From NCBI GenBank assembly GCA_025210335.1, contig JAOARY010000011.1, forward strand, positions 1 to 46,373: a DNA stretch of 46,373 nucleotides, read 5' to 3'. Below are positions 1 through 46,373 of this stretch, one piece after another; the first letter of the stretch is position 1, and every line of letters begins with the position of its first letter. Made by a program: the position numbers and the translations under genes. The notes below the pieces were generated by a model. It had not been told where the DNA came from, searched no databases, and saw only the letters and a list, made by a program, of their open reading frames with translations. The stretch is from Peptostreptococcaceae bacterium. GTDB lineage: Bacteria > Bacillota > Clostridia > Peptostreptococcales > Peptostreptococcaceae.

Positions 1-313
1 GACCAGCTGCTGTAGTAAGACCTTTTACAGAGCTTCCATTTCTAATTATAGTACCAGCACCCAAAAACCCCATACCACTAACTATTTGAGCACCTAGTCT
101 TGTAGGGTCAGCAGCTGGGCCAAATCTAGGATCATTATATATATGAATACCACAAAGCATAATAAGAGTGGAGCCAACACATACAAGGATATGAGTTCTA
201 AAACCAGCTGGTCTTTTTATCCCTTCTCTTTCAAAACCTATAATACCTCCGATTATAAGTGCCATAAATAATTTAAATAAAATTTCATAAAATTCATTAC
301 TAATATAAAAGAT
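1..313 (-). CDS. MgtC/SapB family membrane protein, partial
   Basis: The frame is open to the window edge, so only the first third is present. The translation contains GGIIGFEREG near the start and later GAQIVSGMGFLGAGTIIRNG followed by SVKGLTT, the conserved core of MgtC/SapB proteins (inner-membrane proteins linked to magnesium homeostasis and intramacrophage survival in some bacteria; the role in this organism is unknown). At least two hydrophobic segments are visible. The start is odd: a strong GGGAGGAG (319-326 on the minus strand) is followed at good spacing by ATC, not ATG, GTG or TTG. The nearest in-frame ATG (265) cuts into the first membrane segment and the in-frame TTG (334) lies upstream of the binding site. 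I place the start at the ATC with low certainty; the family call is firm. Confidence 0.75.
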   Translation of the reverse strand, partial: MFYISNEFYEILFKLFMALIIGGIIGFEREGIKRPAGFRTHILVCVGSTLIMLCGIHIYNDPRFGPAADPTRLGAQIVSGMGFLGAGTIIRNGSSVKGLTTAAG

Positions 314-496
314 AAAATCTCCTCCCTTTTTCAATAAAATTATAAAATTCATTAGAAATATTAAAACTATTATTATAATTATACCTATTATGAAAAAATA
401 TAAAAAGACATAATTTATTTTTTATGGGGTATAAAAATATTAAGATTTGGATTGATATTTTAATTTTTATTTGAAAACTAATGTAAGGTGGTTGCT

Positions 497-1645
497 ATGG
501 ATACTACAAAAAAAGATTATAAATATATAGATAAGACTCGGTTGGAAGTAGGGATGAAACTAAGGTCAGAGATATATACAAAAGATGGAGTTGTATTAAT
601 AGAAGAAGATACAATTTTAGATAAGAATCTTATAGACAGAATTATTATTAATGAAGATATTAAAGAAATATGTATATATGATATTAAAAAAGAAGAGATT
701 AAAATTAAGGAAGAAAGAGTATATGTAAAAATAGATAAAGATAAAGTTTCACAAGTTGATGAAGTTGAGGAAGAAGCAAAAATTGAACTCAAAAAAAGAA
801 GAGAGATTGTAGAAGAAAAATTAAAAGAAGAGAGTGATTATCTCGAAGATAAGATATATAAATCAAATATAGATAAGAAAGATTTAAATAAAAATTTAAA
901 TTTATTAACTAAGAATATAATGAATGAATTAAATGATTATCCAATAATTTTAGAAAATATAATTAAAACAAAGAGCATAAATAAATATTTATATAGGCAT
1001 TGTATTAATGTTTCTGCCATAACACTTATGATAGGAAGATGGTTTGGATTAGAAGAAAATATATTAAGAGATTTGGTCAAATCAGCAATACTACATGATA
1101 TAGGAAAATTAAAAATAAATAATAAAGTATTGAATAAGCAAGGAAAACTTACAGCTGAGGAATTTGAAGAAATAAAAAAGCATCCATATCAAAGTTATAA
1201 GATTGCAAAAACTATAGAGGGGCTTAGTGAAAATGTGCTTCTTGGAATACTTATGCATCATGAAAAAGAGGATGGGTCTGGCTATCCATTTAATTTAAAG
1301 GATAATGAGATAGTTAAATTTGCAAAAATTATAGCTGTTGCAGATATATTTGATGCTATGACTTCTAAAAGGGTATACCATGAAAAAGAATCCCCATTTA
1401 AAGTACTTGAAATGTTTCAACATAATTCATTTGGAAAATTAGATATGAGTGTTGTAATGCTTTTTATAAAAAAATTTGCAGATTTTTATGTTGGAGAAAA
1501 TGTAAGATTATCAAATGGAGAATATGCAAAAATTATACAGATTAATTATAATGAAATATCAAGACCGTTAGTTAGAACTGTAGATGGAAAATTCATAGAT
1601 TTGAATGAAAATCTAGATATATTAATAGATGATTTTATAGAATGA
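497..1645 (+). CDS. HD-GYP domain protein, probable c-di-GMP phosphodiesterase
   Basis: 382 aa with the start set at ATG 497, because AAGGTGG at 485-491 sits 5 bases before it; the GTG at 488 overlaps that site. Residues 1-155 are a charged, lysine/glutamate-rich region with coiled-coil character; the pattern DKTRLEVGMKLRSEIYTKDG resembles the N-terminus of clostridial HD-GYP proteins. The HD-GYP domain follows: H at about 168, HDIGK at about 200-204, HP at about 229, then HHEKEDGSGYP, all metal and signature residues intact. Family knowledge: such domains hydrolyse cyclic di-GMP to pGpG or GMP. No membrane segment or REC domain is visible, so the protein is probably cytoplasmic and its input unknown. 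The next gene is in the same direction 75 bp downstream, suggesting it may act with the lipoprotein and hybrid kinase. Activity is inferred from motifs only. Confidence 0.88.
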   Translation: MDTTKKDYKYIDKTRLEVGMKLRSEIYTKDGVVLIEEDTILDKNLIDRIIINEDIKEICIYDIKKEEIKIKEERVYVKIDKDKVSQVDEVEEEAKIELKKRREIVEEKLKEESDYLEDKIYKSNIDKKDLNKNLNLLTKNIMNELNDYPIILENIIKTKSINKYLYRHCINVSAITLMIGRWFGLEENILRDLVKSAILHDIGKLKINNKVLNKQGKLTAEEFEEIKKHPYQSYKIAKTIEGLSENVLLGILMHHEKEDGSGYPFNLKDNEIVKFAKIIAVADIFDAMTSKRVYHEKESPFKVLEMFQHNSFGKLDMSVVMLFIKKFADFYVGENVRLSNGEYAKIIQINYNEISRPLVRTVDGKFIDLNENLDILIDDFIE

Positions 1646-1720
1646 TTTTAATTTATATCAAATTTAAATGATATTAAAAATACAATATAGAAATTAAATA
1701 TTTAAAGGGAGGGAATTGAT

Positions 1721-2668
1721 TTGAAGCAAAAGATTTTTAGTATTGTTTTAATTATTTGCTTTATGTTTGCAATAACATCATGCGAAAAGAAAGAAAGTAT
1801 AAAGATTGGTACAAATGCTTGGCCACCCTGTGAACTTTGGTATTTAGCACAGGAAAAAGGATTTTTTGAAGGGGTAGATGTTGAAATAGTTAGATATTCT
1901 GCATGGTCAGATAATGTAAATTCTGCATATATAGGAAATGTTGATATATCTCATTCGACTTATGTTAATACAGTTAAAAAAAATAAATTAAATAAGAATA
2001 TAAAAGCTGTATTGATTTCAGATTATATAGTGGGTGCGGATGGTCTGTGTGTAAAAGATTATATAAAGGATGCGAAAGATTTAATAGGCAAGAAAATAGC
2101 TGTTGAGATAAATACTGATGAACATTTTCTTTTATATACCTATTTAACTAATAATGGAATTAGTATAAATGATATTAGTATAATATCCACAACTTCAAAG
2201 GAAGCAGGGGAATTATTTAAAAATAATGAAGTAGATGCTTGCTTTACTTATGAACCTTATTTATCAGATGCTATAAAAGATAATGGTGGTAGAATTCTTG
2301 CAACAACTCAAGATATGCAAGGTATTATGGTGGATGTATTAATTGCAGACAAAAGAAAATATGAAAAGAGAAAAGATGATTATGAAAAAGTATTAAATGC
2401 ATTTTATAAAGCTCAAGAATTTGCGAAGAATAATCCAAAAGAAGCTTTTGAAATAATGGCAAAAAATGAGGAAATGGATGAAGACTTATTTGAGGCTTTC
2501 TATAATAGTTTTATTTTTATCTCAAAGGAAGAAAATAAAAAAATTATGAAATCTAAAGATTTAGATAAAATTATAAATAGAATATCAAATTTCCTATATG
2601 AGTCAAAATTTATACCAGAAAAAATTAAAAAAGAAGATATAATAGATGATTCTTTAGTGGAAAATTAA
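1721..2668 (+). CDS. Substrate-binding lipoprotein, NMT1/SsuA-like fold
   Basis: 315 aa from a TTG start behind GGGAGGG (1708-1714). A hydrophobic signal peptide ends in the lipobox ITSC with Cys21, so the mature protein should be lipid-anchored outside the membrane. The rest reads as a type-2 periplasmic binding protein of the NMT1/THI5/SsuA/TauA kind: KIGTNAWPPCELWYLAQEKG at the start of the fold, DISHSTYVNT in the ligand-cleft region, and DACFTYEPYLSDAIK near the hinge. These families bind thiamine precursors, sulfonates, nitrate or similar small molecules; the ligand cannot be told from sequence. No ABC permease or ATPase is adjacent. Instead a hybrid histidine kinase with an extracytoplasmic domain follows 76 bp downstream, which suggests that the lipoprotein is a ligand-sensing partner for the kinase. 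That partnership is inference. Confidence 0.85.
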   Translation: MKQKIFSIVLIICFMFAITSCEKKESIKIGTNAWPPCELWYLAQEKGFFEGVDVEIVRYSAWSDNVNSAYIGNVDISHSTYVNTVKKNKLNKNIKAVLISDYIVGADGLCVKDYIKDAKDLIGKKIAVEINTDEHFLLYTYLTNNGISINDISIISTTSKEAGELFKNNEVDACFTYEPYLSDAIKDNGGRILATTQDMQGIMVDVLIADKRKYEKRKDDYEKVLNAFYKAQEFAKNNPKEAFEIMAKNEEMDEDLFEAFYNSFIFISKEENKKIMKSKDLDKIINRISNFLYESKFIPEKIKKEDIIDDSLVEN

Positions 2669-2744
2669 TATATTAAAAAAAGTAGATTTTTTAAATTTGA
2701 ATATAAAATTCAACTCAAAATGAATCATATTAAAGAGGGATAAA

Positions 2745-4949
2745 ATGACAAAATCTATTTATAATAAGATAAACAAAACTTTGATTATAATAATAATTGT
2801 TACATTATTATCTACTGGAATTTTGATGTATCATGCAATAAATATGATTACTAGAAAAAATTTAGAATCTGATATAGAGCTATTTTTAGATTCTATTGCT
2901 TTTTCAGTTACAGCGATGATCAATGAAGGTAGACAAAATGATGTACAAAGGTTTTTGGAAGTGGTAGGTAATAAAGGTTTTATAGAAGAACTTGTAATAT
3001 TTGATTATAAAAAGAATATATATGCATCAAATAATATTTTGCAAAAAACAGTCAATATTGATGATGATTCACATGAAAAATTATTTAATGGAGAAATTCA
3101 TTATATAAAATCTTTTGATAGAGATAATAGTTTTTGTTTATTAAGACCAATAGCTACTAATAATTTTGATAATGAAAGAAGAACCGATGTTTATTATGGT
3201 ATAAAGATATTAGTAGATAAAACAGGACATGTATTGGAATATAAAGATATATTTTTTATACTGATTATTATCAATTTATTTATTGGTTTTATAATGATGG
3301 TTGGAGCTTCATATTTATTTAAAAATTTTATAGAACTTCCAATTAAAAAAATAACGATGTTTGTAAATAGAATTAAAATAGGTGATTATAGTAGAAGTAT
3401 AAAATATAATGAAGATGATGAATTTGGAGAATTGGCAAAAGATTTCAATACCATGGAAAAAGAAATAAGATTAAGAAATAAAAAATTAGAAGAAGCTATA
3501 AATGAAGCAAAAAGAGCTAATCAAGCAAAAAGAGATTTTCTTGCAAATATGTCTCATGAAATAAGAACTCCTCTTAATTCAATTATTGGATATACTTCGA
3601 TATTAGAAGAAGAGGAATGCTTCAAAAATAAATCTGAAGTTGAAATTATAAAAAATTCTGCAAAGTATTTGTTGGATATTGTAAATGATATATTGGATTT
3701 TTCTAAAATAGAAGCAAAAAAACTTGAATTTGATGGACTTGGTTTTGATTTGAAAAAAGACTTAAATTCGATAATTCAAATATACAATATAAAAGCTATG
3801 GAAAAAGACATAAATATAGAGCTTATACTTGAGGATGATGTTCCAAGTTTTATTTTTACAGATCAAAAGAAATTAAATATTATTTATACAAATTTGATTT
3901 CTAATGCTACAAAATATACATTAAAAGGGAATATAGTGATTAAATTAAGCTATAAGGATAACAAATTATATTCGAAAGTAATAGATAGTGGCGTTGGAAT
4001 AAGTCCATTAAAATTAAAAACCGTATTTAATCCTTTTGAACAAGAAGACAAATCTACCACAAGAAAATTTGGTGGGACAGGACTTGGTCTTACTATAACT
4101 AAATCTTTTGTTGAATTTTTGGGTGGAAAAATAACAGTTCAAAGTGAGAAAAATGTAGGTACAGAGTTTGAATTTTTTATAGATATAATCCCATTACCTC
4201 AAATACAAATTCCTAAAAAAGTGGAGGTATTAATTAATTCATGGATTGAAGAAGATGTGGATTTAGAGGAGATAATTTATAAATTTTTGAAGAATTTAAG
4301 AAAAAATTTAAAAGAATTAAAGGGATTTATAGATAATAAGAATATAGTAGAAGTTGAAATGCTATCTCATGCACTTAAAGGTTCTTCTGGAAATTTGAAT
4401 ATAAATGAATTTTATATTTTATTTACTGCAATGAATGATATGACAAGAGGGAAAGAAGCTCTTACAAAATTAGAATATGATAAATTAAAAGGTATTTATA
4501 ATCAAATGGAATATATATATAAGAAGATGCCTGAGAATATAAAAGATGATATTAATATTGATTTATCTAATGGTGGTGAAGATGTAAAAATTATAGTGGC
4601 AGAAGATATTAAATTAAATCAAATGCTTATATCTAAGTTTTTAGATAAATTAAATCTAAAAGCTAAATATTGCTTTAATGGAAAAGAGCTTTTGGATGAA
4701 CTTAAAAATAATGAATATCATATAATTTTATTAGATATACAAATGCCAGTTTTAAGTGGTGAGGAAGTATTAAAGGAGCTTAAAGATTCAAGTGAAGAAT
4801 ATCATATAATAGTTATGACTGCAAATGTACAAAAAGAAGATATTGATAGATATTATGAACTTGGTTGCAGTGATTATATATCAAAACCAGTAAGAAAGGA
4901 TATATTTATAAATAAAATTGCAAATATTATCAATAAATTTCAAGATTAA
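2745..4949 (+). CDS. Hybrid sensor histidine kinase (HAMP-HisKA-HATPase-HPt-REC)
   Basis: 734 aa. Membrane segments lie at about 12-33 and 169-191, enclosing a 135-aa extracytoplasmic sensor with no recognised fold. HAMP spans about 192-245; HisKA carries the phosphoacceptor H271 in NMSHEIRTPLNSIIGY; HATPase_c has N387, DSGVG (414-418) and GGTGLGL (443-449). An HPt-like segment with H542 in LSHALKGSSGNL comes next, and a receiver domain with D664 in LLDIQMP ends the protein. Placing HPt before REC is less common than the reverse. No DNA-binding output domain is present, so the phosphate must pass to an unlinked regulator or the output is protein-protein. A lipoprotein gene lies just upstream and an HD-GYP gene before that. 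A perfect terminator follows at 5011-5066. Domain calls are firm; partner and output are inferred. Confidence 0.92.
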   Translation: MTKSIYNKINKTLIIIIIVTLLSTGILMYHAINMITRKNLESDIELFLDSIAFSVTAMINEGRQNDVQRFLEVVGNKGFIEELVIFDYKKNIYASNNILQKTVNIDDDSHEKLFNGEIHYIKSFDRDNSFCLLRPIATNNFDNERRTDVYYGIKILVDKTGHVLEYKDIFFILIIINLFIGFIMMVGASYLFKNFIELPIKKITMFVNRIKIGDYSRSIKYNEDDEFGELAKDFNTMEKEIRLRNKKLEEAINEAKRANQAKRDFLANMSHEIRTPLNSIIGYTSILEEEECFKNKSEVEIIKNSAKYLLDIVNDILDFSKIEAKKLEFDGLGFDLKKDLNSIIQIYNIKAMEKDINIELILEDDVPSFIFTDQKKLNIIYTNLISNATKYTLKGNIVIKLSYKDNKLYSKVIDSGVGISPLKLKTVFNPFEQEDKSTTRKFGGTGLGLTITKSFVEFLGGKITVQSEKNVGTEFEFFIDIIPLPQIQIPKKVEVLINSWIEEDVDLEEIIYKFLKNLRKNLKELKGFIDNKNIVEVEMLSHALKGSSGNLNINEFYILFTAMNDMTRGKEALTKLEYDKLKGIYNQMEYIYKKMPENIKDDINIDLSNGGEDVKIIVAEDIKLNQMLISKFLDKLNLKAKYCFNGKELLDELKNNEYHIILLDIQMPVLSGEEVLKELKDSSEEYHIIVMTANVQKEDIDRYYELGCSDYISKPVRKDIFINKIANIINKFQD

Positions 4950-5010
4950 ATATTGTAATAAAAATAGAATATAAGAAAGTAAATTTATAAATTAATCAAA
5001 TAGATTATCA

Positions 5011-5066
5011 AAAAACAGCTAAAATTCCAATTTTCAATATATGGTTGGAATTTTAGCTGTTTTTTA
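5011..5066. terminator. Bidirectional intrinsic terminator
   Basis: A perfect 20-bp inverted repeat (5011-5030 with 5045-5064, core AACAGCTAAAATTCCAA) has a 14-base loop, with A and T runs on the outer edges. It lies between the converging hybrid kinase gene and the HAD phosphatase gene, so it can end transcripts from both sides. Confidence 0.9.
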
Positions 5067-5087
5067 TTTAAATATTTTTGAGAGTAT

Positions 5088-5837
5088 TTATTCACAAGAG
5101 CTCAAATCATTTAGATTAAGAATTGAAAGATTTTTATCAAGTTTATATATTACATCTTTTCTTTCTAATATAAATTCAATTTTATCTCTTAATATATCAG
5201 ATTTTAGAGAATGACATATGAGTTCTTTAGTAGGATTTATCGCTTTTGGATATCCTACTTTTTCTAATATAGTTAAATCTCCATTAGTATCACCATAAGC
5301 ATATGATTTTTTTGGATCTATATTGTACTTTTCAATAAATTCATTTATAGCAATATTTTTATTAGTAGCATCCCACATTGGATTAACTTTACCAGTAAAT
5401 AAATTATCCTTAAAAATATACCCACTACCTCTAAAATCAGTTGCTTTATATTTTTTTGCCATTTTTCCAACTAAGAAATCAGGACTACCAGATATAAATA
5501 TAACTTTGTGGTTATTTTCAATATGCCATTTGATTCTAGAACGAGTATATCTATATACCCTATCTGCTTTTTGTTTTATAACAAGTTCACTTGTAAAATC
5601 TATGGATTTTTTATCTAGTCCTGTAAGTGCATGAATATAATTATTGGCTATTTCAAGTAGATAATCATCATAATTAACTTGTCGTTTATCCCAATCCAAA
5701 TAGGTTTCTTTAAGATGGTTATGCCAAAGAGAACTATCAATCATGTCTATTTTTAATAATTTTTTAAAATGTTCAACCATTAAAGAGTCTCTATAAAGTG
5801 TTCCATCTATATCAAAAAAAGCTCCAATTTGTTTCAT
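5088..5837 (-). CDS. HAD-superfamily hydrolase, SerB-like (HAD-IB)
   Basis: 249 aa from ATG 5837, which has AGGATG upstream at usable spacing; a TTG at 5858 would extend it by seven residues without a good site. HAD motif I is FFDIDGTLYRDS (nucleophile D9, acid D11), motif II is FISGSPDFLVGK, and motif III/IV is AYGDTNGDLTILEKVG. Between I and II lies a helical cap. This is the layout of HAD-IB phosphatases such as phosphoserine phosphatase. The cap and the short C-terminal tail do not identify a substrate; related clostridial proteins are annotated only as HAD-IB family hydrolases. It stands alone, divergent from the unknown gene at 5979 and convergent with the hybrid kinase. Family assignment is confident; the substrate is not known. 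Confidence 0.88.
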   Translation of the reverse strand: MKQIGAFFDIDGTLYRDSLMVEHFKKLLKIDMIDSSLWHNHLKETYLDWDKRQVNYDDYLLEIANNYIHALTGLDKKSIDFTSELVIKQKADRVYRYTRSRIKWHIENNHKVIFISGSPDFLVGKMAKKYKATDFRGSGYIFKDNLFTGKVNPMWDATNKNIAINEFIEKYNIDPKKSYAYGDTNGDLTILEKVGYPKAINPTKELICHSLKSDILRDKIEFILERKDVIYKLDKNLSILNLNDLSSCE

Positions 5838-5907
5838 AATATCACATCCTATAAACAAAATTTAAAATACTAAAAATATTATTTTATTTTCTTTTTAATA
5901 TATTACC

Positions 5908-5944
5908 ACAAACTTGTCTAAGAAAACAAAGTTTGTAGTATAAT
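5908..5944 (+). promoter_or_regulatory. Putative promoter with overlapping dyad operator
   Basis: A dyad, ACAAACT-TGT (5908-5917) against ACA-A-AGTTTGT (5926-5936), sits directly upstream of TATAAT at 5939-5944. A possible -35 TTGTCT at 5914-5919 is 19 bases away. The dyad would cover the -35 and spacer, as expected for a repressor site. It precedes the gene starting at 5979 and also lies in the upstream region of the divergent HAD gene. Confidence 0.4.
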
Positions 5945-5978
5945 AATTCTATAAAACTATAAAGTAGAAGGTGATTTT

Positions 5979-7073
5979 TTGTATAAATTTAATTATGCTA
6001 AAATAACAAAATCAAGACTTATGGGATCGATGGGTCTTATAGTAGTATCCTCTTTAAAGGAAAATGAAGAAGATAAGAAATATGAATATTTTTTGTTAGA
6101 TAGTGAAGGTCTTGGTCTTGCTGATTATATATCTTTGACTAATCCAGATGATTTTGAGGTGTATGAAGAAGAAGAAAGACTTATGGGAGGACTTGGTAGT
6201 AAAAGAATTGATTTAAGTGAAGAAGAAGCTAAGTTTTTGATTCACAAATATGCTAATAAAAATGCTTATTATCAAAAGCCATTACCTGAAGGTATAGAAG
6301 AGTATGAACATTATATGCAAGGTGATATAGACGCTTTTAATATCAACTCAGATGAACTATTTAAAAAACTTTGTGCTAAATATAATTCGGATATAGAATT
6401 TGTAAATTATATAGTTATGAGGTTTATATCTATGGATAGGGAGTTTTTAAGAATTTATTCTATGACTCCAAATTTAAAAGATATGAGTGTAACCAATAGA
6501 AATGGAACTTTACTTAGAAATGAAGTTAGAAAAATAAAAGAAAATCATTTTATGTGTGAAACTTTGTTTGAAGATATGGATAGATATTATAAAGTTAATC
6601 TTGCCATAAAGATAAATACTAATTATATGATTGAATCAATAATGATAGGAAACTTAAGAGAAGTAGATCCTGAAGATGTCTTAGATGATATAAGTAGAAA
6701 TGAATATATAGGTGTTTATAAAATAAAAGAAGATATTAAAGAGTTTAAGAAAAAATTTGTAAGAGATTATCCATTTTGTTTAAAATGTCAATTTGAAAAA
6801 GGTATAATGCTTACAAAGTTCTATGAAGATAATTCACATGTTAATAAAAAAGTATATGAGATATCAAATGATATAGAAGCGATATATTATTTGGTTGGGG
6901 ATTATTTGATTGTATCAAACTATCATAGTGATGAAAGAATTGAAAATGATAAAGAAATTTTTGATTCGTATTCAAGTTTGGAACTAAAAGATGAATTTGT
7001 GTTTATGGGTTCTGTTATATATGAATTTGCAAATAGTGATTACCAAGATTTCTATGAATTTTTAAATTCCTAA
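5979..7073 (+). CDS. Conserved-looking hypothetical protein, 364 aa
   Basis: I do not recognise this family. The start is TTG at 5979 with AAGGTGA about 8 bases upstream; no better in-frame start is close. The protein is acidic and charged, mostly soluble-looking, with no signal peptide or clear membrane segment. Visible landmarks are two short glycine/methionine stretches (RLMGSMGLIVVSS near the start and RLMGGLGSKRIDLSEEEA at about residue 68), a KPLPEGIEEYEHY segment, and one CxxC-like motif (FCLKCQFEKG) around residue 270, too little for a metal site on its own. It is a single-gene unit: it has a likely promoter with a dyad upstream and a terminator stem immediately downstream at 7095-7130. 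Coding is supported by length, RBS and framing by these signals; function is unknown. Confidence 0.75.
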   Translation: MYKFNYAKITKSRLMGSMGLIVVSSLKENEEDKKYEYFLLDSEGLGLADYISLTNPDDFEVYEEEERLMGGLGSKRIDLSEEEAKFLIHKYANKNAYYQKPLPEGIEEYEHYMQGDIDAFNINSDELFKKLCAKYNSDIEFVNYIVMRFISMDREFLRIYSMTPNLKDMSVTNRNGTLLRNEVRKIKENHFMCETLFEDMDRYYKVNLAIKINTNYMIESIMIGNLREVDPEDVLDDISRNEYIGVYKIKEDIKEFKKKFVRDYPFCLKCQFEKGIMLTKFYEDNSHVNKKVYEISNDIEAIYYLVGDYLIVSNYHSDERIENDKEIFDSYSSLELKDEFVFMGSVIYEFANSDYQDFYEFLNS

Positions 7074-7094
7074 AATAAAAAAATAACATAAAAT

Positions 7095-7130
7095 AAAACT
7101 AGGGTGATTTAAAAATTACCCTAGTTTTTG
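7095..7130. terminator. Intrinsic terminator
   Basis: AAAACTAGGGT pairs with ACCCTAGTTTT around a short A/T loop, followed by T residues. It ends the gene at 7073 and, read on the other strand, overlaps the 3' end of the small minus-strand gene at 7116. Confidence 0.8.
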
Positions 7131-7379
7131 TTTTGTATTTGAACTTATATAAACTACATTTGAAATTATAAATGCGAAACTCAATAAATAAAGTAATAAA
7201 ACAGATAAGCTATCATAATTTGAAGTACTAGTTAAATTATAATTAGTATTATATTTATCTAAAGAATATAAACAAACTATAAATAAAAGATTAGTTATAT
7301 GAGGATAAAAATGTATTTTGTTAGGATTTATTTCTTTTAGATAAAAAATAATATCTTTTGTTATATTAGATTTTGTCAT
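7116..7379 (-). CDS. Small predicted membrane protein, unknown
   Basis: 87 aa from ATG 7379, with AAAGGA 11 bases upstream. Two hydrophobic stretches are visible, about residues 29-40 and a stronger one at about 57-78 (SVLLLYLLSFAFIISNVVYI), separated by an Asn/Tyr/Ser-rich loop. The C-terminus is short and basic. No family is recognised. It lies between the 364-aa unknown gene and the FtsA-like gene on the same strand as the latter, with about 70 bp to the FtsA-like stop codon, so it may be read through from that gene. Its stop overlaps the terminator stem, which is a mild argument that it is real or that the terminator serves both strands. Moderate confidence that it is expressed. Confidence 0.5.
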   Translation of the reverse strand: MTKSNITKDIIFYLKEINPNKIHFYPHITNLLFIVCLYSLDKYNTNYNLTSTSNYDSLSVLLLYLLSFAFIISNVVYISSNTKQKLG

Positions 7380-7449
7380 TTTATTTTCAATCCTTTCTGT
7401 TTTTATATAGAATTATCAATTAATATAACCATCTTTTATTTTATCTTGT

Positions 7450-9546
7450 CTAAAGATTATTATCAAAATTGATAAGACTTTTCCATCCTATTTTTATATC
7501 ATCACCATTTTTTAATTCTTTTGTAAATTCTGCTCTTTGACCATTAATTTTTAAATCCAATATACCTTTGGCTTTGGTTCTATCAAAATCAATATGATCA
7601 AAAATATCGACTAATATAAATTTTTCTTTCTCATGATTGATACTTAGCGGTTCTTCATTGACAGTAACTAAAAGATTTTTTGAAAAATTACTGCTAAATG
7701 AAGCTACTTTTCTATTTAGACTTTCTCTTTTTTTATTTGGAGTATTTTCTTTATTAGAACTTGAAGTATTTATATCTATAATTTTGTCACTAGTATCAAG
7801 TTTAGAATCTTCATCTTCTTTAGGAATTATACTATAAATTATTTCATCATTTTCTTTTATACTATAATCTAAATTAGTTTTATTATCGTTAATATAAAAT
7901 ATCTTATCTAAAAAATCAATATCCATATACTCTAAAAGTTCTTCTAATGTTTTTATTTTTTTTACTTCAATCTTATCATTTTCCTTTAATTTGATATCTT
8001 CATAAACAGTTTCACCATTTACTTTGATATATTTGATTATATTTATTTCATTATTTTGGAATTTAATATATTCATTTAAGGAGATCAAATCTGTTAAATT
8101 AGGTTCATGTTTTTGGCCGATTGTAGATTCCTCAACTTTAATAAAATCACCATTATTTATAATTTGCATCAAATTAGCAGGTTTAGAGTTTACAAATATT
8201 TTAGCTCCTTCTCCTATATTACCCTTTATTATTTTTTTTATTCCATTAAGATAATATATAAAATCTTTGCTAGATTTAGGAATTAAATCTCTTGGATTAT
8301 ATCCAAGCATTACAAGAGCATCAGAAACTTTGATTTTTTTTGAATTGTAAATTTTAAGCTTTTTATCGTTAAGGGTAACTTGTAAATAATCCTTTGATGA
8401 TGAAGTCTTACTAATAACAGAAATTCCAAGTGGCGTTATGGCATTAGGACCGTTTAAAACTTCTGGAATATTTTCAATTTCATCTATTTTGGAACTATCT
8501 TTTATAGCAACTCTTTCTGCTGGTAAAGATAAGTTTGTAGCTATATATTCCTTAAGCCTTGGGATTTGACTTCCTCCACCTATTAAAAATACAGCACTTG
8601 GAGATTTTGTATTATATTCTAAAATTTTATCTGAAATTTCTCCTGCCAAATGTTTGATGCTTTCATCAACTCTATCTAGAATATCTTCACTATCCATTTC
8701 ATGTTCAATACCAACAACATCTATAAATTTTTGTTTACCACAATTAAATAAATTAACTTTTAGTTCTTCTGCTGTATCAAAATCAAGCAGGAACTCATTA
8801 CATAGTTTTTCAGTGATTTCATCACCAGCAAGTGGAACCATTCCATATGCTATTATTGAACCTTGTTTTGTTATAGCTATATCGGATGTTCCTGCACCAA
8901 TATCAACTAATACTAAATTAAGAAGTCTCATATTTTTTTTGATAGCTACATTAATAGCTGCAATAGGCTCTAGTGTTAGATTTTCAACCTCTAAACCAAC
9001 TCTATTCATAACGGTATAAAGGCCATCAACAACTATATGAGGAAGGAATGTTGCGATTAGATCTAATTTTAATTCGCTGCCTTTATGCCCTTCTGGATTT
9101 TCTATAAAGTTATTATCTAAATAATAGTTAACAACTGAATATCCAACACAGTAATATCTTGATTCGCTAACTCCTTCACTTTCATTTAAAAGATCTTGAG
9201 CTTTTTTTATACCTTCTATAGCTAAATCATCAATATCATCTTTCTTTACATTTAGATTAATGTCTAATTTCTTAAAAATATCACATCTTTGTGTTTTAAG
9301 TGCACGACCAGCTGCTGCGATTGATACTGTAGAAATTTGAGTATTATTTCTTTCTTCTAATTTAGTTTTTATATTTTGAACTATTTTAGCAACACCATTT
9401 ATATCATGAATTTGACCGTCATACATATTCCTTTTACTATGTTCAATAATTTCATAATCTATAATAGTGCTATTATCTTCATCATGTTCACATAAAAGAC
9501 CAATAACACTTCTAGTACCTATGTCTAAAGCAAATGTCTTACTCAA
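7450..9546 (-). CDS. FtsA/PilM-like actin-fold ATPase with long C-terminal extension
   Basis: 698 aa from TTG 9546 (AGAGGTGATT just upstream); a GTG at 9555 overlaps that site and is less likely. Residues 1-380 match the FtsA/PilM/MreB-type actin fold: phosphate-1 loop ALDIGTRSVIGLL, an SHS2-like insert, phosphate-2 region LVLVDIGAGTSDIAI, and adenosine motif AVFLIGGGSQIPRLKEY. Classical FtsA is about 410-420 aa; here about 320 further residues follow. That extension appears to hold several small repeated modules ending in NG...NGD.I (see findings), split by a Ser/Asn/Lys-rich linker around residues 585-625. No ftsZ is adjacent, so this is probably not the primary divisome FtsA. Long FtsA-like proteins of this kind occur in Clostridia, often annotated as cell division proteins. 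Its process is uncertain. Confidence 0.82.
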   Translation of the reverse strand: MSKTFALDIGTRSVIGLLCEHDEDNSTIIDYEIIEHSKRNMYDGQIHDINGVAKIVQNIKTKLEERNNTQISTVSIAAAGRALKTQRCDIFKKLDINLNVKKDDIDDLAIEGIKKAQDLLNESEGVSESRYYCVGYSVVNYYLDNNFIENPEGHKGSELKLDLIATFLPHIVVDGLYTVMNRVGLEVENLTLEPIAAINVAIKKNMRLLNLVLVDIGAGTSDIAITKQGSIIAYGMVPLAGDEITEKLCNEFLLDFDTAEELKVNLFNCGKQKFIDVVGIEHEMDSEDILDRVDESIKHLAGEISDKILEYNTKSPSAVFLIGGGSQIPRLKEYIATNLSLPAERVAIKDSSKIDEIENIPEVLNGPNAITPLGISVISKTSSSKDYLQVTLNDKKLKIYNSKKIKVSDALVMLGYNPRDLIPKSSKDFIYYLNGIKKIIKGNIGEGAKIFVNSKPANLMQIINNGDFIKVEESTIGQKHEPNLTDLISLNEYIKFQNNEINIIKYIKVNGETVYEDIKLKENDKIEVKKIKTLEELLEYMDIDFLDKIFYINDNKTNLDYSIKENDEIIYSIIPKEDEDSKLDTSDKIIDINTSSSNKENTPNKKRESLNRKVASFSSNFSKNLLVTVNEEPLSINHEKEKFILVDIFDHIDFDRTKAKGILDLKINGQRAEFTKELKNGDDIKIGWKSLINFDNNL

Positions 9547-9574
9547 TTTAATCACCTCTTAAAAAAATCTTTAT

Positions 9575-9609
9575 ACCTATAATTATAGGTTAATTTATAG
9601 ATATGTCTA
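9575..9609 (-). promoter_or_regulatory. Promoter with perfect 16-bp palindrome at -10
   Basis: On the minus strand TAGACA (9609-9604), 16 bases, then TATAAT (9587-9582), about 36 bases before the TTG start of the FtsA-like gene. The -10 lies inside a perfect 16-bp palindrome, ACCTATAATTATAGGT (9575-9590), which also presents TATAAT on the plus strand. It could be an operator for a dimeric regulator. Confidence 0.5.
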
Positions 9610-9678
9610 CAAGTTATATTCTACCCGAAAAATTTAAGTATAAAATACTATTATGTATAATTATATTTTATAAAATAA

Positions 9679-9708
9679 TTGTTTTATCTAGCTATTTATG
9701 GATATATA
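9679..9708 (+). promoter_or_regulatory. Possible sigma-A promoter for the 62-aa gene
   Basis: TTGTTT (9679-9684), an 18-base spacer, then TATATA (9703-9708), about 75 bases before the GTG start at 9784. The match is modest in very AT-rich sequence. Confidence 0.35.
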
Positions 9709-9783
9709 TACTTTGAGTGACTAATTTTTATTAAATCAAATGAATATATAACGTTTTTTTATGTGCAAAGGAGAGTTGATAAG

Positions 9784-9972
9784 GTGACAACTTTAACAGT
9801 TTATGAAAAGAATAACGAAAAATTAGAGGCGTTTTTAACAAATTTGAAAAAAAATCATATGAGGGTAAAAACAGATTTAAAAGACACTAAGGCGTTTTTA
9901 AAAGTTTATAAATATGACCTAAATAGAATCGAATACTTAGCTAAAAAGCATGATATATTAATATCTTGCTAA
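9784..9972 (+). CDS. Small hypothetical protein, 62 aa
   Basis: The start is placed at GTG 9784 because AAAGGAG (9767-9773) lies 10 bases before it; a GTG at 9763 overlaps that site. The product is basic, soluble-looking and rich in Lys, Leu and Asn, with a likely alpha/beta pattern (TTLTVYEKNNEKLEAFLTNL, then DTKAFLKVYKYDLNRIEYLA) and one Cys at the C-terminus. No family is recognised. It stands alone with a possible promoter upstream and a strong terminator downstream at 10026-10070, which supports it as an independent small gene. Confidence 0.55.
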   Translation: MTTLTVYEKNNEKLEAFLTNLKKNHMRVKTDLKDTKAFLKVYKYDLNRIEYLAKKHDILISC

Positions 9973-10025
9973 ATCAAATTCATAAATAAAAATAAAATAA
10001 AGAGCATATAATCTTAACAAAGGGT

Positions 10026-10070
10026 AAAAAAGTCTTTAAATAGTGCACATATTTAAAGACTTTTTTTATT
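10026..10070 (+). terminator. Intrinsic terminator
   Basis: AAAAAAGTCTTTAAATA pairs with TATTTAAAGACTTTTTTT around a 7-base loop (GTGCACA), followed by T residues. It separates the 62-aa gene from the cbiA transcription unit. Confidence 0.9.
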
Positions 10071-10101
10071 GTAATTTTTATATCAAAATTTATATTTATT
10101 C

Positions 10102-10130
10102 TTTTTAAAAAATTTTAGAAATGTTATAAT
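10102..10130 (+). promoter_or_regulatory. Probable extended -10 promoter for the cbiA unit
   Basis: TGTTATAAT (10122-10130) is an extended -10 element; the -35 position at 10102-10107 reads TTTTTA, a poor match. It lies about 95 bases before the 56-aa ORF that leads the cbiA-cbiB unit. The promoter ahead of the second cob unit (13692-13720) has the same TGTTATAAT. Confidence 0.45.
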
Positions 10131-10225
10131 TTTAATCATGAATAGAGTTTTAAGACTTATTTTTTTGAAATATATTATATATAGATAGAAAATATATTTT
10201 ATAAAAATTTGGGAGAGGTTGAAAA

Positions 10226-10396
10226 ATGAAAAAAATAGATATTTATGTGAGTTGCCAGAGGAATAAAATAAGGCTTATTGATATTGTTGAACAATTAAAA
10301 TATGAGGGTGTTATGAAAAATAATAAAAAAATAAAAGATTATGGTCAAGAATTTCATCCTTTAATAAAAAAATTACAAGAAAAAAATAAGTGGTAG
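10226..10396 (+). CDS. Unknown 56-aa protein leading the cbiA-cbiB unit
   Basis: ATG 10226 follows GGGAGAGG (10211-10218) at a 7-base spacing, a strong site. The product begins MKKIDIYVSCQRNKIRLIDI, is highly basic with many Lys residues, has a predicted helix in DIVEQLKYEGVMKNNKK, contains one Cys (residue 10), and ends in a lone Trp. No signal peptide, membrane segment or known family is visible. It ends 21 bases before cbiA, with its own terminator-free junction, so it should be cotranscribed with cbiA and cbiB. It could be a small regulatory or partner protein of cobyrinate amidation, or a leader ORF whose translation affects cbiA; neither is supported beyond position. Confidence 0.6.
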   Translation: MKKIDIYVSCQRNKIRLIDIVEQLKYEGVMKNNKKIKDYGQEFHPLIKKLQEKNKW

Positions 10397-10417
10397 TAAC
10401 ATTGTAAGGAGGACAAA

Positions 10418-11785
10418 ATGAAAAAAATTCTTATTGCAGCAACAAGTAGTAATACAGGTAAAACTACAATTTCGATGGGAATAATGAAAGCGTTAAAAGA
10501 AAGAAATCTAAGAGTACAGCCCTTTAAGGTTGGCCCTGATTATATAGATACTTCATATCATTCTTTTATAACGAAATCAAAATCAAGAAATTTAGATGAA
10601 TTTATGTTGAGTGAAGACATAATAAAGAATTTATTTGCAAAAAACAGTAAAGAGAAGGATATATCTATAATAGAGGGTGTTATGGGTCTTTATGATGGAT
10701 ATGGAGATGATATAAATTATTGCACTTCTTCAAAAATGTCTAAAATTTTAAAAGCTCCTGTTATATTGGTCATAGATGGAAAAGGTTTATCAACATCAGC
10801 AGCAGCTATGGTTCTTGGATATAAAAATTTAGATAAAGAGGTTGATATTAAGGGTGTTATAATAAATAATTTGAGTTCAGAAAACCATTATACTATGATT
10901 AAATCTGCTATAGAAAAATATACAGATGTAGAAGTTTTAGGCTATTTACCTAAAAATATCGACTTTACTTTGGAGTCAAGACATCTAGGTTTAGTTCCAT
11001 CAGGTGAATTAGATAATCTGGAAATGAAATTCAAAGATTTAGCTAATATTGTAGAGGAACATATAAATATAGATAGAATTATTGAACTTAGTGAAAGTGA
11101 TCAAATTGATTATATTGAAGAATATAGACCAGACTATAGTGGACTTACACTTGCAGTAGCTTATGATAAAGCTTTTAATTTTTATTATTGGGATAGCATT
11201 GATTTGTTTGAGGAGATGAATATAGAAGTTAAATATTTTAGTCCTCTTGAAGATTCAAAAGTTCCTGATTGTGACTTTGTTTATATTGGTGGTGGCTTTC
11301 CAGAATTATTTGCAAAAGAGCTTGGGAATAATTTATCAATGAAAGCTGATTTTAAAAGACTTTACAATCAAGGTGTTCCTATTTATGCAGAATGTGGTGG
11401 ACTTATGTATCTTGGAGAGAAAGTTAAAGATTTAAATGGTAGAGAGTTTGAAATGTTAGGTCTTTTAGAAGGGGTTAGCATAATGACCAAAGGTCTTAAG
11501 CGATTTGGATATTCAAAAGGAACTGCTATGGATGATAATATATTAGCTAAAAGAGGTCAATTTGTATTTGGTCACGAATTTCATCATTCAGATTTTTTCA
11601 CAAAAGAACAATGTGCTTTTGAAATGACAAAAATAAAAAATAAAAAAGTATTTAAAAGATGGAAAGGTGGAATTACAAAAAATAATATACTAGGAACTTA
11701 TTTGCATACTCATTTTAACGGAAATGTAAAACTTGCTATAAATCTTTGTGAGATAGCAAAATCAAATAAAGAAAAGAGGAATTAA
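10418..11785 (+). CDS. cbiA: Cobyrinate a,c-diamide synthase
   Basis: 455 aa, the usual length. The N-terminal dethiobiotin-synthetase-like ATPase has the P-loop ATSSNTGKTT (8-17) and the following GPDYIDTSYH block typical of CbiA/CobB. The C-terminal glutaminase domain has the catalytic Cys326 in YAECGGLMYLG and a late His in GHEFHHSDF. It amidates the a and c side chains of cob(II)yrinate using glutamine and ATP, in the cytoplasm. AAGGAGG sits 6-8 bases before the ATG. cbiB follows after 2 bases, and a 56-aa unknown ORF precedes. cbiP, the other amidase of the pathway, is not in this window. Assignment is by full-length motifs; confusion with hydrogenobyrinate synthase CobB is unlikely given the anaerobic-type cbi genes nearby. 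Confidence 0.95.
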   Translation: MKKILIAATSSNTGKTTISMGIMKALKERNLRVQPFKVGPDYIDTSYHSFITKSKSRNLDEFMLSEDIIKNLFAKNSKEKDISIIEGVMGLYDGYGDDINYCTSSKMSKILKAPVILVIDGKGLSTSAAAMVLGYKNLDKEVDIKGVIINNLSSENHYTMIKSAIEKYTDVEVLGYLPKNIDFTLESRHLGLVPSGELDNLEMKFKDLANIVEEHINIDRIIELSESDQIDYIEEYRPDYSGLTLAVAYDKAFNFYYWDSIDLFEEMNIEVKYFSPLEDSKVPDCDFVYIGGGFPELFAKELGNNLSMKADFKRLYNQGVPIYAECGGLMYLGEKVKDLNGREFEMLGLLEGVSIMTKGLKRFGYSKGTAMDDNILAKRGQFVFGHEFHHSDFFTKEQCAFEMTKIKNKKVFKRWKGGITKNNILGTYLHTHFNGNVKLAINLCEIAKSNKEKRN

Positions 11786-11787
11786 TT

Positions 11788-12762
11788 TTGTTTTTGAGTT
11801 TTATATGGCCAGCCTTTGCTATGGATCTTATGATTGGTGATCCATCTAATATACCTCATCCAGTTAGTTTTATGGGTAAATATATAAGATTTTTAGAAAA
11901 AACTTTAAGAAAGATATTTAAGGGCAAAAAAGCTTTAAAATTTGCAGGACTACTTCTTAATCTAATATCAGTGCTTAGCGTATATTTTTTGTTTTTTTAT
12001 ATTTTAAAATGGGCGGAGTCTTTTGATTTAAGATTATATGTTATTATAAATATAATTTTTTTACATACTACTTTGGCTACAAAATGCCTTAAAGATGAAG
12101 CTGTAAAAATATATGATGCAATAAATTCAAGAGATTTAAATGACTCAAGAAAAAAATTATCTTATATAGTAGGAAGAGATACTACCAATTTATCTTTTGA
12201 AGAGATTATAAGAGCTACTGTTGAAACTGTTGCTGAAAATACAGTCGATGGAATAATAGCACCTTTATTTTATGCTTTTATAGGAGGACTTCCTCTTGCT
12301 ATGGCTTATAAATGCATAAATACACTTGATTCGATGGTTGGTTACAAGAATGAAAGATATGAAGATTTCGGATTTTTTAGTGCGAAAATTGATGATGTAT
12401 TTAATTTTATTCCAGCTAGAATAACTTTATTATTTATGAGCATAGCATCTATGTTTTTGGGGTTTGACTATAAAAATGCCTTTAAAATAGGAATAAGAGA
12501 TAGAAAAAATCACAAAAGTCCAAATTGTGCGTATCCAGAAGGAGCGGTTGCAGGAGCTTTAAATATTAAGCTTGGTGGAACTAATGTATATTTTGGAAAA
12601 GAAGTATATAAACCAACTATTGGTGATGTAGATGAAAATAGTAATTATATATTAAAGAAAATAGAAGCAAAGAATATAATAGATACTAATAAAATTATGT
12701 ATTTAACATCATTTGTATCAATAATATCTTTTACAATAATATATGTTTTGATTAATCACTAA
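11788..12762 (+). CDS. cbiB: Adenosylcobinamide-phosphate synthase, membrane protein
   Basis: 324 aa from a TTG start two bases after cbiA stops, with AGAGGA upstream. The N-terminal DLMIGDPSNIPHPVSFMGKY, the central ETVAENTVDGIIAPLFY and TLDSMVGYKNERYEDFG, and the late PEGAVAGALNIKLGG are the conserved blocks of CbiB/CobD-type synthases. Four to five membrane segments are visible. The enzyme attaches aminopropanol phosphate (or its ethanolamine analogue) to adenosylcobyric acid to give adenosylcobinamide phosphate. It thus uses the product of the CobD and PduX encoded about 1.5-3 kb downstream, although those are in a separate unit beyond a large hairpin and a minus-strand gene. Confidence 0.95.
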   Translation: MFLSFIWPAFAMDLMIGDPSNIPHPVSFMGKYIRFLEKTLRKIFKGKKALKFAGLLLNLISVLSVYFLFFYILKWAESFDLRLYVIINIIFLHTTLATKCLKDEAVKIYDAINSRDLNDSRKKLSYIVGRDTTNLSFEEIIRATVETVAENTVDGIIAPLFYAFIGGLPLAMAYKCINTLDSMVGYKNERYEDFGFFSAKIDDVFNFIPARITLLFMSIASMFLGFDYKNAFKIGIRDRKNHKSPNCAYPEGAVAGALNIKLGGTNVYFGKEVYKPTIGDVDENSNYILKKIEAKNIIDTNKIMYLTSFVSIISFTIIYVLINH

Positions 12763-12826
12763 ATATTATATTTAAAATTATAAAAAAGTAATATGTATAA
12801 TATCAACATTAATATTGAATATAATT

Positions 12827-12926
12827 AAAAGAGGCTTAGACATTGAGAGTTAATTATAATATATGAGCATATAATGCTTAGAAAGTATATTATAATTAAC
12901 TTTTCTCTAGTCACAGCCTCTTTTTA
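12827..12926. terminator. Elaborate 100-base hairpin, probable bidirectional terminator
   Basis: Three nested pairings: AAAAGAGGCT (12827-12836) with AGCCTCTTTT (12915-12924); GTTAATTATAATATA (12849-12863) with TATATTATAATTAAC (12886-12900), a perfect 15-bp stem; and an apical AGCAT (12866-12870) with ATGCT (12874-12878). The outer arms carry A and T runs. It lies between cbiB and the converging bactofilin-like gene. It is much longer than the other terminators here and may be a structured RNA or small hairpin element instead. Confidence 0.7.
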
Positions 12927-12938
12927 ATAGTTAAATTT

Positions 12939-13553
12939 TTAAATATATTCAATATCTTCTATTTTACAATTGTGACCAACTATTATGTTTTTTCCTCTAA
13001 CCAATCTAGCTACAGTATTTTCTAAGTAAATATTTTCACCTTCTATAACATCAACGACCAATTTTTGTTTTCTTGAGTTATAACAATTAAGTAATTTAGA
13101 AGCATCCTTCATAACTTCCAATTTCATTAAATCTGTTTTATCAATTTTTCTTGCAACTAGATTTAGATTTTCACGTTTATCTTTTAAACTTATTGTTACA
13201 TTTTTACTTTTTATTGTTTCGATATTAGAATTACTAGATATTATAAAATTAAAATCATCAGAATTGATTTCTTTTATCTTTAAATTTCCTTGATGGTTAA
13301 ATTTAATGCAGTCAATTTTTTTACCAGTTAGTTTACCAAAACCATTATAATTGCTACAAATAAGATAATCCAAGCTATCTAAATTACCTGTAAGTTTAAA
13401 ATTATCTATATTAGATCTTTTAATAAATTTTGCATTTCCATTTACTTTTAAATTTTTAATAGTAGTTTCTTCTTCAAAAGTAAGGATTCCGTTCATTTGT
13501 AGCAAATCTGTATTTAGCTTTTCTTTAAATACTTTATTACCTACATATTTCAT
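12939..13553 (-). CDS. Bactofilin-like beta-helical protein
   Basis: 204 aa from ATG 13553, with AAAAGGAG upstream. The chain is a succession of short beta-strands with periodic small and hydrophobic residues, for example TTIKNLKVNGNAKFIKRSNI and GENIYLENTVARLVRGKNII, then GHNCKIEDIEYI at the end. Such regular strand repeats suit a right-handed beta-helix of the polymer-forming bactofilin type, which builds cytoskeletal scaffolds; the C-terminal block is typical of clostridial proteins annotated polymer-forming cytoskeletal. It lacks membrane segments. It stands alone between the two cobalamin gene groups on the opposite strand, with its own TTCACA-N17-TATAAT promoter. The bactofilin assignment is from pattern rather than a diagnostic motif, so it is moderate. 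Confidence 0.55.
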   Translation of the reverse strand: MKYVGNKVFKEKLNTDLLQMNGILTFEEETTIKNLKVNGNAKFIKRSNIDNFKLTGNLDSLDYLICSNYNGFGKLTGKKIDCIKFNHQGNLKIKEINSDDFNFIISSNSNIETIKSKNVTISLKDKRENLNLVARKIDKTDLMKLEVMKDASKLLNCYNSRKQKLVVDVIEGENIYLENTVARLVRGKNIIVGHNCKIEDIEYI

Positions 13554-13640
13554 ATTTTTTTCAACTCCTTTTAATTTTTTTCATTTCTATATTTATATCC
13601 ATTTTTACAAATAATTAAATCAAAAAAAAATTAAAGAGCT

Positions 13641-13669
13641 ATTATAAATAAATCTGCAATGATTGTGAA
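13641..13669 (-). promoter_or_regulatory. Sigma-A promoter for the bactofilin-like gene
   Basis: Minus strand TTCACA (13669-13664), 17-base spacer, TATAAT (13646-13641), about 88 bases before the ATG at 13553. Confidence 0.6.
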
Positions 13670-13691
13670 TAAAAAAACTTATTTAAATATA

Positions 13692-13720
13692 ATGATAAAT
13701 TTTATCGAAACTGTTATAAT
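13692..13720 (+). promoter_or_regulatory. Probable promoter of the long cob/cbi/hem operon
   Basis: ATGATA (13692-13697), 17-base spacer, and an extended -10 TGTTATAAT (13712-13720), about 90 bases before the first ATG at 13812. It lies back to back with the minus-strand promoter at 13641-13669. The leader is too short and lacks the conserved box for a cobalamin riboswitch. Confidence 0.5.
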
Positions 13721-13811
13721 CATTAGTATATAAATAAAAATACAAATATAAATATAAAAAGAAACATAATTATTTTTTTAGGGACGAAAAAAATATTTGA
13801 AAGGAACTATT

Positions 13812-14297
13812 ATGGAAAAAATAGAAAAATTAAAAGTTTTGAAGTTTTCATTATTAAGTTTTATTGGAGCTATGCTTCATATTGAAGGAACAATAATGAC
13901 TTTTCACTTATTTCCAGCAATATTTTTATCTTTTAGCAATGTTTATGAAGGCAGTATTGTAGCTTTTTTATCAGTTTTGATGATAGGTATATTTAAATCC
14001 TACAAAATAGGATTTGTATTAAAGCTTATATTAGCAGTAGAATTTAGTTTTATGGTGTATTTGTTTAACAAAGTATCTAAAAAAACAAATACATTTGTAG
14101 GCTCTATATTTTTGATGATATCATCTGCTGTATTGGTATTTACAACTCAAGCAGTTGTAAAGCAAAATCTTAATTTTTTATACATACCATATGCAATAAA
14201 TATGTTTTTTAATGTTTTACTTGCTATACTTATAAATAAAGGATTAGAAAATCCAAATCAAAAAGGTGTAATCGCAAGATGGCTAAACAACAGATAA
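13812..14297 (+). CDS. Small multi-span membrane protein, possibly an ECF S-component
   Basis: 161 aa from ATG 13812, chosen because AAAGGA (13800-13805) lies 6 bases before it; a TTG at 13797 would overlap that site. About five hydrophobic segments cover most of the protein (for example residues 9-30, 31-60, 68-85, 92-112, 120-140), and the C-terminus is basic. The size and topology fit the substrate-specific S-component of an energy-coupling-factor transporter. Its place at the head of the cobD-pduX-cbi operon, overlapping cobD by 19 bases, suggests uptake of a corrinoid building block or precursor, as proposed for the CblT family (alpha-ribazole). I cannot identify a diagnostic motif, so both the S-component call and the substrate are inferred from size and context. 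Confidence 0.6.
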   Translation: MEKIEKLKVLKFSLLSFIGAMLHIEGTIMTFHLFPAIFLSFSNVYEGSIVAFLSVLMIGIFKSYKIGFVLKLILAVEFSFMVYLFNKVSKKTNTFVGSIFLMISSAVLVFTTQAVVKQNLNFLYIPYAINMFFNVLLAILINKGLENPNQKGVIARWLNNR

Positions 14298-15337
14298 AAC
14301 ATGGTGCAAACACAAAAGAAATATCTATTGAGTATGGTATAAAAGAAGCTGATATTATTGATTTTAGTTCAAATATAAATCCAAATATACCTAGTAATTT
14401 GGAGAATATGCTAATAGAAGCATTAAAAAAAGCTAATAGCTATCCAGATATAAATTATAAAGAATTAAGAGAATCTATATCTAATTATTTGGATGTGGAT
14501 TCTTCAAATATAATTGTTGGAAATGGAGCAAGTGAAATAATCTATTTGCTTGCGAAAGGTCTTGAAAAAAGAGGTGCTGTGTTAAATCCTACTTTTTCAG
14601 AATACAAAAGAGCATTAAATGTGGCTAATAAAGAAGTCATATCAATTTATAGAGATAAAGATTTTAAGATTGATATGGAAAATATAAAGCAAAAAATTGA
14701 TGAGTTCGATTTTTTGTATATTTGTAATCCAAATAATCCAACGAGTTCTTTGGATGATTTGAAAGATTTAATAAAATATTTTATGGGGAAAGATAAGATA
14801 TTGATAGTTGATGAAACCTTTATGGAATTTTGTCAAGATAATGAAAAAACCCTCCTACCCTTTGTGAAAACTCACAAAAACTTAATAATTATAAAGGCTA
14901 TAACCAAATTTTTTGGCTTACCTGGAATAAGAGTTGGTTATGGTATTAGTTCTAACATAGAATTATTAAACAAACTTTGGTCTATTAAAGAACCTTGGAG
15001 TGTCAATACTTTTGGGGAAAATATATGTAAGCAAGTTCTTATGGATAAAACTTACATAAAAAAGAGCAAAGAATTTTATGCTGGGCAAATTAATTATCTT
15101 TATAATGAATTGAGAAAACTCCCGAATTTTAAAGCGTATGAACCAAATACTAATTTTATACTTATGAAATCAAAAATTTTAAAGGCAAGCGAAATAAAAG
15201 AAAAATTATTATTAAAGCATAATATTTTAATAAGAGATTGTTCTAATTTTGATGGATTAGATGAGTATTATTTTCGAGTGGCAGTAAAGAAAAAGCAAGA
15301 TAATGAGAAATTAATAAAAGGACTTAGAAATTTATGA
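14279..15337 (+). CDS. cobD: L-threonine-O-3-phosphate decarboxylase
   Basis: 352 aa, PLP-dependent fold-type I. The start region KHGANTKEISIEYGI and the block FSSNINPNIP are typical of CobD, as are YICNPNNPTS, ILIVDETFMEF, and the PLP-lysine segment ITKFFGLPGIRVGYG (Lys210). Histidinol-phosphate aminotransferases share the fold, but the GANT start, the KFFGLPG segment and the location next to pduX favour CobD. It decarboxylates threonine phosphate to (R)-1-amino-2-propanol phosphate, the nucleotide-loop linker used by CbiB. It overlaps the preceding membrane-protein gene by 19 bases and pduX by 4 (ATGA), so translation is probably coupled. Confidence 0.9.
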   Translation: MAKQQIKHGANTKEISIEYGIKEADIIDFSSNINPNIPSNLENMLIEALKKANSYPDINYKELRESISNYLDVDSSNIIVGNGASEIIYLLAKGLEKRGAVLNPTFSEYKRALNVANKEVISIYRDKDFKIDMENIKQKIDEFDFLYICNPNNPTSSLDDLKDLIKYFMGKDKILIVDETFMEFCQDNEKTLLPFVKTHKNLIIIKAITKFFGLPGIRVGYGISSNIELLNKLWSIKEPWSVNTFGENICKQVLMDKTYIKKSKEFYAGQINYLYNELRKLPNFKAYEPNTNFILMKSKILKASEIKEKLLLKHNILIRDCSNFDGLDEYYFRVAVKKKQDNEKLIKGLRNL

Positions 15338-16263
15338 TTTATTATGGAAAATCTTATGGTACTTGTGGAGAATTTGTTCAAGGTAATATTGATGATTGTG
15401 AATATATTTCATCATATAAAATTGATAGATATTCATATGCATTTTTAGAAGAACAAAGCTCTGATAAGTTTACCTACGATTTAAGATATCAAAAGTCTTT
15501 AAAGGCTATTTATAAAGTTTTAGATTATTTCAATTTAGATAAGGGTATACTTAAAAATTTAAGCCTAAAAATACATTCTAATATAAAAATTGGTAAGGGC
15601 ATGTCTAGTTCTTCTGCTGATATAACAGCTTCTATATATGCTATATTAAATTATTTAAATAAGGAATTAGATTATGATATTTTATCAAAATTAATCTGTG
15701 AAATAGAACCAAGTGATCCCGTTTATATGAATCAAAATATAATATTTGATTCTATTAATGGGAATATAAAAGAATATTTAGGGCTTATAGAAGGATTTAA
15801 GATAATTTTATTAGAGCCAAAAAATACTTTTGATACTTTAAATTTAAGGAAAAAAAAGGATTATAAAATTATAAGAAAAAGAAACGAAAAATATACTAAA
15901 AAGGCATTTATGGACTTAAAAAGAGGCTTTAATGAATCAAATCTTAAGTTGATAGGACAAGCTTCAATAGAAAGTGCTTTTTTGAATCAGGATATTTTAT
16001 ATAAAAATAAATTAGATGAAATATTAAAATTATCAAAAGAAATAGATTGCTATGGCTTTAATATTGCTCATAGTGGAACTGTTATTGGTTTTTTGGTTCA
16101 TGAGGATTTTGATACTCAAGATATGAAAAAAATAATAAGAAAAAATAAAGAACTAGATATGTATAAAAATATAGAAGAATTAAATTTGATTAATAAAGGG
16201 GCAAGTGCTGGGATTATAAAAGAAGGTGGAGGATTATATGAGTTATATAAAAATACCAAATAA
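15334..16263 (+). CDS. pduX: L-threonine kinase, GHMP family
   Basis: 309 aa. The start GKSYGTCGEFVQGNI is characteristic of PduX and related GHMP kinases, and the ATP loop IGKGMSSSSADI lies at 86-97. A Gly-rich C-terminal stretch (NKGASAGIIKEGGG) completes the fold. PduX phosphorylates L-threonine to give the CobD substrate. The ATG overlaps the cobD stop (ATGA), and the 3' end overlaps cbiC by 26 bases, which places both consecutive enzymes of the aminopropanol arm together at the front of the operon. Other GHMP kinases are possible in principle, but the N-terminal motif and the context agree. Confidence 0.88.
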   Translation: MIYYGKSYGTCGEFVQGNIDDCEYISSYKIDRYSYAFLEEQSSDKFTYDLRYQKSLKAIYKVLDYFNLDKGILKNLSLKIHSNIKIGKGMSSSSADITASIYAILNYLNKELDYDILSKLICEIEPSDPVYMNQNIIFDSINGNIKEYLGLIEGFKIILLEPKNTFDTLNLRKKKDYKIIRKRNEKYTKKAFMDLKRGFNESNLKLIGQASIESAFLNQDILYKNKLDEILKLSKEIDCYGFNIAHSGTVIGFLVHEDFDTQDMKKIIRKNKELDMYKNIEELNLINKGASAGIIKEGGGLYELYKNTK

Positions 16264-16876
16264 AATAGAAGATGAAAGTTTTGTGATTATTGATAGAATA
16301 ATCAAAGAAGAAAGACCTGATTATAAATTCAAAAATGAAATAGAAGAAAAAATAATTAAAAGAGCAATTCATACAAGTGCAGATTTTGAATATTTAAATA
16401 TATTAAAAATATCAAACGATGCAGTACAAAAAATTACAAAAGCATTAAAGAACGAAGCTATTATATATACTGATACAAATATGGCTTTATCAGGAATTAA
16501 TAAAAGAAAATTAAAAGAATTAAATTGTGAAATAAGATGTTATGTATCAGAGGAAGAAACAGCCAAAATGGCTAAGGAAAAAGGTATAACGCGTTCTATG
16601 GCAAGTGTTTTAAGAGCTAGTGAAGAAGATAAAGATAAAGATAAGATTTTTGTAGTTGGAAATGCACCAACAGCACTTTATAGAATAATGGAATTAGAAG
16701 CAGAAAATAAATTAAAACCTGCTTGTATAATTGGTGTACCTGTTGGATTTGTTGGAGCTGCTGAATCTAAGACTAAATTATATGAAAGTAATTTGGATTA
16801 TATAGTTTCGCTTGGAAGAAAAGGTGGTAGCAATATAGCAGCATCAATAGTTAATGCGATTTTATATTCTTTATAG
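16238..16876 (+). CDS. cbiC: Cobalt-precorrin-8 methylmutase
   Basis: 212 aa from ATG 16238, selected because AAGGTGGAGG (16223-16232) precedes it by 5 bases; a GTG at 16226 lies within that site. The catalytic His45 is in RAIHTSADFEY; IIYTDTNMALSGINK, VGNAPTALYRIMEL and IIGVPVGFVGAAESK are conserved CbiC/CobH blocks. It moves the methyl group from C11 to C12 to give cobyrinate. The gene overlaps the end of pduX and is followed 12 bases later by cbiD. Confidence 0.96.
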   Translation: MSYIKIPNKIEDESFVIIDRIIKEERPDYKFKNEIEEKIIKRAIHTSADFEYLNILKISNDAVQKITKALKNEAIIYTDTNMALSGINKRKLKELNCEIRCYVSEEETAKMAKEKGITRSMASVLRASEEDKDKDKIFVVGNAPTALYRIMELEAENKLKPACIIGVPVGFVGAAESKTKLYESNLDYIVSLGRKGGSNIAASIVNAILYSL

Positions 16877-16888
16877 AGGGGTATTTTT

Positions 16889-18007
16889 ATGGATTCTTAT
16901 GTATATATTGACGGCAAAAAATACAAAAGAGGGTATACAACTGGAGCAACTACTACAGCTGCAATAAAAGGTGCTTTATATATGTTATTAAATCAAAAGA
17001 AAATAGAACATATAAAGATAGATACACCTAAAAATATTGTGCTTGATTTAAATCTTATTGACCAAAGGATTGAAAAAAACTTCGCATCTTGTGCGGTTAT
17101 AAAAGATGGTGGAGATGATATAGATGAAACAAGTGGAATAAAGATATATGCAGAGGTTAGATTAAATGATTGTGGTCAAATAAATTTATTTGGAAAAAAA
17201 GGTGTTGGAGTTATAACTAAAAAAGGCTTAGGTCTTGAAATTGGAGAATATGCAATAAATAAAACACCAAGAGCTATGATTGAAAAAGAAGCTAAAAAAT
17301 TACTGCCTAAAGGAAATGGTATAGATGTATATATAACAATTCCAAAAGGTGAAGAAGTAGCAAAAAAGACATTTAATCCAAAATTAGGGATAATAGGTGG
17401 GATATCCATAATAGGAAGTACTGGGATTGTCGAACCTATGTCAAAAGAAGCGTTTAAAAAATCTCTTTCTTTAGAATTAAATATGAAGAAAGAAGAAGGT
17501 ATAAATAATATTTGTTTTGCATTTGGAAATCATGGAATAGATTATCTGAAAAAATCTGGAGTAGATGAAAAAAATATAGCAAGAACAAGTAATTTTATAG
17601 GTTTTATGTTAGATGAAGCTAAAAGAATGAATTTCAAAAAGATTTATTTATGTGGTCATTTGGGCAAATTGATAAAAGTATCGGCAGGAATATTTGATAC
17701 ACACAGTAAAGTTGCTGATGGACGGATAGAAACTATTATTTATAATTTGGCATTATTAAAAGCTGATTATGAAATAATAAAGGAGATATCTAAATGTGTT
17801 ACAACAGAAGCTGCTATTGAAATAATAAATGATAATAATTTGAATAAAGTTTTTAATATAATTGCAAATAATGCAAAAGATAAGATAATGCAAAGAATTA
17901 AAGATGAAGAAATTGAAATTGAAGTTGAAATATTTGATCTTGAAAAGAATTTTTTAGGAAAATCAGATAATGCAAATAGATTATTGGAGGTTTTTATTAG
18001 TGATTAA
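16889..18007 (+). CDS. cbiD: Cobalt-precorrin-5B C1-methyltransferase
   Basis: 372 aa. The N-terminal RGYTTGATTTAAIKGAL is the CbiD hallmark (usually GYTTGTCA), and VIKDGGDDIDETSG and GIVEPMSKEAFKKSL are further conserved blocks. CbiD methylates C1 during ring contraction in the anaerobic pathway and has no close homologue in the aerobic route, so it marks the pathway type. GAGGGG precedes the ATG. The last codons overlap the start of cbiE by 8 bases. Confidence 0.96.
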   Translation: MDSYVYIDGKKYKRGYTTGATTTAAIKGALYMLLNQKKIEHIKIDTPKNIVLDLNLIDQRIEKNFASCAVIKDGGDDIDETSGIKIYAEVRLNDCGQINLFGKKGVGVITKKGLGLEIGEYAINKTPRAMIEKEAKKLLPKGNGIDVYITIPKGEEVAKKTFNPKLGIIGGISIIGSTGIVEPMSKEAFKKSLSLELNMKKEEGINNICFAFGNHGIDYLKKSGVDEKNIARTSNFIGFMLDEAKRMNFKKIYLCGHLGKLIKVSAGIFDTHSKVADGRIETIIYNLALLKADYEIIKEISKCVTTEAAIEIINDNNLNKVFNIIANNAKDKIMQRIKDEEIEIEVEIFDLEKNFLGKSDNANRLLEVFISD

Positions 18008-18599
18008 TATATTAGGAATAGGTCCTGGGGATCTAAATTTGATGAGTATAAAATCAAAGGAAATAATAGAAAAATCAAATATATTAATAGGTGGAACAAG
18101 AAATTTGAAGCCTTTTAAAAACCTTAATAAAGAATTATTTTATATAAAATCAAGTATGAAAGAAGTTCTAGATTTTATAAATTTGAACTTAAATAAAGAA
18201 ATAGCAATATTGGCATCTGGTGATCCTATGCTTTATGGAATAGGAAAGTATTTAAGTGAGAATTTAGATTGTGAAATCAATATAGTTAGTGGTATTAGTT
18301 CAATGCAATATATTTTTTCGAAGCTAAAAATTTCAATGAATGATATATATATATCGTCAACACATAATAAAAGACCTGATTTTGATTTTTTATTACAGCA
18401 TAAAAAAATTGTTATGGTTACAGATAAAGAAGTAGGGCCATATCAAATTGCAAGAGAAATAGAAAAGCGAAATTTAAGAAGAAAGATGATAATTGGAGAA
18501 AATTTATCATATGAAGACGAAAAAATAACTATATTAAATTCAAATGAAGTAAAGGATATTGAATATAATTTAAATGTCGTGGTGATATTAGATGAATGA
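18000..18599 (+). CDS. cbiE: Cobalt-precorrin-7 C5-methyltransferase
   Basis: 199 aa from GTG 18000, 9 bases after TTGGAGG (17984-17990) and overlapping the cbiD stop by 8 bases. The tetrapyrrole methylase start INILGIGPGDLNLMSIKSKE, the LASGDPMLYGIG loop and IVSGISSMQYIFSKL are visible. CbiE methylates C5 and usually works with CbiT, here encoded as a separate protein immediately after rather than as a CbiET fusion. Overlap with cbiT is also 8 bases. Confidence 0.93.
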   Translation: MINILGIGPGDLNLMSIKSKEIIEKSNILIGGTRNLKPFKNLNKELFYIKSSMKEVLDFINLNLNKEIAILASGDPMLYGIGKYLSENLDCEINIVSGISSMQYIFSKLKISMNDIYISSTHNKRPDFDFLLQHKKIVMVTDKEVGPYQIAREIEKRNLRRKMIIGENLSYEDEKITILNSNEVKDIEYNLNVVVILDE

Positions 18600-19164
18600 T
18601 AACGATTTTATAAGAAAAGATAAAGTACCAATGACAAAAGAAGAAATAAGAGCTATTAGTATTTTGAAATTAGAATTAAATGATACAAAGACTCTTTTGG
18701 ATATTGGTGGAGGAAGTGGATCTGTTAGTATTGAAGCATGTGTAAATTATAAAGAATTAAAAACAACTATAATTGAAAAGAAAGAAAATGCATTAGAATT
18801 AATAAATTTAAATAAAGATAAATTTAATGTAAGAAATTTAGAAATAATAAAAGGTAATGCACCAGTTGATGGATTAGTACAAAAATTTGATAGAATTTTC
18901 ATCGGTGGTGGAGGAATGGACTTGGATATAATTATAGATTGGGCGACAAAATTACTAAATAAAAAAGGCGTAATGGTTATAAATGTAATAACATTGCAGA
19001 GTTTTAATTTAGCTTTAGAAAGTATAAAAAAGCTAGAAGATCATTATGATATTTTAGTTGATACATCTATGGTACAAGTAAATAAGTTAAATAAATTAGC
19101 CAAATATGATTATTTTAAACCATTAAATCCAGTTTATATAATACAAATCAAGTTTAATGATTAA
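18592..19164 (+). CDS. cbiT: Cobalt-precorrin-6B C15-methyltransferase (decarboxylating)
   Basis: 190 aa. The start DKVPMTKEEIRAISILKLEL and the class I SAM motif TLLDIGGGSGSVSIEA are typical of CbiT, as is FIGGGGMDLD for motif III. It methylates C15 and decarboxylates the C12 acetate. It begins within cbiE, and a 77-bp gap without a strong terminator separates it from cbiL; a weak AAAAACT/AGTTTTT hairpin (19200-19220) lies in that gap. Confidence 0.95.
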   Translation: MNDNDFIRKDKVPMTKEEIRAISILKLELNDTKTLLDIGGGSGSVSIEACVNYKELKTTIIEKKENALELINLNKDKFNVRNLEIIKGNAPVDGLVQKFDRIFIGGGGMDLDIIIDWATKLLNKKGVMVINVITLQSFNLALESIKKLEDHYDILVDTSMVQVNKLNKLAKYDYFKPLNPVYIIQIKFND

Positions 19165-19241
19165 TTAAAAATTAAATAATTAGATAAAATATTAAAAATA
19201 AAAACTAAATAGAAGTTTTTTTAATGAAATAGGAGGAAATT

Positions 19242-19943
19242 ATGAGTAAATTTTATGGAATCGGAGTAGGACCTGGAGATAGTGAGCTTATAACAATAAA
19301 GGCAGCAAATATTTTAAAGGAGATAGATATACTTGTAACACCTCAGCCAAAAAAAGATGGAAAAAGTTTAGCACATAAAATAGCATCTCCATATTTAAAT
19401 GAAAATTTAGAGGTAAAAGAAAGACATTTCCCTATGAATTTTAATAAAGAGGAACTTGAAACTGCTTGGGACAATATAGCAAGTGAAATAATAACAGATG
19501 TCAAATCAGGCAAAAATGTAGGTTTTGTAACATTAGGAGATCCAATGGTTTATAGTACGTATATATATATATTAAAGAGAATGATTGGCAAGATTGATAT
19601 AACTACTATTCCTGGAATTACTTCATTTAACAATATAGCAGCAGATCAAAATTTTCCTTTGGTTGAAGATAAAGAAGCTCTTGTTGTAGTTCCTTGTACA
19701 ATGGATGAAGAAAAAATAGATAAGATATTAAAAGAAAACACTAATCTTGTGCTGATGAAAGTATATAAGAATTTCAAAAATATTATAGAACTTATAAGAA
19801 AAAATAATCTTATGGATAGTGCTATATTGGTTAGTAATTCTTCTAAAGGTGATGAGAAAGTATATAGAAATTTAGAAAATTTAAATGAGGAAAAGATATC
19901 TTATTTTAGTACAATACTTATCAATAAAGGTTGGAATAATTAA
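19242..19943 (+). CDS. cbiL: Cobalt-precorrin-2 C20-methyltransferase
   Basis: 233 aa. The tetrapyrrole methylase start FYGIGVGPGDSELITIKA, the VTPQPKKDGKSLAHKIA block specific to CbiL/CobI, and VTLGDPMVYSTYIY are visible. It adds the C20 methyl to cobalt-precorrin-2 (cobalt sirohydrochlorin), the first committed step after chelation. AGGAGG lies 7 bases before the ATG. A cobaltochelatase such as cbiK, which would supply the substrate, is not found in the window. Confidence 0.95.
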   Translation: MSKFYGIGVGPGDSELITIKAANILKEIDILVTPQPKKDGKSLAHKIASPYLNENLEVKERHFPMNFNKEELETAWDNIASEIITDVKSGKNVGFVTLGDPMVYSTYIYILKRMIGKIDITTIPGITSFNNIAADQNFPLVEDKEALVVVPCTMDEEKIDKILKENTNLVLMKVYKNFKNIIELIRKNNLMDSAILVSNSSKGDEKVYRNLENLNEEKISYFSTILINKGWNN

Positions 19944-19989
19944 TATATAAAATTAGATGATTTTAAATAAAAAATAGAAGGTGAATTTG

Positions 19990-20745
19990 ATGGAAAATAA
20001 AATTTATTTTGTTGGAGCGGGACCTGGAGACAAAGAATTAATAACATTAAGAGGATATAAACATTTATCTACTGCGGATATAGTTATATATGCAGGGTCT
20101 TTAGTTAATAAGGAATTACTTGAATATTGCAAAGAAGATTGTGAAATACATGATAGTGCTTATATGAATCTTGAAGAAATAATAAATGTAATGGATAGAG
20201 GTATTAAAGAAAATAAAAAAGTAGTAAGACTTCATACTGGAGACTTTTCAATATATGGATCTATAAGAGAACAAGTTGAAGAACTTTCTAAAATAGATGT
20301 GGGATATGATTGTACTCCTGGTGTTAGTTCATTTTTAGGAGCAGCATCTGCATTAGGTGTAGAATATACCGTTCCTGAAATATCACAAAGTGTTATAATA
20401 ACAAGAATTGCTGGAAGAACACCTGTGCCAGATAAAGAGTCTTTAAAATCTTTTGCAATGCATCAAACATCAATGGCAATATTTCTATCTGTAAATAGAA
20501 TAGAAGATGTGGTAAAAGAGCTTATAGAAGGTGGCTATGAAGAAGATACTCCAGTAGCAATAGTATATAAGGCTACTTGGAAAGATGAAAAATCAATAAG
20601 AGGAACACTTTTAGATATATCAAAAAAGGTAAAAGAATCAAATATAAATAAAACAGCATTAATATTAGTTGGAAAATTCTTAGGAGAGGAATATTATTAT
20701 TCCAAATTATATCATAAGGATTTCAAACATGAGTATAGAAAATAA
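19990..20745 (+). CDS. cbiF: Cobalt-precorrin-4 C11-methyltransferase
   Basis: 251 aa from ATG 19990, 6 bases after AAGGTG; an in-frame GTG at 19981 lies inside that site. Visible blocks are [54 protein letters not shown] and [15 protein letters not shown], all typical of CbiF/CobM. It methylates C11, setting up ring contraction. Its end overlaps the start of cbiG by 17 bases. Confidence 0.96.
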
Positions 20746-22213
20746 AGATAAAATTAATATACAAGAGAGTTTTGATGAGTTTAAAGAAATAAATAAAAGT
20801 AAAAAAGTTGAAAATACTATTGTTTATGGACTTACAATAAACTCATTAAAACTATCATTAAGACTTGCAACTAATATAGATGATATAAAGATTTATATGC
20901 CAAAAAGATTGGAAAAAGATTCTTTAGAAATCTTGGAAAATCAAAATATTCGGTCTAAGTATATTTTTTATGAAAATAAGTTCAAAGATAATATAAAACA
21001 GCATTTTAAAAAAGGTAATAAACTAATATTTTTAATGGCAGTAGGTATTGTCGTAAGAAGTATAAAGGATTATATAGAGGACAAATTCAAAGATCCAGCA
21101 GTTATTGTATGTGATGAACTTGGAATTAATACTATAAGTTTGTTATCGGGACATGTTGGAAATGCAAATGAATTTAGTCTTTATATATCTGAAATATTGA
21201 ATTCAAATCCTATAATAACAACATCAACAGATATTAATAAAAAAGCTTCATTTGATTTAATATTAAAGAAATTAAATGGTGTGATTTATGGTTATTCTTT
21301 TTTAGAATCAAAGTTTGAAAATAACTTATATGAATGTGATGATATAAACACTGAATTTAAAATAGCAAATGAAAATAATGAAGCCAAGTTATTAGTAGGC
21401 AAGAAATATTTTAAATCAAGGATAAAATATATAAATAGATTATTAGTTGAAAATCAAAAAATACTCATATTATTTGATATGAAAAAAGAAATAGACTTAG
21501 ATTCTTCTTATTACAAGAATAATGCGTTGGATATTGATTATGATAGCAAAACAAATGTAGCAAAAACGCATGATAAAAAAAATTATTTTGAAGATATAGA
21601 AAATGATAATTTTTTTGGAATCAAAAATATAAAAAGACAAATGGAATATTTAAATTTGTCAAAAAAAGATTTGCTTGGAACATCCTATATAATTAATTTG
21701 AAATTAGATAAAAATATATTAAGAACATATAAACATATAATATTGATAACAAATAAGAAAGTATCTAAATTAGAAAATTTTATAAAAGAATTAATAGATT
21801 TAAATGAAGATTCATATACAAAAGTAATAAGTAAAAATTTAGTACTTTCAATAGGTTGTAGAAAAAATAAAACAAAAACTGAGATAAAAACAGCTTTTTG
21901 TAAATTTTTAAAAGATGAAAATATAGATAAAAATGCGATATTAAAATTAGCAACAGTAGATGTAAAACAAGAGGAGCAGGGATTAATAGAATTTGCTAGA
22001 GATTTTTGTAATAAAGAGCTTAATATAGTCAAAAGAGATGAAATTAGGCTATATGAGGATTTATTCAATAAATCAGAATTTGTCAAAAAATCAATTGGAG
22101 TATATTCTGTTAGTGAACCTGTTGCATATATTGTAGGTAATAATAATTTAGTAGTAAAAAAATCAAAATATAATGGAATAACATTTAGTGTTTCAAATGC
22201 GAAGATGGAGTGA
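20729..22213 (+). CDS. cbiG: Cobalt-precorrin-5A hydrolase, enlarged
   Basis: 494 aa, against roughly 350 in well-studied CbiG proteins. Residues 30-175 carry the N-terminal domain ([16 protein letters not shown], then [20 protein letters not shown]) and 368-490 the C-terminal domain ([34 protein letters not shown], and FSVSNAK near the end). The central part, about 185-365, is enlarged and contains an Asp/Asn/Tyr/Lys-rich stretch at about 255-300 that looks like an insert. CbiG removes the C20 carbon as acetaldehyde and opens the delta-lactone. AAGGA lies 7 bases before the ATG, inside the end of cbiF. Start and frame are sound, so the extra length is real in this sequence. Confidence 0.93.
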
Positions 22214-22217
22214 TTAG

Positions 22218-22943
22218 ATGATTTATGTAATAGGTATAGGGCCTGGTAATGAAGAGTATATGACTTATGAATGTAAAGAAGCTATAAAAGACAGTGAGAT
22301 TATAGTTGGGTACAAAACATATATTAATCTTGTAAAAGATTTGATTAGTGATAAACAGGTAATTGAAAATGGAATGAAAAAAGAAATGGAAAGATGCAAA
22401 AAGGCGATAGAAGAAGCAAAAAAAGGCAAAAAAGTTGCAGTTATAAGTAGTGGAGATGCTGGTATATACGGTATGGCAGGACTTATATTAGAGCTTGTTT
22501 CAAAAGAAGAAGAAAAAATAGAAGTAAAAGTAGTAACAGGTGTAACTTCTTCAATACAAGCAGCTTCAGTTTTGGGTGCACCACTTATGCATGATTTTTG
22601 TCATATAAGTTTAAGTGATTTATTAACACCTTGGGATTTGATAAAAAAGAGAGTTAAATTAGCGGCTGAAGGTGATTTTGTAATATGTTTTTATAATCCC
22701 CGTTCAAAAGGAAGACCAGACAACTTAAAGATAGCTTTTGAAATAATGAGTGAATATAAGGATTTGGATACTCCTGTTGGAATAGTTAAGAATGCAGGAA
22801 GAGAAAATGAAGAAAAGATAATCACGACAATAGATGATATAGATTTTGAAGATGTTGATATGACTACTATGGTTATAGTAGGAAATAACACAACTTTCAT
22901 ATCAAATGGAAAAATGATAACTAAAAGAGGCTATGAAATATGA
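22218..22943 (+). CDS. cbiH: Cobalt-precorrin-3 C17-methyltransferase
   Basis: 241 aa. The start YVIGIGPGNEEYMTYECKEA, then VGYKTYINLVKDL, VISSGDAGIYGMAGLILEL and the CFYNPRSKGRPDNL block are specific to CbiH/CobJ. It methylates C17 and drives ring contraction. GGAG is placed 7 bases before the ATG, in the end of cbiG. It overlaps cbiJ by 4 bases. Confidence 0.96.
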   Translation: MIYVIGIGPGNEEYMTYECKEAIKDSEIIVGYKTYINLVKDLISDKQVIENGMKKEMERCKKAIEEAKKGKKVAVISSGDAGIYGMAGLILELVSKEEEKIEVKVVTGVTSSIQAASVLGAPLMHDFCHISLSDLLTPWDLIKKRVKLAAEGDFVICFYNPRSKGRPDNLKIAFEIMSEYKDLDTPVGIVKNAGRENEEKIITTIDDIDFEDVDMTTMVIVGNNTTFISNGKMITKRGYEI

Positions 22944-23689
22944 TAATGATTCTTGGTGGAACATCAGATTCTTATGATGTTGCACTTAGGTTAGATGAAT
23001 TAAAAATAGACTATTTTATATTTGTGACAACTAAATATGGATATGAAATAATAAAAAATTTAAGAGGAATAAAGAAGTTAACAAAATTAGATTATGATGA
23101 TATGGTGGATTTTATAAAATTAAATAATATTAATATTCTTCTTGATTTTACACATCCATATGCAATAGAAGCTTCAAAAAATGCTATAAAAGCTTGTGAT
23201 AATACAGATATAAAATATATTAGATATGAAAGAAAATCCTTAAAATTACCTAAATATGATAGATATTATATGGTCAAAGATTATGATGAGAGTATAAATA
23301 TTGCAAATAAAATAGGCCAAAAAATATTTTTATCAACAGGTAGTAAAACTTTGGATTTATATGTGAATAATCTAGAATCGAAAAAAATATATGCTAGAGT
23401 TCTTCCAACCAAAGAAGTTATAGAAAAATGTTATGATTTAGGTCTATTAGCAGATCAAATAATTGCTATGAAAGGGCCTTTTGATGAGGAATTAAATAAT
23501 TCTATGTTTAAATTTTTGGATGTAGATACCCTTATAACGAAAGAAAGTGGACAAAAGGGTGGTTATTTAGAAAAAATTAATGCAGGAATAAAAAATAATC
23601 TTAACATAATAATTATAAAAAGACAGACTTTAGATTATAAAAATATATATAATGAAATTGATGATGTTATTGATATTTTGGAGGGTTAA
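22940..23689 (+). CDS. cbiJ: Cobalt-precorrin-6A reductase
   Basis: 249 aa. The start IMILGGTSDSYDVALRLDEL and DFTHPYAIEASKNAIKACD, FLSTGSKTLDLYV, ARVLPTKEVIEKC and the late TKESGQKGGYLEKINA are the conserved blocks of CbiJ/CobK. It reduces cobalt-precorrin-6A with NAD(P)H. Two ATGs (22940 and 22946) are possible starts; the first overlaps cbiH. hemA begins 3 bases after its stop. Confidence 0.95.
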   Translation: MIMILGGTSDSYDVALRLDELKIDYFIFVTTKYGYEIIKNLRGIKKLTKLDYDDMVDFIKLNNINILLDFTHPYAIEASKNAIKACDNTDIKYIRYERKSLKLPKYDRYYMVKDYDESINIANKIGQKIFLSTGSKTLDLYVNNLESKKIYARVLPTKEVIEKCYDLGLLADQIIAMKGPFDEELNNSMFKFLDVDTLITKESGQKGGYLEKINAGIKNNLNIIIIKRQTLDYKNIYNEIDDVIDILEG

Positions 23690-23692
23690 TAA

Positions 23693-24934
23693 ATGAAAGT
23701 AGCTGTTATAGGTGTAAACCATAATAAAGCTCCTATTGAAATTAGAGAAAAAGTATCATTTAGTGAATCGAAGAAAATAGAAGCTACAGATAAGATTCTT
23801 GATATGGGGATTAAAGAAGTTGTAATACTTTCAACTTGTAATAGATCAGAAATTTATATAGTTAGTGATAATAAAACAATAGATTCAAAAATAGAGAAAA
23901 TAAAAAATTTCTATGTGGATTATTTTAAACAAGAAGAAATTAGAAACTATTTATTTGCTAAAAAAGGACTTGATTCAATATACCATATTTATAATGTATC
24001 TTGTGGACTTGACTCTATTGTATTAGGTGAAGATCAGATTTTAGGGCAAGTAAAGGATAGTATTATATTTGCTATGGAAACTGGAGGAAGTTCAAAAATA
24101 TTAAATAAGTTATTTCGAGAAGCTGTTACAACCTCTAAAAAAGTAAAAACAAAATTAAAAATATCTCAAAACCCACTATCTATAAGTTATATAGGTATAA
24201 AATATTTAAAAAAGAAATTAAAATCATTTGAAAATAAAAAAGTGCTTATAATTGGAGCGGGGCATATGAGTAAGTTAGCACTTAATCATATAATGGAAGA
24301 AAATATTTCAAAAATATATATGGCAAATAGAAGTAAGAAAAATTTATTAGAGCTTATTTTTGATTATGAAAATATAGAGATAGTAGGATTTGAAAAAAGA
24401 TATGAGCTATTGGAAGATATAGATATATTAATATGTGCAACGGGAGCACCTCATACAATAATAAAAAAAGAAGATATGAAAAATATAAAAAAGGAACTGT
24501 ATATAATGGATATAGCTCTTCCAAGAGATGTAGAAGATGAGGTTGGAGAGCTTGAAAATATTAATTTGTATACTATAGATGATTTAAAAGAATTATCAAA
24601 AGAAAGTATGAAAAGAAGAGAAGAACTATCTATAAAAGCTAAAGAAATGATAAAAGAAGATGTAGATGAATTTTTAATATGGGCTAAAAATATAAAGGTA
24701 GATAGAACAATAAAATCTCTAAATCAAAAATGTAATATTATAAAAATAGATACAGTTGATTATATAGATAAAAAATTAAAATTAAGCTGCAAAGATAAAA
24801 AGATTGTAGACAAGATGATTAATTCAGCCTTAAAAAGACTTATAAGAGAGCCTGTATTGAAGTTAAAAGATATTAAAGATGAAGAAAAGAAAAAATTATA
24901 TATGAAGGTTTTAGATGAATTATTTGAATTTTGA
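23693..24934 (+). CDS. hemA: Glutamyl-tRNA reductase
   Basis: 413 aa. VIGVNHNKAPIEIREKVSF and the catalytic Cys49 in LSTCNRSEIY are diagnostic, followed by the GLDSIVLGEDQILGQVKDS block and the NADPH motif LIIGAGHMSKLAL. The C-terminal dimerisation region is intact. It makes glutamate-1-semialdehyde from charged tRNA-Glu, the entry point to all tetrapyrroles by the C5 route. GGAGGG precedes the ATG inside the cbiJ end. Its place within the cbi operon ties precursor supply to corrinoid synthesis. Confidence 0.97.
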   Translation: MKVAVIGVNHNKAPIEIREKVSFSESKKIEATDKILDMGIKEVVILSTCNRSEIYIVSDNKTIDSKIEKIKNFYVDYFKQEEIRNYLFAKKGLDSIYHIYNVSCGLDSIVLGEDQILGQVKDSIIFAMETGGSSKILNKLFREAVTTSKKVKTKLKISQNPLSISYIGIKYLKKKLKSFENKKVLIIGAGHMSKLALNHIMEENISKIYMANRSKKNLLELIFDYENIEIVGFEKRYELLEDIDILICATGAPHTIIKKEDMKNIKKELYIMDIALPRDVEDEVGELENINLYTIDDLKELSKESMKRREELSIKAKEMIKEDVDEFLIWAKNIKVDRTIKSLNQKCNIIKIDTVDYIDKKLKLSCKDKKIVDKMINSALKRLIREPVLKLKDIKDEEKKKLYMKVLDELFEF

Positions 24935-24960
24935 TATATAAATAAAAGAGGAGAAATACT

Positions 24961-25587
24961 ATGAATTTTCCTTTAATGATAGATTTGAAAAATAAAAATA
25001 TATTGGTATTAGGTGGCGGAAAAATGGCTTGTAAAAGAATTAAGAAATTAATAAAATATGAGCCAAATATAAAAATAATAGCCAAAGAATTTGATGATAA
25101 AATATTTAAACTTCAAGAAAAATATTATAAAAACATCACTATAGTAAAAAAAACATATGATAAGAAATTTATAGACAAATCATATTTTCTTATAATAGCT
25201 GCATTAAACGATAAGAAATTAAATGAAGAAATATCACAAATAGCTAGCGAAAAAAATATTTTAATAAATAATATGTCTGATTTTAAAAATGGAGATGTAA
25301 TATTTCCTGCATTTTTAGATGAAGAAGATATAAAGATAAGTATATGTACTAGTGGTGGATCTCCTAGCTTATCAAAACAGTTAAAAAAAGAAATTAAAAA
25401 ACTTATAGATGATGAGTTGAAAGATAAATTAAGAGAATTAAAAGAACTAAGATGTTTTTTAAAAAATAAACTAGATGAAGATAAAAGGCATAAAATATTA
25501 AAAAAGGCATCCAAAATGAATTTAAAAGAAATTTTAGATTTAAAAAAGGAGTTAAAACATGAAATTGAAGATTGGAACAAGAGGTAG
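24961..25587 (+). CDS. Precorrin-2 dehydrogenase (SirC/CysG N-domain type)
   Basis: 208 aa. FPLMIDLKNKNILVLGGGKM is the NAD-binding start of SirC/Met8/CysG-N proteins, with ILINNMSDFKNGDVIFPAF and SICTSGGSPSLSKQLKKEI following. It oxidises precorrin-2 to sirohydrochlorin. In this family some members also chelate metal, but no separate chelatase gene is nearby, so cobalt insertion could come from an unlinked CbiK/CbiX or, less likely, from this protein. The last 70 residues are very Lys/Leu/Glu-rich and helical. It overlaps hemC by 29 bases in another frame. Confidence 0.88.
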   Translation: MNFPLMIDLKNKNILVLGGGKMACKRIKKLIKYEPNIKIIAKEFDDKIFKLQEKYYKNITIVKKTYDKKFIDKSYFLIIAALNDKKLNEEISQIASEKNILINNMSDFKNGDVIFPAFLDEEDIKISICTSGGSPSLSKQLKKEIKKLIDDELKDKLRELKELRCFLKNKLDEDKRHKILKKASKMNLKEILDLKKELKHEIEDWNKR

Positions 25588-26458
25588 CAAACTAGCATTA
25601 ACTCAAACTAATTTGATAATAGATAAATTAAAAAAAATAGATAATACCTTGGATATAGAAATAAAGATAATAAAAACAAAAGGGGATATTATTTTAGATA
25701 AAGCATTAGATAAAATCGGTGATAAAGGTCTATTTGTAAAAGAAATAGAAAATGAATTATTAAATGAAGAAATAGATTTGGCTGTTCATAGTATGAAAGA
25801 TATGCCTTCAGTACAGCCACAAGGATTAAAATTAGTATCTGCATTTGAAAGAGAAGATTATAGAGATATTTTAATAACTAAAGAAGGTATTATGTCTCTT
25901 GATGATATACCTAAAAATGCAAAGATAGGAACTGGTAGTAAAAGAAGAAAATATCAACTTCTTGATAGAAGAAATGATTTAGTGATGGTGCCAATAAGAG
26001 GAAATGTTGAAACTAGGATAAGGAAAATTAAAGAGTTAAATCTTTTTGGAGTAATATTAGCATATGCAGGTGTTAAAAGACTTAATTTGGATAAAGAATT
26101 AAAAGATAAAATATATGCTTTTGATGAAGATGAAATGATACCAGCACCAGCACAAGGAATATTAGGTCTTGAATATAAGGAAAATAGAAAAGATATACAA
26201 GATTTGGTACAAAATATTATTGACAAAGAAAATAAAATTATGTGTGATGCTGAAAGAAGTTATTTAAAAGGTCTTGATGGAAGTTGTCATATTCCAATGG
26301 GTGCAATAGCGAAGGTTAATGGAGATAAGATTTCTATCAAAGGTGTATATGGACTTAGTGATGGGTCAAAATTAATTAAAAAAGAAATACAAGGTCAAGC
26401 AAAAGATGCAAAAAGCTTAGGTGAAAAATTAGCTAATTTAATTAAGGAGGAGCTTTAA
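25559..26458 (+). CDS. hemC: Hydroxymethylbilane synthase (porphobilinogen deaminase)
   Basis: 299 aa. IGTRGSKLALTQTNLIIDKL, AVHSMKDMPS, GTGSKRRKYQLL and RGNVETRIRKI are conserved substrate and cofactor-binding blocks; the dipyrromethane-bearing Cys243 is in LDGSCHIPMGA. It joins four porphobilinogen units. AAAGGAG lies 7 bases before the ATG, inside the end of the dehydrogenase gene, a 29-base overlap. The stop shares bases with the start of the next gene. Confidence 0.97.
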   Translation: MKLKIGTRGSKLALTQTNLIIDKLKKIDNTLDIEIKIIKTKGDIILDKALDKIGDKGLFVKEIENELLNEEIDLAVHSMKDMPSVQPQGLKLVSAFEREDYRDILITKEGIMSLDDIPKNAKIGTGSKRRKYQLLDRRNDLVMVPIRGNVETRIRKIKELNLFGVILAYAGVKRLNLDKELKDKIYAFDEDEMIPAPAQGILGLEYKENRKDIQDLVQNIIDKENKIMCDAERSYLKGLDGSCHIPMGAIAKVNGDKISIKGVYGLSDGSKLIKKEIQGQAKDAKSLGEKLANLIKEEL

Positions 26459-27954
26459 TGAGTAAAGTTTATCTTATAGGAGCAGGGCCTGGAGATGAGA
26501 AACTTATAACCTTAAAAGGTTTTGAGATATTAAAAAAAGCCGATGTTATAGTTTATGATAGACTTGCAAATCCTTCATTTTTGGAATACAAAAAAGATGA
26601 TGCAAATCTTTATTATGTTGGAAAACAATCTTCAAATCATTATAAAACACAAGATGAAATAAATGATATAATATGCGAGTGTGCAAAAGAAGGAAAAATA
26701 GTAGCAAGATTAAAAGGTGGAGATCCTTATGTATTTGGTAGAGGTGCAGAAGAAGCAAAGTACTTGCTTGATAGAGGAATAGACTTTGAAGTTATTCCTG
26801 GTATAACTTCTGCTATAGGTGGACTAGCTTACGCAGGAATTCCTATAACACATAGAGATTATTCATCATCTTTTCATGTTTTTACAGGGCATTTTAAAGA
26901 TGATGATAGAGCATTAGATTATGAATCTATTGTCAAATTAAATGGAACTTTAGTATTTTTGATGGGAATGAAGAATTTATTAAAGATAACGAGTAACTTA
27001 ATTCAAGCAGGAAAAAATAAAGATACTAAGGTTGCTATTATAAATTGGGCAACAAGAACATTTCAAAAGACTGTAACAGGAACATTAGAAACAATAGAAG
27101 ATGTAGTTATAAAAAATAATATGACATCACCTTCTTTAATAGTTGTTGGTGATGTGGTAAACCTTAGAAAAGAGCTTAACTTCTTTGAATCTAAATTATT
27201 ATTTAATCAAAATATATTAGTAACAAGAGCAAGAAAACAAGCTAGTAAACTATCTTCAATGATAAAAGAATATGGTGGAAACCCAATTGAAATACCAGCA
27301 ATAAAAATAGAACCGATCATAAAAGATAATAAAGAGTTAGAAGCATCAATAAATAAATTAAATGAATATAGTCATATTATATTTACAAGTGTAAATGGTG
27401 TTAAAATATTTATGGATTATATATTTATGATAGGAAAAGATATAAGATGTCTTTCTAATATGAAATTTTGTGTGATAGGAAAAGCTACAAAAAAGGAATT
27501 AGAAAAATATCATATAAATGCTGATATAATGCCAAAAAATTATGTGGCTGAAGATGTAATTGAAGAAGTAAAAAAACATATAAACTCTGATTCAAAAATA
27601 TTAATGCCAAGAGCTAAAGAGGCTAGAACAATAATAAAAGATGAATTAGAAAAACTATGTCAAATAGATGAAGTAAAAATATATAAGACAATAAAAGATA
27701 ATGTTGATAAGCAAAATGTAAAAGAACTATTAAAGAATAAAAAAATTGATTATATTACTTTCGCTAGTTCATCAACAGTTAAAAATTTTGTTGATTTGAT
27801 AGATGGCGAAATTGATTTAATAAATGATTCAAAAATAATATCAATTGGACCAATAACATCAGATACTATAAAAAACTCAAATTTAAATCTGTATAAAGAA
27901 GCAGAAGAATATACTATAGATGGTGTTTTTAGTACAATAATAAATGATTTATAG
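26458..27954 (+). CDS. cobA-hemD: Uroporphyrinogen-III methyltransferase / uroporphyrinogen-III synthase fusion
   Basis: 498 aa with two domains. Residues 1-245 are SUMT (CobA): VYLIGAGPGDEKLITLKGFE, VYDRLANPSFL, ARLKGGDPYVFGRGAEEA, IPGITSAIGGLAYAGIPITH. Residues about 252-498 are HemD: LVTRARKQASKLSSMI, FTSVNGVKIFMDYI, LMPRAKEARTI, ITFASSSTVKNFVDL. The fusion closes hydroxymethylbilane to uroporphyrinogen III and then methylates C2 and C7 to precorrin-2, so it channels flux to sirohaem and corrins. This fusion is common in Clostridia. The gene begins at TAATG, overlapping hemC, with AAGGAGGAG just upstream. Confidence 0.96.
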   Translation: MSKVYLIGAGPGDEKLITLKGFEILKKADVIVYDRLANPSFLEYKKDDANLYYVGKQSSNHYKTQDEINDIICECAKEGKIVARLKGGDPYVFGRGAEEAKYLLDRGIDFEVIPGITSAIGGLAYAGIPITHRDYSSSFHVFTGHFKDDDRALDYESIVKLNGTLVFLMGMKNLLKITSNLIQAGKNKDTKVAIINWATRTFQKTVTGTLETIEDVVIKNNMTSPSLIVVGDVVNLRKELNFFESKLLFNQNILVTRARKQASKLSSMIKEYGGNPIEIPAIKIEPIIKDNKELEASINKLNEYSHIIFTSVNGVKIFMDYIFMIGKDIRCLSNMKFCVIGKATKKELEKYHINADIMPKNYVAEDVIEEVKKHINSDSKILMPRAKEARTIIKDELEKLCQIDEVKIYKTIKDNVDKQNVKELLKNKKIDYITFASSSTVKNFVDLIDGEIDLINDSKIISIGPITSDTIKNSNLNLYKEAEEYTIDGVFSTIINDL

Positions 27955-27967
27955 GGGGAAATAAAAA

Positions 27968-28963
27968 ATGGATAGAATTGATAGTAAAATAAGATTAAGA
28001 AGATTAAGAAAGAGCAAGAATATAAGAAGTCTGGTAAGAGAAACAAGACTTAATATATCTGATTTTATATATCCTTTATTTGTTGTTGAAGGAGAAAATA
28101 TAAAAAAAGAAATCCCATCTTTAAAGGAAAATTATCATTTTTCAATAGATAAACTAGAAGATGAAATAAGAGAATTAAGTGATCTTGGAATTAAAGCAGT
28201 TATATTATTTGGACTTCCAAAATACAAGGATGAATGTGGTTCAGCTTCTTATATGGACGATGGAATAGTTCAAAAAGCAATAAGAAAAGTAAAAGAAGTG
28301 GACAGTGAAATGGTTGTAATAACAGATGTATGTATGTGTTCTTATACATCACATGGACATTGTGGAATATTAAGTGAAGATGGAGAACTTCTAAATGATG
28401 AAACATTAGAGTACTTATCAAAAATAGCAGTATCTCATGCAAAAGCAGGAGCTGATATGGTAGCACCTTCTGATATGATGGACTTTAGAATAGAACATAT
28501 GAGAAATGAATTAGATGATAATGGTTATACTAATGTTTCTATAATGGCATATTCAGCAAAATATGCTTCAGCATTTTATGGTCCATTTAGAGATGCTGCT
28601 GATTCTGCACCATCTTTTGGAGATAGAAAAACATATCAAATGGATCCAGCAAACTCAAATGAAGCAATTAGAGAATGTGAGTTAGATATCAATGAAGGTG
28701 CAGATATAATTATGGTAAAACCAGCTCTTTCTTATTTAGATGTTATAAGAAGAGCTAAAGATACATTCAATATGCATATGTGTGCTTATAGTGTAAGTGG
28801 AGAATATGCAATGCTTAAAAATGCTGTAGATGTAGGCTTGTTGTCAGAATCAGCAATAGAAGAATCATTAATATCAATAAAAAGAGCTGGAGCAGATATG
28901 ATAATAACGTATTTTGCAAAATATATGGCAAAAAAATTAAAAAATGAAACTTGTAGAGCATAA
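27968..28963 (+). CDS. hemB: Porphobilinogen synthase (delta-aminolevulinate dehydratase), zinc type
   Basis: 331 aa. The zinc-binding triad C122, C124 and C132 is in DVCMCSYTSHGHCG; the Schiff-base lysines are K198 (YSAKYASAFYGPFRD) and K251 (IIMVKPALSYLDVI). RLRRLRKSKNIRSLVRET is the usual N-terminus. It condenses two aminolevulinate molecules. AGGGGGA lies upstream of the ATG, 13 bases after cobA-hemD. A perfect 15-bp inverted repeat separates it from hemL. Confidence 0.97.
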   Translation: MDRIDSKIRLRRLRKSKNIRSLVRETRLNISDFIYPLFVVEGENIKKEIPSLKENYHFSIDKLEDEIRELSDLGIKAVILFGLPKYKDECGSASYMDDGIVQKAIRKVKEVDSEMVVITDVCMCSYTSHGHCGILSEDGELLNDETLEYLSKIAVSHAKAGADMVAPSDMMDFRIEHMRNELDDNGYTNVSIMAYSAKYASAFYGPFRDAADSAPSFGDRKTYQMDPANSNEAIRECELDINEGADIIMVKPALSYLDVIRRAKDTFNMHMCAYSVSGEYAMLKNAVDVGLLSESAIEESLISIKRAGADMIITYFAKYMAKKLKNETCRA

Positions 28964-29017
28964 TAATTATCATATAAAATATCAAAAAAGCGTCAAAAGA
29001 AAATTAAAAGAAAATAT

Positions 29018-29064
29018 AATATAGTCAAAAATTTTAAGATAAATCTAATATTTTTGACTATATT
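29018..29064. promoter_or_regulatory. Perfect 15-bp inverted repeat between hemB and hemL
   Basis: AATATAGTCAAAAAT (29018-29032) and ATTTTTGACTATATT (29050-29064) are perfect complements around a 17-base loop. No T tract follows, so it is not a plain terminator. It may be an operator, an RNA-processing or stability element, or a partial attenuator limiting hemL. It lies 29 bases before the hemL start. Confidence 0.5.
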
Positions 29065-29093
29065 GATAAAATAATTATGAAATGAGGGTTAGT

Positions 29094-30401
29094 ATGGAAT
29101 TTAATAAATCAAAAGAAATATACAATGAAGCTGTTAAATACATACCTGGTGGCGTTAATTCACCAGTTAGAGCATTCAAATCAGTTGGAATGGAACCAAT
29201 ATTTATAGAAAGAGCTAAGGGTGCAAAGATATATGATGCAGATTCAAATGAATATACAGATTATATATGTTCATGGGGACCACTAATATTAGGACATAGT
29301 AATGATGAACTTTTAGAAGGTTTTGTTGATATATTAAAAAAAGGAACTTCTTATGGAGTGCCAACTAAAATAGAGGTAGATGTTGCAAAATTCATATGTG
29401 AAAATTATACTCAAGTAGAAATGGTTAGAATGGTTAACTCAGGAACTGAAGCTACAATGAGTGCACTTAGAACAGCAAGAGCCTATACAAAAAGAAATAA
29501 AATCGTTAAATTTGAAGGTTGTTACCATGGACATTCAGATTCATTATTAGTTAAATCAGGATCAGGAACTATAACTTATAATGTTCCTACAAGTCCTGGG
29601 GTACCTGAAGATACAATAAAAGATACATTGGTGTGTAGATATAATGATTTGGAATCTGTTATAAATGTATTTGATGAATATAAAGATCAAATTGCAGCAG
29701 GTATAGTAGAGCCTGTTGCAGGAAATATGGGTGTAGTACCAGCTAAAAAAGAGTTTCTAGAAGGACTTAGAAAGATAACAAAAGATAATAATTCAGTACT
29801 TATTTTTGATGAAGTAATAACTGGATTTAGACTTGCTTTTGGTGGAGCCAAAGAGGTATATGGTGTAGAAGCTGATATGACTTGTTTTGGTAAGATAATA
29901 GGAGCAGGATTGCCAGTTGGTGCATATGGTGGAAAAAGAGAAATAATGGAGATGGTATCACCACTTGGACCTGTTTATCAAGCTGGAACACTTTCTGGAA
30001 ATCCTCTGGCTATGTATATGGGATATAAAAATTTATTAATCCTAAAGGAAAGAAAAGACGATATATATAATCACATGGAGAGGTTGGCCAAAAAATTAGA
30101 ATCAGGTTTTAATAAGATTATAGAAGAATTAAATTTAGCCGATAAATTATGTGTAAGTAGAATTAATGGTATGATTTCTTTATTTTTCACAAATGGTCCT
30201 ATTGTAAGCTATGATAGTGTAAAAGACTGTGATACTAATATGTATGGTAAGTTTTTTAGAGCCATGTTAGAAAGAGGGTTTTTATTACCACCAGCTCAAT
30301 TTGAAGGTTTCTTTTTGTCATATGCTCATACTGATGAAGATGTAGATAAGACTATTGAAGCAACAAAAGAGTCAATAAAAGAAATATATTCAATAAATTA
30401 A
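29094..30401 (+). CDS. hemL: Glutamate-1-semialdehyde 2,1-aminomutase
   Basis: 435 aa from ATG 29094, preceded by GAGGG at 6 bases; the ATG at 29082 has no binding site. YIPGGVNSPVRAFKSVG is the classic N-terminus; GTEATMSALRTARAYT and the PLP Lys267 in CFGKIIGAGLPVGAYGG are intact. It converts HemA product to 5-aminolevulinate. It closes the tetrapyrrole/corrin block; a terminator follows at 30518-30554. With hemA, hemB, hemC and hemD it makes uroporphyrinogen III, and no later haem gene (hemE onward) is present here, which fits a corrinoid and sirohaem supply role. Confidence 0.97.
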   Translation: MEFNKSKEIYNEAVKYIPGGVNSPVRAFKSVGMEPIFIERAKGAKIYDADSNEYTDYICSWGPLILGHSNDELLEGFVDILKKGTSYGVPTKIEVDVAKFICENYTQVEMVRMVNSGTEATMSALRTARAYTKRNKIVKFEGCYHGHSDSLLVKSGSGTITYNVPTSPGVPEDTIKDTLVCRYNDLESVINVFDEYKDQIAAGIVEPVAGNMGVVPAKKEFLEGLRKITKDNNSVLIFDEVITGFRLAFGGAKEVYGVEADMTCFGKIIGAGLPVGAYGGKREIMEMVSPLGPVYQAGTLSGNPLAMYMGYKNLLILKERKDDIYNHMERLAKKLESGFNKIIEELNLADKLCVSRINGMISLFFTNGPIVSYDSVKDCDTNMYGKFFRAMLERGFLLPPAQFEGFFLSYAHTDEDVDKTIEATKESIKEIYSIN

Positions 30402-30440
30402 CATACTTCTATATAGGTGGAATATTAACATATATGACAA

Positions 30441-30514
30441 AATACGATAAATAGGAAATTGTACAAAATTCGTATTATAAGCATATGGTGGAAAAACGTC
30501 TGTATTTTACAATT
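30441..30514 (+). other. Possible structured RNA with pseudoknot-type pairing
   Basis: AATACGA (30441-30447) is complementary to TCGTATT (30470-30476). The intervening AATTGTA...AAAT (30457-30469) is complementary to ATTTTACAATT (30504-30514). The order stem1, stem2, stem1', stem2' is that of an H-type pseudoknot, or of two mutually exclusive folds. A terminator hairpin follows at once. I do not recognise a known riboswitch class. Confidence 0.3.
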
Positions 30515-30517
30515 GCT

Positions 30518-30554
30518 AAAAAAGATGCTATAATTTCCATAGTATCTTTTTTTA
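30518..30554 (+). terminator. Intrinsic terminator after hemL
   Basis: AAAAAAGATGCTAT pairs with ATAGTATCTTTTTT (one G-T pair) around a 7-8 base loop, followed by more T residues. It ends the long cob/cbi/hem block before the agr promoter. Confidence 0.85.
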
Positions 30555-30567
30555 TACTTTAATGATT

Positions 30568-30597
30568 TTGATAAATATTTTAAAGAATAGTTATAAT
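30568..30597 (+). promoter_or_regulatory. Promoter for agrBD
   Basis: TTGATA (30568-30573), an 18-base spacer and TATAAT (30592-30597), about 70 bases before the agrB ATG and directly after the hemL terminator. No clear LytTR-type direct repeat (as bound by AgrA in staphylococci) is visible upstream. Confidence 0.65.
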
Positions 30598-30668
30598 TTT
30601 AAATTCTAATTAAAATATTTATTGTATTTATATTTTATAAAAAGGGGATTATAATATAGGAGTATTTT

Positions 30669-31292
30669 ATGGAAAAAATAAAATGGACGAAGAAATTAAG
30701 TTCACGAATTATGAAAAAAATAGCAGATATTTTAGATAAGGATTATAATTCAGATGAAATTCAAATAGCAGAGTATTCAGTTGAATCAATATTGATGAAT
30801 ATATATAAAATACCAATAATATTTATAGGAGCTTATTTATTAGGATTATTTAAAGAAGTTACTGTAATGTTTTTTGCAATGAGCTTTATAAGAGCAACTG
30901 CTTGGGGTGTTCATCTAAAAACTGGTTTAGGTTGTTTGATTCTTACTGTGATTGATATGTATTTGGTTACTAGCATATCAAGAAATATAAATATGAATTT
31001 AGTAATTGGAATATTTTTATTGATCATTGCTTTTGGTAATTATTACAAATATGCACCAGCAGATACTGAGGACAGACCTTGTTTGGATGAAAATGTTAGA
31101 ATACAGATGAAGAAAAAAACTATTGTTAGATTTTTCTTACTTGTTTCAATAGCAATTTTAAGTAAATTATATTATAGTATAATAATATATAATATAATAA
31201 TATTAACTTTATTTGTTATGTCGTGGATGATTCATCCATTAACATATAAGATTTTTGATAGGGGGTATAGGAATTATGAAAAATATAGCTAA
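30669..31292 (+). CDS. agrB: AgrB-like autoinducer peptide processing protease
   Basis: 207 aa, the usual AgrB length. The catalytic pair of AgrB is present as H82 and C89 in WGVHLKTGLGC, with the same seven-residue separation as H77 and C84 in Staphylococcus aureus AgrB. The motif YYKYAPADTEDRPC matches the conserved YAP(I/A)DT segment that follows. Several membrane segments are visible (about 43-62, 67-75, 90-105, 110-122, 152-170, 173-190). AgrB is a membrane cysteine endopeptidase that trims AgrD at its C-terminus and forms the thiolactone. TAGGAG lies before the ATG. The last 17 bases overlap the small agrD ORF, so the two are translationally coupled. Confidence 0.9.
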   Translation: MEKIKWTKKLSSRIMKKIADILDKDYNSDEIQIAEYSVESILMNIYKIPIIFIGAYLLGLFKEVTVMFFAMSFIRATAWGVHLKTGLGCLILTVIDMYLVTSISRNINMNLVIGIFLLIIAFGNYYKYAPADTEDRPCLDENVRIQMKKKTIVRFFLLVSIAILSKLYYSIIIYNIIILTLFVMSWMIHPLTYKIFDRGYRNYEKYS

Positions 31293-31407
31293 AAAAATGC
31301 TAAAGAAAGTAGTAAAAGGACTTAATACAATGGCTTATTCAACTTCTTTTAGTTGCTATTCAGGACATGAAGAGCCTAAAATGCCTAAATGTATGTTAAA
31401 AAAATAA
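31276..31407 (+). CDS. agrD: AgrD-like cyclic peptide autoinducer precursor
   Basis: 43 aa, too short for most automatic calls. ATG 31276 follows TATAGGA and overlaps the end of agrB by 17 bases. The N-terminal part (KNIAKKMLKKVVKGLN) is a basic amphipathic helix, as in AgrD. The signal core is TSFSCYSGH followed by EEPKMP. From Cys27 to the first proline of the tail is seven positions, the same spacing as in the Clostridium perfringens type core (Cys-x4 then x2 and Pro). By family rules AgrB would cut after His31 and join its carboxyl to Cys27, giving a five-member thiolactone CYSGH with an N-terminal tail of unknown length. A second Cys (39) lies in the discarded tail. The ring is inferred, not shown. 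Confidence 0.85.
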   Translation: MKNIAKKMLKKVVKGLNTMAYSTSFSCYSGHEEPKMPKCMLKK

Positions 31408-31418
31408 GTTTTAACTAT

Positions 31419-31456
31419 AAAAAAATGATGTAGATAAATCTACATCATTTTTTTTT
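31419..31456. terminator. Bidirectional terminator between agrD and the GHKL kinase
   Basis: AAAAAAATGATGTAGAT (31419-31435) and ATCTACATCATTTTTTT (31438-31454) form a perfect stem with a two-base loop, with T runs on both outer sides. It overlaps the stop codon of the minus-strand kinase. Confidence 0.9.
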
Positions 31457-32840
31457 AGCTTATTTTATTAGTTTTTATATTATTTATAAATATTTTATTT
31501 TTAAAATTATTAACAAAAGAGGTTTGATCTTTTATTATATAATTACATTCGATTTCTTGAAAAAATATGTTGTTATCAATGAATGTATTTATGCTACAAC
31601 CTTTATATCTGGATATGATTTTTTTAACATTATATAATCCAATACCTCTATTTTTACCTTTAGAGGATATATTTTTTTCAAATATTTTTGTACAATCAGG
31701 TATAGATATTAATGAATTAGATAATATATAATAAATATTATTTGTACTGCTCATAATACCTAGTGAAATTCTTTTCTCAGAAGTTTTAGATGCTTCTTCT
31801 ATTGCATTGTCGAATAATATTCCAAACACTCTACAAAAATCAATTTCTTTCATAATTAAATCAGTAACATTATTAGAAATCATCAAGTCTACATGAACAT
31901 TATGATTTTTTGCACGTGTTAATTTACTAATTAATAGACCTTTTAGTGGTAAATTTTTTACTTTAGATAATTCTAAAAATTCTTTATTATTTACATCAGG
32001 AATATCATTATATATTTGAGTATAAAAATAAGTCTTTAAACTGTCTATATTTTCGGTATCTATAAATTCTTTTAAAGTTGCAAGTACATTTTTCTGATCA
32101 TGTTTGTAAGCTTTAATTTCTTCAATGGAACTTTCGGTAATCTCACTATATAATTTTAATTTATTTTTAGCATCAGTTTCTAATTTAATATTTCTTAGCA
32201 TTAATAATATTATAGAACCCATAAATAATCCATAAGCTAAATAAGTGAATATAAATTTAAAATATAGTTCAACATTTTTTTCTACAATAATTATTTCATA
32301 TACTAATAATGAGATATTTAGAAATAAAAATATTAAATAAAAAATTAGCATTTTTGCATTATCTATTTTAATAGAATTTAAGTTGAATTTATATTTAATT
32401 TTTTTTAATAAAATACAAAATAATAAGGTTCCTATATGAATTAGGATGCTATTGATTAGATATCTTGGAACATTTCTTACTATTATATCTTTTGTCAATT
32501 CGGATATAAAGAAGAGATATCCAATAAGAGAATCTGAGAGTATTCCAAATATATATAGTATAAAAAAATTAACTAATATATCATAATTGTATTTTTTTGT
32601 TTTAAGCTTTTTATCTATATCAATGGTATAGTAAAAGTAAATAAATAGTATAAATATGGAGTAATAAATAAATAATTCAAATGCTCTATTCATAAAAAAA
32701 GATGTTAAGCTTCTAAATAAACCAATAGATGTTAGATAAATAATTTCTTTCAATTTAAATTTAATTTTTAAATCTGATAGATATTTAATTAGTGCAATCA
32801 TAATAAATACAGTAAATACATTTGTTATGGTAGTGTACAA
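31455..32840 (-). CDS. AgrC-like GHKL sensor histidine kinase
   Basis: 461 aa from TTG 32840, with AAGGGA 9 bases upstream. About six or seven membrane segments occupy residues 1-215, the AgrC layout. The cytoplasmic part has the phosphoacceptor H247 in YKHDQKNVLATL, N-box N345 in LFDNAIEEA, and G-box NRGIGLYNV (397-405), typical of HPK10/GHKL kinases that sense cyclic peptides. It converges on agrBD with only the terminator between, so it is not part of that transcript. No response regulator of the LytTR/AgrA type lies on either side. It is the obvious candidate receptor for the neighbouring peptide, but the opposite orientation and missing regulator make that an inference. Confidence 0.87.
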   Translation of the reverse strand: MYTTITNVFTVFIMIALIKYLSDLKIKFKLKEIIYLTSIGLFRSLTSFFMNRAFELFIYYSIFILFIYFYYTIDIDKKLKTKKYNYDILVNFFILYIFGILSDSLIGYLFFISELTKDIIVRNVPRYLINSILIHIGTLLFCILLKKIKYKFNLNSIKIDNAKMLIFYLIFLFLNISLLVYEIIIVEKNVELYFKFIFTYLAYGLFMGSIILLMLRNIKLETDAKNKLKLYSEITESSIEEIKAYKHDQKNVLATLKEFIDTENIDSLKTYFYTQIYNDIPDVNNKEFLELSKVKNLPLKGLLISKLTRAKNHNVHVDLMISNNVTDLIMKEIDFCRVFGILFDNAIEEASKTSEKRISLGIMSSTNNIYYILSNSLISIPDCTKIFEKNISSKGKNRGIGLYNVKKIISRYKGCSINTFIDNNIFFQEIECNYIIKDQTSFVNNFKNKIFINNIKTNKIS

Positions 32841-33078
32841 ACTAATCAGTCCCTTCTTTAAATAATTATAGTTTTTCTATAAAATAAATTATTTACTGTT
32901 TAAAAAATATATATTAATTATATAATGAAATACTATTAAATGAAAGTATTTTCGATAAAAAAATATTTTTCAATAAAAAATCAAATGATAGTAATTACAA
33001 TATGTTCAGTTGTTTGATGGGGAATTCAAAATACCTTTTAATGTATAAAATGAAAGAAAAATAAAATTAAATTTAAAT

Positions 33079-33276
33079 CAAAATACCTATAAAATTTTCA
33101 AAAAAGTACTTATTATGTTAAAACGAAAAAGTAATTAAAGTAAAATACACATAAATATATTAAATAATCTGCTTAATTATTATTTTTAAGTTAATAAATA
33201 AAAAAAGAAAAAGAATCTAAAACTAACAATAGATTCTTTTCCTTTTTGAGGTATGAATATTTTTATAGGTATTTTG
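33079..33276. repeat. 16-bp inverted repeat pair bounding about 200 bp
   Basis: CAAAATACCTATAAAA (33079-33094) and TTTTATAGGTATTTTG (33261-33276) are perfect inverted copies. A third, partial direct copy CAAAATACCT lies at 33027-33036. The bounded 198 bp has no ORF. This could be a small non-autonomous element or IS remnant with terminal inverted repeats, or scattered regulator sites. No clear target duplication is visible. Confidence 0.45.
33203..33247. terminator. Terminator-like hairpin in the intergenic region
   Basis: AAAGAATCTA pairs with TAGATTCTTT around an AT-rich loop, flanked by A-rich and T-rich runs (AAAAAGAAA left, CCTTTTT right). No gene that it would end is evident, so an unannotated short transcript is possible. 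Confidence 0.55.
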
Positions 33277-33413
33277 TAGGACTGCCTTTAAATACATTAT
33301 AAAGTCTCAATTTATAAAAATCAACAAAAATTGTAAAGAAAATTGTTAAAAAAATTTCATAATTAAAAAAATATGTAATATAAAGAATTAAAAAACAGTA
33401 TAATTACAAACTG

Positions 33414-33447
33414 TGTAAATAAAATGAACATGTAAACAAAATGAACA
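33414..33447 (+). repeat. Tandem repeat, two 17-bp units
   Basis: Two adjacent units TGTAAAtAAAATGAACA (33414-33430) and TGTAAAcAAAATGAACA (33431-33447) differ at one base. The period is 17 bp, not an integral number of helical turns. It may be a recent slippage duplication or a pair of regulator sites about 470 bp upstream of crt. Confidence 0.6.
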
Positions 33448-33856
33448 AAAATGTTTTTGTATTTTAAAATTTGATTTGAAAACATTGAAAATAAATATAA
33501 TATAAATTTTAGAACTTGAGAATTACTTGTCAATGTTCGAAAAAAATTTAACGATGTGTCCATAAAATATACACTATATTAATAAGACTAAAGTTATATA
33601 TTTGTTAAAATATCAAAGAAAAAATAATAATATATAATAATTTATACCAAGAAAGAAGAGATGTAAAACGAAAAAAAACTTAAAATTTAAATTGAAAAAA
33701 TTTTATAAAAAAACATTATGGGATTGTAATATCAAAGGGTTGACTGGAAGGTATATTTATTAACTAAAGAAAAATATTTATACATTTTACTAATAAATAG
33801 TGTTACAATTGAATAGGGTTAAAAAAATAATAAAAATAATAAATTAAAAAAGTGGC

Positions 33857-33874
33857 ACGATAATCGCTTAACAA
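33857..33874 (+). promoter_or_regulatory. Possible Rex operator in the crt leader
   Basis: ACGATAA-TCGC-TTAACAA matches the Rex consensus TTGTTAA-N4-TTAACAA at 11 of 14 positions, with a perfect right half. Rex is a redox (NADH/NAD+) repressor known to control crt-bcd-etf genes in clostridia. The site lies in a stem-loop (GTGGCAC 33853-, GTGTCAC -33886) about 30 bases before the crt ATG. Confidence 0.4.
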
Positions 33875-33902
33875 TAAAGTGTCACCGAGGAGGTATTTGG
33901 TT

Positions 33903-34682
33903 ATGGAATTTAATTATCTTAAACTAAGCAAGGAGGATAAGATAGCTATTATTACTATAAGTAGACCAAAAGCCCTGAATGCTCTAAACAGTGAATTGTT
34001 ATTAGAGCTTGACAAAATCGTTGACCTAGTGGAAAATGATAAGCAAGTGAATGTTATCATTTTAACAGGGGAAGGCAAAAGCTTTGTAGCTGGAGCAGAT
34101 ATAGCTCAAATGAAAGACCTTAATTTTATGGAAGGTAAAGAATTTTCTAAATTAGGAAATAAGGTATTTAGAAAGTTAGAGTTATTGCAAAAGCCAGTTA
34201 TAGCTGCTGTTAATGGTTTTGCCCTAGGTGGAGGTTGCGAACTAGCTATGGCATGCGATATTAGATACGCATCTAAGAAAGCTAAGTTTGGGCAACCAGA
34301 AGTTGGACTTGGTATTACTCCTGGATTTGGAGGAACTCAAAGACTTTCAAGACTTGTAGGTCTTGGAAAAGCAAAAGAACTTATATATACAGCGAAGATT
34401 ATAAAAGCAGATGAAGCAAAAGAGATTAACTTAGTAGAAGAAGTTTTTGAGCCAGAAGAGTTAATGCAAAAATGTATGGAGTTAGCTAAATCTATTTCTA
34501 AAAATGCACAAATAGCAGTAAATGCTACAAAAGAAGCAATAAACAGAGGCTTTGAGACTGATATAGAAACAGGTCTTAGTATTGAAGCAGATTTGTTTGG
34601 TCTTTGTTTTGCTAGTTTAGATCAAAAAGAAGGGATGGATGCTTTTTTAAATAAAAGAAATCCTAACTTTAAAAAAGAATAA
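33903..34682 (+). CDS. crt: Crotonase (3-hydroxybutyryl-CoA dehydratase)
   Basis: 259 aa from ATG 33903, with GAGGAGG 9 bases upstream; an upstream in-frame GTG (33879) lies before this site and is rejected. SRPKALNALNSELLLELD, GEGKSFVAGADIAQMKDL and the oxyanion/catalytic blocks FALGGGCELAMACDIRYAS and QPEVGLGITPGFGGTQRL, with both catalytic glutamates, match short-chain crotonases. It interconverts 3-hydroxybutyryl-CoA and crotonyl-CoA. The next gene is hbd, 65 bp on. The codons are visibly less AT-biased than those of neighbouring loci, as is usual for highly expressed central metabolism. Confidence 0.93.
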   Translation: MEFNYLKLSKEDKIAIITISRPKALNALNSELLLELDKIVDLVENDKQVNVIILTGEGKSFVAGADIAQMKDLNFMEGKEFSKLGNKVFRKLELLQKPVIAAVNGFALGGGCELAMACDIRYASKKAKFGQPEVGLGITPGFGGTQRLSRLVGLGKAKELIYTAKIIKADEAKEINLVEEVFEPEELMQKCMELAKSISKNAQIAVNATKEAINRGFETDIETGLSIEADLFGLCFASLDQKEGMDAFLNKRNPNFKKE

Positions 34683-34747
34683 CATGACCACAACCGACGT
34701 TTGAAAGTATTAATTAGTTATAACATCAAATTTTAGGAGGTAACACA

Positions 34748-35593
34748 ATGAAAATAGCTATATTAGGAAATGGGACAATGGGAAGTGGAATCGCACAGGT
34801 TATGTCACAAGCGAATCACGACGTAATAATAAAAGGTAGAAATCAAGATAAACTTGATAAAGCCGTATCTGTTGTTGATAAAAATTTATCTAGACTAGTT
34901 AAAAAAGAAAAAATATCAGAAGATGATAAAGCTAAAGTTTTAAGTAGAATTTGCACAAGTTTAAATATGGATGATTTAAAGGATTGTGACCTTATAATTG
35001 AAGCTATTGCTGAAAATATGGATCTTAAAAAATCTATATTTAAAGAATTAGATGAAATTTGTAAGGAAGAAACTATATTTGCAACTAACACATCTTCATT
35101 ATCGATAACAGAGATTGCAGCTTCAACAAACAGACCTGATAAGGTTATTGGAATGCATTTCTTTAATCCAGTTCCAGTTATGAAATTAATAGAAGTAATA
35201 AAAGGAATTGCAACTAGTGAAGAAACTAATAATAAAATAATAGAGATTTCAAAAGAAATTGGAAAAGATCCTGTTAGTGTTTGTGAAGCACCAGGGTTTG
35301 TAGTTAATAGAATTTTAATTCCTATGATTAATGAAGCTGTAGGTATATTAGCTGAAAGTGTTGCAACAGCTGAAGATATTGATAAAGCTATGCAATATGG
35401 AGCTAACCATCCAATTGGACCATTAGCTTTAGCAGATTTAATAGGTAATGATGTTTGTTTAGCTATAATGGAAGTTTTATATAATGAGTTTGGTGATAGT
35501 AAATATAGACCACATCCATTGCTTAAAAAAATGGTTAGAGCAAATCTTTTAGGTAGAAAAACTAAAAAAGGTTTCTTTGATTATAATAAATAA
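34748..35593 (+). CDS. hbd: 3-hydroxybutyryl-CoA dehydrogenase
   Basis: 281 aa. The Rossmann start KIAILGNGTMGSGIAQVMSQ, the ATNTSSLSITEIA strand, the catalytic His in GMHFFNPVPVMKLIEVI and the C-terminal EAPGFVVNRILIPMINEA and GPLALADLIGND blocks are all present. It reduces acetoacetyl-CoA to 3-hydroxybutyryl-CoA with NAD(P)H. TAGGAGG precedes the ATG. No thiolase gene is adjacent, unlike many butyrate operons, so the acetoacetyl-CoA-forming step is encoded elsewhere. A stem-loop follows before bcd. Confidence 0.95.
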   Translation: MKIAILGNGTMGSGIAQVMSQANHDVIIKGRNQDKLDKAVSVVDKNLSRLVKKEKISEDDKAKVLSRICTSLNMDDLKDCDLIIEAIAENMDLKKSIFKELDEICKEETIFATNTSSLSITEIAASTNRPDKVIGMHFFNPVPVMKLIEVIKGIATSEETNNKIIEISKEIGKDPVSVCEAPGFVVNRILIPMINEAVGILAESVATAEDIDKAMQYGANHPIGPLALADLIGNDVCLAIMEVLYNEFGDSKYRPHPLLKKMVRANLLGRKTKKGFFDYNK

Positions 35594-35642
35594 GATTAAT
35601 TACTACTATATGTAGTTTTAATATATAAATAAAATCCTAGTA

Positions 35643-35700
35643 AAAAAAGGATGATGGAGTTTTCCATTATTAATAACTAAAACTTCATCACTCCTTTTAT
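35643..35700 (+). terminator. Stem-loop between hbd and bcd, terminator or attenuator
   Basis: AAAAAAAGGATGATGGAGTTTT pairs with AAAACTTCATCACTCCTTTT (one bulge, one G-T pair) around a 15-base loop, followed by TATATATA instead of a pure T run. It may partly uncouple crt-hbd from bcd-etfBA. Confidence 0.6.
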
Positions 35701-35763
35701 ATATACATAGGTACCAAAATAATAATAAAGTATTTTAAATTCTTTATTTAAGGAGGAAGTATA

Positions 35764-36903
35764 ATGAGATTTGGTTTGTCTAAAGAGCATATAATGGTTC
35801 AGCAAATGTATAGAGAATTTGCTGAGAATGAGGTAAAACCTCTAGCAGCAGAAGTAGACGAAAAAGAAATGTTTCCAGTAGAAACAGTAAAAAAATTAGC
35901 TAAGTATGGTTTTTTTGGAATCCCATTCCCTAAGGAATTAGGAGGACAAGGTGGAGATAATTTAGCATACGCTATGGCAGTAGAAGAATTATCTAAGGTT
36001 TGTGCTACTACAGGTGTTATAGTATCAGCACATACTTCTCTATGTGCAACTCCAATTTATGAGTTTGGTACAAATGAACAAAGAGAAAAATACTTAGTTC
36101 CATTAGCAAAAGGTGAAAAATTAGGAGCTTTTGGTCTTACTGAACCTAATGCAGGAACAGATGCAGCAGGACAACAAACAACTGCTGAATTAGATGGAGA
36201 TCATTATATTTTAAATGGTTCTAAAATATTCATAACTAATGCTGGTTATGCACAAATATATATAGTAATGGCTATGACTGATAAATCTAAAGGTACTAAA
36301 GGAATATCAGCATTCATAGTTGAAAGTGATATGGAAGGATTCTCTATTGGTAAGAAAGAAGCTAAGATGGGAATCAAAGGTTCTGCTACATGCGAATTAA
36401 TATTCGAAAATGTAAGAGTTCCTAAAGAAAACTTACTTGGAAAATTAGGACAAGGATTTAAGATTGCTATGAAGACTCTTGACGGAGGACGTATAGGTAT
36501 AGCTTCTCAAGCTCTTGGTATTGCTCAAGGTGCTATTGACGAAACTGTAAACTATGTTAAGGAAAGAAAGCAATTTGGAAGATCTCTTGCTAAATTCCAA
36601 AATACACAATTTAAGTTAGCTGATATGCAAACTGCTACTGAAGCAGCTAGACTTTTAGTATATAAAGCAGCAAGATGCAAAGATGACAAAGGTCCATATT
36701 CTAAAGAAGCTGCAATGGCTAAATTATTCGCAGCAGAAACTGCAATGGATGTTACAACTAAAGCTGTTCAACTTTACGGTGGATACGGATATACAAGAGA
36801 ATATCCAATCGAAAGAATGATGAGAGATGCAAAGATAACAGAAATATACGAAGGAACATCAGAAGTTCAAAGAATGGTAATTTCTGCAAATATGTTGAAG
36901 TAA
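35764..36903 (+). CDS. bcd: Butyryl-CoA dehydrogenase (short-chain acyl-CoA dehydrogenase)
   Basis: 379 aa. [20 protein letters not shown] (FAD/substrate block 1), [20 protein letters not shown] (block 2), [20 protein letters not shown], and the late [20 protein letters not shown] with the catalytic Glu in [12 protein letters not shown] match clostridial Bcd. It reduces crotonyl-CoA to butyryl-CoA; with EtfAB family members couple this to ferredoxin reduction by flavin bifurcation. AGGAGGA lies before the ATG. etfB follows after 13 bases. Other short-chain acyl-CoA substrates are possible, but crt and hbd next to it favour butyryl-CoA. Confidence 0.94.
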
Positions 36904-36916
36904 GGGAGGCTTTAAA

Positions 36917-37705
36917 ATGAAAATAGTTGTTTGTATAAAACAAGTTCCAGATACTACAGAAGTTAGATTAGATCCAAAAACTGGTACACTTATAAGAGAT
37001 GGAGTACCTTCAATAATAAATCCAGATGATAAAGCTGGTTTAGAAGCAGCTTTACAATTAAAAGACGAACATGGTGCACATGTTACAGTTCTTACAATGG
37101 GACCACCACAAGCAGATAAAGCTTTAAGAGAAGCTTTAGCTATGGGTGCTGATGAAGCTATATTATTAACAGATAGAAAATTTGCAGGGGCAGATACTTG
37201 GGCTACATCATCAACTCTTGCTGGTGCATTAAAGAATATGGAATATGATTTAATTGTTGCTGGTAGACAAGCTATAGATGGAGATACAGCACAAGTTGGA
37301 CCACAAATAGCAGAGCACTTAAAATTACCACATGTTTCATATGTGGCTGATTTAAAAGTTGATGGCGATGCATTTATAATGAAGAGAATGTATGAAGAAG
37401 GATATCATATGATTAAGGCTAAGAAGCCACTTCTAATTACTACTTTAAGTGAAATGAATGAACCAAGATACATGAGCATTAAAGGTGTATTTGATGCTTA
37501 TAAGGAAAAAGAAATTAAGGTGTGGACATTAGAAGATATTAAAGATAATGTAGAAATGAGCAACATGGGTCTTAAAGGTTCACCAACAAAGGTTAAGAAA
37601 TCTTTCACTAAAGGAGCTAAATCAGCAGGTAAAGTATTTGATGTTGATGCTAAAGAAGGTGCTAAGATAATAGTAGAAAAGCTTAGAGAGAAGTTCATAA
37701 TATAA
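36917..37705 (+). CDS. etfB: Electron transfer flavoprotein subunit beta
   Basis: 262 aa, starting KIVVCIKQVPDTTEVRLDPK with SIINPDDKAGLEAALQLKDE and VLTMGPPQADKALREALAMG, then LIVAGRQAIDGDTAQVGPQI, the typical EtfB blocks. The C-terminal region contains the recognition-loop area and ends normally. With EtfA it carries electrons to and from Bcd; in clostridia the complex can bifurcate electrons from NADH to crotonyl-CoA and ferredoxin. GGGAGG lies before the ATG, and etfA follows after 34 bases. Confidence 0.95.
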   Translation: MKIVVCIKQVPDTTEVRLDPKTGTLIRDGVPSIINPDDKAGLEAALQLKDEHGAHVTVLTMGPPQADKALREALAMGADEAILLTDRKFAGADTWATSSTLAGALKNMEYDLIVAGRQAIDGDTAQVGPQIAEHLKLPHVSYVADLKVDGDAFIMKRMYEEGYHMIKAKKPLLITTLSEMNEPRYMSIKGVFDAYKEKEIKVWTLEDIKDNVEMSNMGLKGSPTKVKKSFTKGAKSAGKVFDVDAKEGAKIIVEKLREKFII

Positions 37706-37739
37706 CTAAATTTAGATTTCAGTATTAGGAGGGATCGGC

Positions 37740-38753
37740 GTGAGTCTTTCAGATTACAAAAATGTTTTCGTATTTATTGAGCAAAAATACGGTGAAATAC
37801 AAAAAGTTTCATTAGAGCTTATTGGTAAAGGTAGAGAATTAGCAGGAAAATTAGATGCAGAAGTTACAGCAGTTGTTCTAGGTAATGGTCTTAGAGATCA
37901 ATTACATGGACTTATTCATCAAGGTGCAGACAATGTATTATATGTAGAAGACGAAAAACTACATAACTACATGACAGAGCCTTATACAAAAGTATTAAGT
38001 AATATAATAGAAGAAAAGAAGCCAGAAATATTCTTAGTAGGTGCAACTGCAATAGGTAGAGATTTAGGACCTAGAGTTTCTGCTAGAATTCATACAGGAC
38101 TTACAGCAGATTGTACTTCTTTAGAAATAGATGAAGAAGAAAAGAACTTATTAATGACTAGACCTGCTTTTGGTGGAAATATAATGGCAACTATAATTTG
38201 TCCAGATTTTAGACCACAAATGGCAACTGTTAGACCAGGTGTTATGCAAGCTATGGAAGTAGATAGCAGTAGAACTGGTAAGGTTGAAGACTTCCATGTT
38301 GAGTTAACTAGCGAAGACATGAATGTTGAAATACTTGAAGTTGTTAGAGAAGAAAAGCACAAGGTTAATATCTCTGAAGCTAATGTATTAGTTTCAGGTG
38401 GTAGAGGTATGGGTAATGCAGAAAACTTCCATATACTAGATAGTGTTGCAGCTGAGCTTAACGGACTTGTTTCAGGTTCAAGAGCTGTTGTTGATGCTGG
38501 TTGGTTAGGACATGAAAGACAAGTTGGACAAACTGGTCAAACTGTTAGACCTGACTTATATATCGCATGTGGTATATCAGGAGCTATTCAACATGTTGCT
38601 GGTATGGAGCAATCAGACTTTATAGTAGCAATAAATAAAAATGAAACTGCACCAATATTTGAAGTTGCAGACATTGGTATAGTTGGAGACGTAAACAAAG
38701 TTATTCCAGCTGTTGTTGAAGAATTAAAATCTTTTAAAGCTTCTCAAAACTAA
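37740..38753 (+). CDS. etfA: Electron transfer flavoprotein subunit alpha
   Basis: 337 aa from GTG 37740 with AGGAGGG 6 bases upstream. The C-terminal FAD domain is intact: SGGRGMGNAENFHILDSVA, GSRAVVDAGWLGHERQVGQT, CGISGAIQHVAGM and IVGDVNKVIPAVVEEL. There is no N-terminal ferredoxin domain, unlike some acrylyl-CoA or caffeyl-CoA type EtfA proteins, so this is the plain short form. It pairs with EtfB for Bcd. Two hairpins follow at 38760-38864. Confidence 0.95.
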   Translation: MSLSDYKNVFVFIEQKYGEIQKVSLELIGKGRELAGKLDAEVTAVVLGNGLRDQLHGLIHQGADNVLYVEDEKLHNYMTEPYTKVLSNIIEEKKPEIFLVGATAIGRDLGPRVSARIHTGLTADCTSLEIDEEEKNLLMTRPAFGGNIMATIICPDFRPQMATVRPGVMQAMEVDSSRTGKVEDFHVELTSEDMNVEILEVVREEKHKVNISEANVLVSGGRGMGNAENFHILDSVAAELNGLVSGSRAVVDAGWLGHERQVGQTGQTVRPDLYIACGISGAIQHVAGMEQSDFIVAINKNETAPIFEVADIGIVGDVNKVIPAVVEELKSFKASQN

Positions 38754-38759
38754 TATATA

Positions 38760-38815
38760 AAAATTTATAAAATAAGATAGTATTTATGCTATCTTATTTT
38801 TTTATAAATTTTTAT
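38760..38815 (+). terminator. Intrinsic terminator after etfA
   Basis: AATAAGATAG pairs with CTATCTTATT around an 8-base loop, extended by outer AAATTTATAAA/TTTATAAATTT pairing, with T runs. It directly follows the etfA stop. Confidence 0.85.
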
Positions 38816-38864
38816 AAAAAAAGATGAAATAATGATTATTTAAAATCATTATTTCATCTTTTTT
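38816..38864. terminator. Second terminator, facing the chemoreceptor gene
   Basis: AAAAAGATGAAATAATGATT and AATCATTATTTCATCTTTTT form a perfect 20-bp stem with a 6-base loop and flanking A/T runs. It can end the minus-strand chemoreceptor transcript and back up the etfA terminator. Confidence 0.85.
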
Positions 38865-38888
38865 AATATTGATAATTATTTTATTTTT

Positions 38889-40874
38889 TTAATCTTCTAT
38901 TTTGAAAACTGATATTTCTTCTGATAATACTTTGAATTTTTCACTAAGTTCGATTGTTTTATTATGCATTTCATTTATTAATGATGTTTGTTCTTCTATA
39001 GAAGCTGTAACTTCTTCTGTTGAAGCTGCTGTATTTTGAGATACAGATAATATATTTTCCATTGAATCTAGTATTTCATTTTTATCGCTATTTAGATTCT
39101 CAATAAATAATGTCATATCTTCAAGGCTTTCACCCATTGTATTTATTATATCTAATGTGTCTATAAAAGATTTATTAACATCATCAACAACTGTATTTTG
39201 TTTTTCGTTTGAGTTTTTCATATTAACCATTATATCTACACTTTTAGAACTTTCTAATTGTATATTTTTTATAATATCTGAAATTTTACTAGCAGCATCA
39301 GAAGAACCTTCTGCTAATTTTCTAATTTCTTCAGCTACAACAGCAAAACCTTTACCAGCTTCACCAGCTCGTGCAGCTTCAATAGATGCATTAAGTGCTA
39401 ATAAATTTGTTTGTTGTGATATAGATGTTATTGTTTCTATTATAACGCTTATATCTTTAGATTTATCATTTAATGATAATATAGATTTTTCTACTTCTTT
39501 TGTGGATTTATCATTTTCTATATTTGTATCTTTAAGCTCATCCATTGTAGATTTTGTTTGTTCATTTATACTTATGGCTTTTTCAGATCCTTCTTTCATG
39601 GTATGACTTTTCTTATTAAGATTATCTAATTTATCCGAAAAATTATTTAATAAAATACTTGCATTTTGAATATTACTTGCCTGACTTGTTGCTCCATTTG
39701 CAATATCTTCTATGGTTTTTGATACATCGGATATTGATGTATTTGTGTGGTCCATTGATTTTTCAAGTGATTTTGAAGTTTTATCCATTATCTTTACAGA
39801 ACTATTAAAGTCCATAAATACTATTTTTATTTTTTCCATCATTTTATCAAAACTAGAAGAAAGAATTTCTATTTCATCATGAGTTTTAATATTTGATTTG
39901 ACTGTCAAATCACCATCTTCACCATCTTTCATAAGAGCTACAATTTGTTTTATAGGATTAGTTATATTGATTGATAAAATAACTCCTGCTGTAAGCGCAG
40001 CGATAAAGGCTATTAGACCTGCAAACAAAGTTCTATAAAGAATTATATCTGATTTTTCTGTTATTTCACTTTTGGATATTTCTGATATTACAGTCCAGTT
40101 TAATTTTTCTATTTTTGAAAAGTAAACGATTTTAATATCTCCATCATTATCATATTCAAAATAATTTTTATTTGAATTTTTTATATTATCTATTATAGTT
40201 TTATTTTCAAAAGCTTTACCTGCAAGAGAAGAATCTTTATATGCGACTAAATTGTTATTACTATCTATTATGAATGAATGCCCTGTTTTACCGAACTGAA
40301 TATCACCTACAAATTTAGAAAGAGAATCTAGTGGAATAGCAATTGCTATAACTCCAACAAAATTTCCATTATCATCATATACAGCTTTTGATGGTGTTAC
40401 TTGATGTGCTCCAGATGATGCACTAATATATGGTGAAGTCCATAGTGTTTCATTTTTGTTTTTTGATTGACTATACCAAGAACGTGCAGTTGGATCATAA
40501 TCATCTGCATAGTTTTTTATTGGATATGTAATCATATCTTTATTAGTTGAACCAAAGAAGACAAGTCTTAATTTATCGTATGTATTTATATAATGCTTCA
40601 TATCTTCTAAAAGAGTTTCTTTTGAAAAGCTACCGTTAAAAATATTTTTAGCTTCAGAATTTAAGGCTAAATAATCAATACTTTTTTCGTAGGTATTAAA
40701 TTCATTTTTTATGCTATTTTTAATATGTTGATTTATTGCGCTTGAATATCCTATTATTTCTTCTTCCATTATAGTTTTTGATTTATTATAGGAGTAAAAT
40801 CCTAATATTAAAAGTGGTAATAGAGATATTATGGTAATGCTAATTATAAGTTTTGTCTTTAATGTTTTAAACAT
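38889..40874 (-). CDS. Methyl-accepting chemotaxis protein with dCache sensor
   Basis: 661 aa from ATG 40874, with GGGGAGGAAA upstream. Membrane segments at about 9-27 and 279-302 enclose a dCache_1-type extracellular domain ([45 protein letters not shown]). HAMP spans about 302-355, and the signalling helices follow with the conserved hairpin tip [20 protein letters not shown]. It would relay ligand binding to CheA. In amino-acid-sensing dCache domains two Asp residues follow the R-x-W motif; here the matching positions appear to be Ser151 and Ala179, so the ligand is probably not a standard amino acid. A TATAAT-like -10 lies at 40916-40911. No other chemotaxis gene is in the window. Confidence 0.93.
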
Positions 40875-41070
40875 ATTATTTCCTCCCCTTTATTTTGTAC
40901 CTATATATGTATTATACACTAAAATTTATATTTTAAATATTATTATTAAGAATATTTGGACTAGTTTTTTAATAAAATTGACATCTAATTTTAAGCTTAT
41001 TTTAATATTTTTATTTTAAAATAAATGGGTAAGATAATTAATGCAAGAATAAATTTAGGTATTTGGTATC

Positions 41071-41100
41071 TTATTAAATATTATTTTACTTTGGTATAAT
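41071..41100 (+). promoter_or_regulatory. Extended -10 promoter for the AIM24-like gene
   Basis: TGGTATAAT (41092-41100) with a weak -35 TTATTA (41071-41076) at 18 bases, about 48 bases before the ATG at 41148. Confidence 0.55.
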
Positions 41101-41147
41101 AGTATTTAAGCTATATTATTATATTAAAACAAATTGGAGGAAATTAT

Positions 41148-41828
41148 ATGAATTATGAAATTTTACATGAGGGTGGATTCCCTATGGTTAAGGTTAAATT
41201 AGATGCAGGAGAAAAAATTAAAGCAGAATCAGGTGCTATGATTGCTATGGAAGATACTATAGATGTAGCTGGTAAAATGGAAGGCGGAGTACTTGGTGGT
41301 ATTGGTAGAATGTTTGCTGGTGAAAAATTCTTCTTTCAAACATTAGAAGCAAATAGAGGTGCTGGAGAAGTTTTATTTGCACATGTTGCTCCTGGTGGAA
41401 TAAAAGCAATAGAACTTGATGGAATGACTGAGTGGAAAATACAAAAAGATGGATTTTTAGCTTCATCTGATACTGTTGACATAGATACAAAAATTCAAAA
41501 TTTAACTAAAGGTTTATTTTCTGGAGAAGGATTCTTTGTATTAGGAGCTAGAGGAAAAGGAACTTTATTTGTTAGTTCTTATGGTAGTATTCATGAACTT
41601 GAAATACAACCAGGAAGAGAATATGTTATAGATAATGAGCATCTTGTTGCTTGGGAAGCTTCTTTAGAATATAAAATAGAAAAAGCTTCTGCTAGTGGTT
41701 GGATATCTTCATTCACATCTGGAGAAGGTTTAGTTTGTAGATTTAAGGGACCTGGAAAAGTTTATATTCAAACTAGAAATCCATCTGGTTTTGGTTCTTG
41801 GGTTAGAGGGTTTATTCCTTCTAAATAA
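41148..41828 (+). CDS. AIM24/TIGR00266-family protein
   Basis: 226 aa, preceded by TTGGAGG. The sequence MNYEILHEGGFPMVKVKLDA, the GESGAMIAM-like block KAESGAMIAMEDTI, the Gly-rich MEGGVLGGIGRMFAGEKFF and the end VYIQTRNPSGFGSWVRGFIP are typical of the AIM24 family. The fold is a compact beta-rich barrel. Family members are widespread in bacteria and in mitochondria, where the protein affects inner-membrane organisation; the bacterial role is not established. Single-gene unit with promoter and terminator. Confidence 0.92.
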   Translation: MNYEILHEGGFPMVKVKLDAGEKIKAESGAMIAMEDTIDVAGKMEGGVLGGIGRMFAGEKFFFQTLEANRGAGEVLFAHVAPGGIKAIELDGMTEWKIQKDGFLASSDTVDIDTKIQNLTKGLFSGEGFFVLGARGKGTLFVSSYGSIHELEIQPGREYVIDNEHLVAWEASLEYKIEKASASGWISSFTSGEGLVCRFKGPGKVYIQTRNPSGFGSWVRGFIPSK

Positions 41829-41865
41829 AGTTAAATAAGATTCAATAAAATTAGAATCTAATAAT

Positions 41866-41908
41866 AAAATAGCAATCATAAAAAATATTTTTTATGATTG
41901 CTATTTTT
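41866..41908. terminator. Intrinsic terminator after the AIM24-like gene
   Basis: AAAATAGCAATCATAAAAAA pairs with TTTTTTATGATTGCTATTTT over about 20 bp, with a minimal loop and a T run. Confidence 0.9.
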
Positions 41909-41993
41909 ATTCTTGTTTTCGATTGAGTTTTGTTTTCATTTGTGATATTCTTTAACTATAGAAAATAAATTGTTTTAAAAGGATGGTGTAATT

Positions 41994-42311
41994 ATGAAGA
42001 TTACAATAGATTTAATGAGTATAGAAGAAATTAAAGGTTTTATAACAGGAAATCCAGAAGCACCTAAAAATGTTAGAATATATTTAGCTGGAAGTGGATG
42101 TAGTGGACCTGCATTTGGTCTTGCTCTAGATGATCTTAAAGATGATGATTTAAAATATGAACAAGATGATGTTACTTTTATAGTTGATAAGGAATCTTAT
42201 GAAAAATATGGTAACTTTACGATAGAACAATTTGGTCAAGGGTTTAGAGTAATACCTGAAAAAGGCGTTAATGCTTCTGCTTGCAGTAGCTGTGGTGGAG
42301 GATGCCATTAA
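41994..42311 (+). CDS. HesB-like (seleno)protein family member, Cys form
   Basis: 105 aa with AAAGGATG upstream of the ATG. The HesB/IscA-like fold is visible, with the conserved cysteine as C36 in AGSGCSGPAFGLALDD and a C-terminal CSSCGGGCH (C97, C100, C104). This matches the small HesB-related family (TIGR01911) in which several members have selenocysteine, encoded by TGA, at the HesB cysteine position. Here that position is an ordinary Cys codon and no in-frame TGA occurs. The three C-terminal cysteines could bind iron or a cluster. A role in iron-sulfur handling is inferred from the fold. It is flanked by terminators and is probably monocistronic. Confidence 0.85.
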   Translation: MKITIDLMSIEEIKGFITGNPEAPKNVRIYLAGSGCSGPAFGLALDDLKDDDLKYEQDDVTFIVDKESYEKYGNFTIEQFGQGFRVIPEKGVNASACSSCGGGCH

Positions 42312-42351
42312 TAGTTATATCATCAAGATATTTAATAATTTAATATAAAAT

Positions 42352-42388
42352 AAAAAAATTGATGCTAAATAGGCATCAATTTTTTTTA
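42352..42388. terminator. Bidirectional terminator
   Basis: AAAAAAATTGATGC pairs with GCATCAATTTTTTT around a 7-base loop. It lies between the converging HesB-like and HD-domain genes. Confidence 0.9.
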
Positions 42389-42397
42389 TGGGAAATT

Positions 42398-43639
42398 TTA
42401 AGCTTTTATATAATCTTCTTCATTTTCTTTTATAGTTTTATAATATAAATTGTAAAGAGAATCATAATTTGTTTCAATCACTTTATATACCTTAAAATTT
42501 AATTTATTTGGAGTTAAATTTTTTAATATTTGAAGTATGGTATTTTTAGGCAAAGTTTTTCTATAAGGTCTATTTTCTAATAGTGCAGATAATATATCGG
42601 AAAAAGCTAAAATATCCATTTCTATGCTAAATTTTTCATCACTTATTTTTAAAGGATAACCTGTTTTGTCACGTTTTTCATGATGATTGATAGCCCATTT
42701 GCTAATATTACCTAGACCATCGATACTTTTTAATATCATAGATGAATATTTTGCATGAGATTTGATTATTTTAAATTCTTCATCACTTAATTTATCTGCT
42801 TTATCTAATAGTTCTGAAGGCACAGCTATTTTGCCTATATCATGTAAATATCCAGCTATTTTTAATTCAAAACATGTTTTTTCATCAAGATTTAGATACT
42901 TACCTATTGCATTAGAGAATGCTCCAACTGTTATTGAATGTACTTTAGTCCATGGACTTTTAAAGTCAACTATTCTAGCAAATATTTTAGATAAACCATC
43001 AATATCACTATCATTTATTTTAAAATTATTGCTATCAATATTTAACATTAATAATTCATGAAAGGCTAAATCATAAATATTTTCCCAAAATTCATCATCT
43101 TGAGCTAATTCATTAAATACATATTTAAGATCAGGTAAAAATACAGTTTTAAATCTTAGATTAATTTCATCTATAATTAAATCTCTACTGTAACTATCTT
43201 TGCCATAAGTTTCTAATAAAATATCAATTCTATCTGCTAGATGAAGAAAGTAGCATTCTAATCTAATATCTTTTTTATCAACTTTATTTTGAAGGATATC
43301 ATCATATTTTATATGATGATGTCTTATTATTTCCTTGATATCTTTTAATGGTTCAAAACCCTCTAGCATTTTAGCTCCCATGATTTCATGTGGCTTAGGA
43401 TTATGTTCATCAATATAAAGCAATTGGTCTCTTTCATCTATATATAAGGCACCAATATCATGTATAGAAGCTGCAAGTACTAAATTGTTTAGTTTATCTT
43501 TATCAAGTCCATATGATGAACCAAGTTGATAGGCTATCGTTGCTGTATGTTTATGATGATTTTTTAATAAAAAATTAAAATTATCTATTGCTTCTATTAT
43601 GGATACCAATATATTTTTGACATCATAATTATAAATCAT
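42398..43639 (-). CDS. Tandem HD / HD-GYP phosphohydrolase
   Basis: 413 aa, ATG 43639 with GGAGGG upstream. Two HD domains are present. The first (about 20-145) has H31, HDIGA at 60-64 and HHH at 107-109, an HD domain lacking a GYP motif. The second (about 228-400) has H234, HDIGK (266-270), H295 and HHEKRDKTGYP (319-329), an HD-GYP domain with the motif intact but Lys-Thr where Gly-Ser is usual. Such tandem proteins are found in Clostridia. Cyclic di-GMP hydrolysis by the second domain is plausible; the first may be regulatory or a separate hydrolase. It lacks membrane segments. It is the second HD-GYP protein in the window. Confidence 0.88.
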   Translation of the reverse strand: MIYNYDVKNILVSIIEAIDNFNFLLKNHHKHTATIAYQLGSSYGLDKDKLNNLVLAASIHDIGALYIDERDQLLYIDEHNPKPHEIMGAKMLEGFEPLKDIKEIIRHHHIKYDDILQNKVDKKDIRLECYFLHLADRIDILLETYGKDSYSRDLIIDEINLRFKTVFLPDLKYVFNELAQDDEFWENIYDLAFHELLMLNIDSNNFKINDSDIDGLSKIFARIVDFKSPWTKVHSITVGAFSNAIGKYLNLDEKTCFELKIAGYLHDIGKIAVPSELLDKADKLSDEEFKIIKSHAKYSSMILKSIDGLGNISKWAINHHEKRDKTGYPLKISDEKFSIEMDILAFSDILSALLENRPYRKTLPKNTILQILKNLTPNKLNFKVYKVIETNYDSLYNLYYKTIKENEEDYIKA

Positions 43640-43660
43640 ACAAAAACCCTCCTAAATTGA

Positions 43661-43690
43661 ATTATAAATAACTAATACCCAAAATGTAAA
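43661..43690 (-). promoter_or_regulatory. Sigma-A promoter for the tandem HD protein
   Basis: Minus strand TTTACA (43690-43685), 18-base spacer, TATAAT (43666-43661), about 22 bases before the ATG, which gives a very short leader with GGAGGG inside it. Confidence 0.6.
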
Positions 43691-43827
43691 AGATAAATGA
43701 AAATTATGTATATAAATATAAATTATTTGCAAAAACATTAATATAGTATATCGCAAATATAAGGGGTATATATGAAATAAATATATTTATTAAAAGAAAT
43801 ATAGAAATTTTTTAAGTGGGTGATTAA

Positions 43828-44526
43828 ATGCTGATAAAAGGTGAAAAAATATCTAAAATATATGATATGGGAGAAGTTAAGGTCAATGCACTTTTAGATG
43901 CTGATTTTGAAATAGATAAAGAAGAGTTTTTAGTTATATTAGGGCCTTCTGGTTCAGGAAAGTCAACATTATTAAATATAATTGGCGGTATGGATAAATT
44001 ATCAAGTGGAACATTGATATATAATAATCAAATTATATCAAAATTAGATTCTAAAAATTTAACATTGTATAGAAGAAATAATATAGGTTTTGTATTTCAA
44101 TTTTATAATTTGATGCCAAACTTAACTGCATATGAAAATATAGAATTAGCTCATCAAATAGCAACAAACCCACTTGATATAGATGAGGTATTAAAAGATG
44201 TGGGTCTTTATGAAAGAAAGAATCATTTTCCAAGCCAATTATCAGGTGGAGAACAACAACGAATAGCTTTAGCTAGAGCTTTGGTAAAAAATCCAGATGT
44301 ACTTTTATGTGATGAACCTACAGGAGCATTGGATTCAAAAACAAGTAAGGAAGTATTAAAGATTTTGTATAAATTTTTGAAAAAATATAAAAAAACAGTG
44401 ATAATAATAACTCACAATAGTGAGATAAGTAAAATAGCAAATAGAGTATTTTATTTAAAGGATGGAAGAATTGAAAATATAGTAAATAACAAAAATCCAA
44501 TCTCAATAGACGAGGTGGTCTTATGA
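43828..44526 (+). CDS. ABC transporter ATP-binding protein, MacB/LolD type
   Basis: 232 aa. Walker A is GPSGSGKST (39-47), Q-loop FVFQ (88-91), signature [15 protein letters not shown] (138-152), Walker [13 protein letters not shown], and a switch His in IIITHNSE. The short size and the EENIELAH-like segment fit the MacB/LolD/FtsE-type ATPases that work with FtsX-fold permeases. That permease follows, overlapping by 4 bases (ATGA). Such pairs export peptides, antibiotics or lipoproteins, or act by mechanotransmission; the substrate is not evident. A weak dyad (ATTTGC...GCAAAT, about 43727-43760) lies upstream. Confidence 0.93.
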
Positions 44527-46373
44527 TTCATAAAAAAATGTTCATAAGAGATATAAATAAACATAAAGAGGGTTTTATAGGTTCAATAATAATAATAGCA
44601 ATAGGACTTATGATTTTTACATCATTTTCTTTGGTTCTTATAAATTTAAGTTTGGAGAAAGAAAAATTTTATGAGGAACAAAATTTTTCAGATGTATTTA
44701 TTAAAGTCAAAGAAATGCCTTATAAAGATATTGATAGATTAAAGAATATAAAAGGAATAAAGCATATAGAAGGAAGGCTTATAAAAGATGTGAGGCTTTA
44801 TAAAGATAAAAAAGCTATAGATAAGTATATAAGACTTATTTCATATGATTTTGAAAAAGATTTTGTGGTTAATGATGTAGATCTTATAGAACCTAAAGAA
44901 ATAAAATTAGATAATAATCAAATAATAATAGATAATAAATTTATAGAAGCAAATAATCTAAATATTGATGATGAAATAGAAATTATAACAGATTCTAATG
45001 TTGATAAGCTTACGATAAAAGGTTTTGGAAGAAGTCCAGAATTTATATATGCATTAAGAACTTCTTCAGATATATATCCAGAGCCTAAAAAATTTGGAAT
45101 TGGTTTTGTAAATAAAGACTATATGAGTAAATTATTTGAAGAAGGTTCAAACATAAATGATATAACAATTATTTTACAAGGGGGTACTAATTTTAATGAG
45201 CTTAAAAATATATTGGAAGGAAAATTAGAAAAATATGGGCTTTTTTATATAATTGAAAGAAAAAATCAGGTCAGTAATTTACTTTTGAGCGAAGAAATAA
45301 AAGGTTTAAAGTCTATGTCTAAGACTATTCCGATAATGTTTTTAATGGTTTCTTCAATGATTTTGTATATAATTTTAAAAAGAATGATTGAATCAAAAAG
45401 AGGACAAATTGGTATATTAAAAGCTATGGGGTATAAAAAAATTGAAATTCAAATTCATTATATATCTTATGCTTTTTTTGTAGGAATATTAGGAGGTATT
45501 GTCGGTTCGATAAGTGGATATTTTTTATCAATACCTTTTACGAATATATATAGTGAATTTTTTAATATGCCAAATATAAAAGCGGAATTTTCTTTTAGAT
45601 ACTTGATTTATTCAGTAATGATGTCTTTATTTTTTTCTATCAGTGCTGGATATATGGGAACTAAAAAAATACTTGATTTGACACCAGCGAATTCTTTAAG
45701 GAAAGAAGTCCCTATATTTAATAAAAAATTATTTATAGAAAATTCAAAAGTTTTATGGAATATGTTTAATGTTCAAGGAAAAATGGCTGTAAGAAATATA
45801 AAAAGAGATATAAAAAGAAGTATATTTATAATATTTACAATATCTTTTACAGGAGCATTACTTATATTTTCATTGTCTATGAAAACTATGTCAGAGGAAA
45901 TGCTATTTGATAAATATAAAAATGAAGAACTATATAAGGCAAAAATAGATTTAGATAATTATTACAATGAAGATGATATATTACGAGAGTTTAAAAATAA
46001 ATATAATTTAAAAGGAATTGAAGGTGTTCTAAATATTCCTGCTAAAGCGAAATTTAAATGGTATGAAAAAGATATAAGCATAACTGCTATAAATGATAAT
46101 AATTTGCTTTATAGAATTTTGGACAGTCAAAAAAATAGAGTAGATCTATCAAAAGATGGTATATATATCAGTCAAAGATTATCAAAATTATTGGATGCTA
46201 AAGTTAATGATGAAATACTACTGTCTTTTGTAGATAGTAGGAATAAAGATAATGAAAAGAGAATAAGGATAAATGGTGTTATACCCCAATATTTAGGTAT
46301 AGGTGTATATTCAAACCTTGATTACGCAAAGACTTTTTTAGATAGTAAAAAAATTATAAATACTGTGCTTATA
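44523..46373 (+). CDS. FtsX-family ABC permease, partial at the window edge
   Basis: The frame is open for 617 codons and runs off the window, so it has no stop here. It starts [20 protein letters not shown] with a membrane segment (IIIIAIGLMIFTSFSLVLIN) near the N-terminus, then a large extracytoplasmic domain of about 190-210 residues, then three membrane segments around residues 262-370, including KRGQIGILKAMGYKKIEI, the hallmark linker before the second segment of FtsX-type permeases. A second half begins near residue 418 (FNVQGKMAVRNIKRDIKRS) with another membrane segment, so this is the long two-repeat form. It overlaps the ATPase gene by 4 bases and must form its partner. Confidence 0.9.
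   Translation, partial: MIHKKMFIRDINKHKEGFIGSIIIIAIGLMIFTSFSLVLINLSLEKEKFYEEQNFSDVFIKVKEMPYKDIDRLKNIKGIKHIEGRLIKDVRLYKDKKAIDKYIRLISYDFEKDFVVNDVDLIEPKEIKLDNNQIIIDNKFIEANNLNIDDEIEIITDSNVDKLTIKGFGRSPEFIYALRTSSDIYPEPKKFGIGFVNKDYMSKLFEEGSNINDITIILQGGTNFNELKNILEGKLEKYGLFYIIERKNQVSNLLLSEEIKGLKSMSKTIPIMFLMVSSMILYIILKRMIESKRGQIGILKAMGYKKIEIQIHYISYAFFVGILGGIVGSISGYFLSIPFTNIYSEFFNMPNIKAEFSFRYLIYSVMMSLFFSISAGYMGTKKILDLTPANSLRKEVPIFNKKLFIENSKVLWNMFNVQGKMAVRNIKRDIKRSIFIIFTISFTGALLIFSLSMKTMSEEMLFDKYKNEELYKAKIDLDNYYNEDDILREFKNKYNLKGIEGVLNIPAKAKFKWYEKDISITAINDNNLLYRILDSQKNRVDLSKDGIYISQRLSKLLDAKVNDEILLSFVDSRNKDNEKRIRINGVIPQYLGIGVYSNLDYAKTFLDSKKIINTVLI

Follow-up and report, generated by a model that had tools for sequence, protein, structure and literature searches.

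The locus described here raises the question of whether agrB, agrD and a head-on AgrC-like kinase gene that is not accompanied by agrA can form a working peptide quorum-sensing system and, if so, which regulator would receive the signal. The locus is located in a stretch of 46,373 nucleotides from a Peptostreptococcaceae bacterium (contig JAOARY010000011.1), which was analysed as a whole and is referred to as the window. In Staphylococcus aureus the corresponding genes are arranged as agrBDCA, as stated in PMC8748961. Agr loci without agrA (PMC8748961, PMC3901668) are already in print, and so is a pair of an AgrC-like kinase and a response regulator that are both orphans (PMC10602386). Searches of the open-licence literature turned up no description of a convergent agrC.

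Results

The agrB gene (30,669-31,292, plus strand) encodes a predicted AgrD-cutting and -cyclising membrane peptidase of 207 amino acids. The protein is recognised as an AgrB peptidase by PF04647 (E-value of 6.6e-32; 110.8 bits against a cut-off of 23), and its residues H82 and C89, which are seven positions apart and invariant in all seven aligned sequences, are presumably the catalytic pair. In the protein search, the nearest relative was 78% identical and six relatives were more than 50% identical; no solved structure related to AgrB by sequence was found. The start of agrD (ATG at 31,276, stop at 31,407, plus strand) overlaps the 3' end of agrB. The encoded precursor of 43 amino acids has no match in Pfam and reaches 15.3 bits with TIGR04223, which is under the cut-off of 19. 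It does possess the leader and C27 of an AgrD precursor as well as, in EEPKMP, the expected P-x-x-P tail, and the protein search revealed four relatives with 73-88% identity, one of which has a Ser at the Cys column. The reading frame is kept in all four, and the conservation of agrD on which the original prediction had made itself depend is therefore seen.

The agrC-like gene (stop at 31,455, TTG start at 32,840, minus strand) encodes a sensor kinase of the GHKL type with 461 amino acids. It is matched by PF14501 (E-value of 9.6e-17) and by the NCBIfam AgrC model with an E-value of 1.1e-30, but its score of 107 bits falls far short of the equivalog cut-off, which is 500. The two solved relatives found by sequence are both modules of S. 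aureus AgrC, namely 6e52 (the best, with an E-value of 1.7e-26) and 4bxi. Residues 1-220 contain about six hydrophobic stretches, which fits a polytopic sensor, and H247 within the motif KHDQKN is invariant in seven of seven sequences. The nearest relative is 79% identical, and the protein search returned six full-length relatives with more than 50% identity. When sensor and kinase are divided at residue 215, a boundary of our own choice, the seven sequences all agree at 125 of the 246 positions in the kinase part, versus 59 of the 215 in the sensor part.

A co-directional agrC would be expected of an agr system, but here agrC is convergent to agrBD. The two transcription units meet at a hairpin that carries A and T tracts and has a perfect stem of 16 bp (31,419-31,454, both strands; stem arms 31,419-31,434 and 31,439-31,454), which has a folding energy of -19.7 kcal/mol and a z-score of -8.7, an equal stability being reached in 0 of 200 shuffles. 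This hairpin is likely to be a bidirectional terminator common to agrD and agrC. The consensus terminator scan has no entry for it, probably because the T run lies inside the stem. The coordinates and family matches thus confirm the original prediction as far as agrBD on the plus strand, a GHKL kinase on the minus strand and a perfect hairpin between them are concerned.

The locus has housekeeping genes on both sides, with hemC, a cobA/hemD fusion, hemB and hemL ahead of it and genes for crotonase, 3-hydroxybutyryl-CoA dehydrogenase, an acyl-CoA dehydrogenase and the subunits of electron transfer flavoprotein behind it. The interval between agrC and crt (32,841-33,878) comprises about 1 kb of AT-rich DNA with no ORF of more than 66 amino acids. 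A tblastn comparison covering 32,841-33,900 gave no sign of an agrA remnant next to agrC, the best E-value being about 1. No LytTR regulator is encoded on the 46-kb contig, in agreement with the earlier claim that none is nearby, and all LytTR matches of the genome are located on other contigs. The Rfam scan of the window gave no family at the gathering score and four sub-threshold matches that look like chance.

The straightforward reading of the AgrD sequence is a predicted ring CYSGH, corresponding to agrD codons 27-31 (31,354-31,368, plus strand) and followed by EEPKMPKCMLKK; a Ser-first ring of six residues is a possible alternative. Across the five AgrD sequences 28 of 45 columns are invariant, but none of these falls within the ring segment, which reads CYSGH in our sequence and CVNGY, CLLTAG, CYLAAG and SPQGSMC (with Ser at the Cys column) in the four relatives. 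By our own reading of the ring limits, the more distant AgrD sequences from a related genus show a six-residue pattern [CS]xxG-hydrophobic-hydrophobic (CSRGFL, CSRGFM, CPHGIF, CARGLM, CPKGLL and SRHGMF), and the segment in Alkaliphilus is SVILIF. The original prediction had proposed that the predicted ring is CYSGH and polar, which stands, and that receptor specificity could therefore be unusual, which appears unlikely. Since the segment is hypervariable even among close relatives (CVNGY, CLLTAG, CYLAAG), the polar ring looks like ordinary variation of the signal (pherotype) rather than a sign of an odd receptor.

We compared the layout of 40 agrB loci of the family, consisting of 39 of the 40 places outside our own locus from one search (G011:C10 was left out) and one of the weak places from another search. 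agrB was convergent with AgrC in five of them (L083, L085, L086, L087 and L088), which come from four genomes of one genus; in L083 one gene lies between the convergent agrBD and agrC. A co-directional AgrC-like match was present in 15 loci, several of these matches being weak (26-54 bits), and 20 showed no AgrC, including L084, where the contig ends less than 300 nt from agrD. With regard to the regulator, agrA is located directly upstream of agrC in the convergent loci L083, L085 and L156 and on the Alkaliphilus B6464 plasmid, and on the far side of agrB in L088; no agrA was present within the 14 kb inspected in L086 and L087. Outside the family, AgrC matches were sought in 393 genomes, and the best seven among the matches listed were inspected (L156-L162). 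Two of these are convergent and have agrA (L156 and L157), three are co-directional (L158, L161 and L162) and two are without agrB (L159 and L160). L157 is apparently the same record as the plasmid locus of Alkaliphilus sp. B6464, and L156 adds a third family with the convergent layout, its agrA frame being short (150 amino acids). AgrB had 13 matches in plasmid records, of which the one inspected, the Alkaliphilus plasmid, is convergent, and no match in phages. Scans of genome contigs with AgrB alone, or with an alignment of seven AgrB sequences, yielded no locus.

Relatives of the three proteins also occur on contigs of equal size, namely 22,121 nt (AgrB and AgrC), 36,987 nt (AgrD and AgrC), 2,511 nt (all three), 4,359 nt (AgrB and AgrC), 52,391 nt (AgrB and AgrD), 1,888 nt (AgrB and AgrD) and 3,356,854 nt (AgrB and AgrC), and the genes are therefore probably linked in these relatives as well. 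On the 2,511-nt contig they occupy about 2,205 nt, and the remaining 300 nt or so are too little for agrA. Altogether, the distinct wiring that had been predicted stands as far as agrBD and a convergent kinase without a linked AgrA are concerned, but the head-on order is not unique, being common to relatives. The peculiarity of our locus is the unlinked agrA and not the head-on layout.

In the AgrC tree, the proteins from convergent loci group together and apart from the Alkaliphilus protein with moderate support (89/85), and rows of unspecified layout are nested inside this group. These data would fit a single origin of the convergent loci as well as several. A test of AgrC rows as one clade gave a p-AU of 2e-6, but the tested group omitted the nested rows and included the distant Alkaliphilus row, and the result therefore means no more than that the tested rows by themselves do not form a clade. 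Beside the convergent agrC there is a second, shortened AgrC-like kinase gene in L086 (8885-9826) and L088 (9406-10347); the matched stretch in G090 holds stop codons.

The genome itself comprises 3.28 Mb on 83 contigs and is 92.8% complete, and a gene may thus be absent from the assembly. It contains one AgrB match, at the locus described here, and no second agrB. AgrC used as a query over the genome matched only itself, and the AgrC of a relative matched our AgrC plus one place too weak for listing; kinases matching PF14501 number 24. A second agrCA paired with an agrBD elsewhere, which would have spoken against the original prediction, is accordingly not seen, there being one agrB and one strong AgrC match. 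The unlinked agrA or LytTR genes that it had proposed to look for were found: with E-values up to 0.001 there are four LytTR matches, on contigs C36, C5, C71 and C7, two of which are AgrA-like. The C36 gene adjoins what is by eye a kinase-like ORF, and the C5 protein is without a receiver domain. On C5 (L002:1041-2037), the LytTR gene is followed by a small ORF that by eye resembles a membrane protein; we presume that this is possibly a LytTR plus membrane-inhibitor pair of a known type.

The two AgrA-like regulators, at C71:1403-2131 and on C7 (L022:6814-7545, minus strand), are orphans with no AgrC-type kinase alongside, and no agrC remnant was found in the gaps beside either gene. In the NCBIfam AgrA model they score 130 bits (C71) and 103 bits (C7), compared to 183 bits for the Alkaliphilus AgrA and an equivalog cut-off of 400. 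In both proteins a CEDD start is present, as is an Asp within LDIEL or FDIDL, and we take these to be the acidic and phosphorylation sites. From the contig end to the C71 agrA (L187:1-1402) about 1.4 kb contain no ORF of 60 amino acids. Directly upstream of the C7 agrA, on the same strand, a protein of 246 amino acids with a signal-peptide-like start (by eye) is encoded (L022:7696-8436). Neither Pfam nor NCBIfam assigns it to a family, and the best match to a solved structure (E-value of 0.32) is not convincing; the protein is possibly a target or operon partner.

In two trees, both orphans belong to a group of eight AgrA proteins with support of 99/99 and 100/99. The other members are those of the convergent loci of G090 and G015, that of G034, located beside agrBD, those of G021_C27 and G088_C144, located beside AgrC with no agrB seen, and G021_C25, another orphan; the Alkaliphilus AgrA, which comes from a convergent locus, falls outside. 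To the four AgrC-linked AgrA proteins, C71 is 49, 47, 47 and 47% identical, the 49% being to the G090 copy, and C7 is 41, 41, 41 and 40% identical. C7 groups with C71 at 89/90, a value that is not firm, and both branches are long; this grouping fits a duplication in the lineage of our organism. The tree speaks against direct orthology between the C7 protein and the AgrA that occupies the corresponding position in G034 (p-AU of 0.014 when the two are held together).

The position of the C7 gene is shared with agr loci of relatives. agr genes adjoin guaA-guaB in G015 (L148), G034 (L088), G089 (L087) and G088 (L147), and in G015 (L084), G034, G089 and G090 (L086) they are found on the side of pbuG-purE, either next to these genes or no more than about 4 kb away. 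G034 has the order purC-purE-pbuG-agrA, then agrB facing two successive agrC genes, then guaA-guaB. On our contig C7 the order is purC-purE-pbuG-agrA, followed by the genes for the 246-residue protein and an aldo-keto reductase, other genes and guaA-guaB. The order and orientation of pbuG-agrA are identical in the two genomes. The purine interval on C7 is therefore likely to be an old agr site, with the C7 agrA as if left there. As the simplest history we infer that agrBDC left the pbuG-guaA interval for the hemL-crt interval, and that agrA stayed or was duplicated to give the C71 copy.

A promoter-like segment, CTGTATTT-N17-ATGCTATAAT, is located before agrB (30,500-30,534, plus strand). The 18-position block occurs exactly only in the upstream regions of agrB and the C71 agrA within the 3.28 Mb genome; with up to two mismatches it occurs at five places, and a backward control at one. 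Sigma-70-like hexamers (30,506-30,534) match at 11 of 12 positions, but sites of this kind do not stand out from shuffled sequence (47 versus 40.4). The block had been spotted by eye in this pair before any null was computed, and both nulls drew on 232 regions located upstream of genes in our genome. When these were ranked by identity over 35 nt, agrB came fourth of 231 for C71, and C71 was outside the four best of agrB. Under a two-block score, which was picked after this first null, each of the two was the best partner of the other among 231; this score was reached by 19 of 26,796 pairs, theirs included. TGTATTT close before TATAAT is also found upstream of agrB in L084, L086, L087 and L088, at a shorter distance, but not upstream of the agrA genes of relatives. 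A search for LytTR-type direct repeats in the regions before agrB, before agrC and before the two orphan agrA genes gave nothing convincing. The promoter block common to agrB and the C71 agrA is thus suggestive only.

Discussion

The gene set is real and conserved, and it likely represents a split agr system that works. On balance we hold it to be rather probable that the locus is part of a quorum-sensing circuit, the parts of which are spread over the genome. From the sequences we infer that AgrB would cut AgrD and cyclise the five-residue CYSGH ring as a thiolactone, that the peptide would be exported and sensed by the head-on AgrC kinase, and that AgrC would pass the signal by phosphotransfer to the AgrA-like regulator on C71, or to that on C7 at the likely old site. 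AgrA would then act on the agrB promoter. As the output we favour C71 over C7, because it is nearer to the AgrC-linked AgrA proteins (49% versus 41% for the G090 copy) and has the promoter-like block in common with agrB. A branched version, in which one AgrC feeds two unlinked AgrA paralogues, is a tentative possibility. The C7 copy would have been left at pbuG and guaA-guaB, and C71 may close the feedback loop remotely, given the promoter block that it has in common with agrBD.

It appears doubtful that AgrC has no dedicated AgrA at all and works through another regulator or cross-talk, the orphan AgrA proteins serving other kinases. G089 (100% complete, 2 contigs) carries an intact convergent agrBDC and has no C71-type AgrA; the two matches that it does have (best E-value of 1.1e-10) belong to further agr loci of that genome. 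An AgrC of this kind can therefore exist without a C71-type partner. Either a kinase like this does not strictly need an AgrA of its own, or G089 draws on the AgrA of one of those further loci. Such an arrangement would also be in line with the agr loci without agrA in Clostridium autoethanogenum (Agr system 1, a proposed operon of agrB, agrD and agrC whose regulator is thought to be elsewhere, according to PMC8748961) and in phage phiCDHM1 (agr3, according to PMC3901668), and the 24 PF14501 kinases make other partners conceivable. However, the orphans group with AgrA proteins, four of which are encoded directly beside AgrC in relatives, and, since our AgrC matches nothing else in the genome, these orphans would otherwise be left with no kinase of the corresponding type.

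It is still less probable that the kinase is blind to its own AgrD, with agrBD being an output and the receptor located elsewhere. The precedent, reported in PMC10602386, is the orphan pair RgaS-RgaR of Clostridioides difficile, which activates agrB1D1 without sensing AgrD1, and an arrangement of this kind would be possible if agrBD and agrC are transcribed separately. On the other hand, agrC is kept next to agrBD in relatives, and the sensor half of AgrC is more variable than the kinase half. The idea of a decaying agr remnant with little function that has lost agrA, for which agrC without an adjoining agrA or agrA remnant would speak, is very improbable in view of three intact frames, the 78% (AgrB) and 79% (AgrC) identity to the nearest relatives, and an AgrD leader and tail that are almost fixed.

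Like the S. aureus system, the split circuit that we prefer has members of the AgrB, AgrD and AgrC families together with LytTR regulators of the AgrA type, but it differs in the head-on position of agrBD and agrC, the unlinked agrA-like genes with two orphan copies, and the absence of an Rfam match (RNAIII) in the scan covering the window. With Agr system 1 of C. autoethanogenum it has agrBDC without agrA in common, as it has an agr locus without agrA in common with agr3 of phiCDHM1. Unlike in C. autoethanogenum, agrC is convergent here, and both candidate AgrA proteins and a likely old site have been identified. The orphan response regulator and AgrC-like kinase recall RgaS-RgaR, but here agrC adjoins agrBD and the orphans group with AgrA proteins of related agr loci. 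For Clostridium acetobutylicum, PMC10301443 reports agrBD and agrCA as two transcription units and predicts six-membered rings. Two units are likewise present here, and six-residue rings are what we read in the AgrD of relatives. The agrCA of C. acetobutylicum, however, adjoins agrBD and runs from agrC to agrA, whereas in the convergent loci inspected here agrA precedes agrC or is absent.

Agr loci without agrA have usually been left at the statement that the regulator is elsewhere. Here, the missing partner can be named, since relatives show intermediates and an orphan agrA is still present at the likely old site. The intermediate states in relatives comprise agrBD head-on with agrA-agrC, and then agrBDC alone. 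The head-on layout uncouples signal production from receptor dosage, and any positive feedback would need to act in trans.
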